From Opeltia flavorubescens (taxonomy: Eukaryota > Ascomycota > Lecanoromycetes > Teloschistales > Teloschistaceae), in NCBI GenBank assembly GCA_000442125.1, contig KE546966.1, positions 272,969-336,968 of the forward strand: a stretch of 64,000 nt of DNA, read 5' to 3'. The notes under the pieces are model-generated. The model had not been told where the DNA came from, did no database searches, and worked only from the letters and a program-made list of their open reading frames with translations. Shown piece after piece: positions 1 through 64,000 of this stretch; positions within the stretch are counted from its first letter, which is position 1, and each line of letters begins with the position of its first letter. A program made the translations under genes and the position numbers.

Positions 1-750
1 AGCCGTGTGGGGATGATTATACTCCTCACGAGGCGTCACAGACTTCCACGCCGTCTCTGGCAGAATACCATAGGCAAAAAGTCCGTCGAGGATATCCTCT
101 TCATAGAGCCCTGGAAGGGAAGGAAAAGATACGAGGGCGTGGTCGATGGAGGTGCCTGCTGTCTGGAACGGCGGAGAAGAGTTTGTGGAATGAGAAGGAC
201 TGCTGGAGGAAGAAGAACGAGATCTCCCCAGAATAGCAAGATGTAGCTTTTGCAGCATATCGCTCAGGATCTTAACATCGTTTGAAGGAGGCTGGGTGAG
301 ATATTTGCAGGCGAGTCGGTAGAGTTGGCGGGGTTTGTCGAGGTATTTTTCGAGGGGGGAGTTGTATGGTGGTCTTTTTCACGCTTTTAGACTGGGGATC
401 AGAGTGAAATGGGCGAAGAAAGGCTCACGAAAAATGCCTCGATTTCTCACTGGAGAGCCGGCGCATTAAATCTTCATACTCGGGCCCGCCGTAGACTTTG
501 GCTTTATCGCCGGGGACGTAAGCGTATCCGTCGTCGGGGCCGATTATAGTTCTGGGAGGCGAGATCAGTGGGATTGCTTTTTATATACGGGGAAGAAAGG
601 AGATGGGAAAGGGAAAAGATACCCATATGAAGTCGTCAAGTCAATACCATACACCCTCGCCTGCACACTCGCACCCATAAAAAGCAGCAGCAGTAAAGAG
701 AAATATGATGGAAGCACAAATATCGCCCGCAATCGTACACGAACCATCAT
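1..750 (-). CDS. Secreted Hsp70-like (actin-type ATPase fold) protein, 5' part only
   Basis: Runs off the left edge, so only the N-terminal part is present. I read three exons: 750-623, 551-429 and 373 to the edge, with introns GTATCT..CAG and GTGAGC..AAG; both junctions keep the frame. The protein starts with a hydrophobic signal peptide (residues about 8-31) followed at once by VYGIDLTTSYG, which resembles the first phosphate loop of Hsp70 (GIDLGTTYS). Later, HALVSFPSLPG sits where Hsp70 proteins have their AVITVPAYF-like strand. This suggests a divergent Hsp70-like protein directed to the secretory pathway, possibly an ER chaperone relative. The second conserved Gly of the loop is not preserved, so ATPase activity is uncertain. 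The Hsp70 assignment rests on two short motifs; the coding exons themselves are better supported than the family. Confidence 0.55.
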
Positions 751-1894
751 TGGAAAATAAAACCCCTAGATCAAGACAAACGGAACTCGCTCAGTGAAAA
801 TTTGCCTGGGAATGTTTTCCCCCTTCACGAAACGGCTGTGAACCTTCGATTATTCAGGTATGACAAGAGCCTCTCTTACGCCTATGATTTTAGGATAGAT
901 CTTCAAATTAATTAGCCGTGGTTGATTGATTGATTGATGTATGTGTGGTTGGGGGACATGTATACATTCTCAAATGGGGGGGCTGTGTTGCAACAAATCT
1001 CGAGCGGCAGCGCAGCACAGCCAGAAAAAATCATTCTAGTTTGAATCCTTCAAGATGTTTTTTCTTGATTCAATCGGGGCTCTTGGCTATTGATCTCTGC
1101 TTTTTTCTTTCTTTTGCCTTTCTTGCATTATATCGCGAAACCAGTAAAAATTAAAACCAAAAAAACGGAAGAAGAACACCAGTAAAGAGAGGTTTTTTAA
1201 ATATCTAAAGAAGCAGAAAATCCCAGACTGCTTTTTGTCAGCAAGTGGGATTTTGAGAGCGGAATTAAGCCTCCATGATATTTCTCCCATCCAGCCAAAC
1301 CTAGGACATCTTCGGTTCCTTCATATAAGTAAGTCTCCAAAGCATCAAAATACAAATGGGAAACCTAGTAAATCATCAAATTATGAAGCGCTTGAAATTC
1401 GGATACTATGTCACCACGTCAGGCCGGAATTATGGAATACCCTTCGTGGTCAAGAACAACCGCCGTTCTCCTTCAATGATCCTCAATGGATACCTTCTCG
1501 CGCGAAATTCTGGATTTGCACCATCACCGCTACTGGTTTGATCGTTGATTTCCTCGAGAACAAAAAACCGTCTACAACGCTACAGGAAAGCTCGGTGCGA
1601 TGTTCGTCAGACGCCATTCATATACTCACCGGTCCAAGGGAGAATCTTGTAGGGGCGAATCTTCTTTCAAGATTGGTGACAGTCGTCCTGTACTGGTTCT
1701 GCACCGCCATTTTCGTTGACGCTTTCAACAACTACTTCGCCGTATTGTCCGTGAGCCTGCGCATCAAGGATGTCAATCAATACAGGCCAAGGAAAGTTCA
1801 TCCACCGTTGACTCAGTATATTTGGGCTCTTTTGGGTATCTCGAAAACAACAGGAGGCTATGTACACATTTGGATTCAAAGACTCAAACACAGA
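751..1894. other. Intergenic, no supported gene
   Basis: Lies between the start of the Hsp70-like gene and the 3' end of the first P450. A 228-codon open frame on the plus strand (1235-1921) contains no ATG at all, and I see no convincing protein on the minus strand. AT-rich homopolymer runs occur at 1030-1200. Confidence 0.5.
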
Positions 1895-3667
1895 CTAATT
1901 CGATCTTGGATCAGGAAGTAGGGTAATCCTAACATTAAACCCCTTCTGGAAGAAAATGCCGTGGCATTGGCTTAGCCAGGGTCTTTCAGGGTTCACCACT
2001 GCAAGATCGTATCTTCGAAGTAACTTTAATAAGGTGATCAGATGATATCTGCGGAAATCGACGAGTGTTTGACGTACCTCGACAAAGAACTTGTTCATAG
2101 TCAGCGTTGCAATCTTTAAGCCCAAGCATCTCGTGATGCCAGCCCCAAACACCAATTCAAACACTCGCTCCATTCTGGCGAAGCGTTCTGGGTCACGCTC
2201 GTTCAACCATCTTTCAGGCCGGCAGACATCGCTATCATCGCCGAAGACGCACATATTCCGCAATAAACCCTTTGTATTGAACCCCAAATTGGTGTTCGAC
2301 GGCAGTTGATATTCGTAAACGAAATCACCGCTTGTGAGAACTACTCTTTCACGTAGCGCAGTCACAGGCGGATGGAGTCTCAGACCTTCCTTGATACAAG
2401 CTTGCAGGGACGGCAATTTCTGTATCTCATCACAAGAAGCCTGGCTTAGGCTCGATCCTGAAGAGAACCTGGACCGAATCTCGTCACAAAGACGGACGTA
2501 TATTGGAGGGTTTGTAAGAATATAGAGAAGAGTGGCTCGTATTCCCGTTGCTGTGGTATCAGTGCCTGCGAAAAGAGAAACGGTGATCTCCGATTCGGCT
2601 TGCACAGGACACATCCCCCGCCTGAGGAAAGAAGTGAGGATATCAGACTGATGGTTGGCAGAACTTCTTCCAAGACGCTTTTCAATTTCCTTGTGAGATA
2701 TCTGCGATATCATTGAGCATTAAATCATGCGGAGAAGAGAGTGGAAAAGACAAACCCCAAGGATCTTTCCGACGCCAAAGTCATCTGTATTTTGGGGAAT
2801 GAGAGCCCTTTTGATCAGGGGAAGTTTTTTTACTGCTGCGAATATATTGGAGAGATCAGTGAAGACGGAGAATTGCTCGGTGATCGGAAGTCTGCTCTCC
2901 AAAGTTCCCAGGAATTCATGCACATCGCCGTGTGTTGCCACGAACCCTACCGGATTTCCAAAGCAAAGATGGCAAATGATGTCTGTGGTAAGATACTGTA
3001 CGCTCCTTGCAATATCGAACGCTATTGTATGTTGACTCGATGACAGCGCGTTTTTGTGAATGTATTCGATCCATTCTGCAAGTCGCTCGTCTACGATGCT
3101 CTCCATCTGCGGAACGTCCCTGCCGCTGTACTAGGGCTCCGATGAGTACATTAATAGAATGCAGAAACGTAACCATAACTTACACCTGCAGCCATCTGAT
3201 GACGGAGCGCATTATGCTCATCGGTTCTATTATCTGCCACCAGATTTGGACGATGTGGATCTAATCGAAGAGAATTGTACCATTTCCCTCTTTGATACGC
3301 GGAACGCGGGTTGAGTATTCGGAGCGTAGTGTCAGGATCATCAGTGAGGACATGATTCGGACCAATCCTAGCAAGTGGACCTGATGAAACGGCAATTAGC
3401 TTTGCCAGCAACTTAGACCGCATTGTCCACTGCGAAGCTTTGACTACGAACAAACTCCGACATACCGTATTTTCTATTGATCTCGACGTATCGGTCTGCA
3501 GCTTCGCCCGATGCAATTAACCTTGCGAGCCAAATTCGACTAATAGCGGCCCAGAAAGGTCCAGGGACATGTCTTAGATGGAAGTAGCATGGGATCTGAC
3601 GGTAAATGGCCAGAAAGGATAAGAAAAGGAAGCCTGAACAGAGAATGACGACAACAGACAAGGACAT
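1895..3667 (-). CDS. Cytochrome P450, pisatin demethylase/benzoate hydroxylase-like group
   Basis: Microsomal heme-thiolate monooxygenase; substrate unknown. Five exons read as 3667-3466, 3380-3184, 3130-2756, 2701-2078 and 2023-1895, giving 508 aa. The last intron (2077-2024, 54 bp) is a multiple of three without a stop; removing it joins KFFVE to LLRRYDLAVV as expected for this family. An N-terminal membrane anchor (residues 2-21) is followed by the hinge HVPGP. The I-helix motif AGTDTT is at about 303-308, the ExxR motif EGLR at 363-366 and the heme loop FGAGITRCLG with Cys about 450. The KRGxWY..DE..H..LR..MAAGYSG-type block in the first third points to the pisatin demethylase-like group. 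All catalytic landmarks are present, so it looks functional. It is transcribed divergently from a second P450. Confidence 0.85.
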
Positions 3668-4852
3668 TGAAAAAGCTGCTTCTAAGAGTGAAAGACAATT
3701 GGAGAGAAACGACACTGTAGGTCGTCTGTCGAATGTCTGGATGTAAGAGAGCTGACTGCTTGGCGAAAGGTCATAGAGACGGAAGCAATCGATCAATTCA
3801 ATCGCCTCCAATGCTCTAAGTAATCCACGCCAAAAGTCGATGTATGCGCTCGCTCGCCGGCGTCTGACAGCAGTGCATTGCAAATCACTGGTGAATGGCG
3901 AAATCAATTCCCAACGAAGTTATTATGGTAAATTCCATACTTGTAAGTCCTTTTCTACTCCACGATTGGTGCGGGACATCCATCAAATATATTCCTACTA
4001 CCTAAATAGAACCACTCATATCCCTTTGCGTACCGCTCTTACACACATATAAATTTTGCCACTACTACTACCACGGAACGGTGCGAGGCGAAAGGGTAAA
4101 TATCCTTGGGCCGGCCAATCTTGATGGGCCGCCCCCTACTACAACCTCCATGCATATACTTATGATCATGGCATAAGAGTGGATGGAGAAGACTGTTTTA
4201 CAACGAAATCCGCAGTGGATTGATTCAATCACGTGGGAAGAGACCTGAATCGGTGATGCGCCAGGAAACTCGTTCGAGTCAATTCAACTGGGACCCCTCC
4301 ATTACTATCGTCAACATTACTGCTGATACACTAATTCCTTCTTGGGAGATCGTTCTCCAGCAGATTCAAACAATGACTGACTTGTGGGATAGAGTGTGCT
4401 TCTGCTCAACTTGAAAACCTGCATAGCCCTCGTTGGTCGGCATGCATATGCGCTCATGTAGACGATACATCTGTTTTGGGTGTCTAGTGCCTTCGATGGC
4501 TTTCATACAATCGATCGATCATAGACAAATCCTTCAGTCTGCTAATGCATCTTTCAGAAATGTGTGGAATACCCATCTCAATTAAAGTTACGACTGGTCT
4601 CAACTAACCGGGGTTGACGAATCTGCGGTTTACTGGCGCAAAACGAGAGGCCACACGAACCGCTACTGCGTGATGCTACTAACCTTTTTACTTACAAAAC
4701 ATTCTCGTCGAATGTCTAGTCCGGTTGAACTCCTCTTTCAACCAGAGTCTCTGGCATCCACACTCATTAAATTATCCTTATTGTTTTTCTTTTGCTGCCA
4801 ATCTTCTCGTTATTACATCTCCACCCGGTGCTCTATCCTATTTTACGCAACT
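3668..4852. promoter_or_regulatory. Shared upstream region of two divergent P450 genes
   Basis: About 1.2 kb separates the start codons of the two divergently transcribed P450 genes and must hold both promoters. I see no convincing gene inside it. No specific factor site can be assigned with confidence. Confidence 0.4.
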
Positions 4853-6828
4853 ATGATGTACACTATCTCTGGTCCTGTTGGTCTTTTGCACTGTATTGAT
4901 TACCTTAAAGTACTCTCACCAGCTCTGGTAATAATTACATTGATCTGTCTCACATTCCTCTTCACCTCTATCCGGGCGAAACTGGCAACACGAAATGCAG
5001 GAAACGGCCAAAAACCGCCGATAGCACCATATTGGATACCATTCTTTGCACATTTTGTACTATTTTTATTTGGTCTGGACTCACTTCTTACAAAGATCGC
5101 GTAAGTTGAGATTCGACTTGCCAACTCATCGATACTTATATATTACCAGCGAATACTCTGGGAATTCTTATCCAATCCGCATGGTCCTTGGCACCCAAGA
5201 ATACATATTTCTGACCGGGCCGCAAAATGTAAAACTCATATGGAAAAATTCGCAATGGTTGACGGCCAAAGCAGGCCGCCTCATAGGTCTTCGTATCATC
5301 CTAGATACACCGGCACATTCGTTGGGCTTTTATCGGGCCGACACTTCTGGAAATGAAAAGAAACCTTTGCCGGGTAGTAACGTTCCACCAGAACACCGTG
5401 TTTGGCATTTGACCCGTCAACCGATCATGGATTGTTTATCTGGTAATGCACTCACCATCTTTACTGAGAATTTCCAGGACGGGATGATCAAGCGAATCCA
5501 GCAATACACATTCAATGAGGAATGGACCGAGTTGCCTGATCTCTTCACATTTATTAGTGATGAAATGATGCATACACAATTAGATTTGTTGTGTGGCACC
5601 TTCTTCCTAGAGCAATGTCCGAACTTTGTAAATGACTTCTGGCAATTTCATCATGCCATTATTCATCTCAAAAACGCCTTACCAAAATGGATGACACCCG
5701 AATCTTGCAAAGCTCGCAAGGTATGTCTCCAAGCGGTGGAGAAATGGCATGACGCTTTGCGGATACATGATCCCGATATGCTCCTCGACACGGGCAAGTT
5801 TCAGGATGCAAGGTTTGGCAACGAACTTATGAGATCAAGGCGACGAATAATGGCAGAAATAGAAAGAATGGATAAGCAGACAGCTGCAAGTGCAGATCTT
5901 GGGTTGCTATGGGCGTGAGTCTTTACATCCTCTCTTCATAATTACGATCCAGCAAGGGGATCCTTGCAGGTAATCCCAGAAGGCTGACTAACTCCAACAT
6001 AATAGTCTCAACGCCAACCACGCAGTTGCCACCTTCTGGCTCCTCCTCGAGATCATCCAAGATCCCAGTCTACATCCAACAATTCATCGCGAGATCGCCG
6101 CCTCCACCAAATCCTCCGCCCAGCCTGATTCTCATGTTCCGCTTAACAACACTCCCTCTTCCCCACCATCTCTCAACATGCCCATACTCGGCAGCCGCCC
6201 GCTCCTTCAGTCCATGCATGCGGAAACTCTCCGCCTCCGAACCGCAGCGCTCATGATCCAAAGCGCAGAATTCGGCGACTTCAACTTCAACGGCTGGCTC
6301 TTCCCTAAGGACAAATTAATTTTCATCTCAAGCCGGAGCGCTCACATGGACCGTGAGAGCTGGAGCCGCAGCCGTGCTGCTGCGGCGGGAACGAAGACGA
6401 CAAAACCCGTGGAGAAATTCGACGCCGAACGCTTCTTGACCTGGAAAGCTGAAGCCGAGGAGGACCCTATCAGCAAAGATAACAATGACAACAACACAAA
6501 ACATTCTTCTCCCAACATTCACTCCCCGGAGCGCGGCGATGAGAACGATAATACCCGCTCCAAACACCTCAAAGGCGCAACATTCAGCCTAACCGGCCAC
6601 GCCGGGAAATGGATCCCCTACGGCGGTGGCCCCGGGATCCGCCCAGGGCGGCATTTCGCGAAGAACATGATGCTCCTCACCACCGCTTTGATGTTCTCCA
6701 CTTTTGAGATAGAGCTAGTCGAAGGCAAGAAGCCAAGGATGGATTTACGATACTATGGTGTCGGAGTCTTACCCCCTGGGGAAAAGGTACCTTGTAGGAT
6801 TCGAAGGAGAGGGAAACGAGCTTGCTAG
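4853..6828 (+). CDS. Cytochrome P450, CYP7B1/CYP8B-like, heme Cys replaced by Arg
   Basis: Three exons: 4853-5100, 5150-5914 and 6006-6828 (introns GTAAGT..CAG of 49 bp and GTGAGT..TAG of 91 bp), giving about 611 aa from the ATG at 4853; an earlier in-frame ATG at 4703 would add 50 residues. An N-terminal membrane segment (about 24-43) is present. The I-helix region reads LNANHAVATFWLLLE and the ExxR motif is ETLR, both typical of fungal P450s related to CYP7/CYP8. A long hydrophilic insert precedes the heme loop. The loop reads YGGGPGIRPGRHFAK: the position of the invariant heme-ligating Cys is Arg (codon CGC, 6640-6642, residue about 550). Everything else in the loop is conserved. A P450 without this thiolate is not expected to be a normal monooxygenase. 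It could be a recent inactivation, a pseudoenzyme or a sequencing error (one T-to-C change from a Cys codon). Confidence 0.75.
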
Positions 6829-7877
6829 ATAAAAGGGGAAGGTTGAAAAGAAGAAAAAGAGAAAGAGCGGGGTGGGGAAAACACAACAAAACTTAGCTGT
6901 GACGATTTACGACTTCATCTAACAGTATATATTCAACCCGAAAAAGAGTTTTGGAGTCTACTGTAAATAGGGGGGGAAACTATCTTGCTAGAGGAGAAAG
7001 GTGTAAGAGAAAAGAAAAAGGAGATAGAGGTAACAATTGGCTGTGAAAGAATACGTCTGTAATTCTATTTCCTAGATGTTACGAAGAAAAACAATCAAAC
7101 ACTTTCGAAAAAAAATATTATGCATATCCACACTACACCGAGATTTAGAGCCAAACAAATCACTCTCCCTTGTTCCCCCCCTCCTCCCTTTCCCCTTCCC
7201 CTTTTCCTCCACCTTTTCCTACCCCCCACCTCCCGTTATCATCGCTCCACTCCTCTATCCCTTCACTCCCCCTCTCTCCCCTCGCAATCGCCGTCCTCGC
7301 CAACCGTCTCACACTCTTTCCCCCCCCCTTCTCCCAAAAGGTCAAAAACCGGGACATCCACCCCAACTTCCTCCCTCTTGAACCAAATCCCTTAGCTCAA
7401 CCGCATGAAAGACTGGTCAGAGATATTGTATCTACATATGCTATGCTGGCGACAACAAAACATCACATCTCTTGTAAAGAAGCACTCTAGCTTCTATAAT
7501 CATTCCAATTACAAACACCCTACTTATATCGAACAGCGATCTTGAGGCTGCCTCTATAGCAAATCCGATGCTTAATGCTTGCACAAGGTTACTTTGCTCC
7601 ATCATGCCTATTGAAAGCATCCATCAAGTTCGTCGGAGATTACTGGACATCATGAAACGCTGATAATTCTAGCGTCTTTCCTTTGTCTCGTTGTTTCATC
7701 CTTGCATCACATGATTTTATACGTAGGCCGGGTTTACGTCAGCTGGACCACCCTTGTCAAGTGACCAGGCCGCAGACTCCAAATCAAATCCTCTAGTTCC
7801 TAAAACTTCACACACACCTATCACTCAAGTTTCTGATAGACCTTGAATCTTCCTTGAAGACCGTACACTTAGAAATC
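6829..7877. other. Intergenic with strong pyrimidine tract
   Basis: No gene supported. The plus strand between about 7160 and 7335 is almost entirely C and T, which produces overlapping Pro/Ser-rich open frames that I regard as composition artefacts. The end of this stretch is the promoter of the DUF4188 gene. Confidence 0.5.
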
Positions 7878-8952
7878 ATGAAGACCACAACTGGGACTTC
7901 CATGTCAGCCTGGCTGCGCGATGACTTCCAGCTCACAACCTGGCTTCTCATCGGTGCCTGCACACAGTCAATCCTATTCCTTCTCCTACCTTACAAACTT
8001 GCCTTGCTCTCTACATCACTACTCCTCCTCCCTCGCATCTTCCTCGGCATAGCTAGATGGCGGGGTCTAGTTCACAATCCATATGCGGATAATGTGCTGT
8101 TCAGTCCTAAGACAACCGGAATCCCTACTAGCGATGGTATGAAGCTTCAAAGCCCGTCCGAGACAGGAGTTGTCATGTTAGTCCTGGGAGTACGAAGTTC
8201 ACAGTAAGTTAGACACGTTCGAATCGGCGCCTGGCTACGTCGGGTTTCTTGCTTAAAATCTAACTTCAACATCACAAAGCCCTCTAGGTCGTTTCGCGCC
8301 AGGTTTCCAGGAAATAGGCGGGATGTTGGACGGCCTTTGGAAGCACGCGGCGGCAGATGGTGAGAAATGGGGTTGTAAGTACAGAATCTCCCGACAACGC
8401 AGTGCTCCACCTTCATCCCCAGCCCCCCATCTACGCTCTCCATTTCACCGTGAGCTGTGTACGGGCGAACTAATGTCGAATGACTTTTCTTTACAGATCT
8501 TGGCAAAACATCCGCCCTCCTTGACACTGAAAACGACGCGGGCAACTCACTGATCTGGCTCTCCTACTGGCGCTCACTCGAACAGCTCCACGCCTGGGCA
8601 GCAGCGGAAGCACACCGTGGCCGTATGAACTGGTATCTAGGACCGCAGGGCAAGCGTTATAAACATATAGGTCTCATGCACGAGACCTATGTCTGCGGGC
8701 CTGGTGATTGGGAGACTATCTACCACAACCTTCGGCCGATGGGAATGGGTTCGTCGTTCATGATCTCTCCTTTGGCCACAATCAATGAAGCTACTAGACT
8801 GGGCTAATATCTTCATTGTGACAGGCCTAATCAAAGTTCATCCTCGCAGCGAAGATGGTGATGGCGCTGAGGTGGTGGGGCCGCTTGTTGATGCGAAAGG
8901 CAGGGAGGGCAGGTCGATGTATGGTCGGATGGGTAGGAGCCGTGCACACTAG
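7878..8952 (+). CDS. DUF4188 family protein (putative monooxygenase-like)
   Basis: Four exons: 7878-8203, 8280-8374, 8497-8748 and 8825-8952, giving 266 aa; all three introns are GT-AG and restore one continuous frame. The start is the first ATG in frame, at 7878. Two hydrophobic helices lie in residues about 23-55. The conserved body carries HPLGRFAPGFQ, the WLSYWRSLEQLHAWA block and the HETYV motif, which I recognise as the DUF4188 pattern. Proteins of this family are often annotated as monooxygenase-like on the basis of a dimeric alpha/beta barrel fold, but no reaction is established. It follows two P450 genes, so a shared role in an oxidative pathway is possible; no synthase gene of a secondary-metabolite cluster is present in the window. 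Confidence 0.8.
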
Positions 8953-10616
8953 ATTGGAGGTGTTCGTCTGGTCACAACGACAATCAGCTGGTTGACAGTA
9001 CAAATTGTAACATTGGGGGCTGCAGACCCCCTTTTTAATTAGGGTTCAGGCGGGACGGGCCTTGCTCAAAGTGGAGCTTGACGGGCAGGGTCACCAGTCT
9101 GCATTAGGTAGCTCCTGGCTTAGGTAAGTAGCTTTATCATCGAAGGAACATAAGTACTACAACCATGAAAAATCCTAATCTTTTGTTCCCTACATTCTAC
9201 AATCTCTCACGAAATGATCACAAACTCCTCAATATCGAAAAATGCGGCAAGTCAATGTTCAACGAAGCTCTGTGTGTCTCATATCAAAAGTCTTAACCTC
9301 TTTCATTACTCTGTAGCTAAGAAGTCTCAAGGCAAGCCCAGAACAACATGATCACTTCATATGCACTAGACGTCTTCGTATCTAACCTCCTCGGAGTCTG
9401 CGTTACATCCCCATTACTCCATACCGCGTGTAAAAATACTTAAAGTCATCATGGCAACGGAAGACCAAAACTAGGAAATCTTGCAGTATAGCCAGGCGAG
9501 AGAGCCATAGCGATAAATACCGCTTTGGTTCATTGCCACCGCCACGTGATCAGTGCTTTGTTTTGAAGTCGTTGGATTGGATACCACTCTGAGCTACTCC
9601 GAATGATTTTTTTACGATGGGGTCCTGAAAAGTGGCATGGGATGTAAGACGGCAGCTTGAGTTGTGCGTGGTGCACTCATTGTCCACACAGATCTCGCGG
9701 CCTCACGCTGCAAGACCCAGGCAGCTATAGGAAATTGGATCACTTCACAGGTAATGCATGCAACAGTCTTAATATTGCTATGTTGCATCTTTCGTCAAGT
9801 CAATTTGCTTCTCTCATCGGATTCCTCCTAGTGGAACATCCACTGGTGGAGCGAGCTTGACCATATTTCCCAATTTTCTTTACGTAAATGTTTGCACGTT
9901 GCTCTTCTGGAACATCGGAGGAATTCAACAATGGAAAATTTGCAGGTGCTTGACCGCTTTTCTCCGTGACCAATTCGGAACAAACCAAACATTGGTCTGG
10001 GGTAATTGCTTCCGACTTACGATTTAGCTCATCGAGATTTCGGTCATCTGCTCTGCAAGCTTTTTGAGCGAGCGTCTATATCGGGTGCATGAAGCGGCCG
10101 CAGACGTAGGAGGCGTTCACGGTCACGCACGGAATGTGAAGCAATTGGAGCAAGTCATGCTAGAGGCCTCGTGAATGACAGAAGGGACATACATTGGAGA
10201 CCAAGGAATGGATCATCCATACCCCAAGTCCTTAGCAACTATACTATCAAAGCAATAGGGCTCTCCGAAGATCATCACGGCCGACGTGGTTGTAAAGCTA
10301 GACTTGGGATTCATTGGCGATCCTGAATTCTCATAAACCGACCGAGGCCTTCCGTCCGAGATGATAATTTTCTAGCCCCATCCCTTATGATGCTATAGCT
10401 CCAGTCGTACGAATTCATCCGAAATGGCAGGAACCAATATGATCAATCAGATTAATTCTATATAACACTTCAGAGATTCCCACTTTCCAGAATCCATCAA
10501 GAGCAACGCAGTCTTCTCAAGCAAATAGCCACGCATTCAGCCAGGTACCGAACAAGTAGGCCTTCCTTTTCGCAATCAATTGGAACCTCCACGCAGCTCA
10601 ACCCAAGCTCAACACA
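8953..10616. other. Intergenic, no supported gene
   Basis: A 1.7 kb stretch with only short ATG-poor frames. A GGGGG-CTGCAGA-CCCCC hairpin at about 9016-9032, shortly after the DUF4188 stop codon, may lie in that gene's 3' UTR. Nothing else stands out. Confidence 0.4.
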
Positions 10617-11216
10617 ATGGCGTACAAGGTCAGTGTTTGTTTTCCATAATGCACTACTCAACGATCCCAAGAGAATACCACGAAAGCGCTCAACCACAAT
10701 CCTAGATGACCCTCATACTTGCCCTCCTCTCCCTCGCTCTTTCGGGCCACTCCATGCCCAACCCCACCGACGCTCTTGCCCCAAGAGCACCGCGAACCGC
10801 AACGGTAGATGTCTACACCTTGGCAACCTGCGCCACCGACCAAGTCGGCGGATCCCAAGAATACACCGTCACAGAGGGGGTATGCGCGGCGCTCAAACCG
10901 ATCCCGAGCGTGCCCGAAACGGGTTTCCTGTCCTACCGAGTCGCGGCCCGGGCCAGGTCTTGCGAGTTTCAGGTCTTTACGAAGGCGGATTGCACGGGTG
11001 ATGCCTCGGAGGAGACGCCTGTCAACCAGGAGAAGACTTGTCGCAATGGTAAGTGTCCTGCGCATTAATTCACGGTGTGTGTGTGGGGAAAAAAATACAG
11101 TCGTTTACTGACTTCGCTATGTAATTTCTACAGTACCTCCGAGCTTCCAAGGTGGCTCGACCACTCCTGTGGGTGTCCAGGTCGGTGGCTTCAGTGGGAA
11201 GTTGCTTTGCGATTGA
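10617..11216 (+). CDS. Small secreted cysteine-containing protein
   Basis: Three exons: 10617-10628 (MAYK), 10706-11048 and 11134-11216, giving 145 aa. The first intron ends exactly before a second in-frame ATG (10706), so translation from there is an alternative. Residues about 5-20 (MTLILALLSLALSGHS) form a signal peptide. The mature part has six cysteines spread over about 110 residues, a Gly-rich tail and no domain I recognise. Size, secretion signal and an even number of cysteines fit small secreted proteins, among which effector candidates are found, but nothing here proves such a role. The last intron (11049-11133) has a good GTAAGT donor; without it the frame would stop five codons later. 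Confidence 0.65.
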
Positions 11217-12002
11217 TTGATTTGCTTTCTACGTGGCGTAGATACTGGGGTGTGTGACAGGGCAGGATGAATACAAAATCTTTTCGCGGTTGACGGACTG
11301 TGGTTGTGTTTTTCGGATGGATTCGGCATCGTTTTTGGATATGCACAGATTGAACCCTTACTGCGGAATTTCACTCCTTAGGCTGTATGTACCAAGCCTT
11401 GAGCTCCCCTTCAACTACCTCGTTCGAATTTTCATTTGAAGCCTCTGGATCAAACGTTCCCAGTGACTCGAAAATATGAGGACCATACGGAATTCCATGT
11501 GTTCAAAAAGGCTACAGCTCGCCAGGTATACTCACCAGAATCTTCCGGTGACGCTTCATTGAAAACAGTTTACTGAGACTTGCTATAGCCAGACCCTGAA
11601 AAACAATATGCAAATTTTGACTCTTGCGTCAATCACCCTGCTCGCTAAACTCTCTTTTAATCATTCATTGCAAGAGGAAATGGTGCTCGATAAGAGTAGA
11701 AGGTTTGCACTTTGGGGACGGAAAGAGTGAAATAAATAGGAGAGAATGTACCATGAAGAGATACTATATCACTTTCAAAGTATCGATGTTTATCAGTCAT
11801 TTATATACATAGTGCAAAATGTGTCTCCCGGCATAGATTTTCCAGAACAGATCATTCATCACAGTTCCTAAATGCCGATCAATAAACCCTCGTAACGCCA
11901 ACCTCAGGTAGAAACTTAATTTTTTTTTCTACCTCCCTGCCTTAACAACGTCCACAATCTAGATTATCCACCACCCTCTTCAACCCACAAAATATCCAAG
12001 AT
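11217..12002. other. Intergenic upstream of the tandem array
   Basis: No gene supported and no recognisable further copy of the downstream repeat family. The last 150 bases are the promoter of the first array copy and include a T-run at about 11921-11930. Confidence 0.4.
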
Positions 12003-12387
12003 ATGTCTCAATTAACCGAAGGCAATCCGTATCCTTACGTCAGTATCCCCATTGCCCTCAGAAAATTCCATCAAACATTTATCTAAACCCAACGGCACCA
12101 AAAAGACCGTCAGAACCACGAACTTCGAATTCCAACTCCTGAGACAGAATACCACCTGCGCCAAGCCCCACAACTGCAACCAATTCAGACGTTACAAGGA
12201 CGTCTGCACCGGCCTCAGGGACATCAAACAGATATTACGCCAGCAACGGGTAATCAATATGGATGATCAGAATAGGGTGTGGAGCCAGATATGGAATAAA
12301 GCTGTGGAGAAGACGATTAGCAAGACCGAAGCTCTGAGTCGGGAACTTGACGACCTTGTTGAGGATATTGTAAGGGCATGCTGGTAG
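12003..12387 (+). CDS. Array copy 1, small protein of unrecognised family
   Basis: Exons 12003-12038 and 12106-12387, 105 aa. The intron starts GTCAGT and ends CAAAAAG, longer (67 bp) than in later copies. Exon 2 begins TVRTTNFEFQL and ends with the family module VWSQIWNKAVEKT followed by ISKTEALSRELDDL. The middle has three cysteines in a short stretch (residues about 27-45). Intact. It is the outermost copy on the left and the spacing to copy 2 is the largest in the array, which suggests it is an older member. Function unknown. Confidence 0.75.
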
Positions 12388-12865
12388 ATGCAGAAAGATC
12401 GGGGTAATAGAATGATGATGGGTCGCTCGGTTGCTGCTTATCGGGGTTAGAACGGCGCTTAAAAGCGGATGAATCAACTTTGAGGTGTACGGAAAGATTT
12501 TGGAGGCAATTTTGTACAGGGGGGCTGAGTGTGCAAGAATTGATTTATTTTGATATCCAATGTTGTCCCTTCTACTAGTCGCATGAGGCACTACAGCTGC
12601 CCGATATTCGGAGAAAAATAATCGTCACTGCTATATTATGAGTGTTGTGATGGTTAGGATTGTTAGTCTCAGATGGGTTTGGTATTATCTACAAGCCAGT
12701 TCAACAATCAAAATTTATTTCGAGGGTGTTTCGTCATATTTTGTGTCAATCATTCATCAGCCCTAACAGTATATGGCTTCTCTATCCGCATTATTCCTCG
12801 TCTGTAACGCACCCATATCAGGCAAGCATACTAGTGTCAAATCTGCCAACCTTCCAAGATACAAG

Positions 12866-13291
12866 ATGTCTAATGCAGCATCTGAAGACATGCAAGTAAA
12901 TAACCCCCTCATCCATCCATTCATCCATCCCCAAACCTAACAATCCAACAAAGATCCTCAAATCCACCACCTTCTACTTCCCCTCCATCGTCGAAAACGA
13001 AAATCTCAGCAACGAGAAAAAATACGACATCTACAAAACTTCCTTCACATCTATTTCGAAAATGCTGGGCAATGTCTGCGTCGACAGATGATAAGAGTGG
13101 ATAGCCGAGCAGAGAGACGAGGAGCTCGCCTTGGCGAGACCGCAGCAAAAGGGGCTGAAAAAGACGTCTGGGAAGAGGCGTGGAAAAAAGCTATGGAGGA
13201 GACATTGCGCAAGGTCGATGTTGTGGCTAAAAAGATTAATGATGTAGTTTTCGTAATATTGATGAGACCTCGTGAATGGTGGAAGGATTGA
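12866..13291 (+). pseudogene. Array copy 2, frameshifted
   Basis: Exon 1 12866-12895 (10 codons), intron to 12953, exon 2 from 12954. The N-terminal half reads ILKSTTFYFPS and continues to NVCVDR, then stops at TGA 13089-13091. The C-terminal module (DVWEEAWKKAMEETLRKV) is present downstream but in another frame (open from 13088 to 13291). One frame change between the two halves therefore separates conserved parts of the same gene. Either a recent indel or a sequence error; the rest of the copy is well preserved, so decay is recent if real. Confidence 0.65.
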
Positions 13292-13570
13292 TGGATTGAA
13301 GTTGCTGTGCAGAGTTCGCAACTTTGTTGATGTATAATAATTGAATGTGAATTACAGAATTTGTTTTGTCCACGTCATAGTACCTTGATATCACTTTTCC
13401 TTATCCTTCGCAACTTATTCACCCCCGGATTCTTTCCAACGAGTTTTTATTCTATGGCAAGTGTAATGTCTCATTCTTCCTCATAGCATGCTAATCATAT
13501 GTAAGCTTTGGTCTAGTTGAAATTCACAGCCACGTCCATCAAACAATTCGTCAACATTCGAGCGTCGAAG

Positions 13571-13981
13571 ATGCCTAGCACATGGGGTTTGCCCAAACCT
13601 TTCGGAGAAGTAGGTTCCTTTCAGCCTTAATATCAGCTTCCATGTCGGAGTTTAACATCTCAATAGATCATCAAATCAGAAAACTTCGAAATTACATTCA
13701 CCGAGGAAGCGGTCAATATCATCAATTACCGTTTCAGCGGCAAACATGAGTCACATTCTGTGGCCAGTGACGACCTCCATTTAATCAGAGATTTGTTGCG
13801 CCAACAACTTGTGAGGAAGGGTTCTCAGGGCACCAAAGAAGGGATGTGGGCCCAAACATGGAATGAAGCGGTGGAAAAGACGCTACGTAAAATACAAGCT
13901 TTGATATACGAGCTTGAAGGACTTGAGCACGTTGTTTGGATGAATTGGAATGCCCATTATCATATGGAGGATACAAATTAG
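13571..13981 (+). CDS. Array copy 3, small protein of unrecognised family
   Basis: Exons 13571-13609 and 13667-13981, 117 aa, the longest intact copy. Exon 1 is Pro-rich (MPSTWGLPKPFGE). Exon 2 opens IIKSENFEITF and carries the module MWAQTWNEAVEKTLRKIQAL followed by IYELEGL, which is the clearest match to the family consensus. A short extra tail containing several Trp, His and Asn residues follows the module. Intact. Confidence 0.78.
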
Positions 13982-14254
13982 ACGGATGGGCAAATAAGTG
14001 GACCGAAGCCTGTATCTTAAGTCCATGGTCATATCGACAGAAAACACCCCACTGAAATCTTTATCACACACTCCACTCATTTATTACTATGATATTATAT
14101 GTTTCAACGCTGCTCTTCGACATTATTATTGTTTTACAAGTGCAAGGTTTCGTTTTTTCCTCACCGAACCGCTTAGCCGCCTATCCTCGAAATCTAGTCA
14201 CATCACTCTACTAATCAACCATCCACTATTGCTCCNATCCGCAAAAGATCCATG

Positions 14255-14610
14255 ATGTCTACTATCAAATCCGATCGCGGAGAGAAAATGCATGTAGGTA
14301 ACACCCACTTCTCCACGATAATCTAGATCTCACAGGGATTAAGATCACCAAATCAACCCACTATAACTTCCCGTTCCTCGCCGGGTGCGTCGACAAAAAA
14401 GCTTTCAGCCTCTACAGAGTCATTCATGTCTACAGCGACCTCCAAAACATCACATCAACCCTACATCAACAGATCTTCAAAACAGATCTTTACCGCAAGG
14501 ACAAAGATGTGTGGGGCCACCAGAGTCAAGTCTGGAAAGTGTCGGTGGAGGAGGTTGTTCGCAAAATGGATGGTTTGAGAAAGGAACTCGAGGATTTTAT
14601 GGCTTCCTGA
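14255..14610 (+). CDS. Array copy 4, small protein of unrecognised family
   Basis: Exons 14255-14293 and 14344-14610, 101 aa. Exon 1 reads MSTIKSDRGEKMH; an ATG directly before it (14252) is an alternative start. I place the acceptor at ATTAAG, not at the CACAG eight bases earlier, because only this gives the family start ITKSTHYNFPF in phase 0. The module has two extra residues (VWGHQSQVW instead of W-x3-W) and continues VSVEEVVRKMDGLRKELEDF. An N base lies 19 bases upstream of the start. Intact. Confidence 0.72.
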
Positions 14611-14920
14611 GGGAACGTTGTTGGATTTTGAGGAAGAGGGCATGCATGTGCGGGAGGGAAGGACGAATGGATTAGGTCTTCAAGCTTGAGTTCATGACCA
14701 CCCTTATGCGAAATTATCCATCCCATTTCGAGTTTACACTTATCATACCTCCACGTTGCATCACCTCCGTGTGAACCTATCATTTCGAGGTATTCATTGT
14801 TCCACCAGTACGAATTGCTTACCCTACTGCCTACCAACTCGCCAAGCAGTCCGCTCCCGAAATCTACTTAAAACACACGACCAACCATCCACTGTTATAC
14901 ATCCCCAACCAGCATCCACA

Positions 14921-15300
14921 ATGTCTGCTACAAAATCTAGTGACGGAGAAAATAAGCAAGTGCGTACCACACACGTCTTTCGGTTAGCCTGGACTTAACA
15001 AGCTATCAGATCATCAGAACCACCAATTTCGAATTCCCGTTCATCACTGGAGACATTGAGGTAGACGGGCTTAGCGTCAGCGACATGTGGGTAATCGCAG
15101 ATTTCTACAAGAATCTTCAAGGTATCGAAAAGACCGTGCATCACCAAATTTCGAAAGCGAAGGATCAGCACAAGGAAGGCATCATGTCCAGCCACCAGAG
15201 TGGGGCTTGGATAGAGATTATGTTAATATTAGTTTCGAAGATGGAAGATCTAATGGATGAGCTTGAGCTTTTTGTACATTCATTAAGGTATGATGAATGA
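14921..15300 (+). CDS. Array copy 5, small protein of unrecognised family
   Basis: Exons 14921-14959 and 15010-15300, 109 aa, intron 50 bp with a GTGCGT donor. Exon 2 opens IIRTTNFEFPF. The C-terminal module is diverged: the second Trp is lost (GAWIEIMLILVSK), while MEDLMDELELF keeps the helical periodicity. Of the intact copies it is among the most changed in the module. Open reading frame intact. Confidence 0.72.
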
Positions 15301-15574
15301 AAGACTGGGGAAGTGGCATGAACTAGAGAGAGGAATGGAAGCATCAGGGGACTAGAGTTTTTATCTTGCCTTCACAATCATGTCGCTGTGAAATAAACCG
15401 TTCAGACTTGGCTCAGATTACACTCTTTCTTTCCTCTACATCGCCGAAGCCTTAAAAAGGAATCACACCTCCTTACCCTTCTTCCTACCAAAACACCTGT
15501 CATTCAGTTCGTTCAGATCTGATAAGACCACACTACGGTCCATTTACCGTTCAATCCATTTACGAGCATTCAAG

Positions 15575-15948
15575 ATGTCTGTTACAGTGCTTCGAGATGG
15601 AGAGAAAACAGTCGTCAGTGACCCCAAACCATCCGCTCAACTCCTAAACTAATTCTATCGAAGACATACAAATCCACCAACTTCGAAATCCAATGCAATT
15701 TGGAGGATTTGCACAAGTCTTGGTTCTATGATTGGAACGTACACCGGGACTACATAAAGCTCTATACCCCTCTCATAGAAATCGACTCAATCCTACATCG
15801 GCAGCACCAAAAGTCGTTCTTTTTGGGCGTGGAAGGCACCTCGGTGTGGCAGGAGGCTATGAAGCAGACGACAAGCAAGATTGGAAGCTTGATCAAGGAA
15901 CTCCAGGAGCTTCATGATGCTGCTTTCCGATTGTACTGCCAGCAATAA
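15575..15948 (+). CDS. Array copy 6, small protein of unrecognised family
   Basis: Exons 15575-15613 and 15664-15948, 107 aa, intron 50 bp (GTCAGT..GAAG). Exon 1 is MSVTVLRDGEKTV, close to copies 4 and 5 in its DGEK-type end. Exon 2 opens TYKSTNFEIQC. The module is four residues shorter than usual: only one Trp remains (SVWQEAMKQTTSKIGSLIKE). The reading frame is open throughout, so this is an in-frame deletion. Confidence 0.72.
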
Positions 15949-16189
15949 GGATGGGCGGAAAGTATGAAAACTAGGTGTCTGCTTCAAGCTCATAGCCATA
16001 TCAACATGAAATAATCCATTCAACATTTCAATCTTTCAATGTACACTCGTTACTCCTAGACTCTCAAATGATCTCAAATGAAAACGACCTCTTAGAAACC
16101 ATCTTATTTTTGCACGCGTAAGGTTTTACCCTTCGTCCTACCGGACCGCCTCAATCCTCAACGGCCATATCCATTTACAAGCATCCAAG

Positions 16190-16575
16190 ATGTCTGCGAA
16201 TGTACCTACGGAGCAAGGCTTCGCACGTGTAAGGTAAAGTAAAATAACCAAAATTGCTCGAGGCTAACAATTCTACAGGTCATGAGATCCACCAACTTTG
16301 AATTCAAATTCATGACCGAAGATTCCCTCCGCAATATTTCCAAAAACCACTATACACGCGAGACCTACTGGAAAACTCGCGCAAGGCTCGCCCACATCGA
16401 TATGGAACTCCGCCTACAAGTCATCAAAGGGCTATCAATGCGTACGGAAGCAATGTCTTGGAGCCGGGTGTGGGTTAAAGCTGTGGGGAAGACATTAATT
16501 AAGATAGAGGGATTGATCGATGAGATCAATGATATTTTTGACGCTGATAGGAAGGTGGAAATGTTGATTTTTTAA
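16190..16575 (+). CDS. Array copy 7, small protein of unrecognised family
   Basis: Exons 16190-16228 and 16279-16575, 111 aa, intron 50 bp with acceptor CTACAG. Exon 2 opens VMRSTNFEFKF, and the module reads SWSRVWVKAVGKTLIKIEGL followed by IDEINDIFDAD. Both conserved blocks are close to consensus. Intact. It is the last copy of the first group with the STNFEF-type start before four copies of another type. Confidence 0.77.
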
Positions 16576-16814
16576 GAGCGGGGCCATAGATCAGGGCGAT
16601 TGCTTGAGTCTACAGCTACATCAGTATGGAAAGATCCATGCAAGTCAAATATAATATTTACTCCCTTCACCTCATAGAACCTTAGATGCAATCATCTCTC
16701 CAAGCACGAAATCTCATTCCTCTTTCCCCAAAATCACACATCTACTCCTCCGTGATCTAATTGCACGACTCCATCCCTCCACCACCCTACCAACCCACAA
16801 CCCCGCCAACCTCA

Positions 16815-17218
16815 ATGTCCCTCACAGCGACTCCAGATGAACAGCGTGACCTTGTAGGTAGCTCAAACATATCCATCTAGCTCTGCTCTGATCTAATAAC
16901 TCCACAGATCATACAATCCATCATCTCCTCCTCAGCCCATCTCTCCCGAGCAAAAAAATGCAAAAATTCTGGTGCTACAACCTCCTTTTAAGCTGGCTTT
17001 ACATCAACACCGAACTCAGAGATGTGAAAAAGACGTTGGATGGACAGGTTGGGAAAGCGGATGCTTAGCGCGTGGGAGTAGATGCTCAGGGCATGGAAGG
17101 AATCTTGGTGTGGGTCCAGGTGTGGAAGGAAGCTATGGAGTCTTCGTGGAAGATGCGGTGTTTGATTGATGAGTTGAATGTTTGCGATGATATTCTTATG
17201 GGGAGGGCGAGGATTTGA
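16815..17218 (+). pseudogene. Array copy 8, broken by frameshift and nonsense codon
   Basis: Exon 1 16815-16853 (MSLTATPDEQRDL), intron 54 bp, exon 2 from 16908. The frame starting IIQSIISSS stops at TAA 16989-16991. The rest continues in another frame (WLYINTELRDVKKTLDGQV), meets TAG at 17066-17068 and ends with the module VWVQVWKEAMESSWKMRCL at 17218. The TAG lies in the first of two near-identical stretches (17060 and 17081 onwards); the second stretch has CAG at the same place, so the stop is a C-to-T change in a CpA context. The copy is clearly non-coding now. Confidence 0.75.
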
Positions 17219-17437
17219 GGAGGGGGGATAGAGGGAGTAGGGTTGAGTTGGTGGCTGGATATTGATATGAGGGGATGGATTTCACCACACTTCTTATGCA
17301 GTGCTTGTCCTTCGTCATGGATGTGAATATTGACTAAATTACCTCTTTCTCTTCCCCTATCACCCATCTATCTAATCAAACATAAAACAAACCACACATC
17401 CATCATCCGACTGTTAGATCACCCACTACGATCAAAN

Positions 17438-17814
17438 ATGTACACTACAGCAGCTCCAGGTCCACAAAGAAAATTCGTAGGTAATCTTAATCTATTGAAC
17501 TTCTTCCCGACTCAATGATTCTACAGACTAGCCAACCCTTCACCCTCAAAACCCAGCTCACCTGGGAGAAAAATATGCACAAAATCTGGGGCTCGGCCCT
17601 CTTCAACCAGCGCCAATTCGAATCTATCAAGAGATTGTTTGTGATCAAAACTGCACTGGACCGACAGGTTAGGGAAGCGGGATATAAATGCAAGCAAGAA
17701 GCATCCGAGTGGAAGTAAGTGTGGAAAGAGGCTGTCGAGAAGGCAGCGGGGAAGGTCATGGATATGATCGATAAGCTTGACCATGAATTGAGGTCGAGTG
17801 TACCTAACAGATAA
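17438..17814 (+). pseudogene. Array copy 9, one in-frame stop
   Basis: Exon 1 17438-17476, intron 50 bp, exon 2 17527-17814. Exon 2 belongs to the second sequence type (TSQPFTLKTQLTWEKNMHKI). The frame is open except for TAA at 17716-17718, located inside the module between W-K and VWKEAVEKAAGK, after which the same frame continues to TAA at 17812-17814. Other copies have Gln (CAA/CAG) at this place, so a single CAA-to-TAA change explains the break. The same bases create a GTAAGT donor-like site, but splicing it would remove the conserved module. An N base precedes the start codon. Confidence 0.7.
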
Positions 17815-17986
17815 TCATGTGAAAAAACAATCAATCAACTCATCACACTTTCAATTGAATAATATACTGATTTCCTAAGTACAAAATAATCTTTTTCCTT
17901 TACTATATTGCCGATCTGTCGAGTCATGAATTAATCAAACCAGAAATCTATCAACCAATAGTGAAACTAAACTACCGACATCCAAA

Positions 17987-18387
17987 ATGCCCACCTCAAC
18001 GAATGCAGAGATACAGAAAGAGCACGTAAGTAGTTCAAAATCTATATATTTTCAAAATCTAATCGAACAATTTCATAGACCACCCAATCCCTCACCCCTA
18101 AAGCGCAACCAACCTGGCAAGATTACGTGCACCACGTGCACCAAATCTTGGTTCCCGGCCTCAGTCGAAGTGGAAGCAAATTAAATTACACATATCTCAA
18201 ACTCTTCAGCTTACAAACCTCATTGTACCGACAGATGAGGGAAGCGGACTCTCTTCAGTGCACTCAAAGAATGTCGGTCTGGGTCCAGGTGTGGAAGAAG
18301 GAAATGGAGGACGTTGCGCGGAAGGTTCAGCGTTTGATTTATGAGCTTCATGATTTCGAAGCTCCTGCAGTGGACCGAGGTTCTTAG
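17987..18387 (+). CDS. Array copy 10, small protein, second sequence type
   Basis: Exons 17987-18025 and 18079-18387, 115 aa. Exon 1 is MPTSTNAEIQKEH. Exon 2 opens TTQSLTPKAQPTWQDYVHHV, so it has the alternative N-terminal half shared with copies 9 and 11 and not the STNFEF type. The middle (LYRQMREADS) matches copy 9 (LDRQVREAGY). Module: VWVQVWKKEMEDVARKVQRL, then IYELHDF. It ends VDRGS, as copy 11 does. Intact. Confidence 0.75.
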
Positions 18388-18597
18388 CTCGGCTTTACAT
18401 TAGTTTGAGGTGGCTTGTTTCATTACAGTTCTTGTTCATGCGTCATGGATGTGAATGCCGGCCAGGTAATTTTAGCAGGATTACCGTCTCGTAAGCACGG
18501 ATAGTTCGTTCGTTCTCCTTATTAATATCTCCAGTCACGAGCGAACCAAGCCACACATCCATCAGCCAGTGGTCAAATCATACTACAAGCATCCAAG

Positions 18598-18965
18598 ATG
18601 TCTACTACAGCAGATCCACAGGGTCACCCAGTAGGTAGTCCCAACCTATCTAATTCCAATCTTATCTAATATTTCAACAGATCTCTCAATCTCCCATTTC
18701 CAAAATGCAGCTCGCTTGGGAAGATAAAATACGCAAACTCTTCGGCTCTGGCCTCGATCAGAGCCCGTTGGAGACTTATATGCAGCTCCTTACTATCGAA
18801 GCTGTAGTGGACGGACAGTCCAGGAAAGCCAATACTCAGGGCGTGGAAGGGGATGTGTGGAGCCGGGTATGGAAGGATGCTGTAGAAGAGACTTCGCGAA
18901 AAATTCAGCGTTTGATCATTCAGCTTGATTTGTTCGATGCTGCTGGAGTGGACCGAGGTTCTTAG
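18598..18965 (+). CDS. Array copy 11, small protein, second sequence type
   Basis: Exons 18598-18630 (11 codons) and 18681-18965, 105 aa, intron 50 bp with GTAGGT donor. Exon 2 opens ISQSPISKMQLAWEDKIRKL and continues with VVDGQSRKANTQGVEGDVW before the module SRVWKDAVEETSRKIQRL. The ending VDRGS and the following about 70 bases closely match copy 10, so copies 10 and 11 probably arose by the most recent duplication visible here. Intact. Confidence 0.77.
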
Positions 18966-19190
18966 CTCGGCTTCACATTAATGGGAGGTGATTTGTTTCA
19001 TGACCATTCTTGTTCACTACTGGTTATGCGTCATAAACTTGATTGCCGACTAGTTTCTTTGAATAAGATTACCATCTCACCAGAATAACAAATCTGTCCG
19101 CTTGAACTTTGTTTTTCTAACGGCCAGTCGCAAGCTGATCACATCAAGCATCTACCAACCAACTACCACATCACTCCGCTAAAATCTAAG

Positions 19191-19576
19191 ATGTCCACCC
19201 CAGCACCTCCAGATCCACAGAGTGAACGCGTAAGCTCCACACCCCATCGTCCAGCTGATCCGAAAAAATCTAACCATTTCAAAAGATCGTCAAATCCGCG
19301 CACTTCGAATATCGATTCGCCGAGGTCCTTACCGCGGAGCAAAATAGGATCGAATACGAACGCTCCACGGACATCATCGACCATCTCTGTGTTCTCAGGC
19401 GAGTTCTATGCCGCAGGTCCAAAGAACCGGTTCCTCCAAACACCACGGAAGGCGGCGAATGGAGCGAGGTTTGGAAGGAAACGATGTTGGAGATACTGCA
19501 CAAAATTGAAACGTTGATGGTGGAGCATTATGGTCTTAGCCGTGCTATTGGGGAGGCTTATATACGCCGATTTTGA
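19191..19576 (+). CDS. Array copy 12, small protein of unrecognised family
   Basis: Exons 19191-19229 and 19286-19576, 109 aa. Exon 1 (MSTPAPPDPQSER) resembles those of copies 9 and 11, but exon 2 opens IVKSAHFEYRF, the first sequence type. This mix suggests exchange between copies. Two cysteines and several arginines lie in the middle. Module: EWSEVWKETMLEILHKIETL, then MVEHYGL. Intact. Confidence 0.73.
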
Positions 19577-19850
19577 TGAGGAGCGCGATGGAATTATGGG
19601 GAGGGCTGTGATTTAACTAAGGAAGATGGAGTTGGTAGCTCGAGTCAATTGATTGGTACAGAGATGTGAAGGGATGGATTTTCATCACTTTTCGTATTCA
19701 TTACTTGTTATTCAATATTGACATTTCCTGCTGGTAGGAATATCATCCCATAATCGTAAACAATGTAACGGATCACCTATCTATCTAGCGACAACCGACC
19801 TACCTGAACATCTATCAGTCAATAGTCAGAACAACCTACGAATACCTAAG

Positions 19851-20228
19851 ATGCCTACCTACAGTTCGCAGAAGAAGCATGTAAGTTTCACTACATTTTC
19901 CTATTCAACCCAACTCTAACAATTCGGAAAGATCATCAAATCCACCCACTTTACATATCAATTCCACGAGATAGACATGAATGGCCACAATAACATCGAA
20001 AACGACCGGTATGACAGAACCTACGCCTATCTCGCAGACCTGAAAAACCGCCTCAATCATAGGTCTGATAGCCAGATTGGTCTAGAGGTCACAAAACCCG
20101 CGTCTCAGTCAGTGGAAGACAGAAAATGGAGTCTAGTATGGAACGACGCCGTAAATATGACACTTCGCAAGGTAGAGGGTTTGATTGAAGAGCACGACAA
20201 CCTTTATCGTGAGATCCGTGACTGGTGA
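19851..20228 (+). CDS. Array copy 13, small protein of unrecognised family
   Basis: Exons 19851-19880 (MPTYSSQKKH) and 19932-20228, 108 aa, intron 51 bp with GTAAGT donor. Exon 2 opens IIKSTHFTYQF and the module reads KWSLVWNDAVNMTLRKVEGL, then IEEHDNL. Intact. It is the last copy; the following 300 bases carry no further unit, and the next gene (MFS transporter) is on the other strand. Confidence 0.75.
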
Positions 20229-20536
20229 GTGCTTCGATATCGATCTGGAGGATGCATGGACTGACAACAATGGTAGTGATCATTTCATAACCTACATCTA
20301 GGGTGGATGGAAATGGCATCCTTTGCACATAGGCTGTGATAGAGAGAAAGATGGAAGGAATGAAATGGCTCGAAGAGCCGGTGGAGGNTCAAGCTTGACA
20401 CATCCTGAAGCTCATTAGCATACCATAAAATCTCCATGAAATGGTCCTTGTGTCGTCAGCCTAATGCTGTACATCATTATCCTGAACAAAAAGCCTACTA
20501 CCAAATTATTCTAGTTCATGCCCCATTCCTCGTTCC
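20229..20536. other. Convergent 3' region between array and MFS gene
   Basis: Short space between the last array copy and the 3' end of the transporter gene. It contains one N base (20388). No gene seen. Confidence 0.4.
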
Positions 20537-22120
20537 TCACGCCTCTGCTTTCTCGCTCGATCCCGGACCACCTTTCTTCCGATCGCTCGCAAGCGTCTGT
20601 GCGAACTTGCTCCTCTCCCTAATGACCGGGCCCTTCCAGTAGAAGATGTAGATTGGGATCGTAACCACAAAAGCCAAACACGCCAGGATCGTAGTAGGAT
20701 ATTCCAACGTATGTGGTCCCGGCACATTGCTGTAAAAGGGCGTGGAATACATCGCCGCAACTCCTGCGAGAAAGTCGCGAGCGAGGGCGTTACCGCCGGT
20801 GGCTGATGCGCTGTAGGGACCGTATGAGGCGACCATGTAGTCAATCGTTGCCATGTAGATGCAATAATTCGCGATAGCAATCAGGACGGAGAAGATCATG
20901 GGAGCGATCCAATGGACGCCTCTGCTAGGGCCCAGAGAAGTCCATGCGAATCCAAACAAGCCAATTGTTTCCAACGGAGCGGTCCACAGGAGCCAATAGA
21001 GGCGAGCTTCCGGTTGCAAGGCGTCAGGATCTCGACGGCGGATTTTCCGATGGCGGTGGATGAAAGGGAAGAAGGAAACCCAGGCAATGAGATAGCCGAT
21101 ACTGATAGGAATGAAGGCGAGCCCGATGGCTATGATCCCAAATCCCCACTGCTCGTACACAGGCTGAAATGATTCAAGAAAAGTAAATATTAGCGCATCG
21201 CTAAAGCCTGAGAGAAGTGAAAGGGAGAGCACGATAGGTTCCCGAACGAACATCTCAAATGGCCGACCCCAGATCTTGAGGACTTCTTTCAATTCGAACC
21301 GGTTTCCTTTGACCTCATTCGGACCCCAGATGTTGCTCTCGCCAGCTTTGCGTCTCTTCTTAGCCTCGCGGTCGAGCAGGATGGTAGCTCTTGTTTCAGG
21401 GACTAGAAAGAAATGCAGGAGCTGGACGACACCGCCGAAGATCAATTGGATCCAGAAGTTCCAATGCCAGGAGAGATAGCGCTGGATGAATGCACCAACA
21501 ACAGGACCAATGGAAGTGCCACCGACTGAAGATAGCACAACGTAGGCTACTGCATATTGCTGATCATCGGCCTCCCACATGTCTGCAACCATACCGAGTG
21601 TGACCGAGCCTCCAGCAGACGAAAGACCACCAAGAAAACGGCAGACGATAATAGTACCGATATTTGGAGCGAGTGCGCAAGGTATCTGCCAGATGCTGAC
21701 AAGGAACAAAGACAGCTGAAGAACCGGCCATCTTCCAAGATCTTCAGACCAGGGTGCCCACAGCTCGGAACCGAAGGCGTACGCGACCAAGAACGTCATC
21801 TGTCCGATGCGAGCGACTTGCCCTGACACGTGGAATGCTTTTGTCAGCGGGATGACGGCGTTGGGGTAGACGCTTGTATTGAAATTCATGGACGTTTGGA
21901 CGGCGAAGATGACTGTGAGGATGGTCCATTTCTTCCAGGTCGGAAAGGCAAGACCGAGCTTCTCGAGATTATCTTCTTCCTTGATCACAATTTTGCCATC
22001 AAGTCCTGGACTTGATGCAGCTCGTCCATCCTGTTTTGAGGTGGAGTCGATGTCTGATGTCCCACTAGGTGCTGAGCTTGCATCGAGCTTTTCGTCTTCC
22101 TTGCGAATGGTCTGCGCCAT
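20537..22120 (-). CDS. MFS transporter, DHA1-type drug/polyamine:H+ antiporter-like
   Basis: Single-exon 527-aa membrane protein, intact. After an acidic, Ser-rich cytosolic N terminus (about 65 residues) there are about twelve hydrophobic segments with a long central loop (about residues 235-290) rich in Lys, Arg and Glu, as usual between TM6 and TM7. The DHA1 signature between TM2 and TM3 appears as GSELWAPWSEDLGRWPVLQ, and the TM4/TM5 region has CRFLGGLSSAGGS and SSVGGTSIGPVVGAF, the latter the antiporter motif C of drug:proton antiporters. Expected role: proton-coupled export of small organic compounds or polyamines across the plasma membrane; substrate cannot be read from sequence. No intron is needed, unlike most genes here. 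Confidence 0.88.
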   Translation of the reverse strand: MAQTIRKEDEKLDASSAPSGTSDIDSTSKQDGRAASSPGLDGKIVIKEEDNLEKLGLAFPTWKKWTILTVIFAVQTSMNFNTSVYPNAVIPLTKAFHVSGQVARIGQMTFLVAYAFGSELWAPWSEDLGRWPVLQLSLFLVSIWQIPCALAPNIGTIIVCRFLGGLSSAGGSVTLGMVADMWEADDQQYAVAYVVLSSVGGTSIGPVVGAFIQRYLSWHWNFWIQLIFGGVVQLLHFFLVPETRATILLDREAKKRRKAGESNIWGPNEVKGNRFELKEVLKIWGRPFEMFVREPIVLSLSLLSGFSDALIFTFLESFQPVYEQWGFGIIAIGLAFIPISIGYLIAWVSFFPFIHRHRKIRRRDPDALQPEARLYWLLWTAPLETIGLFGFAWTSLGPSRGVHWIAPMIFSVLIAIANYCIYMATIDYMVASYGPYSASATGGNALARDFLAGVAAMYSTPFYSNVPGPHTLEYPTTILACLAFVVTIPIYIFYWKGPVIRERSKFAQTLASDRKKGGPGSSEKAEA

Positions 22121-23884
22121 TTTAATCCAGACTGTAAAGTAGGGATCGCAACGGAGGACTGGTTATGAACCACGACAGTGTTGGCCGAAAAGGTTGGAGA
22201 GTTGCCAGGTCAGCAAAAGACTGTGCATTTGCTGTCGTTCCATGGAGTTCATCACTGTCAAGCAAAAGAAATGATGAGACAGAATATTTTTGTACGATAT
22301 CAATATCAAGTATGTTGGATCTATGCAGCATGATATTGCATTCCAGTGAAGGCCACGTGATGCACGGCATGTTAAACACCATGTGATGTCAGTGACGTTA
22401 GTAGTATTTCATTTAGATAAAGGATCTTGATGTTCGAGGCTTAATGGTGCTCGCGATTGGGTATCCTGGGATTTTGGAGATCCAAGGGATGGATAGTAAG
22501 CTTTGAAGACAAGTAAGAGACCAGATGGGCCAAAAAGTAAACGACTTAGTCGCGAACAGCATATCTAATCAACCTAAATCATTGTTATCCTTCTTCTCCT
22601 CTCCATTAATAGAAATGAAGATGTAGAAACCGTGGTATCGATTCAAACGCCAAGGACATGATGACGTCATGGCTTTGAATGCTAATTTCATCGTTATGTC
22701 TATCGAGAAACTTTGAGATATATTAAACGGCATGATCACTACAAGCTGTATACTATTCTCAGTCAATACAGTTGATATTGACCATCCCTATCCAGAGTTG
22801 TACGTTCGTTCCGTTGTACGGCTAGATACTGTTTGCTATGATCTTGTTGTACACCATGTTGCGTATTTCGCTGGGAAGTTCAAGAAAAGGGAACGACTTC
22901 TTCTTTGTCTGGGGACCTTTGCCTTTGAATGGCCAGTGGTGGTTAAATTCTCCTTCGCGCAAGGGCACCTTTGTACCTGCTGCCTGATCATTTTCTGCTA
23001 GATTTCCTCACCTGAAAGTCCATTGTCTTGGATTTGTTGAATCTGTTGCTAGGTTAGTAAAGATAATTGCAGACAGTGCCTCCTTTTTGATTGTTTCAGA
23101 TACCTCGATGCGGTAGATGTCTCTTCAGCCATTGAAGAAAGCGAGTTCTTCTCCAATGAGGCGTCGTGAAAGCTTCATTGTTACTCGATATGTTTGATAA
23201 TGCATGCAAAGACATTCCGAACCGCCAGGCATGTGCTGGTTCATGTGCTCCGATGGCAAATAAATCATGGGTCACAGAAAAGATTGGAATACTAATACTA
23301 GTTATATGGTAGCATTTAATGATCGGAGTTATCCATCTTGTTTTTTGGATTATCATGGTCTAAGTCACAATGCGGGATGAGGTTTCCACTACATTTCATC
23401 ATTTTGGCCCTTGACAACCATGTGCGTCCCAATTTTTGTAAATAATGAACCATCTTTCGTATCTCTGTATCGCTCTTTCCTATATTTGTGACAGACCTAA
23501 CACTGGACAAGGTAGTGAGAGCAAGCGTCATCATGTAATGGAGAAAGCAATTACATGATTTCCTTAAGCTAACATTTGTTGGATTCATGAATAGATAAGG
23601 TACCAATGTCCTATTCTCCAATGACGGATCGTCAACATTCTCGAAATCTTTGTTTCTTTGCTTCCCATTTTCACCCCTGTTTCAAGACCTGGCTGACTTT
23701 TCTTTCTCATCAGATGTACTGGTAGATCAGAACTAAAGCTGTGATTCTCCCCATTCTTCGAGAAGACACCTTGTCACGATTGCTGGATCAAATCCACTCA
23801 ATCATCCAAGAGTCGGACGGTCGAGAAAACGATACCTTGGTTTTGCATGATAGACTGGAAAGAGGCATCTTGCATCTCTCTAGT
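22121..23884. other. Intergenic, no supported gene
   Basis: About 1.8 kb. The first few hundred bases are the MFS promoter. Several frames of 60-100 codons exist on both strands, but none has a start context, recognisable domain or plausible splicing partner. A frame in the last 150 bases (from 23741) may be the N-terminal extension of the following gene, but it has no ATG before 23885. Confidence 0.4.
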
Positions 23885-24745
23885 ATGAGAATGGCGAAAG
23901 GTGAAAGAGAAGCATCCACATCCTCTCCATCTTCCCCTCCCTCGATACCATCAAAGAACACCTTCTTCCTCCTTCCACCGGAAATCCGCAATGCGATCTA
24001 CGATGCCACCTTCGGTCGATTCGACCTAGCCAAGAGTATAAATGCCTACAGAGCCAAAGTTGGAAGCCTCCGCATCGTAAGGAGCAAATGCATCCCTATC
24101 AAGCTCCTACTCCTCAATAAACGAATCACTGAAGAAGTCCTTCACCGCTACCAGAACACATGCACCTACAGCCTCTTCAGCGCCACTTGGGATGAGGAAT
24201 TGGCACAAAACCTCCGTTAAAAAAGTGATATCACCCGGATGTTCTTCCTCCGCTTCACAGGCGCGAACATCACACGCTGGGACATTTATCTCCTTTTCGA
24301 AATGCAAGGTATCGTCAAAGCTGCGGTGGAAGTCTTCCATGACATGATTATAAACATGCTCTCCCCCACCGCCCTCGACATCCGAGAGCTCGTTTTCCGG
24401 CTTCCGTGCCTCTGTAGCCCGGTATATCTGCGGAATACTAATCGCAAGGGGAGATATGAAGCCACTCCCGCACTATGGACGAGTACTTTCCCGTCCGCGC
24501 TTCAACGATTCCCGTCTCGATTGCGTGTGCGGAAGGGAGTAGTACAGTTTCTGTTCCAGAGGCAAAAGGGCTTACCGCCTTGCCCATTGCGCAGGTGTTT
24601 GGCGCTGGCAGGACAATTGGAGGAGGTGAAGCGCCGTATGGAAGGAGATGATGTGCCAGAGCCGGTGGAACGCAGTGTGGAGGGAAGATTGGTAGCAGGC
24701 TGTGGTGATTTCAACACTGGGTCGTCGTGGCCCTGGATCACATGA
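23885..24745 (+). pseudogene. 2EXR/F-box-like protein gene with in-frame stop
   Basis: One reading frame runs from 23885 (or from 23741 without ATG) to 24745, interrupted once by TAA at 24218-24220. Before the stop it encodes FFLLPPEIRNAIYDATFGRF and later LLLNKRITEEVLHRYQNTCT, a pattern of fungal proteins annotated as 2EXR or F-box-like. After the stop the same frame continues FLRFTGANITRWDIYLLFEM, which also looks like genuine family sequence. The TAA could derive from CAA by a C-to-T change. A 45 bp intron (24214-24258, weak donor GTTAAA, acceptor TCACAG) would also bypass the stop without changing frame, but would delete conserved-looking residues. Either the gene is recently disabled or it uses this small intron. 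Confidence 0.45.
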
Positions 24746-25512
24746 ATCACCGTATACAGTAAGACCGCCAGCGAGATCGACACGTCGACAAGCAAAGACG
24801 GGTTGAAGGGAGTTTAAGGCATCGGAATGGACTACAGAGCAGCTTCAGATAGATGATCAAAAAAGGGAGAGACGAGTCTCCCTTGTAAATTGACGTAGCG
24901 GTCTATTCTAGCAGACTTTAAGTATCATTCGGTTGTTGACATCGATACCGCTATTCTTTCCAACAGCTGTATTTTTTCGTGCAGTATCTCGGATCAAGTA
25001 TAGGAGCAATTGACACCTTGATCCGTAGTCTTCTCATGAAAATCGCTTTGCAACCGCTTTCTCACGCATTCACAAATCAATTTGATCGTCGGTTATCTTG
25101 TATTTCTTTTACATTCGCATTCAAAGCTGCTTCAGAAGATTCCTGCTTCTCATAACACAACGACTAAAGCCGCAAATAACCGCAAGTTTTTTCGCAGGTC
25201 ATGTCACACCTCTCCCAAAGTACCTCCGCCCATACAAGGATACAAGCGACAACAGCACAGGGCATCTGCATCCACAGCCGCATCTGGCCGCTTCGCGAGG
25301 GGCAAAGAAGTGCACCAAGTCCACTCATATCGAAGCCAGCGCCAAAACCGAGCGCTATCGCTAATAATAATAAAAAATCGGGAAGAAATATCTTTAGATA
25401 CGGCTCGCATGCATCCCCAGTACCGACCCGTAAAGCAAGCAAGAACATCAAATAAAGCCACATCCGCCTCTCCCTCCCACATCAAAATGCCATCCCAAAA
25501 AACCCACCAACA
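24746..25512. other. Intergenic, promoter of secreted-protein gene
   Basis: No gene supported. A 144-codon open frame (25082-25516) lies here but has basic, Ser/Thr-rich, domain-free composition and ends at the start of the next gene; I take it as upstream untranslated sequence. Confidence 0.4.
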
Positions 25513-26622
25513 ATGACTTCCCTCCTCGCAGCCTTCGTCTTCCTCCCCGTCATACCCCTAACCCTCGCCCTGCCTCCCCCGAATTCCCCATCATTCAATC
25601 TCCCCTCCCTCACCCCCCAAACCACCACAAACCTCGCAGATCCATCCACATCTAGCATCCTCCAATGTGGTTCCTCCCCCGACTGGCACAACACGGACCC
25701 CGGCGCGCCATATTTCAACCGCGAAGATTGCGCCTGGAGTCTGCGGGAACTGATGGCCGACGTTGCAGATTTCGGCGCGGAGGAGTTTGAGTGGTCGAGT
25801 TGGGGGATGCCGTTTCATCGACACCCAGGGGGACCGAGGGAGGGGAGGGGGACGCCGAGGAGATATGTTCGTGGTGAGTTGTTTGGGAAATTTCCTTTTT
25901 GACGTTGTTTTTTTCCCTCTGTACCCTGGAGATGGGATGGAAAGGGAGGTTGAGAGAAAGAAGAAGAAGGAAAGCTGGGGATTGTGGTAAGGAGAGTATG
26001 ACATGAAAACACGCACTTATCCCGTGGGGAGGATACACCTCAAGACGAGCTTTAGTCGAAGAAAGAGAAATACCTACTAACTACCCCCTCATCCTTCTCC
26101 AGGAACATGTACACTCTCCATCGCCTTCCTACGCGACATCGACCACTGGCCCGAGAAACCCCGCCCGCCATACGCAAACCACTACGATGCGTCATACGGG
26201 AAAATGTACGAATACAGCAACACGCTCTTCCGGCAGTGCATAATACAAAACAGGATGATGGGATGGTATGCACCTGGTGAGTTAATCGAGCCACAAAAAA
26301 CCCCATACAAAAAAATTTCTTCTACTTGCTGGATATTCCTTCCCTTTCTCTTCCCATTGGAGTTGACATATGTGTTTGCCACGAATTTGTACGGATGTAT
26401 GAATATTGATGAGCAGTGCAAGCGAGGAATTAACAAATGAACGGTAGAGAAAGAAAAAGCAAAGCTGACACATGTATTCAAAACGTCGCAGCAATCGAAG
26501 GAAACTACCGCCTCGTATTTTTCTTCTGGCAAACCGGTTCGCCTGCGGACATTGCACTGCCAGATACAAATCTACTCAGCGCCACAGCTTCATCGACTCG
26601 AGAACGGAGGCATAGAATATGA
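25513..26622 (+). CDS. Predicted secreted protein of unknown function
   Basis: Three exons: 25513-25873, 26103-26276 and 26492-26622, 221 aa; both introns are unusually long for this window (229 and 215 bp) but have GTGAGT donors and pyrimidine-AG acceptors and keep frame. A signal peptide covers residues 1-20. The mature part has the features C-G (after a Ser/Thr/Pro linker), an EDCAWSL block, PRRYVRGTCTLSIAFLRD, and GNYRLVFFFWQTGS near the end. This arrangement (DC..AL, PR.Y..GTCT.., then G...VF.W) occurs in many small secreted proteins of plant-associated and saprotrophic fungi; no enzymatic role is known to me. The last 25 residues are poorly constrained. Confidence 0.65.
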
Positions 26623-27077
26623 CCCCTGACTCTCTCTGTCGCAGGGAGAGCGAAGGAAGTTTACATCTCGAAACTGGATTCCTTTCGAGCATTTTTCGGA
26701 AAAAATACCGATGAGATGTTGGAACGGCCACTTTGGTTATATTTCGAGGATGGAGATAGTGTTGATGGCATGAGGGAATGATCAGGAAGTGGGTACATCG
26801 TGGGTAAAAGGGAAATGGTGCGAGATAAAGGGGGAGATGCTTTGGTATGTGAACATGGGATATCTCAGGAACAGAGAGCGCTGTACAGAAGTATCTCGAT
26901 ATGACGACATCAACGAAATGGCAGCAGTAGAAAAAAAACACAAATGCGCATTGAATTGAGATTCTAGGACGCGAAAGAACAGCTGAGTAGGATAGACTGA
27001 AAACCCACAAACCTCACATATCAATTTACACCCACGCACCTATACTCCACAGTCAAACCCCCATCCCAAAGACCCCC
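26623..27077. other. Convergent intergenic region
   Basis: Lies between two converging 3' ends. I see no gene in it. Confidence 0.4.
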
Positions 27078-29948
27078 TTAAAACATACTCCACCCCCTCC
27101 TCCTCTCCTTCACTCCTGCCTTCCCCATCTTCCCCTTCCCCTCCTCCATCTCCCCCCTCCTCCTCTCCCTCCCCTCCAGCACCCTCAAACTCTCCATCTT
27201 CTCCAGCACCAACTCCAACAACTCCTTCCTCCTAATAACATCCAAATGCCTCTTAACCTTCGGATCCTCCATCGCAAAGCGTTCCACTTCCTCTCCACTT
27301 AAATGCCTGCCTAGCCGCGAATCCAACTCCCTCGGGAAGTTATAGTAGAACTCGCTCAAGAGCTCGACGTTAAGGAAGAGGACGGCAGTGGAGGTGAGTT
27401 TGGAGGCGACGACGTCGAGGAAGATTTCCGGGCAGGCGTATTTGGACGAGGGGGTGGAGCAGGGGGGGGATTTGAGGGCTGCGAGACGCATGGAGAGGAT
27501 GGAGGCGCGGTCGCGGAGGAAGATTGCTTCGCGGCCTGGAAGTGGTGAGCGGTTAGTTATTTTGCTTAGACATGCTGATGATGGTGGAGGAAGGGAGATA
27601 GACGAACCTTTTGCCAAAAGAGCAGCGCTGAAGCCGCCGGCACCGCCGATACCGTCGCCTTCGAGTACTACCTCGCCCTTTCGAATCCTATCGATGAAGC
27701 CCATGACGTCTTTCAATTTCCTCTTGCCGCCGACGTTGGCTTCTACACCCTTTACGGCGGCATCGCAAGCTTTGAGCTCGCCACGGAGTGTGTTGATGAT
27801 ATTTTGTTTTCCCTTTGTCCATTCGGAGTCTTCGACGTCGATTTCGAATTTGTAGGGTTTGATGCAATTTTCAACTTGATCGCTGGTGCTGTAGAAGCGT
27901 TCATTGAGAATGCCGGATGCTGCTGCAGTGATCGCTTGTTGGGCATGCGGATGGGAAGCGAATGTTGAACCGGCTATTAGTTGGTCGACCTCGGATTGCA
28001 GGGCATTTGCGACCACAGTTGTCGCCAATCTGCCAATGCCAAGTTTAGTCAAAGACGATGTTGAGGCGTCAAGTTTTCGATGCCAGTACAGTGACTCTTG
28101 ACCGGTCTTGGGCAAAGCACTCAAAGGGTCAAGTTCAGGTGGTGGAGGTGTCAAGTCATTGACCGGCTTGTTCCAGTATCTCTGAGCTAAAAGATCCAAT
28201 ACCCGTTGATCAAGCTCTTCTTTCAAGAGCTCCCGTACCTGTGTGCGACCAAAGGACTCTGCAAATTCCTTGAATGAATGCTTGAATGCATCGAGAGACT
28301 CCGCAAGGTAAGACTCAGCCGACAATGGCCGATCATTATACTGGACTTTAAACTCGTAGGTAGCTTCTTCGAGCTCTTGTTGGACTGCATCGCTTGTGCC
28401 TTGAAGACTTGATGCCATCGTCTGTTCCAGTACGTGCATCAATTTCTTTCGCAAAGTTGTCGTCCCTACAGCAAGCTCTGATTCGGGTCCAAATTCTAGT
28501 GGATGGGCAGAGAAGTATGTATTCTCGTTCTTGGTGATAGCATTCGTGATATTGCTATTACCCCTCGAGAAAAGGCCTCCAGGCGTTTGAGGTACACGAC
28601 TAACAACACCTACGTAGCCCAAACGCAGTGGATACTTGCGATCCCCTAGTATACTGGCGCCACGTGACGGCTCGACAAGGTCCATCTTCGTAACGACGCC
28701 GATTGTTCTCTCGCCTCTAGGATCAACCCTTCTACTTGCCCGTAACGCTGTAGAATTGGCCAGGTCAACATCCGCAGCAGAAATGGCAAGGATTACATTA
28801 GGCGGCTGAATATACTTGTCGCAAAGATCAGCAATCTTTTGCTTCAATTCCGAGGGCTGATCCAATCCAGAGACTTGTATATACCCTGGGAGATCAATGA
28901 GAGATAAATCAGGCACGTTTGGCGAATAAATTGATAGTTGAATTGGGTCATCCGATACACAATCCGCTGCTGGTACAGCTAGATTCAGGTCCGTCAAAGT
29001 CTTCTGGATCTGAGAGAAGTCTGTAATCTTGCCTAAGCCTAAAGCAGGGAACTCGCCATATTCGGCCGTTGCGTCAGGGGTATTTACGAGTGTAAGCTCG
29101 ATAGGTCTTCTCGTTATCATGTTGGAGCCCTTTGGGAGGAATTCGTGACCAACAACAGCTTCCAAAACAGAACTCTTGCCAGATGACTGAGATCCGATAA
29201 CAACAATAGATGGTAGGATCAGAGTATCTGATTGTCCAATCAGTTGCAGCATGCCTCTGATTTCAATCATTTTCTTGGTCAACATCATCATCTGGTCGTC
29301 TCGAGCAGACTCCTCTCCCGACCTTTCATCATCTTCCGAAGATTGTGAATACCCAAAGGCCGCGCCTGTCCCAGCGACGACTGCTGTTCCTGCTCGGCTC
29401 TGTTTCGGCGGTTCCCCTCCAGGACCGCCTGATTGGCCACTGCTGCCTGAACCTCCTTCACTATTCAACATGTTTTTGCGCCACCACTCCTTTATGCCCA
29501 ACTCATCTTTCGTCCTTTCCCACCCTGTCCTTGTCTGTTCTGCGATGCCTTTTGCTCCTCCGAACAGGCCACCAGCGGTATCAGTAGCCCAATCGCCCGT
29601 TTTCCGGAAAACGTCGGCAGCATAGTTTCCAGCCTGGGTGGCCTGATATTGGAGATAAGCTAAACCTCCAATCATCGCACCACCAAACATTGCAGGTATT
29701 CGAACAAGCTTGACTGCCAGATTGGGCAACGCCCGGTAGAATGAGATGGTCCGGATGGTAGGGACATTGTGAAGTGCATTCGATCCCCATGGCAATGGCC
29801 GCCGTCTATCACTTCTTGATCGTGCCGCAATCAAGGAACTAGAGAACGGATGCTGGTAAGGGAAAATATGGTGAATCCTGCGCCGAGACAGGAAATGGTG
29901 AGCAGGAATGCGGTGCCCGACGCGAGCACTCAATCTGGCAGCGTTCAT
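27078..29948 (-). CDS. MGM1: Mitochondrial inner-membrane dynamin-like GTPase Mgm1
   Basis: OPA1/Mgm1 orthologue that drives inner-membrane fusion and cristae maintenance. Two exons: 29948-27608 and 27535-27078. The intron (27607-27536, 72 bp, GTTCGT..TTCCAG) is a multiple of three without a stop and so hides inside one open frame; splicing joins ALLAKG to REAIFLRDRAS. About 932 aa. An Arg-rich mitochondrial presequence is followed by a Gly-rich membrane segment (AMFGGAMIGGLAYL) and then the region where rhomboid cleavage makes the short form. GTPase motifs are all present: G1 GSQSSGKSSVLE, G3 DLPGY, G4 TKMD. The middle/stalk region follows, and the C terminus ends in a basic, Arg/Lys/Glu-rich tail. 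Length and domain order are as usual for fungal Mgm1. Confidence 0.95.
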   Translation of the reverse strand: MNAARLSARVGHRIPAHHFLSRRRIHHIFPYQHPFSSSLIAARSRSDRRRPLPWGSNALHNVPTIRTISFYRALPNLAVKLVRIPAMFGGAMIGGLAYLQYQATQAGNYAADVFRKTGDWATDTAGGLFGGAKGIAEQTRTGWERTKDELGIKEWWRKNMLNSEGGSGSSGQSGGPGGEPPKQSRAGTAVVAGTGAAFGYSQSSEDDERSGEESARDDQMMMLTKKMIEIRGMLQLIGQSDTLILPSIVVIGSQSSGKSSVLEAVVGHEFLPKGSNMITRRPIELTLVNTPDATAEYGEFPALGLGKITDFSQIQKTLTDLNLAVPAADCVSDDPIQLSIYSPNVPDLSLIDLPGYIQVSGLDQPSELKQKIADLCDKYIQPPNVILAISAADVDLANSTALRASRRVDPRGERTIGVVTKMDLVEPSRGASILGDRKYPLRLGYVGVVSRVPQTPGGLFSRGNSNITNAITKNENTYFSAHPLEFGPESELAVGTTTLRKKLMHVLEQTMASSLQGTSDAVQQELEEATYEFKVQYNDRPLSAESYLAESLDAFKHSFKEFAESFGRTQVRELLKEELDQRVLDLLAQRYWNKPVNDLTPPPPELDPLSALPKTGQESLYWHRKLDASTSSLTKLGIGRLATTVVANALQSEVDQLIAGSTFASHPHAQQAITAAASGILNERFYSTSDQVENCIKPYKFEIDVEDSEWTKGKQNIINTLRGELKACDAAVKGVEANVGGKRKLKDVMGFIDRIRKGEVVLEGDGIGGAGGFSAALLAKGSSISLPPPSSACLSKITNRSPLPGREAIFLRDRASILSMRLAALKSPPCSTPSSKYACPEIFLDVVASKLTSTAVLFLNVELLSEFYYNFPRELDSRLGRHLSGEEVERFAMEDPKVKRHLDVIRRKELLELVLEKMESLRVLEGRERRRGEMEEGKGKMGKAGVKERRRGWSMF

Positions 29949-30600
29949 CTCCAACAGACTTCATGGGACGCAATGAGTCCTTTGCTGGATCGGAGTTCCA
30001 ATCATCGTCTCTAGACTCAAGACAATACTCTTGTCGTGAACTCTTGGATGAGAGAATAGATCGAGTCTTGATTAAGCGTAACGCGTCTAACGCGCTTATT
30101 TTTATACTTGAAATTCACGCCTAAGGTTTTCCTTTTTGAACGTGAAAGAAAAGTTACCACATGTAGATGCAAGCCAACGTCTCTTCAGTTGCTCTCCATC
30201 TTGTGAGATAGCTAACTCATAACATCGAATTTTGACACTCGTTGAACTATTGTCGCAATATCGAGCTCCAAATAACAAGGCATGTAAGTAATTTGCTCCA
30301 TTCATATGAGTTTGATGAGTAAGGTCGCGGAAAGATGGACATGCACTCCAATAGCTTCAGTAAACTACTCATATCAAAATCCTATGTTCATCATGAATAT
30401 GCTCAAAATTAGAATGTAAGTTGTCTGGTGCTATGGGACATAGAACGACTGAACCGCTATATGTTCAATTGGATGAGTCACTAGTAAAATCAGGATAGAT
30501 ATAAATTATAGTTTCCAATCTAATTGGTGACTTTGATTATTTCCTATCCCATGAGATTTTGCCTCTCCTTTTATTCCCGTCTGCACAGAAAACAGAAAAT
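29949..30600. promoter_or_regulatory. Divergent promoter region of MGM1 and an F-box-like gene
   Basis: A 650 bp space between opposite start codons, AT-rich towards the right gene. No additional gene or clear regulatory motif is recognised. Confidence 0.4.
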
Positions 30601-31449
30601 ATGACTGACCACTCTCATATATACCTGTCCCGTAGGGACCTCTTTCTCACTCTACCCTTTCGGAACCAGTATGCTCCACGCTCTGTTATAAAAGAGATGA
30701 TTGATCGATCACGGTCCAGATGGCAATGGTTTGCTACTGGCCAACTCCGGAACCCAGGTCTAGGAACTCTTAGTTATCTACCAGTGGAATTGCGAGACCT
30801 CATCTGGATCAAATTGGATATTGGTGGCGAGTTCAGATGGCTGCGTAATTTTATCGGGCCCTTCCAATCGCCTTACGAACTTCGGCATTTCAATTTATCA
30901 GCGGTCCGTAGGGTATCGCACCCAGTTAAAGTCGAATTTGATCGGGCAATCTTCGCCACGACGCCAATAATATTCTTCTCCCCTACCCATGCCATGAGTC
31001 TACTTCGCTGCATTGATAAGTGGCAATTCTCCTGTATACGACATGTATCGTTCCTCTTGGACGGTTCAGATAGCGTTTCAAAATGGGACGCCTTATTTCA
31101 AAGGAGTTTGCCACCCAACCTGCAAACAATTTGCTTGGATCTTTATCACGGACATGGGCAATCAAGTCATGATCAGTATAAAGAGATTTTCGACAGAGTC
31201 TGTGGAACACGATGTAAGAAAAGCCTTGGAAAGACCACGACAGGGGAGAAGAGAATGTGCAGCCATATACATAAATTGAATTACCTTTCGAAAAAGCTTA
31301 AAAGAGATCTCTCGGTGTTCGAATACATTACAAGAATGCTTACACGTACAGCCCCCCAAGCTACGATCAAACTTGCGAAGGAAATTATAGACTGCAGACT
31401 CTGCCATGAGAGTTGCAAAGAACTACTGAAGGATGTCCGAAATCCATAG
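30601..31449 (+). CDS. F-box/2EXR-like protein of unknown function
   Basis: Single exon, 282 aa from the first ATG (30601). Residues about 62-75 read LSYLPVELRDLIWIKL, the short LP.E(L/I)R..I(W/Y) signature at the start of fungal F-box-like and 2EXR domains. The rest has few motifs: a stretch FSCIRHVSFLLDG, then a lysine- and cysteine-rich C terminus with CRLCHESCKELL near the end. Such proteins belong to large, variable fungal families, some acting as SCF adaptors; this is inference. The gene is intact, unlike the relative at 23885-24745. Confidence 0.65.
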   Translation: MTDHSHIYLSRRDLFLTLPFRNQYAPRSVIKEMIDRSRSRWQWFATGQLRNPGLGTLSYLPVELRDLIWIKLDIGGEFRWLRNFIGPFQSPYELRHFNLSAVRRVSHPVKVEFDRAIFATTPIIFFSPTHAMSLLRCIDKWQFSCIRHVSFLLDGSDSVSKWDALFQRSLPPNLQTICLDLYHGHGQSSHDQYKEIFDRVCGTRCKKSLGKTTTGEKRMCSHIHKLNYLSKKLKRDLSVFEYITRMLTRTAPQATIKLAKEIIDCRLCHESCKELLKDVRNP

Positions 31450-32345
31450 CTTGAGTGGTCGTCCCTTCCACTTGGTGCCACCTCAGCTTATAATCACCAA
31501 AAGCAGAAGCGCAAGATGGAAGCTTGAGAAGGCTGCACATGAAGTATGGGTTTCTAATGTGGAAGGCGGAACACCAGCCCCGACACCAATCATACATTCT
31601 CGAGGCTAGGCAAGATTACGGTTTTCAAAGCGGATTCATTGGACCGTCTAGTCTATCTGGCTTTCACATCCATGTATGTAAGGGAAAATTCATTGAGAAT
31701 CGGCAAAGAATTTGGAACAGGATCTATAACTTCGGCGTTTTTCTTATTCTACGCCATCCGCATTCATCGGTATTGCATTTTTAACCGTTTATCAGGATTC
31801 CTCATGTTCAGATAGAATGTAGAATGTTTAAAAATTAAAGAAATAGGCATGGCTGCGATACCGTGAGCTTCGCTTCGCTTCATTACTCAAATCGTCGTAT
31901 CCTAAATTGCAGCTGCAGGTGGCTTGATCGATGAATTGAATGGTTTAGGACGCTCAGTCACCCTGTCATAAATTTCTAGATCAAAGTGTTTGTGATTGAT
32001 GTCTCGTTATCAAGTGGCTAAACCTCGGTTCAATTGCGTCATCAGGCAGCGGTAAAGCGTCAACAGGGGCACCGTTCTTCATCCTTCCTCCTTCTTACAT
32101 CTACCTTCCCGTAGCTGGTTCCTGACTTGTTAGTTCTGCGTCACAGCTCATATTAAGCTCGTCGAATTAAGGGTGAATTCAACTTATTTTGCCCTCAAGT
32201 CTCGATATATATCTCCATCTTTGCTCTCGGTGTATCCGGCAAAACTCCATATGCCTTGTTAATTCGCCCGTCCCAAGAGAGGAATCATCCGTACGCGCCA
32301 ACTTACCTCGATGCTACGTCACTAGCGGAGGGTTTTTCATACAGA
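31450..32345. other. Intergenic, no supported gene
   Basis: About 0.9 kb. A frame at 31524-31784 lacks any recognisable feature. The last 300 bases are the promoter of the PPPDE-thioredoxin gene. Confidence 0.4.
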
Positions 32346-34292
32346 ATGGAAGTCGAGCTGTATGTCTACGATCTCTCTCGAGTACATTCTCCCTCCGTGT
32401 CGACCTCAACCTCGCACTATGATTGCTAATGGTTTTATGTCTAGGGTCTTGCGCGACAAGTAGGAATCCTCAATCCTTTTGAACACCACTCGCTTACCAC
32501 CAACAGATGTCGCAATCCTTCCTCGGTGTTCAAATCGATGCGGTATACCACACAGCCTTAGTATTTGGCGGAATAGAATATTTCTTTGGAGCTGGAATAC
32601 AGCAAACTTATCCTGGGGCTACGCACCATGGCCGGCCGATGAGTGTTATTCCAATGGGAAAGACTGATTTGCCCCTGGAAATCATCCTTGAGTACCTCGA
32701 CTCATTAAGAAGTGTCTATACAGCCGAAGTAGGTTACGGAACGATCTGGCGCCAAGAGCAAAATTAATCCGATTCAGTCATATGATCTTTTCTTACACAA
32801 TTGCAATAATTTTACCAATGATTTTGCCATGTTCCTTCTAGGAAAAGGGATACCCGACCATATAACCTCGTTGCCCCAAACGGTCCTAAACACCCCCTTT
32901 GGCCAGATGCTAAGGCCCCAAATTGACAGTGCAATGCGAGGTATGACGCAGGCCCCTGTTGCGCCATCCGCAATTCCCCCTCAATCAAGACCGAACACCA
33001 CAGCGGGCACCGCGCCTAACATGCCACCAGCAACCGCTAGCAGTTCAAATGGTAGCATGAATACCAATGGCAACGGCATTAACTTTCCAACAGGAAAAGT
33101 TCACTATGCAACAACTCTGAAGAAATTAGACTCTCTTCTTACGTCTGCAAAAGACTCATGTGCAGTGATCTTCTTCACCTCAGCAACTTGTCCTCCGTGC
33201 AAAATTGTCTATCCAGCATATGACGAGCTGGCAGCCGAGGCGGGTGATAAAGCAGTCTTAATCAAGGTTGATCTCAGTGAAGCGTACGAGATTGGGTCGC
33301 GGTATCAAGTTCGTGCTACACCCACCTTCATGAGCTTCCTGAAAGGGGTCAAGGAGAACGAGTGGGTTGGGGCCAGTGAGGGTCAGCTCCGGGGAAACGT
33401 AAGGATGCTAATACAGATGGCTCATCCTCCCCACCCACACACCAATCTCAGGTTGCGAACCCTCCAGCGCCGACATAAAACAGTCACATACGCAAAGATC
33501 CCTCCTCTTGACAAGTTGATTGCAAAGCTGGGCTCACGAAGCAACGAATCTGCGATTGTTGCTTTGAAAGACTTTATCCGTGCTCGTGAGGTTTCAGGCG
33601 CTTCTGACGCTCCATTACCTTCACTTCCTACCATCGATGCTTTCATTGTCCAGTGCATTGGCACTGATCCACCCGAGTCACTATTTCCTCTCGTCGATTT
33701 GTTTCGATGTGCGCTGGTGGATCCTCGGGTAAGCGGCTACCTTGCGGCTGAACGCTCTCGCTCTACGATTGTCACGATTCTCTCGAAACCTTCGGCGCTT
33801 GGCACAACTTGTCCCTATAGCCTGCGTATTGTCACGCTTCAACTAGCCTGCAATCTCTTCACATCTTCGATTCTCGCCACTCAGCTGCTTCGAGAAACAG
33901 ATCTCTGCACGCCTCTGCTACAGCTTATTACATCCTCTCTCTTAGACACCGCACATGCGCCAGTACGAGTAGCCGCAGCATCACTGGCTTTCAACATGGC
34001 GGCCATCAATCATCTGCAACGTCTTGACGAGAAGGAAGATCTGATAGCAGAGTCTTTTCAGGTTGAATTAATGGCTAGTCTTTTGGAGACAATCTCGAAC
34101 GAAAACGAGAATAAGGACAGTGTAAGAGGCTTGCTCACTGCCATTGGCCTTTTGGCATATGGTGGCCCGAGGGGCGGCGAAGTCCAGGAACTTTGCAACG
34201 CGTTAGGCGCTAAGGAGACAGTATGTTCTAAGGAGTCATTCAACGATGATTTGAAGGATCTGGTGAAAGAGGTGGAGCAAGTGCTAGCATAA
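32346..34292 (+). CDS. PPPDE (DeSI-type) peptidase - thioredoxin - PUL domain fusion
   Basis: Four exons: 32346-32381, 32445-32459 (a 15-base exon, GLARQ), 32507-32728 and 32778-34292, 595 aa. The N-terminal PPPDE domain (residues 1 to about 145) begins MEVELYVYDLSR and has the cysteine-protease dyad His32 (VYHTALVFGG) and Cys100 (LHNCNNFTNDF), as in DeSI deubiquitinase/desumoylase-like enzymes. A Ser/Pro/Asn linker leads to a thioredoxin domain (about 195-310) with active site CPPC (229-232) and the cis-Pro segment RATPTFMSF. The C-terminal 270 residues are helical repeats resembling the PUL domain, which in Ufd3/PLAA binds Cdc48/p97. This three-part architecture is known in fungi. Likely role: ubiquitin/SUMO-linked protein quality control with redox input; substrates unknown. 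Confidence 0.88.
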
Positions 34293-34697
34293 TTGAGCGT
34301 GGTTTGCCCTATTCAGAGATTGGACATAGATCATAGAATGGTTAGATTTAAGATATTTCACAACACGAAGCCAATATTTAGAATTACTAAGATGTGCTTT
34401 CAAACTACAACAAGGGTCCTATGGATGCAAGTTCTTGTGATCAAGTGATTGGCTGGTGGGAGGGATATCGCTTCGCAAATAAGGGGGTGGCGAAGAAAGG
34501 GGCAAGAAAATCGATAAGGGCTAAGACCGATTAGGGTATCCAACTTCGATCTCAGGCGCCAGTTCAACTTTTTTGCCAATGCACCGAGGGATCTGCCTGT
34601 CCTTCTTTCCAATCTTTCTTTCCTTCTCAATCATTGCAGTTGATGAGATCAAGTCCCTCACCGCCCCTGTCACGACCGCTCCCTTCCTGGTTTTCTT
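34293..34697. other. Intergenic, GDA1 promoter
   Basis: Short gap between two genes in the same direction. No gene seen. Confidence 0.4.
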
Positions 34698-36560
34698 ATG
34701 TCAACAGGAGTCGACGCCGGAAGACGTCCTAGTTTGTGGTCCTACATCAGCTTCACATCCTCGCCCCGCAAGAGATCAGTCTCGCTACCCAAGCCTAACA
34801 ATAATCACGGAAGAGGGTCGTATGCAAAGGTGAACAGGTATCGAAATAGCGGCTGGAGTACCGCATCATCAGACACCGTGGAGAACAACAGGGAATCGTG
34901 GATGACGGGGGGTCAAAGGTCAAGGTTGCTGAAGACTGGTGGGATAATTGCGTTTGTGGTATTTTTGTTGTATCTGTTTGCGCCAAGTAATACAGCGGAT
35001 GGAGTCAAGGATTTGGTAAAAGGTACAGCGCTTGCTTTTTCCAATAATTCAGTGCTAATTCGGTCGCCAGGTCGGCCTCCTTCTGGCGGTGTTTCTGGAG
35101 GGATCGATCCCGTTCTGGGGAAGACGAAATGCACGAAGTCTAGTTCATCAGACAAACCTTTAATTCAGTATGCGATAATGATTGATGCCGGCAGCACCGG
35201 CTCTCGAATCCATGTCTACCGTTTCAACAATTGCGGCGCTACTCCGGAGCTTGAGCATGAAGAGTTCAAGATGACAGAGAAGAAGGAGGGAGGCTCGGGT
35301 TTGAGCTCATACAAGGAGGACGCTGAAGGTGCTGCAAAGAGCTTGGATGTTCTCATGGATGTCGCATTGCAAACGGTTCCGGAAAAGCTGCAGGGCTGTT
35401 CTCCAGTCGCAGTCAAAGCGACTGCAGGACTCCGAAAATTAGGCGATGAACTGAGTAAAAAGATCCTAGCAGCCGTGCGGACGCGCCTAGAGACCAAATA
35501 CCCCTTCCCCGTCGTCTCCGACGAATTGGGCGGTGTCCAAGTCATGGAGGGCAAGGACGAAGGCGTCTACGCCTGGATCACCACAAACTACCTCCTTGGA
35601 AAAATCGGAGGCCCGGACAAAAGCCCCACAGCCGCCGTCTTCGACCTCGGCGGTGGATCCACACAAATCGTCTTCGAACCCACCTTCAAAAGCCCCTCAA
35701 AGGGCATGCCCGAAACCCTCGCAGAAGGCGACCATAAATATAAGTTAAAATTCGGCGGCCGTGACTTCAACCTCTACCAGCACTCCCATCTCGGCTACGG
35801 CCTGATGGAAGCCCGCCGCGCAATCCACAAAGCCGTCGTGAAAACCAAACGTGACGCCTCGACCGAAAATCCAAACTGGATAAAAGAAGATATCTCCAAC
35901 CCTTGCATCACACCCGGTATGAAACGTCTCGTAAACGTCACCCTGGACGACGGCACCGAATACATGAATTTGAATATGGTCGGCCCCCCCTCCAGCACAG
36001 CGGCGCAATGCCGCGGTCTCGCAGAGAAGATCCTCGAGAAAGACGCCGCATGCAGCCTCGCCCCCTGCTCCTTCCGAGGCGTGCACCAGCCCTCCCTGGA
36101 AAAAACCTTCGCATCAGAGGACGTATACATATTCTCCTACTTCTACGACCGGACCCAACCACTCGGCATGCCTGAATCATTCTCAATCCGAGAATTACGT
36201 GACACTACGGCGAAAGTCTGTGAGGGGGAGACAGGATGGGCAATTTTCGAAGGTGTGGAGGGAGCGTTGGGGGAGTTGAGGGGGAGGCCGGAGTACTGTT
36301 TGGATTTGAACTTCATGATGGCGTTGCTGCATACGGGGTATGAGATGCCGATTGGGCGGGAGGTGAGGATTGCGAAGAAGATTGCGGGGAATGAGTTGGG
36401 GTGGTGTTTGGGTGCTAGGTGAGTCCTTTTTCTATACCAATTTCCTTGGATAATGGCTATATTTCACTGGGTTTTCTTTGGCTAATGGAATTGATGCAGT
36501 TTACCACTACTGAGTCAGGATTCGGGGTGGAAGTGCAAGGTTAAGGAGGTTGGGAGATGA
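34698..36560 (+). CDS. GDA1: Golgi guanosine-diphosphatase Gda1 (GDA1/CD39 family)
   Basis: Hydrolyses GDP (and UDP) to the monophosphate in the Golgi lumen, allowing GMP/GDP-sugar exchange needed for mannosylation. Two exons: 34698-36418 and 36500-36560 (intron GTGAGT..ATGCAG), 593 aa. Type II membrane topology: about 80 basic cytosolic residues, then one membrane segment (GGIIAFVVFLLYLFAPS) and a luminal catalytic domain. Apyrase-conserved regions are visible: DAGSTGSRIHVYRF (ACR1), KATAGLR (ACR2) and FDLGGGSTQIVFEP (ACR4). The C terminus LLSQDSGWKCKVKEVG comes from the second exon. Length and order are normal for the family. Confidence 0.93.
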
Positions 36561-36834
36561 GGGATCTGAGCATTTTGCATGGAGCTATTTTGTGTAAGAT
36601 TATGACGTGAGAAGGAAGATCTCGAGGAATTCAATCTCGTTGACTAGAACCAATTCCAATAATGAATTTCAATTCCAGCAATTCGGGATCTGCAAGAAGG
36701 GTATCTCTATCTACATCTTCGCAGCAGAAAGCAAAGCAAAGCAAGCAAAGCAAATCAGCTATGCACAATCTCGCCACCGCCCTCTTCCCAAACGCCCAGC
36801 TCCCTGCAGCATCGCCAGCCAATATCATACTCCA

Positions 36835-37725
36835 CTACAAAACTTCAATCCCCACCCTCCTCCTCTTCCTCTCCCTCGCCTCAGGCGTCATCCCCCCTCT
36901 CTCCAGCCCCAACAATCTCCCTAACACACCTCCCTCCCCCTCCTCCTCCTTCACCACAATACTAGCTCTATCCACCGATCTCTCCCTCTTGATCCTCACC
37001 TCCTTCCTGGGCGCCTGCTCCTCCAAAACCCCAAGCCCGAGATCCATTTCTATATACTCCCCTTCAACCTGATTTTCAATATCCCTTTCATGGATTCTGC
37101 CAGCTTGGCGCTCTTGCTCTAGTTTGTCATTCGAGGCGCGGAGAGCGGGGAGGAGGGTTGAGACGCGGGCGTGCAGGGGGGAAGGGGCGAGGAGTTGTGT
37201 CCTGTTATGTCGATGGTGGTGGTGGTTGGTATTTGCATCGGAAGAGGAGGAGGATGATGATGATGAGGAAGAAGTGTCCGATATCGAAGATATGGAAGAT
37301 ACATTCGAGGAGCTCGTAGATGGGGAGTTTAATTGCCTGGCGAAAGCAACAAGAGCTCTGCTGTGCGTATCGTGGAGATGCAGATTTTGATGCGTGAGGC
37401 GGCGGGGCGGTAATGGCGGAAGAGAAGAAATATTATCATCGTCTTCCGAGCTAGAGTCTGAGTCCAAGTCGGAATCTGAGCTAGAGACTGAGGATGAAGT
37501 GGATGTTTCGGAGGAGAGGGAAGCTTCTAGGGTGGAGGAACTGGTTTGAGTTTCTGAGGAGCTGGCGGAGAGGGTTCTTCGATGGGGGCGTCGTCGCTGC
37601 CGGGTCTTGGAAGAGGAAGAAGATGAGGAGGTAGAGGATGAGGAATTTCGGTTGAGGGAGGTTCGTTTTTTGCATAAGGCTTCTGCAGCGAGCAGACCTA
37701 CTGCGGTGGAGATGAGGGTGTCCAT
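36835..37725 (-). CDS. Serine-rich, acidic/basic low-complexity protein
   Basis: Single exon, 296 aa. I do not recognise a folded domain. It opens MDTLISTAVGLLAAEALCKK, a short conserved-looking helix, followed by long Ser runs (two tracts of 7-12 Ser), an Arg-rich patch, an acidic Ser/Asp/Glu tract and a His run. The C-terminal third is charged and helical and ends with a basic KRRRVG segment that could be a nuclear localisation signal. Low-complexity composition means that the exact borders are uncertain. A 270 bp convergent gap separates it from GDA1. Function unknown. Confidence 0.6.
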   Translation of the reverse strand: MDTLISTAVGLLAAEALCKKRTSLNRNSSSSTSSSSSSSKTRQRRRPHRRTLSASSSETQTSSSTLEASLSSETSTSSSVSSSDSDLDSDSSSEDDDNISSLPPLPPRRLTHQNLHLHDTHSRALVAFARQLNSPSTSSSNVSSISSISDTSSSSSSSSSSSDANTNHHHHRHNRTQLLAPSPLHARVSTLLPALRASNDKLEQERQAGRIHERDIENQVEGEYIEMDLGLGVLEEQAPRKEVRIKRERSVDRASIVVKEEEGEGGVLGRLLGLERGGMTPEARERKRRRVGIEVL

Positions 37726-38716
37726 TGTAGGGGGGATTTTACGAGGGTTGCAGGCAGCTTACTCAAAGTATTGTCACGTGTAGGAGGGAAACCTGAGTTT
37801 TTTGTCTTCTGACCGCCAATTGTTTTGTGGCCTTTTGTTTCTTGGCATTTAGACAGAAGCTCAGCTTTATGATTACTTGCATTAGCGCTACGCCTCGGCA
37901 GCGGGAGATCGTCGCGGCGCAGCGACCAATGACATGTGTTTCCGCGCTCTCTGAGGAATGTGCATGCGGCTGAGTGGATTTGAAACGACAGCACGATAGA
38001 AAGGACAGGATGTCGTTGTCAACACATGGAAGGTTATTGACCACGGCAGAGAGGACTGGTAAAGGCTGATACCAAATATTTGAGAGTTGTGAGGCATCAA
38101 GTAGGTTACTTCCCGGGAATTACAACATGTTTCATTCGTCGACTGTCTAGCCTTTTTGATTTATGTTGATTCTCGAAGATTTCTCCATGCAAATCCGGAA
38201 AAATCCTTATACTGTCTCTGTTGTCACATGTTAATCCGTACTTGCTGCATCGCCATACTCAAGGAGGACCTGAGCACACACTAGATAGAGCATTCAGCTG
38301 ATTATCTGCTAGGTATCGTCTTCAGTTGAGTACATCAAGAAGCATCAAGTGAGTCTTCAAATTATGTTTGAAACATCACAGTAAATGTGACGTGCTGGCT
38401 TGCTTTGGGGCTTGTGATCAACCCCTAAGTTTTCTGATAATAGGATTAGTGTCTGATCATTGACCTTATGGCACCTGAGTAGGACCCTATTATAGTCTGT
38501 AGACCATTTCATTGTGCTGTTGCTTTTGAAGCTATTGTAATCTTGTAGTCCCAGCCACTGCCTCTTACATAGAGGCCATTCTATTCGAATCCTTCCATTC
38601 TCACTTCATCTATCTTGCATCTTCTCCCACCACATCTCAATTTCACCAACGCTGCCGCATCAAGTGACTTATTTCCCTGTTTCATAATTCCATCAACCTT
38701 CATAATCAATATCAAT
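37726..38716. promoter_or_regulatory. Divergent intergenic region
   Basis: About 1 kb between the Ser-rich gene (minus) and the eIF4E-like gene (plus). I see no gene; a pyrimidine-rich segment just before the right gene (about 38590-38700) probably lies in its 5' UTR. Confidence 0.4.
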
Positions 38717-39704
38717 ATGTCTGTCACCATTGCGGTTTCTAACGAACTTCAAAAGGGTGCTGCTGGACGGCCCCTCCTATCATCCCTCTTCGCATACGCA
38801 ACCATGTCTTCACCTCAACAAACCGCCCCTCGTCTTCAAATCAACGGACTCACCAGCATCTCCGAGAATGCCTCTCCTTCAACCACCACTCCAACCGACC
38901 GTAGCGCCATGCGCCTCAACATGCTCCGCAAAATCCGCCCGCCTCCTTTCCGCTATGCCTGGACATTCTATCACGAGAAGAATCTTCCTGCTCCCGACAC
39001 CACCTCGACAACCTCCACCAACGCCTACGAAGAGCGTCTCACGATGATGTTGGAGAATATCATCACGATCAAAACCTTTTGGGAACTCCTGAACCAGTTC
39101 CCGCTTCAAATCCTCAAGATGAAAGACTCCATCCACTTTTTCAAGCGTGGGGTTCGCCCCGTCTGGGAAGATCCTCGAAATGTAGAAGGCGGCGCTTGGA
39201 CCTTTCGTGTCAGCAAGACCGTGAGTGGGGAATTTTGGCAGGAAGTATTGTTGCTGGCTGTAGGGGAGCAGTTCAGTGAGGTGATTGGGAAGGGTACGTC
39301 GTCCACTCACATTCCCTGTACTCCAGCCCAGTACTAATCTCTTCATCATAGGAGACGACCTCTGCGGTCTCTCCCTATCCCGCCGCTTTAATTCAGACCT
39401 GATCACCATCTGGAACCGTCGCGCCAACGACCAGGCCTCCATCGACGGCATCAGAGACGTCGTGCTCGCTCAGCTGTCTCCGAACCTGAAGCCGAAAGAA
39501 GCGAGCTTCTATTACAAGAAACACTCGGAGCACAAGGGATTTTCGGAGATTGTGGCTGCGGCGAAGAAGAATAGTGGAGGTGAGGGTGATGGGAAGCCGG
39601 TGGATGAGGTGGCTAAGGTAGAGGATGCGGAGGCAGAGAAGATTATGGTGAAGGAGGCGGAGGAGGAGGGTGTTAAGGTTGAGGAAGTTGCGAAGACTAA
39701 ATAG
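38717..39704 (+). CDS. eIF4E-family cap-binding protein (eIF4E2/4EHP-like)
   Basis: Binds the mRNA 5' cap in translation initiation or repression. Two exons, 38717-39293 and 39352-39704, 309 aa; the intron has a GTACGT donor and keeps frame. The first ATG is at 38717; an ATG in a stronger context at 38804 (MSSPQQTAP) is an alternative. The core includes YAWTFYHEKN, TIKTFWELLNQFP, FFKRGVRPVWEDPRNVEGG and the WNRRANDQ block, matching the eIF4E fold with its cap-stacking Trp positions; the first stacking position (WxxYHxK type) is phrased as in the eIF4E2 class. The C-terminal about 60 residues are Glu/Lys/Val-rich low complexity, unusual for canonical eIF4E. Probably the second eIF4E-type gene of the genome. 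Confidence 0.85.
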
Positions 39705-40135
39705 TTGCTTATTGTCATTGTGATTGTGTGGATGTGGTGTTCGATTGTGTTGAGCATTCAGGGCGTTGTTATTGGTCAGGATAGGCAGATGCAGACAAGA
39801 AGCAGTCTGGATGATACGTTATTTCAAACAATTTCATCGTAGCTGTACGTTATGATTGTTGACCTTCTTCACTTTTCCTCGTCGGTTATGCTATCAAATG
39901 GGGGCTTGGCCGATCCAGCAACCAAAGGGCTTCCCTGGTTGGCGCGAATGATATTGAGAAGTGGCACGAGCACTCAAGGGTGGTGTATTGATCCAGCACG
40001 ACACTTCTACTCGAGGTTCACGTGTCACTAATCAAGGCAAATGGAGAACAATACATCATAATGGTCGTCATCGTAAGATTTCCAACTCTCGTACATGATA
40101 TCCTTCCAATTGGCCTAACATAGCTGTGCCAAATC
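39705..40135. other. Convergent intergenic region
   Basis: Space between two converging genes. No gene seen. Confidence 0.4.
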
Positions 40136-41193
40136 CTACTCATTCTTATACTTATCGCCAGTACCGCGTTTCACAGCAGGACGCTCGGCAATCCGATCGA
40201 TCCACTTGAGCAAATGCGGGAAAGGTTTCATCTCCTCCTCCGTGAACCCCGTAAACGACCAGCCCTTCACCCAAGGCCAAGTACCAATGTCTGCGACAGA
40301 ATACTTCCCTTTCCCATTGCCAGCTAGGTAGTCCCTCGGCTCCCCCGTGTACTTGCCCGACAGCCTGATCTCGAGGACACCGTATACACGAAGAGTTTCG
40401 TTCTTGAAGCGCTCAATGGCGTCTAGGGGCAAAGAGTGAGAATTGCACGTGACATAATAGTAGAGCCTGGTAGCTGGTCCCTCTTCTCACTTACAAGGGA
40501 TTTTCTCCTTTGCAGCTTTGGAGAAATGGTTCACTTGGCCTTGGTATGGAGCGCCTGAACCGTGCCAGAAGAACAGCCATTGGAGAGCTTCGTTGCGCTC
40601 TACTTCGTCTTTGAAGCCGAAGACGTCGTTCTTGTCGGCAAATTTGAGCAGGTAGAGAAGCTCTGCGCTGGTCTCCATGACTGGAACAGGAGGATCTTGG
40701 GTGTTGTCGACGATGACAGGAATGCGGCCTGGTTGTCGTCAGACATTGACGTGATATTGGGAAAGTCGGAAATACCATTGGGATTGAGTCTCAAAAACCA
40801 GTCTTTCTTTTGCTCATTGGTCATGATATTTCTTCATTGCGTTTAGCTACCGTCGAGGTCGTGGAAGTATACGGCTATAAACATACATCTTGGTCATTGT
40901 CCATTCAGTGCCGTAGATATCCTTGAGCTCTTCAAGCATGATCTGGACTTTTTGTCCATTTGGGGTACTCTGGGTAATGAGATGAAGACCCTGGTTCGTT
41001 GCTATCAGTATCTGATGCCACGAGCCCTAAGATGGGATTCCAGATGATGTACCTTAGCGTTCTTCACCTCAGCAGGGGTCGAGTCCTCGTAGAGATGGTG
41101 CGACATCTTGGGTATTATGGACAGATTCCGAGATTGTGGTCGAGCAATGAAGTGTCGTGTCAATTGTGATGATCTCTGAATCGCTCTGTACAT
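40136..41193 (-). CDS. Glutathione S-transferase, Ure2/GTE-like class
   Basis: Conjugates or reduces with glutathione. Five exons: 41193-41053, 40990-40887, 40831-40776, 40728-40495 and 40422-40136, 273 aa; all four introns are GT-AG and phases agree. The thioredoxin-like N-terminal domain contains TPNGQKVQIMLEEL and NPNGRIPVIVD (the cis-Pro glutathione-binding segment), then METSAELLYLL. The all-helical C-terminal domain has YSVADIGTWPW, the conserved S/N-capping Asp motif of GSTs. This Asn/Gly-rich NPNGR wording is typical of Ure2-like enzymes. The first 30 residues are Arg/Ser-rich without acidic residues and could be a mitochondrial presequence; starting at the internal ATG (41106, MSHHLYED) would give a cytosolic form. 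Confidence 0.88.
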
Positions 41194-42263
41194 ACAAAAG
41201 GATTGCTGTAGGTACGGATGCAGCGGAGAGGATTAGGCAGACTTGTGCAGAGTGTTGACGTTTGGATTGATAATCCAAAGGGTCGACGTCATCGTTCGTC
41301 CGTCCCCGCTCTGTGCTGACAATATCGATTGCGAACTTTGACTACTGCAGGTACCCGCTTCGGATTCCGGGTTCTCAATTCGGCCGAGCAAGCTCTTGGT
41401 CGATTATATTATTAGTCGGCTCTGATTTTCGCTTTATAGCTGAGATTTTGCATTGTGTATTCGCGTGGAACACTCTTCTATCAGTGCATCCGTAGACCGG
41501 GTTGGTAGCTCAGACGTCTTACCACAGATGATCTCTACCTGAAGAGAATCCTAGTCAACGATTTCCTGGTAGTCACTGCTGTCCACATCGTCAACCGTCC
41601 ATGAATTCGGTCAATCCTGTTCTGAAGATACCTCGCAAGTCGGACGATGGGGAGGAGATCTTGTTGCTTATCCATTGATTTTTGCAGGCTATGGAGGCTC
41701 CACACCTATAGAATAATAGGGCAGTGGCAATCCAGGATCCGTAGACACTTAGTATGGGTTGTTGATGCTGGTCGAGTGCTGAGACGGTGGACAGGCATCC
41801 TCCGCTAGCATATGATGATGTCTGTCATTCATGTCCTTTCATTACACATAACATGGCTGAACGAAGCAATGAGGACCATCGACCTCTCCAGAAAAAGCGT
41901 CTTCAATGTAAACTTTGATTTCTGATGAGCCACTACTTATCAGTAAATTGCGTTGATAGTGTAGGAGAGCCATCGCGCTTCAAAACCTATGAACTGGGGA
42001 ACTACAAAGATAAGAGAGCATGAACGCGTAGCAACGGAAAAGGCATATATCTTAATCAGATAATCAAAAGCGTATAATGCATAGGGCCAAAACGCTGCCA
42101 CACCTATGAACGATTAGAAGAAAATCCTACGTCGATCCATCGCCGGCGTCGCCAAGCACATATCCCAGCCCGCCTCTCCTTCCCCTCCACACAACGATAA
42201 ACGTCATCGACACCTTCCTTCCTCCTCCTCATTCCTCACATCCACATCCACAACCTCACAACA
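41194..42263. promoter_or_regulatory. Divergent intergenic region
   Basis: About 1.1 kb between the GST (minus) and EF-hand (plus) genes. I see no gene in it. Confidence 0.4.
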
Positions 42264-42978
42264 ATGGTATGTCCCTCCAAACCCCCCTCTTCACCAACAC
42301 TAACATCTCCCCTCACAGCCCCGCCCCTCAAAACGTCCCCTCCCCACCCCCTCCTCAACCGCCACAAAACCCACCCCTCCCTCCGCCCTCGCGCGCCAGC
42401 ACAAAATCTCCGCCTCCACCGAACGCGACATCCAAACTGCATTCCTCCACTTCGCCGTCCCCTCCTCTCCCTCTCCCTCCTCCTCACCTCAAAACCCCTC
42501 AATCCATCACCAAAACCCCAACCCCGAAGCCCACCTCCTCCCCTCAGACGCTCTAAAACCCGCCCTCCACGCCCTCGGCATCCCGCCCCTAAAAAAGCGC
42601 GAGCTAACCGCCCTCCTCGACGCCGCCGACCCAGACGATAGTGGAGAAATCACCTACGCTGCATTCCTAGGCGTAGCAGCCTTGAAACTCTCATCGCGGG
42701 ATGAAGGCGATAAGGAGGGGGAGATTGATGAGGCTTTTGCGCTTTTTCTTGGGGAGGGGCGAGGTGGTGGAGACCCCACCCTAAGGGAAAGGGGAGAGGA
42801 AGAGGAGGTCATTACGATGAAGACATTGAAGAGGGTTGCGGAGGTGTTGAAGGAGGATGTTGATGAGCGGGTTCTACGGGATATGATATTGGAGGCGAAC
42901 GGGGGGAGGGGGGTTAGGCAGGGGGTAGGGAGGGAGGAATTTGGGGAGGTTATGAGGAGGGCGGGGGTTTTGCGGTAG
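42264..42978 (+). CDS. EF-hand protein, centrin/calmodulin-like
   Basis: The start codon alone forms exon 1 (42264-42266, ATG followed directly by GTATGT); exon 2 is 42319-42978, 220 aa. A basic, Pro/Ser/Thr-rich N terminus (about 28 residues) is followed by KISASTERDIQTAFLHFAV, an EF-hand helix pair with a long insert, then LLDAADPDDSGEITYAAFLG, a clear EF-hand loop, and a third and fourth degenerate hand (IDEAFALFLG; TMKTLKRVAEVLKE; REEFGEVMRRAG). Only one loop has the canonical D-x-D-x-S-G spacing, and its twelfth position is Ala, so calcium binding may be weak. The layout resembles centrin-like proteins; two other frames of exon 2 give only Pro-rich shadows. Confidence 0.75.
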
Positions 42979-43288
42979 TTGGTAGGGGAATACTATAAAT
43001 GTTTTTGATGGAAAATTGTTTCGGGCAATGTTGATCTAGGAGCTGGTTTATAGGGGTTTGAGTTTCGGGTCATGGGCAACATGTGGTGCAGGACAACTGG
43101 TATATGTATCGAACTGGACAAGCACGAGATGTTTCAGTTTGAGACGTTCTTGAAGAAAATCCATTCTTATGCACGTCTATCCCTAGATGAATCTCATGGC
43201 AAGACCGAATCCAACCTAAGAAGGAGCCTCTCTATCGCCTTGGAAATAACCCGACTGTTTGTTTGAGAGTACGACAATGAGCAACCCT
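42979..43288. other. Convergent intergenic region
   Basis: Gap between two converging genes. A short frame crossing 43072-43266 has no support as a gene. Confidence 0.4.
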
Positions 43289-45368
<2,080 letters not shown>

Positions 45369-46112
45369 TCATGATCGAGGTCGCAGTCCGGTTCTTCGAG
45401 GACGGCTGTCTTTACCATCACTTAAGGGAGCTTTGTTTCCAGGGCGCTTTCGGATTGAGGGAGGCTTCACTGCAGCTCGACTTGTCGTCTTCGTATCATT
45501 AATGGCTCTATCCGTGGACTTCTTTGCTGCACCAGGATTTTTGCCCTCTGCTACCATCCGGACAAGATTCTCAACTCGTTTTGGGCGGCTTTGTGGTGAA
45601 GCCGTCTGCACTCGCCACAGCACAGAGTATCTCTGTGTCTTGTTCATCTTTTCGAAATTGGCGGCAGCAGTAGGCTCAGCAGCCAACGCAGTAGCGAAGT
45701 CCTCAGGGACTTGAATCGTCGCGGGTCCAGCATAGGCTCGTTCCCATCGGCCATCAGCCTTGGCCGCTTCCACTGCTGCAATACCCGCAGGGCGCATTCT
45801 CCCTTCTTCCATCAATCTGGCTATTGTGTTGACATTTTTCTGGGACCAAATACTCTTTGGGCGACGCGGGGTGTAGCGAACTAGCCACCATTTGTCGTCG
45901 AGCGAATTTGATCGTCCATCTATCCATCCGAATAGTAGGGCTATTTCAACAGCATCGGCAGCAGAGACCGAACGGATGCCTGAGGATTTCTTCGCAAGCT
46001 TTAAATGGAAGCCTGGTGCCGTGGCATGCTCGCGGTCAAGAAAGGCTTCGAATTCTTGCGGTGAGCCGAAAGAGTAAATTGGTAAGTCAGAAGGCAGAGC
46101 TTTGACGGACAT
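45369..46112 (-). CDS. YdeI/OmpD-associated (OmdA)-like protein with basic tail
   Basis: Single exon, 247 aa. The body (residues 10-185) has the YdeI/OmdA pattern: FGSPQEFEAFL near the start, GFHLKLAKKSSG, AVEIALLFGWIDGRSNSLDD, the RYTPRRPKSIWSQKNV motif, and later VPEDFATALAAEP..ANFEKM and QRYSVLWRVQTA. The family is widespread in bacteria, where some members are linked to antimicrobial peptide resistance; fungal members are uncharacterised. The last 60 residues are Lys/Arg/Ser/Pro-rich without predicted fold, probably a nuclear or disordered tail. It is followed at 159 bp, on the same strand, by another gene of a family best known from bacteria. Confidence 0.82.
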   Translation of the reverse strand: MSVKALPSDLPIYSFGSPQEFEAFLDREHATAPGFHLKLAKKSSGIRSVSAADAVEIALLFGWIDGRSNSLDDKWWLVRYTPRRPKSIWSQKNVNTIARLMEEGRMRPAGIAAVEAAKADGRWERAYAGPATIQVPEDFATALAAEPTAAANFEKMNKTQRYSVLWRVQTASPQSRPKRVENLVRMVAEGKNPGAAKKSTDRAINDTKTTSRAAVKPPSIRKRPGNKAPLSDGKDSRPRRTGLRPRS

Positions 46113-46271
46113 CTTCGCAAGTCGGATAGCTATTGCGCATACTCGGAGAATCTTAGCTGCTATGAAACGCCTTTCTGCAGTGAATATCGTCCAGGATGGA
46201 ACACTTAAGTCGGACGGTAAGCTAAATACACGGGCTTTACTTGCTTAGTCATGATAGCCCCTCGAACTCGA

Positions 46272-47225
46272 TCAAGCCTTGATTTTCTCCAACTGTTCAT
46301 TCACGTCCAACATATCCCACTTCCAAGGATCCAATCCCTTTGGATCTCCGTTGGCACACATGGTCTTATACCAATCTTTCCGTTCCTTGTCCCCCCTCGA
46401 TTTCTTGAATTCCTTCTTTAAGTCCTCCCACCCGGGCTCACTCCCACAGTCTTCCGCGCAAGGATGCCCCTCCCCCGCAATGCAAAGTATTTGCTGAGCT
46501 TTTTCCGGTGGGTAAGCCGTAAGAGCAGTGTGCAGACCTTTATCCGCACGACCAAGAACGTTGATTTGGTGTTCCCAGCCATCACCCATATCATACTCAT
46601 AGAGGAGATGCAAGTCTGCGATACCAGATATGGTCTGCCCATCCCATTCTTTCTTCTCGAGAACGTCACCAAGAGTCCACTTGTTTTCATCTTGTGTCCG
46701 AAGATCTTCGACCATTTCCTCCATGATGCTCATACGAGATTGAAGTGTCAATATCCTCTTGGGTCGAGAACTCTTCTGGCCGTCACCATTTTTGTGACCT
46801 TGTTTGCTGCAGGGTATGGTTACGTCGACGGTGAATTGATGCATGTGGCAATTTGCCCAGCCGAAAGCAGTTTGGAGAACCTCGTGAAATTTACCGAACG
46901 TCAGAGAAGGAGGGAGAGAGAGCAGACGGGTGATCGTTGGGTCAAAGGTGAGGACATTGCTGACAAGGATAAGGTAGTTGCGTTCAGAGTCGTCTGATTC
47001 AGTAGTTGGCGTAGGTTTCGTAGAGGACTGTGTCTTTTTGGTTGTAGTGCTATCATTAACTGGCGCAGCAGTTGACTTTTGGTCTTTTGGTGTACGCTTC
47101 GAGCCCTCTAGCGCGTCGTCCGAGGTTTTCGATCGGATTTTCTTGGTCGCATTGGGGCTTGTTGCTCCCAAGGGATTGGTGCGTGAGCTCCCTTTGCTCG
47201 TGGTGGTCTTAGCAGCTTTTGGCAT
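46272..47225 (-). CDS. Plasmid pRiA4b ORF-3-like (IS1096 TnpR-like) protein
   Basis: Single exon, 317 aa. The first 80 residues are a Ser/Thr/Lys-rich disordered leader. Then comes the pRiA4b ORF-3-like domain: LILVSNVLTFDPTITRLLSL, FGKFHEVLQTAFGWANCHMHQF, LGDVLEKKEW, LLYEYDMGDGWEHQINVLG, and the family's Cys/Gly block LCIAGEGHPCAEDCGSEPGW. The domain is named after bacterial mobile-element proteins, but stand-alone copies are common in fungi; its biochemical role is unknown. Nothing around this gene looks like an insertion sequence (no inverted repeats seen), so I treat it as a fungal gene. Confidence 0.85.
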   Translation of the reverse strand: MPKAAKTTTSKGSSRTNPLGATSPNATKKIRSKTSDDALEGSKRTPKDQKSTAAPVNDSTTTKKTQSSTKPTPTTESDDSERNYLILVSNVLTFDPTITRLLSLPPSLTFGKFHEVLQTAFGWANCHMHQFTVDVTIPCSKQGHKNGDGQKSSRPKRILTLQSRMSIMEEMVEDLRTQDENKWTLGDVLEKKEWDGQTISGIADLHLLYEYDMGDGWEHQINVLGRADKGLHTALTAYPPEKAQQILCIAGEGHPCAEDCGSEPGWEDLKKEFKKSRGDKERKDWYKTMCANGDPKGLDPWKWDMLDVNEQLEKIKA

Positions 47226-48399
47226 TTCGACGGAAGGATATGCCTGGACAACTCAAGCTAGCAGTCCCGAATATCCTACAAACGAAAGCAACGTACACAG
47301 AGAACAAGACTGGGTCTAGCAAAAGGGGTAAATATTGACCAGTTCTGTCTTGACGCGTTCGTCCTATGACGTCAATCCTAAGCGCGTCGTCATTGCCTCC
47401 ATATGAGGATCGGCATTCGTAAATTCACAACGACAAATGTAAGAGCACGCATAAAAAGTCATGGGATATCCTACTTACTTATGGACATCCGGACCCAGAG
47501 ACCATATGAGGTTATGAAGACGACTCAGTAGTTGAAATGCTAATTATCCCGTCTCTTTCAAGTTACACACGAACCTCCAAATTTTCTAAGCCAGCTTTGG
47601 GGCATAACGGTAGAGTATTCTCCGCTACTTGTCCTGGCATGCCATTGAGAATCATCTCCAACAATATCCCAATAGACTTTCTGCATTTTATTTTGGTGCC
47701 ATTGGAAGCTCTGGTTAAAAGACACGGGTACTTTTTGTTTCACCATTTGCCGATCTCCCAAAAGTATCTACTTCTATCATTGTAGTCCCAACTGTCTTTG
47801 CTACATACCGTTTCAGCCATCTCTTCTTTCCTACGACTCTATTTGGACGTCTTGATTCTGATTTTAGGCCGCCAGCTATATCCATCTCAAATTGATTGTT
47901 GTCATGTTTCTCCATGAAAATTGTTCGTCTCTAGCTCTAGCTTTTTCGAGCATGCAATGGAACATGCACGCTTTAACTTCAAGGCGATTTCAACGACTCT
48001 ATTCTAGTGTAGTCCTATAGTGGTGCAACAAGTGACCTGTTGCATTGTTTTGCAATGTTTAGTGCATTCTCTGTGACCGAGCTGTACTAAATCCGGTGGT
48101 TCAATATTGCTTCGAAACATGGACCAGCGAAAAGTTGACATCAAATGACGTGACACCTCCAGAAATATCTCCCGGAGCTTGAGGTGTAATGACGCGAAGG
48201 TATAGCAGTATCAAGATGTCCGAGGCTATAAAGTCGCCGTCAATCCAGTAGACACTCAATATTAAACAAAATACGATCGAACCCAAAGTCATTCAGTCAT
48301 CCATCAAAAGTTCAGACCACATCGAGTTGCATACTTCATCCAGTATCCAAACAAGCCACATCAACAAGCGTCCAATTCTCTTCAGGAAAATCTCTCAAG
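47226..48399. other. Intergenic, no supported gene
   Basis: About 1.2 kb between divergent genes. Frames at 47537-47785 and 47715-47915 lack recognisable features. The last 200 bases lead into the secreted-protein gene. Confidence 0.4.
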
Positions 48400-49029
48400 A
48401 TGCGTTCAGCTTCTGTCTCAACCTTCCTTGCCTGCCTCTCCATCGCTTTCACGCTTCCTACCGTCGACAAATCCACCGAGACCCTCTCACCAAACATCCT
48501 CCCTAGAGGACCAGGCGAGGTCTGCGCCAACGGTATCAACAACGGAAAACAGCTCGCGGACACCACATACCCTGGACAAAACAACCCTTCCACTTGTCCC
48601 GACCACCTCGATCCCAACCCCTGGGAAGCCCCCCTAGTCGGCCACGACAAACGCTCCCTCAATCCCGCCACCACTCGTAAAACACTCGACAAGCGCCAAC
48701 AACCCAGCTGCGTAGTCATCGCCCGCCAAATCTTCGATCACTACATCCCGGACAACCACCGCATCGCCAACACGCAGCAAGTCCATCTCATCCGGGGCCT
48801 CGGGTACGTGTTCTCGATGTCGACTTGCGCCCTTGTCGATCAGATCAATGTCTATTTGAATACGGGGGACTATCACTTTAATCGGGTTCAGAATATTCAT
48901 ATTGATGATACGAGGACTTCGGTGTCTTTTACGGTTCCGCAGGATGGGGATTATCATGTTGAGGTTACGTTTCGGGAGAATATCTTTCAGGATGGCGCGT
49001 TGAGGTTGTATGAGATTGGGGGGCCGTGA
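48400..49029 (+). CDS. Secreted protein with Kex2-type processing sites
   Basis: Single exon, 209 aa, intact. A signal peptide covers residues 1 to about 19 (MRSASVSTFLACLSIAFTLP). A pro-region with two cysteines follows, then two Lys-Arg sites at 84-85 and 98-99, which bracket the 12-residue linker SLNPATTRKTLD. The C-terminal domain (100-209) has two further cysteines (SCVVIARQ and MSTCALVDQ) and a beta-rich pattern (INVYLNTGDYHF, VSFTVPQDGDYHVEVTF). Cleavage by a Kex2-like protease would release the C-terminal domain and possibly the short linker. I do not recognise the domain; possible roles include a secreted effector or cell-surface factor. Confidence 0.65.
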   Translation: MRSASVSTFLACLSIAFTLPTVDKSTETLSPNILPRGPGEVCANGINNGKQLADTTYPGQNNPSTCPDHLDPNPWEAPLVGHDKRSLNPATTRKTLDKRQQPSCVVIARQIFDHYIPDNHRIANTQQVHLIRGLGYVFSMSTCALVDQINVYLNTGDYHFNRVQNIHIDDTRTSVSFTVPQDGDYHVEVTFRENIFQDGALRLYEIGGP

Positions 49030-49643
49030 AATTGAATTACATGTTTGAGGGAAGGGATGAGAAAGGTGGATATTTGGAAACGGAATAAAGAGGAGGAGAA
49101 GAAGAAGGAGGATCGGAGATTACACCATAGACTCTGTAGTACGACCGTCTTTGTATGTTTATCAGCAAATGTATCTGAGAGTAATCTCTAATCTTTCAGC
49201 GAGTAATAAACAAGGAATTTTACAACTGGGCGCTGCTTCTTCACTCATTTCCAGTCCTTTATAGCAGCAGTTTTTCGAATATAGTACTTTGCATAATTGA
49301 ACACGCGGATGTGACAGTTCCTCCACTACAGTTTATTCATATACCTTCCACTCAAGTATAACATGTTTCTACCTCTGCATCAAAGCTCATAATAACACGC
49401 AAAATCCAGTACTGTAAACGGGACATCTCTATGTACGATCAGAGGACTGTGTATAAATCATTCAACCGTCCCAGCACTCTCCAAAAAACACCTCAGTATA
49501 TCAAAAAAAAAACCCCCCATCAAAAGCCCATATCAAATCCATACCCTCCCCCAAAAACATGTCCAACTTGTAAAAATCCTCAAGATATCGTGAAGTCGTA
49601 ACCTCGATATCCCTTCCTCCTCATCTCAGACCTCCTCCATTTT
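49030..49643. other. Convergent intergenic region
   Basis: About 0.6 kb between two converging 3' ends, AT-rich, with A- and C-runs at 49501-49520. No gene seen. Confidence 0.4.
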
Positions 49644-50743
49644 CTACTTCTTAACACTCTCCTCCGCCCCCTTGCCCAATTCCGCAATCTTGTCCGCACT
49701 AGCCTCCGTTCCGCTTGCAACTTTCTCCTTGCCCTCCCCAGCGGCCTCGGCTGCTTTCCCCCCTGCCTCACCCGCCGCATTTCCTCCCTTCTCTGCCGCT
49801 CCACTCGCCTCCTCAGCTCCACCACCGGCTGCACTACCTACATATCCAAGTCCACTCTGCACCATGCCCCCACCTGCTTTGACCGTATCGCCGAGGCCGC
49901 CGGCGACACCACCGACGGTGCCGGCTACGCCGCCGCCTAGGGCTCCAACCTGTTTTTAATAGTGTTAGGGAGCGTAGGTGAAGGGATGAGAGGAGTCTTG
50001 AACGAGCAGAGCGTCGAGGGAAAAGAAGGGGGGGAGAATGGAGTGGGTAGACGGCTCCTTGTGAGGATGGGGAAGAAGGGGACGGAAGGAAAACGGGAAG
50101 GAAGAAGATTCGGAAGGAAGAAGATCGGGAAGGAAGAAGATNGGGAAGGAAGAAGATCGGGAAGGAAGGACAACCGGGAGGAAGGAAAACAGGAGGAGCG
50201 GGCGAGGTGAGAGAGGGCGAGGCGGAATATAGGAACAAAAAACAGAAGAGAGGAGGATCGAAAAATAAAGGTAAAGTAAAGAAAACAGAAAAGGAAAAAC
50301 ATACAGTATTCCCCGCCGTATCCACCACACCCTTCACCGCTCCGCCAGCCGTATTCGCAAGTCCGCCGCCTACACCTTGCATGTTTGCAAGTATCCCCTT
50401 GGCTTTTTCACGTTGTTCTGGCGGGATACTATACACACGAGTCACAAGGTTAAATCAAAGTAGCTTTCGCACTTTCTTCAAAAACATGACACGGGATAAA
50501 GTCTGGCTTCCTTATGCAACACTTGCCGTCGGCGCCAACATAGCTTTTGAGCAAGAGCGAAAAAAGATTGAGGACGAAGGGCAGAGATAGGAAGGGAAGG
50601 AAAAGGATAAAAGGGCAAAGTGCAAAGAGAGTATGTAATTACTTCGGATTATCAGCCATAGCCTTCGCCTCGCCGATGACATCGCCCTGGCCCTTGCCAG
50701 GTAGGATGTCAAGGTCAATGACGCTGTTTTCGGCGACTTTCAT
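49644..50743 (-). CDS. Gly/Ala-rich LEA-like protein
   Basis: Three exons: 50743-50643, 50428-50305 and 49949-49644, 176 aa. The first exon encodes MKVAENSVIDLDILPGKGQG, the second EREKAKG-type helix followed by NMQGVGGGLANTAGGAVKGV, and the third alternates Gly-Gly and Ala/Lys/Glu-rich repeats (AGEAGGKAAEAAGEGKEKVA). The repeating, hydrophilic, Gly/Ala/Lys/Glu composition resembles late-embryogenesis-abundant and similar stress-protective proteins; there is no signal peptide. The second intron (50304-49950, 355 bp) is much longer than others here and contains a purine-rich minisatellite. The exons fit in phase, but the family call rests on composition only. Confidence 0.62.
50094..50170 (+). 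repeat. Purine-rich minisatellite, 16-17 bp unit
   Basis: About five imperfect copies of CGGGAAGGAAGAAGAT in tandem, inside the long second intron of the LEA-like gene (which reads the other strand). Neighbouring sequence (50020-50290) is also strongly purine-biased on this strand. One N (50142) lies in the tract. Length variation between strains is expected. Confidence 0.8.
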
Positions 50744-51059
50744 TTTTAATTATATCGATGGTGGCTTTGGGATGGTAACCTGTAATTATGAGCGGCAATT
50801 AGGTACGAGGTATCAATTTGTTCAAAAGCGTGATGTACATAAATACTGCCCCTCAATGTGCTCTAGACCTTGGTTTCAACGGTTGATGCACAGTGATGTC
50901 AGTACCCGAGAACACGCGCGGATGAGCTTCATCAGGTGTAGATAATGAACTTTTCAGCCTTTTAGGGAATAATGATATTCTATGATCATGCCCGTTAATT
51001 ATCCATGCATGCCGCTCATGCAACCCGCAATATACATTTCGAACCGTCGTAAAGGACAT
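50744..51059. other. Intergenic
   Basis: About 316 bp between the LEA-like start codon and the 3' end of the protease gene. No gene seen. Confidence 0.4.
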
Positions 51060-54034
<2,975 letters not shown>

Positions 54035-56490
54035 ATGGTATCTAAGAGGATTGCTAAGAAGAAGCAGCAGACCAGACTCACTTTCACCCCAGTGTCCTCG
54101 TCATCACCAGCAGCCCCAAACTTACCACCGTTGACAGAAAATCGATTAGCAAACGTCCGATATGATTTAATGGAAAGTCCAACCAAGAGACGCCGTATTG
54201 CGCCTTCATTCTTTGGCACTCCTAAGACTAAATTGCGAGTGGATATTTCGGGAATCAAAGACTCAACTGTAGAAGGGGCACTCCCTACCCCTGAACCCTC
54301 GTCTCAGATAGAGGCAGGCTATAAAGAGGGTTGGTAGCTCCATGGTTTTCTATATGCGTACTAAAATAATCAATCGTTGAAGACTACACTGCCTTGCCAC
54401 GTTTTCCGACGAGCTCAAGTTCGGACGAAGAAGGACCAATCATTCCGAGGCGACATACTCGACCTCGAGCGAGAGAAGAAGGAAAGGATCGTTGCATATC
54501 GAGCAGCCCCGCAAGCCGTCATGCCGATGGAAAGAAGAACAAGGATAGAAACCAATTGCCATCAAATCTGAAAGCTGCAAAATCAGCAGTGGAAGTCAGC
54601 ACAAGTGATGAAAGCGAGGCTCTCAAGGACCGTACTCTGACGAGGAAAAAGCTAAAGCAGCAAAGCTCCGTGCAGGATAAGAACTCCAGTCCGTCGACGC
54701 CAGTCACGGTCAGTAGTGATGGAGACTCTGATGCTACTATAATAAGATCTACTCGACGCAGCAGGAACACACGCCCAGCAAGTCCCGAAGCTCTTCCAAA
54801 TAGTATGCTAAAATTCTCTTCACATCCTATCCTTGCTACCTTGTCCACCATCTAATCTCAAAAATTAGATATTTTGTTTTGAAATTTCTGTTAACAGGCT
54901 GCTCTTTTAGTTACACCAACACGGTCTTCCAAGCGTCTGATAGCTTCAAAGCAGCGCCGCTCTAGCTCGAAGGAAAGCTCGGAAGATGTGTTGCAAGAGG
55001 ACTGCCATTCAAACCATTCTGAGTCTGAGAGCAACGATAGTAGTGACAGCCTTATGAATGAACTCAAATCTTCCACCCGAAAGCAGCGACACAGTCAGGA
55101 AGAGGAAGTTGATGACTCAGAGAATTCGAGCGATGACGCAATCAGAAGTTCAAGGCGAGGGCAGAGGTCACTGAGACGACGAAACTCGTCATCGATAACC
55201 GAGATCTACAATTCCGATCATGGTCAAGTTCTAAGCAACCGAAACGAGAAGCAGAATGATGGTAGGAGACATGAACAGTTCCTTCACATGAAGACTAATC
55301 TACTGCAGGGACCCGACGAGAACTTACAAGGGCAACTCGTCCTCCCAGTGTAAAATCGACAAGGCAGAAGCAACTTGAGCTACTTCGCAGACGTCGTGCA
55401 GGGGAGGATATGGCACCTGAATCAGACGAGGAATTAGAAATTGAGCCGCCGGCCGAGGACCAACATGCAGATCCCGACTCGCTCGATGAACTGGACCAGG
55501 AATCCTCGCTGCAAAACGGAGATATTCTGAATTTGGACGAGTACGAAGAGGACTTCATCGAAGACGGCGATGATACCCTCGGAGCTCCCTTGGGCCTCGA
55601 AGACATCCCTCTTGAGTTCACGCGTCATGCTCACAAGAAACCTGTTGAGTACTTCAAAGATGTAGTCGAGTGGATGGTACACAACAAACTTAACCCTGCT
55701 TTTGCACGTAACGATCAAATCTACGTAATCGCGAGGTATAAACTTGACGACGCAGTCCAAGGTTTCGCCGGATCGAAATTCATATCCGCGGCATGGAAAG
55801 CGGACTTTGCGGAAGCGTTGAAGAAGTTCCCTGATATTGAAGCTACCCCTGTTGAAACTATGTTTGATCGGAGTTGTGAGGCTTGTGGTCGATCTGGGCA
55901 TCCTGCAAAACATCAATTGGTGTTCAAGGGGAAACCTTATCATCGCGAGTCTCTGGAGGACGTATCTTCAGACGAGGATAGTGGCGAAGAGGACGATGAT
56001 GACAGTCAGAATGCGCACACGCCACAAAGCAAAGCCTTCTTCCTCGGAAGGTACGTATTCCTTCACCAACAAAACACCTCCCCCTTACCGTCAGCATCTA
56101 ACTGACTTGCTGCCCCAGAACCTGCAACGCAAACGCCGAAATGGCACACGCCCTGCACCACTGGCGCCACCACCTAAACCAATTCGTCCTGCAACTCCTC
56201 CGCGCAGAAGGCCACACCAGTCCCGAGAAGATCCTCGAGCGCGAGGGCTGGAGCGTGAAGAAGAAGGAGAAGTATGCGAATCGAGTGGTCGATGGCATGG
56301 AGCAGGATGGGAGGATGAGGGAGCTTTATAGGGAGTTTAAGGAGAATCTGGAGGCGGCTAGGGAGGTGAAGGTATGTTTTCTATTTTTCTTTTTTGGTGG
56401 TTGGTGTCGATGGTTTTTTATGGGGAGGTGATTTGGGTTTTGCTGACTAGGGGGTTTGTGCAGAATGAGGTTTATTCTTATGGGAGGTGA
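54035..56490 (+). CDS. DUF4211 domain nuclear protein
   Basis: Six exons: 54035-54329, 54383-54802, 54911-55261, 55309-56050, 56119-56371 and 56464-56490, 695 aa; phases match at all five junctions. The third exon must start at the TTTTAG acceptor (54911), not at the AACAG 15 bases earlier, to keep frame. The first 420 residues are low-complexity, rich in Ser, Arg, Lys, Asp and Glu, beginning MVSKRIAKKKQQTRLTFTP, a PIP-box/APIM-like basic start (QQTRLTF). The DUF4211 domain follows: DLDE-type acidic stretch, IPLEFTRHAHKKPVEYFKDV, VEWMVHNKLNPAF, FAGSKFISAAWKADF, then CEACGRSGHPAKHQLVFKGK, a small zinc-binding-like Cys/His block, and RTCNANAEMAHALHHWRH. Fungal members are nuclear and poorly studied. 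Confidence 0.87.
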
Positions 56491-56867
56491 GTGGGTCAGT
56501 GGACGAGGGACATACAGTCAGTCATTTATAGATATTTCTTCTTTATATCGGCGAGCGAAGGCGCAGCGGGTGGAAAGGGGAGGGTTCTGATACTGCTTTG
56601 AGGGATCTCTGAAGGAAATTTTAGTACCTCATCTGGTACGTGAGAGAGACAGGACTCAGGATACTACCTAGCATTAATTTCGGCATGTAAGCCCGCAATT
56701 GGCTTTCCGAGCAACATGGACGGCCGCCAATATACTCACAATATTAACACAGCATTACTATATGAATTGTATCTCTTATCCATCTTCCCTTATCCACAAA
56801 GACCTAGAGAAGAGAACCCAATCCCCGTTATCATACACCCTTCCCCCTCCCTCCTCTTCAAAGTAAC
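56491..56867. other. Convergent intergenic region
   Basis: Short gap between converging DUF4211 and TOM22 genes. No gene seen. Confidence 0.4.
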
Positions 56868-57529
56868 CTATAGACTCGCCCTCGCACCCCCAGGCGCTCC
56901 ACCCGCCTGCGTCGCCCCAGGACTCATGATCTCACTCCCCATATCCCTCGCCTTCTGCTCCCGCTCCATCTCCACATACTGCTGCTCCTCCATCACGGCC
57001 ATCATGTATGGTACCAGCACCATAAGGCCGCCGGTGGAGAGGATGTAGAGGCCTTTGCCTGAGAAGAGGGCTGTTGATTTTAACCTGTCGTGGGGTGATT
57101 AGCTTGAGCTTGAAAGAAGTTAGGGGGAGGAAAGCGGGAGGAGAGGGGGAAAGAACTCACGCGCTGTATATATTCGAACTAGTAATTGCTATTGATCGCC
57201 GGGTGGAGGGTGAGATCATATCTTTTAGTGCGTAGAGGCGGTCGAGTGCGGTTTCTGAGGGGGCGAGGGTGGAAGGGAGGTCGTCGTCTGAGGAGAGGGA
57301 GGAGTCTTGGATTGGGAGGGTGGGTTAGTTGGTTTTTGTGGTTTGCGGTTTGATGGGATGAGAAGTAGGAAGGGGGTTGTGGAAGGAGAGGGTAATGTGG
57401 GAAGGCGACGAGGGGAGGGAGGAGACATATACCGGTATCAGTGTAGTCGGCTTCATCTTCGTCTTCTTCGTAGGGACCGGGCTGTTGGCGGACGAGATCT
57501 TGGTCCTCGACTTCTTCGAGGTGGACCAT
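56868..57529 (-). CDS. TOM22: Mitochondrial import receptor subunit Tom22
   Basis: Central receptor and organiser of the TOM complex in the outer membrane. Three exons: 57529-57433, 57305-57161 and 57084-56868, 152 aa. The cytosolic N terminus is very acidic (MVHLEEVEDQDLV, then a YEEDEDEADYTDTD stretch), as needed for presequence binding. Next come ALDRLYALKDMISPSTRRSI and one membrane segment (GLYILSTGGLMVLVPYMMAV) with the conserved ST..L..VP pattern of Tom22, then the intermembrane-space tail EEQQYVEMEREQKARDM ending Gly/Ala-rich. Length and order match fungal Tom22 proteins. Confidence 0.93.
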
Positions 57530-57909
57530 TGCGGCGATTCGTTAAGGATAACGCTAATGGATTAAGTGGAATACGCGGGATCGTTGTTATTGCTAGTGGT
57601 TTAAAATATTGATCTAATGTCGTTGTCGCAGAGCTTAATCTGAAGTTTCATTTTGCATTTTGAGCTTCATTACAGCAGGCTAAGGTCTTGGCATGATGTC
57701 GGCAGTGTACATTTCACCCCCTTTGGCCCCTGGAAAAGGTATTGAACACACCCCACCTGATTACATGGCAGTATTCAAAGACTCAAGGATTCAAAGAAAC
57801 AGGGAGGGAAGGGAATTGAGAGCAGCCATTGATGTTAATCATGCTTGATTGGCTCAATTAATACTTCGTGGCAGCATTTTGAATGTGTATCGTTCATGCC
57901 CATCAGTGC
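57530..57909. other. Intergenic, TOM22 promoter
   Basis: About 380 bp between the TOM22 start and the 3' end of the AYR1-like gene. No gene seen. Confidence 0.4.
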
Positions 57910-58871
57910 TCATAGCTTGTCAAACCCAAACATTCTGGAAATAATCCAGTCGATAGCAGCTTCAGGCAGAAGCCAGCTCAAATATCGTACCGTTCCCGCC
58001 GCTCCCCCTTCCCAAATGGTTCTTGTCCTCCACAGCCAACCCTCAGCAGCAAGAACCTGCCTGACAACAGACTGAGCATACAACGCCGTCTCCATCCCCA
58101 CCCTCTGGCTATGCCGTTGCCTATCACGATAATCCCCTTCGATCTTCTTATACACGCTCTCCTCCGCTAAGGACCTACTTACTCTCGAGATCCGGCTTTT
58201 TACTCCACCAGTGACTACTGTGATGACGTGCACACCTAAAGGCGCTACTTCGACTCGAAGCGATGCACTGTATGAATGTAGTGCAGCTTTTGACGCATTG
58301 TAGACGGAACCCCATGCGTAAGGGATGCAGCCGGCGGCAGAGCCGATTTGGACGATTGTGCCCTTGGATTGGCGAAGTAGAGGCATGAATGTCTGACAGA
58401 GGCGGATGACGGCGAAGAGATTTGTAGCGTAGACGGACTCGATTTCTGAATACTCGGCTTCGATGGCCGGGACGGTGTAGTCTAAACATGAATGATCAGT
58501 ATGATTCGTAGCCCATAGCCAGCGAGGGCAGAACTCTTGCTAAATTCTACTTACTCCTGCCGGCATTGTTCACTAAGTAATCCAATCCTCCCCCAGTTCG
58601 TTCGAGCACCTCCGCTTTGCAAACATTGATGCTGTCCTCTGAGGTCACCTCTAAGCTGAGAGTGATGATACCGAGATCTGCTAAATCTTTGATTGCCTCA
58701 GCTGTCCTTGCAGTGGCAAAGACTTGCAAACCCTGGGAGTGGAACTCTCGGGCCAAAGCGTTACCGATGCCTCCAGGGCTGCATCTGTAAATGATTTAGA
58801 TCTGAATAGGAAATCGAAAGAAAGAGTATTGATTACCCTGTTATGAGAACAGTCTTACGTGATTCCGCCAT
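57910..58871 (-). CDS. AYR1: Ayr1-like short-chain reductase (1-acyldihydroxyacetone-phosphate reductase)
   Basis: Three exons: 58871-58837, 58784-58555 and 58481-57910, 278 aa. NADPH-dependent reductase of ether- and glycerolipid synthesis at ER and lipid droplets in yeast; the exact substrate here is inferred. The N terminus MAESRKTVLITG joins across the first intron to CSPGGIGNALA, giving the SDR nucleotide loop TGxxxGGIG. Further landmarks are LDYLVNNAG, NLFAVIRLCQTFMPLL, IVQIGSAAG and the active site YNASKAA with Tyr and Lys. The C-terminal WLLPEAAIDWIISRMFGFDK may contact membranes. Many paralogues exist in filamentous fungi, so orthology to Ayr1 is likely but not certain. Confidence 0.83.
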
Positions 58872-59466
58872 TTTTGGAAGCAATTAAGATGAACTTCAAA
58901 AAAATCGCGAGGAACAAGCTCTAGGAAGGGGCTTTCTAGAACGTGTAAACCTTTTGAAATGCTCAGTCTAACTGTGCAGAGACAGAAAACATCCAACAGC
59001 GTAGATGTAACACAAATTGCAGCCTACTGAGTTTACAGATCAAGTGCTTGCTGTATTATGCCGAGGTATTGTATAAGGTGTGTTATAAATCAAAAGAGGA
59101 AAAGATTCATTTGGCATGGGCATGCGTCCGTACACGATAGAAGAAATTTACTAATAACAATTAAGTCAAGATCCGATATGATCAAGTTGATTCATCAGTC
59201 TATCACCACTCCTGGTGACTTAGCCTGGCTATATTGGTCACAATATCTGGATCTGGTGCAATTGGATTAAAGAAACAGAGGATTCTGCTGTAATTGTAAT
59301 AATGATTTCTGCCAAGAATTTGGAACCCATATGCGGTAAATAGCTGTGATTGGTAGTATCACCTTTCTGTACCAGGTATAGATTCAAACCAGAATGAGTA
59401 AGGGGCATTCGATTATGGGTGTATCACATCTTTTAACGGCAATACTGTACAAATGTATATATAGAT
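58872..59466. other. Intergenic, no supported gene
   Basis: About 0.6 kb, AT-rich, between the AYR1-like start and the 3' end of the MPP-alpha gene. No gene seen. Confidence 0.4.
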
Positions 59467-61209
59467 TCACCGCCTCCCTAAATTCCACCTTCCAATCCTT
59501 TCCTGTACATCATTCCAAGGAGGCCATTTGGGCTGAAATCTATTCTGTTCGCCCTCTTGCAACACAACGGTAGGAGCTCCACTCCCACGACCCTTATTCC
59601 GGACATGACCGCCCAGAATCTGCTTAGCGACTCTTCGGAGATCTTGTACCGTCAAAGCGTCGATTTTCCTGCACATCTCCTTAACCCCAACTTTCCGGCC
59701 GTGAACCTGCACTTGCCGGCCCAGATCCTCCAGCTCCACCATTCGACTTTCCAAATTCATGAGAAGTGAGCTCCGTAATTGATTCTTGGCACGATTGACT
59801 TCGACAGGCTTGAGAGCCGTGAAACCACCGTCTAACGTCAGATTGTTCAACTCGCTACACATGACCTCAAGCATCTGCATGATCCTGGAAGGTCGACAGC
59901 TCGCGCTAATTCCAAAGAGGCCGGAGTCCTTGTAGGAATGATTGAAAGCGACACAAGACTCAACCCAACCGTGCTGATTTAGAACGTTCGTATATAGCCG
60001 TGAATACATACCTTTTCCGGGTCCGCCAGCACTAAAGGAGCCGCCGCCACCAAGCAGCGTCTGCAAGGTAGCGAGTGCATAGATATCGTCAGATGAGATT
60101 GGGAGAGCTTCGAATGCGAGATGTATATGGGAGAGGTGAGGCAGCGCTGGGTTCGCTGGTGGCGGAAGATTTGGAAGCGACATGAAACCTCCTGTGTAGT
60201 GGGATGGGACGTTCAGGTCAAGCGGCATTGAGCTAAAGGACTGTGGCAAAGTAGTTTCCGTGGCATGTTTGGAGGCGGATGTGGACAGGTTCTTGAGGAA
60301 AGGGATATTGGATAGTAGACCAGATCGAGGCGATGACGGTGGCGATGTAGCAGGTGATGAATACGGTGTTGATGCTGAAGATGAGGATGATGAAGTATAG
60401 TGTGATGCAGCAGACTCCAGCTCTCTTGCAGGAAGGGACGGTCGTGATGCTGGATCCCTGATGTCGCCAAAGTACTTTTGCGTAAGCTTCATAGCCTCAT
60501 CATGGCTGACTCCCGCAAAGGCGACGACTATTCGTTCTGGCTTGATGAAAGTATTCCTGTATTTCTCAACGACAGTCTTGTCGATGTATGGTAATCTTTC
60601 TTGAGGACACAATAGCGGATTCCCAAGTGTGTTATCCTTGTATGCAGCAACGTTGACCAGCTCTGGCAAGATCAGCTCANGCTTAGCCCAGATTTCCCTG
60701 ATTTCATATGCGGCAGTCTCGAGTTGCTGCTGGACTTCCAAGTCGGTGATTAAGGGTTCTCGAATGGTCTCAGCCAATAAAGCTAGGGTGGTTGGAACGG
60801 CGGAGTTGAAGCTTGCAGATTGATACATAAGACTTTCTCTTGATGACGCGCATTGAATGTTACCGCCCAAGCTCTCCAGAGTCTCGAGCATCTGATCTGA
60901 TGATCTCGACTTGGTGGATTTGAAAGCCAAACGGTCTACAATGTGGCTGACGCCTCGAAGCTCCTCGTTCTCGTATCTCGAGCCAGCATCAACGTATACA
61001 CCGACACCGGCGAAAGCGCCTGGAAGGGCCTCGGTAGCGACACGTATGCCATTAGGGAGTGTAGATATTTGATCGAGCTCTGTAGGATCTTTCTGTCTCG
61101 TATCGACGGCAGTCGCAAATCTTCGACAAGTTGTAGATGTCGGTCTCGTCAAGATGCTTTTGCTTTGGGTTGCTGACCGGACAAGCGAGCGCGTTGACGC
61201 TGAGCGCAT
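59467..61209 (-). CDS. MAS2: Mitochondrial processing peptidase alpha subunit
   Basis: Non-catalytic, substrate-binding half of the matrix peptidase that removes presequences. Single exon, 580 aa, starting at the first ATG (61209), with an Arg/Ser-rich presequence ending near RRFATA. The M16 fold is clear: ISTLPNGIRVATE at the start, VYVDAGSRYENEELRGVSHI then the alpha-type sequence VDRLAFKSTKSRS in place of the zinc-binding HxxEH of the beta subunit. Further on come LESLGGNIQCASSRESLMYQ and the glycine-rich loop LLGGGGSFSAGGPGKGMYSR, diagnostic for the alpha subunit. A Ser-rich insert (about residues 270-330) is typical for fungi. One N base (60680) leaves a single residue undetermined. Confidence 0.95.
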   Translation of the reverse strand: MRSASTRSLVRSATQSKSILTRPTSTTCRRFATAVDTRQKDPTELDQISTLPNGIRVATEALPGAFAGVGVYVDAGSRYENEELRGVSHIVDRLAFKSTKSRSSDQMLETLESLGGNIQCASSRESLMYQSASFNSAVPTTLALLAETIREPLITDLEVQQQLETAAYEIREIWAKXELILPELVNVAAYKDNTLGNPLLCPQERLPYIDKTVVEKYRNTFIKPERIVVAFAGVSHDEAMKLTQKYFGDIRDPASRPSLPARELESAASHYTSSSSSSASTPYSSPATSPPSSPRSGLLSNIPFLKNLSTSASKHATETTLPQSFSSMPLDLNVPSHYTGGFMSLPNLPPPANPALPHLSHIHLAFEALPISSDDIYALATLQTLLGGGGSFSAGGPGKGMYSRLYTNVLNQHGWVESCVAFNHSYKDSGLFGISASCRPSRIMQMLEVMCSELNNLTLDGGFTALKPVEVNRAKNQLRSSLLMNLESRMVELEDLGRQVQVHGRKVGVKEMCRKIDALTVQDLRRVAKQILGGHVRNKGRGSGAPTVVLQEGEQNRFQPKWPPWNDVQERIGRWNLGRR

Positions 61210-61874
61210 ATCTGTGAGTCCCGTGGCTCGACCCGGAAACAACCTGTAGGTCGATAGTCGAACAGTTCTGAGGCTCCCAGAATGGAGAAGAATTTACGAC
61301 GTCGGAACAATTCCGTGTATGAGCGGGCCGTTGGTCGCCGCAGTCTTAGCGTGTATCGTCTGCCGTATGAATAAGACTACGGAGTACAATACTCTACTTC
61401 AGTCGTACACCTAAAGATGGCACGTATCAGAGACCTCTCACATCTGAATATGCGTTAATACTGGCCTGTCCAGTAATGAGTGATTTCTCCGTGCTAGTGG
61501 CCTTGCTTTGCTCCGACCGACGCTTCCTCTAGAAGCCGCTTTGCAGTTCTTGGGAAGCGATACGCTCTTCGTCATTGCTAAGATATTTTATCAGAAATCT
61601 AGTCCTTATTGCGTCTTCATATTTCCTCCTGAGCTTTGCGTGGATATGCTGCAGGAACTTGACGTAACGATAAATTACCAGCCTACCAGAGCCAGATCCT
61701 AGGCAGGATCTAATGAGGCTGGCTTAGTAAGTTGTAAATCCTCCTTCCATTTCCGATAGAAGGCGCCATTCTCTGGTGATAGACTTGAACCAGTTTGGGC
61801 TTGTAACGACCAAGGCTTCCAATATTCAAAATTTTACAAACCATCCTACATCACTCAACCATTTAGATTCAGGC
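61210..61874. promoter_or_regulatory. Divergent intergenic region
   Basis: About 660 bp between MPP-alpha (minus) and the hydrolase (plus). No gene is supported. Confidence 0.4.
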
Positions 61875-63143
61875 ATGGAACCTCAATCTCCGGAAATCAT
61901 AGACGCTGTCGACTTTGAGAAAGCCAACTACGCCAATGGGCCTGCAGCAGACGACCAATTCTATGATGTTCCAGGCACGGCTGTGGAAGCTGCACCGGGA
62001 AGCATTCTCAAAGTCGAAGACGAGACAGACACCTCAAAGTACTTACTGCCCCCGGCTACTGCAATGAGCCGCATCATGTATCAATCCGAGAGCCTAAACG
62101 GCTCCAAGGTTCCAGCATCAGCATACTTACTATGGCCGTACTCACCTAGATCGCAGCCCGACGGTTATCCAGTAGTTGTTTGGGCGCATGGAACAAGCGG
62201 TATCTTTGTTAATGCTGCTCCATCAAATCACAAAACCCTTTGGCAGCACTGGTTTGGTCCGTATCAACTCGCAGTCAATGGATATGTGGTCGTAGCACCA
62301 GATTATGCGGGCTTGGGCGTCGATAAGCATGCTTCAGGAGAGCCTATTGTCCACGAATATCTTTCCTTGAAGAGCCATGCGAACGACCTTATCTACGCCG
62401 TCCAAGCAGCTCAGCAATACTTCCCGGCTCTCTCAAAGCAATTCGTTGTAATGGGTCACTCTCAAGGTGCAGGCGCCGCATGGGCGACAGCACAGCGACT
62501 AGCCACTAAGCCAGTCACTGGCTACTTGGGTACCGTAGCTATTGCGCCAATCGTTGATATACTTCGACAGCCTTCAATAGGTTTCCGCGATATTCTTATA
62601 GCAGCCATCTGTCCCGGGATCAAATCCGTATACCCTAAATTTCAACTTTCAAAGGTGCTCACTGAAGAGGGTCAGCAGCGCCTTGCAATGGCGCAGAATT
62701 CAGGCGGCCAGCTTGCCAGTAATATTTTAATATTACAAGGAGCGAAGATTCTGGAAGATGGATGGGCTGAAGACCAAGACCTGCAGACATGGTGCGCTAT
62801 GTCTTCACTGGGTGGTAAGGAGATCGCAGGCCCTTTGCTCGTCGTGCACGGGAAATCCGACGACAGGCTCGAGGTGGCTCAAACGACCGAAGCAGTGAGA
62901 AAAACTATCGACTCGTTTCCTTCGTCGTCAATCAGCTATATCACCCTTCCTGGTGTAGCGCACGATCCTGCGTTACCAGCCTCACAAAGGATATGGATGG
63001 ATTGGATTGTTGACAGATTTGCTGGACGTGAGCTCGCCACGGATTCGCCAGAAAGGCTTACCCCTACAAGACCGATTGCACACTATCAAGCCAAGCTTAA
63101 CTGGTACGTGGCATCAGCTACGAAATACTATCATGCACCTTGA
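61875..63143 (+). CDS. Alpha/beta hydrolase, secretory-lipase-like
   Basis: Single exon, 422 aa from the first ATG at 61875; the open frame extends 33 codons upstream without ATG. The fold is clear: YPVVVWAHGTSG (oxyanion-hole strand with HG), VVVAPDYAGLGVDK, the nucleophile elbow GHSQGAGAAW, the Asp site VVHGKSDDRLEV and the His site LPGVAHDPALP, giving a complete Ser-Asp-His triad. The pattern APDYAGLG plus GHSQGAGAAW is that of the fungal secretory lipase/LIP-like family, but no signal peptide is present, so it is probably intracellular. Substrate unknown: short acyl esters are likely. Confidence 0.85.
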   Translation: MEPQSPEIIDAVDFEKANYANGPAADDQFYDVPGTAVEAAPGSILKVEDETDTSKYLLPPATAMSRIMYQSESLNGSKVPASAYLLWPYSPRSQPDGYPVVVWAHGTSGIFVNAAPSNHKTLWQHWFGPYQLAVNGYVVVAPDYAGLGVDKHASGEPIVHEYLSLKSHANDLIYAVQAAQQYFPALSKQFVVMGHSQGAGAAWATAQRLATKPVTGYLGTVAIAPIVDILRQPSIGFRDILIAAICPGIKSVYPKFQLSKVLTEEGQQRLAMAQNSGGQLASNILILQGAKILEDGWAEDQDLQTWCAMSSLGGKEIAGPLLVVHGKSDDRLEVAQTTEAVRKTIDSFPSSSISYITLPGVAHDPALPASQRIWMDWIVDRFAGRELATDSPERLTPTRPIAHYQAKLNWYVASATKYYHAP

Positions 63144-63358
63144 GTAGAGAAGGCCAATGTGATGAATCTTGTCGTGACGCATTCGGTTGCAATGATAATC
63201 TCTAGGAACGGAAAAAGAGCCAAAATTTGGTAAGAAATTATCACACAAAAGATACTGGTTTTTGATTGCGTTAGTACTGTATGCCATGTTGCTCGTAGCA
63301 GAGACAAGTGCCTCTAGGACGAGCGTTGCAGGCTTGGAAAGCAAAACCTGAATAAAGA
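63144..63358. other. 3' flank of hydrolase gene and left target site
   Basis: Non-coding. It ends with AATAAAGA (63351-63358), which is repeated at 63714-63721 on the other side of the inverted-repeat element. Confidence 0.5.
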
Positions 63359-63713
63359 GGCTGCGTCTATAGTACAGAGGAACTAATGCATGCTTTAATT
63401 TAGCGCCTCTAGTGTGCTGAGTTTATCTATCTTTTTCCTAATTATTTCATTCTGCCAAGTAAAACGCAGGATATGAGAATAAAAGCTATAAAGTAGGGGA
63501 ATCACGATTATCAATGATCATAGAACTGTGAAGAACTTAGGATACTACCTACCCTTCAAACGTTGTCCTGTAGAGAGCATGAAGCAGAGAGAATACCGGC
63601 GCCAGCGAGGTAGGAACGCGTTCTCCGTGTGGTTCATCACGAAGATAAAGCTCAACGCACTAGAGGCGCTAAATTAAAGCATGCATTAGCTCCTCTGTAC
63701 TATAGACGCAGCC
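63359..63713. mobile_element. MITE-like element with long TIRs and 8-bp TSD (hAT type)
   Basis: A 355 bp element without coding capacity. Its ends are inverted repeats of about 68 bp: left 63359-63426 begins GGCTGCGTCTATAGTACAGA, and the right end (about 63646-63713) is the reverse complement with only a few mismatches. Directly outside lie perfect 8 bp direct repeats AATAAAGA (63351-63358 and 63714-63721), the footprint of an insertion with 8 bp duplication. Eight-base duplications are characteristic of hAT transposons (and also of some other groups such as P elements), so a non-autonomous hAT-type MITE is the best call. No other copy is seen in the window. The high TIR identity suggests a recent insertion. 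Confidence 0.88.
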
Positions 63714-63721
63714 AATAAAGA

Positions 63722-64000
63722 TATGGAGTGATAGAGCAGCTCACACAAAATGCAAATTTACATAAATCATAAAATGATACGTCACTGTCTCCAAAGTATA
63801 TAGTGATGGAGAATTCGAATCGCTGTAACCTGCAATAATTTACATAGTAGCTCGAGGTGTGTAGATCAACAAACTGGAAGTCGCATTGTCTTGATCGGGC
63901 TCTTGGCGTCGACATACCAAAACTCTCGGATCATCGCTCCACAACGTCCAACCTCGATTTCGTGGCCGAAGGCTCCACTCCATCATGAAAAACGCACAGC
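63722..64000. other. Right-edge sequence, no supported gene
   Basis: No gene can be supported. A minus-strand frame enters from the right edge with ATG near 63984 and reads about 48 codons without a recognisable motif; it could be the start of a small gene, but the edge prevents judgement. Confidence 0.3.

Follow-up and report, generated by a model that had tools for sequence, protein, structure and literature searches.

A tandem array of small two-exon genes in Opeltia flavorubescens and the dispersed gene family to which it belongs

The stretch of DNA analysed here (64,000 nt of the genome of the ascomycete Opeltia flavorubescens, contig KE546966.1; hereafter, the window) contains an array of 13 head-to-tail units at positions 12003-20228 on the + strand, of which ten are intact two-exon genes and three are broken. 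A larger family includes this array as one of its branches, the most extensive local expansion found here: an iterated profile of exon 2 retrieves 29 ORFs at five loci among the 3613 ORFs searched (E<1e-3). That these ORFs, united by a common profile and a recurring exon 1 and intron, belong to one gene family is assigned a probability above 0.9. An earlier note on this DNA, made from the sequence alone, had described the array only; the array is real, but that view is incomplete because 17 of the family ORFs lie outside it, at four other loci in the same genome. The result is a multi-copy fungal gene family that is absent from the searched libraries.

Architecture and probable transcription of the array

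The same-strand arrangement of 13 units, the number of intact copies and the two-exon architecture given in the earlier note all agree with the coordinates and exon models. Each of the ten intact units comprises a first exon of 10-13 codons, a phase-0 intron of 50-67 nt and a second exon of 89-105 codons including the stop, and the units are spaced ~549-863 nt apart from ATG to ATG. Exactly spliced products of nine family members are present in a public protein set (P0001-P0006 and P0008-P0010), and six of these come from the array, namely from U03 (13571..13981, exons 13571-13609 and 13667-13981; P0001), U04 (14255..14610, exons 14255-14293 and 14344-14610; P0002), U05 (14921..15300, exons 14921-14959 and 15010-15300; P0003), U10 (17987..18387, exons 17987-18025 and 18079-18387; P0005), U11 (18598..18965, exons 18598-18630 and 18681-18965; P0006) and U12 (19191..19576, exons 19191-19229 and 19286-19576; P0004). 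The first exon of U04 has 13 codons, or 14 if translation starts at an ATG three bases upstream (14252), and U10 and U11 form the youngest pair. No spliced product was found in the protein set for U01 (12003..12387, exons 12003-12038 and 12106-12387), U06 (15575..15948, exons 15575-15613 and 15664-15948) or U13 (19851..20228, exons 19851-19880 and 19932-20228), and U07 (16190..16575, exons 16190-16228 and 16279-16575) is represented only by an unspliced exon-2 fragment, P0007. The second exon is disrupted in all three broken units, in each of which exon 1 and a GT donor can still be recognised: by stops together with a frame change in U02 (12866..13291, exon 1 12866-12895) and U08 (16815..17217, exon 1 16815-16853), and by a single in-frame stop at the W-x3-W motif in U09 (17438..17814, exon 1 17438-17476, exon 2 from 17527).

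Given these exact spliced products, many members of the family are very probably transcribed and spliced; the absence of expression that the earlier note had envisaged as a counterargument is not what is seen, such products being known for 6/10 intact units. In two sets of three units, U03-U05 and U10-U12, the members share the length of their longest transcript contig (1801 and 2089 nt, compared with 1573 and 1431 nt for the stretches they cover once spliced), a hint that one contig carries three units, although an assembler could also have joined overlapping UTRs. A long-read study (PMC4503453) reports polycistronic transcription units of Agaricomycetes that are enriched in tandem duplicates, and found no such units in the ascomycete Neurospora crassa. 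The array, too, consists of tandem duplicates, but its joint transcription is only suggested, by the sizes of transcript contigs.

The wider family

At the threshold used for this search, no decoys were retrieved (0/3613 reversed and 0/18065 shuffled sequences), the seed members matching by construction. A profile made without the array sequences recovers 9/10 intact array units, with E values from 1e-10 to 0.005. All ten intact array units have the short first exon and a phase-0 intron that immediately precedes the F-x-F-x-F strand, and an intron of the same phase lies at the corresponding place in 8 of the 13 testable dispersed members, compared with 27/405 control ORFs; five of the testable members fail this test, and 4 of the 17 dispersed ORFs were left out of it because their profile match starts too far in. 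In the phylogenetic tree, the copies cluster by locus, and several members of the C15 locus have very long branches, so that one role need not be common to all 29 members. Over 43 residues, the copy at C14 shares 79% identity with a member from C15, and the C14 locus is likely a moved piece.

Conserved modules and constraint

The exon-2 product begins with the motif [ST]-x-N-F-x-F-x-F, followed by a first amphipathic helix (Y-x3-Y-x2-L-x2-L-x3-L-x2-Q/R) and a second helix (W-x3-W-x3-M-x2-L-x2-K-I-x2-L-x2-E-L). In the alignment of the ten intact products, no substitutions are seen at the second W, at one K and at two L, and at least nine carry the E of the terminal E-L. Across the entire family of 29, W65 is retained in 27 members and K75 and E82 in 24 each. 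A conserved end running from W-x3-W to E-L had been proposed in the earlier note; the constrained C-terminal module stands, but, in the alignment read by eye, the exact W-x3-W spacing holds in only 7/10 intact products and the first W in 8/10, owing to a three-residue insert in U04 and the absence of the first W from U05 and U06.

The same note's claim that selection maintains the frames is upheld: ten of the 13 frames are open, compared with 0.3-1.0 of 13 expected under neutral substitution, and indels in the middle segment preserve the frame. The values of pN/pS are 0.42/0.72 in the C-terminal block and 0.60/0.69 in the middle, and in both conserved blocks pN is below that of the middle. With synonymous sites close to saturated (mean pS 0.68; dS undefined for 11 of 45 pairs), pairwise dN/dS carries no usable signal, and relaxed constraint fits the divergence of the middle segment as well as positive selection does. 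As the note had stated, neither a signal-peptide-like nor a membrane segment is detected by hydropathy in any of the ten intact products (highest 19-residue Kyte-Doolittle mean, 1.11), and their N-termini lack a hydrophobic stretch (11-residue means within the first 35 residues reach at most 0.95).

Predicted fold and search for known relatives

AlphaFold models of exon 2 of U07 (pLDDT 93.7, pTM 0.81) and of full-length U03 (pLDDT 82.6, pTM 0.71) predict short N-terminal strands beside a long antiparallel two-helix hairpin. Such a hairpin is a common shape that assigns no function: of the 227 PDB matches that Foldseek reported for the U07 model at E<=10, none reached E<=0.001, and the VIA-align rows of both models are generic hairpins. 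The ESCRT-III hairpin of Snf7/CHMP4B is a candidate for comparison among known systems; Pfam gave no Snf7 row for any of the 10 exon-2, 10 spliced and 13 dispersed proteins searched. The dimerisation domain of ING4, a dimeric helical hairpin, is another such candidate; it has no sequence match to the family, and ING proteins possess a PHD finger, for which there is no counterpart in products as small as these.

The view that no domain can be named in these proteins is borne out across all libraries searched. Only weak matches, each to a single member, were obtained from Pfam with the same protein sets (best E 0.011) and, with the ten spliced proteins, from NCBIfam (best E 0.0038), PADLOC (best E 0.0077) and PHROGs (best E 0.02), and the sequence matches in the PDB (best E 0.023) are scattered, mostly among helical proteins; identity with a known domain was accordingly rejected. 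A search of ~5.8 billion proteins returned 11 (P0001-P0011), all of which trace to this genome's own loci; this search depends on shared five-residue words, so that non-detection in other organisms is weak evidence. Among the titles and abstract openings listed by literature searches, none describes such a family.

Genomic neighbourhood

Among ten neighbouring ORFs of the window, Pfam identifies metabolic, transport or protease domains in six and nothing in four, with no recognisable conflict system; the window also encodes an Mgm1-like protein, whose PDB matches are in keeping with a filamentous ascomycete. All-against-all BLASTP of ORFs of at least 60 aa over 263 kb around the clusters yielded, besides the family itself, a few between-locus pairs located ~4-35 kb from family members: Fung_rhodopsin genes close to clusters C15 and C11, PRiA4_ORF3-like genes in the window and on C11, and one unidentified C15-C2 pair. 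We tentatively take these pairs to represent widespread gene families. Protein-kinase ORFs occur near two of the clusters, at ~1 kb for C15 and ~5 kb for C11; a motif scan saw no kinases near the C1, C2 and C14 loci, and because it also overlooked the C11 kinase, it is not exhaustive.

Possible functions

The products could act inside the cell as hairpin adaptors, using the conserved helix face to bind one another or a shared partner, with the middle segment giving each copy its own surface. Tandem duplication would give rise to new copies and loss of frame would remove them, as in a fast-evolving interaction or recognition repertoire; the three broken units, the young pair U10/U11 and the clustering of loci in the tree are signs of turnover. 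A putative adaptor or oligomer role is favoured only tentatively, at somewhat less than even odds, and a recognition role appears unlikely. The recognition or conflict system suggested in the earlier note gains no support from the neighbouring genes or from pairwise dN/dS. Bolder still, and improbable, is an operon-like repertoire in which adjacent units are co-transcribed and spliced and the hairpin paralogues form strain-variable hetero-oligomers, amounting to a type of intracellular recognition system as yet undescribed in fungi.

A serious if doubtful alternative is that the family, specific to its lineage, fills a structural or developmental role for which the hairpin core alone matters, the middle being free to diverge without any recognition. 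The near equality of pN and pS in the middle, with lower pN in both conserved blocks, is compatible with such a role, as is the loss of three of the 13 array copies, from which single copies seem dispensable; the ten frames kept open despite near-saturating divergence, the in-frame indels of the middle and the retention of many diverged copies at several loci argue against it. Fungal arrays of small secreted effectors likewise consist of small, tandem, fast-changing paralogues, but the array products lack a signal peptide by hydropathy and are poor in cysteine (0-4 per intact product); effector-like proteins that leave the cell unconventionally and act on another organism have a low probability. 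Least probable by far is a derivation from a mobile or selfish element, of which the copies would be remnants, spread by copying and not maintained through selection on the protein: dispersal over five loci, with C14 likely a moved piece, would suit such an origin, but the open frames, common intron and constrained core, RIP-type indices that are the same in the array as in its flanks, and a tree that groups copies by locus all speak against it.

Families of this kind are easily missed, because first exons of 10-13 codons and identities of 20-30% defeat routine annotation and single-sequence search. With 29 ORFs at five loci, a common intron, spliced products and a confidently predicted fold, this family has now become testable and, if neighbouring units are truly co-transcribed, would offer an ascomycete in which to test for polycistronic messages.

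Organization of the array and selective constraint

In the 34.4 Mb genome of Opeltia flavorubescens (23 contigs), the window corresponds to C2:272969-336968, and its segment 12003-20228 holds 13 units (U01-U13), all on the same strand. Ten of these have intact two-exon models, in which a first exon of 10-13 codons is separated by a phase-0 intron (50-67 nt) from a second exon of 89-105 codons including the stop; in U02, U08 and U09, exon 2 is interrupted, with exon 1 and the GT donor retained. At the level of the exon-2 protein, U01 shares 21-30% identity with the remaining nine intact units, and the second W, one K and two L do not vary among the ten. The description of the array in the earlier note is right overall, except that the exact W-x3-W spacing is found in only seven of the ten intact units. 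Single N bases are present in the window at 14236, 17437, 20388, 50142, 53881 and 60680, the one at 17437 being immediately 5′ of the U09 start codon.

The proposal of the same note that selection holds the frames open is supported: 10 of the 13 exon-2 frames are open, against 1.0 to 0.3 expected if sites changed at random (0.3-0.7 substitutions per site). The Nei-Gojobori means over 45 pairs are pN 0.51 and pS 0.68 for exon 2 overall, 0.38 and 0.53 for the N-terminal strand part, 0.60 and 0.69 for the variable middle, and 0.42 and 0.72 for the C-terminal part. Based on these segment values, the N-terminal strand part and the C-terminal part are under constraint and, with dS undefined for 11 of the 45 pairs, the middle may be either relaxed or positively selected.

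Dispersed members of the family

Judging from sequence similarity, the array belongs to a larger family with members at five loci of the genome. Outside the array, exon 2 of U01 matches C1:2632903-2633169 (E 8.8e-5); the C1 copy as a query leads to contigs C15 and C11, one of the C15 copies to C14 (E 0.011), and one of the C11 copies in turn to C15 (E 5.4e-4). All matches listed in these searches, which score the best candidates only and yield match counts that are lower bounds, fall within the five loci. An iterated profile recovers 29 of the 3613 ORFs in ~263 kb around these loci at E<1e-3 (12 on C2, 2 on C1, 11 on C15, 3 on C11 and 1 on C14), and none of the 3613 reversed or 18065 shuffled ORFs; the flanks of the family loci are the sole natural control. 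A profile without C2 sequences, not wholly independent since its members were collected by a profile that started from C2, recovers seven intact array units (E 1e-10 to 5e-4) and two more at 0.0018 and 0.0049; U11 is not listed at E<=1. The array and dispersed profiles align with a probability of 98% (hhalign, E 2.8e-13), and plain BLASTP links C1 to C2 (7e-7), C1 to C15 (8e-7) and C11 to C15 (5e-7).

A phase-0 intron that ends at profile position 1, at most eight codons before it or one codon after, preceded by a short ATG exon, is found in all 10 intact array units, in 8 of the 13 dispersed members matched as far as this end of the profile, and in 27 of 405 control ORFs drawn from the same sequence. 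Such an intron was not found in C11:218785 or in C15:421366, 422608, 425967 and 426967. The comparison covered all but four of the 17 dispersed ORFs, among these four C15:427650, which has a spliced product (P0009). At C15:426967-427386 (L020:1967-2386), where the intron at the usual place is absent, the database protein P0011 is identical over the first part and then has a different end, a difference suggestive of an additional or alternative splice.

In a tree built from 26 family members (of 29), copies of the same locus tend to group together (6 locus changes, compared with 12.0 when labels are shuffled); accordingly, the majority of the copies seem to have originated at their present loci. 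In this tree, 12 of the 23 inner branches are open, several C15 members form very long branches, and the data neither establish nor reject a single clade for the ten C2 units (p-AU 0.43). Turnover is shown by U10/U11, the youngest pair of the array, and by the three broken units; no RIP signature was found in the array. The lone copy on the minus strand of C14 (C14:922401-922892, in L035) shows 79% identity to C15:414658 over 43 residues and is perhaps a recently moved piece.

Protein-kinase ORFs are located ~1 kb from the C15 cluster (L018:3535-4308) and ~5 kb from the C11 cluster (L028:8753-9379). A PRiA4_ORF3-like pair, both on the minus strand, consists of window 46272-47249 and L030:5549-6769 (47% identity, 250 columns). 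In addition, window 32733-34289 combines a PPPDE (C97) peptidase end, a thioredoxin and a PUL domain within a single open frame.

Spliced products and possible joint transcription

Exact spliced products of U03, U04, U05, U12, U10 and U11 (P0001-P0006) and of the C15 copies 415974, 427650 and 412611 (P0008-P0010) are present in a large public protein set, under a source mark, lgn, that we take to denote assemblies of public sequencing runs; no product of U01, U06 or U13 was found in the protein searches. P0007 consists of U07 exon 2 translated from an internal ATG; P0008 extends upstream in frame across the would-be 5′ UTR. Judging by these two proteins, the gene caller of the set seems to leave introns in, and thus the spliced proteins themselves are best explained by derivation from cDNA contigs.

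U03, U04 and U05 (13571-15300; spliced span 1573 nt) all have a longest contig of 1801 nt, and U10, U11 and U12 (17987-19576; spliced span 1431 nt) all have one of 2089 nt. This identity of lengths in two trios of neighbouring units suggests that each such contig carries three units, through either joint transcription or assembly of overlapping UTRs. The spliced span of U10-U13 would be 2032 nt, but the U13 product is among those not found. One study reports polycistronic units in Plicaturopsis crispa, with tandem duplicates over-represented among them, and found none in Neurospora crassa (PMC4503453).

Possible role and novelty

The family is not named in the sequence libraries or literature searched. 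In the simplest reading, the conserved helix face, the strand motif and the K/E positions would form a packing or partner surface, and the variable middle would be what sets the paralogues apart. The products may be envisaged as adaptors or oligomers, possibly with a recognition role within that function; an alternative of almost equal likelihood is that they are structural and the middle is relaxed. Tandem paralogues that evolve rapidly are a known kind in fungi; what looks new is a variant that lacks a signal peptide, occupies several loci, shares a phase-0 intron and may be jointly transcribed.
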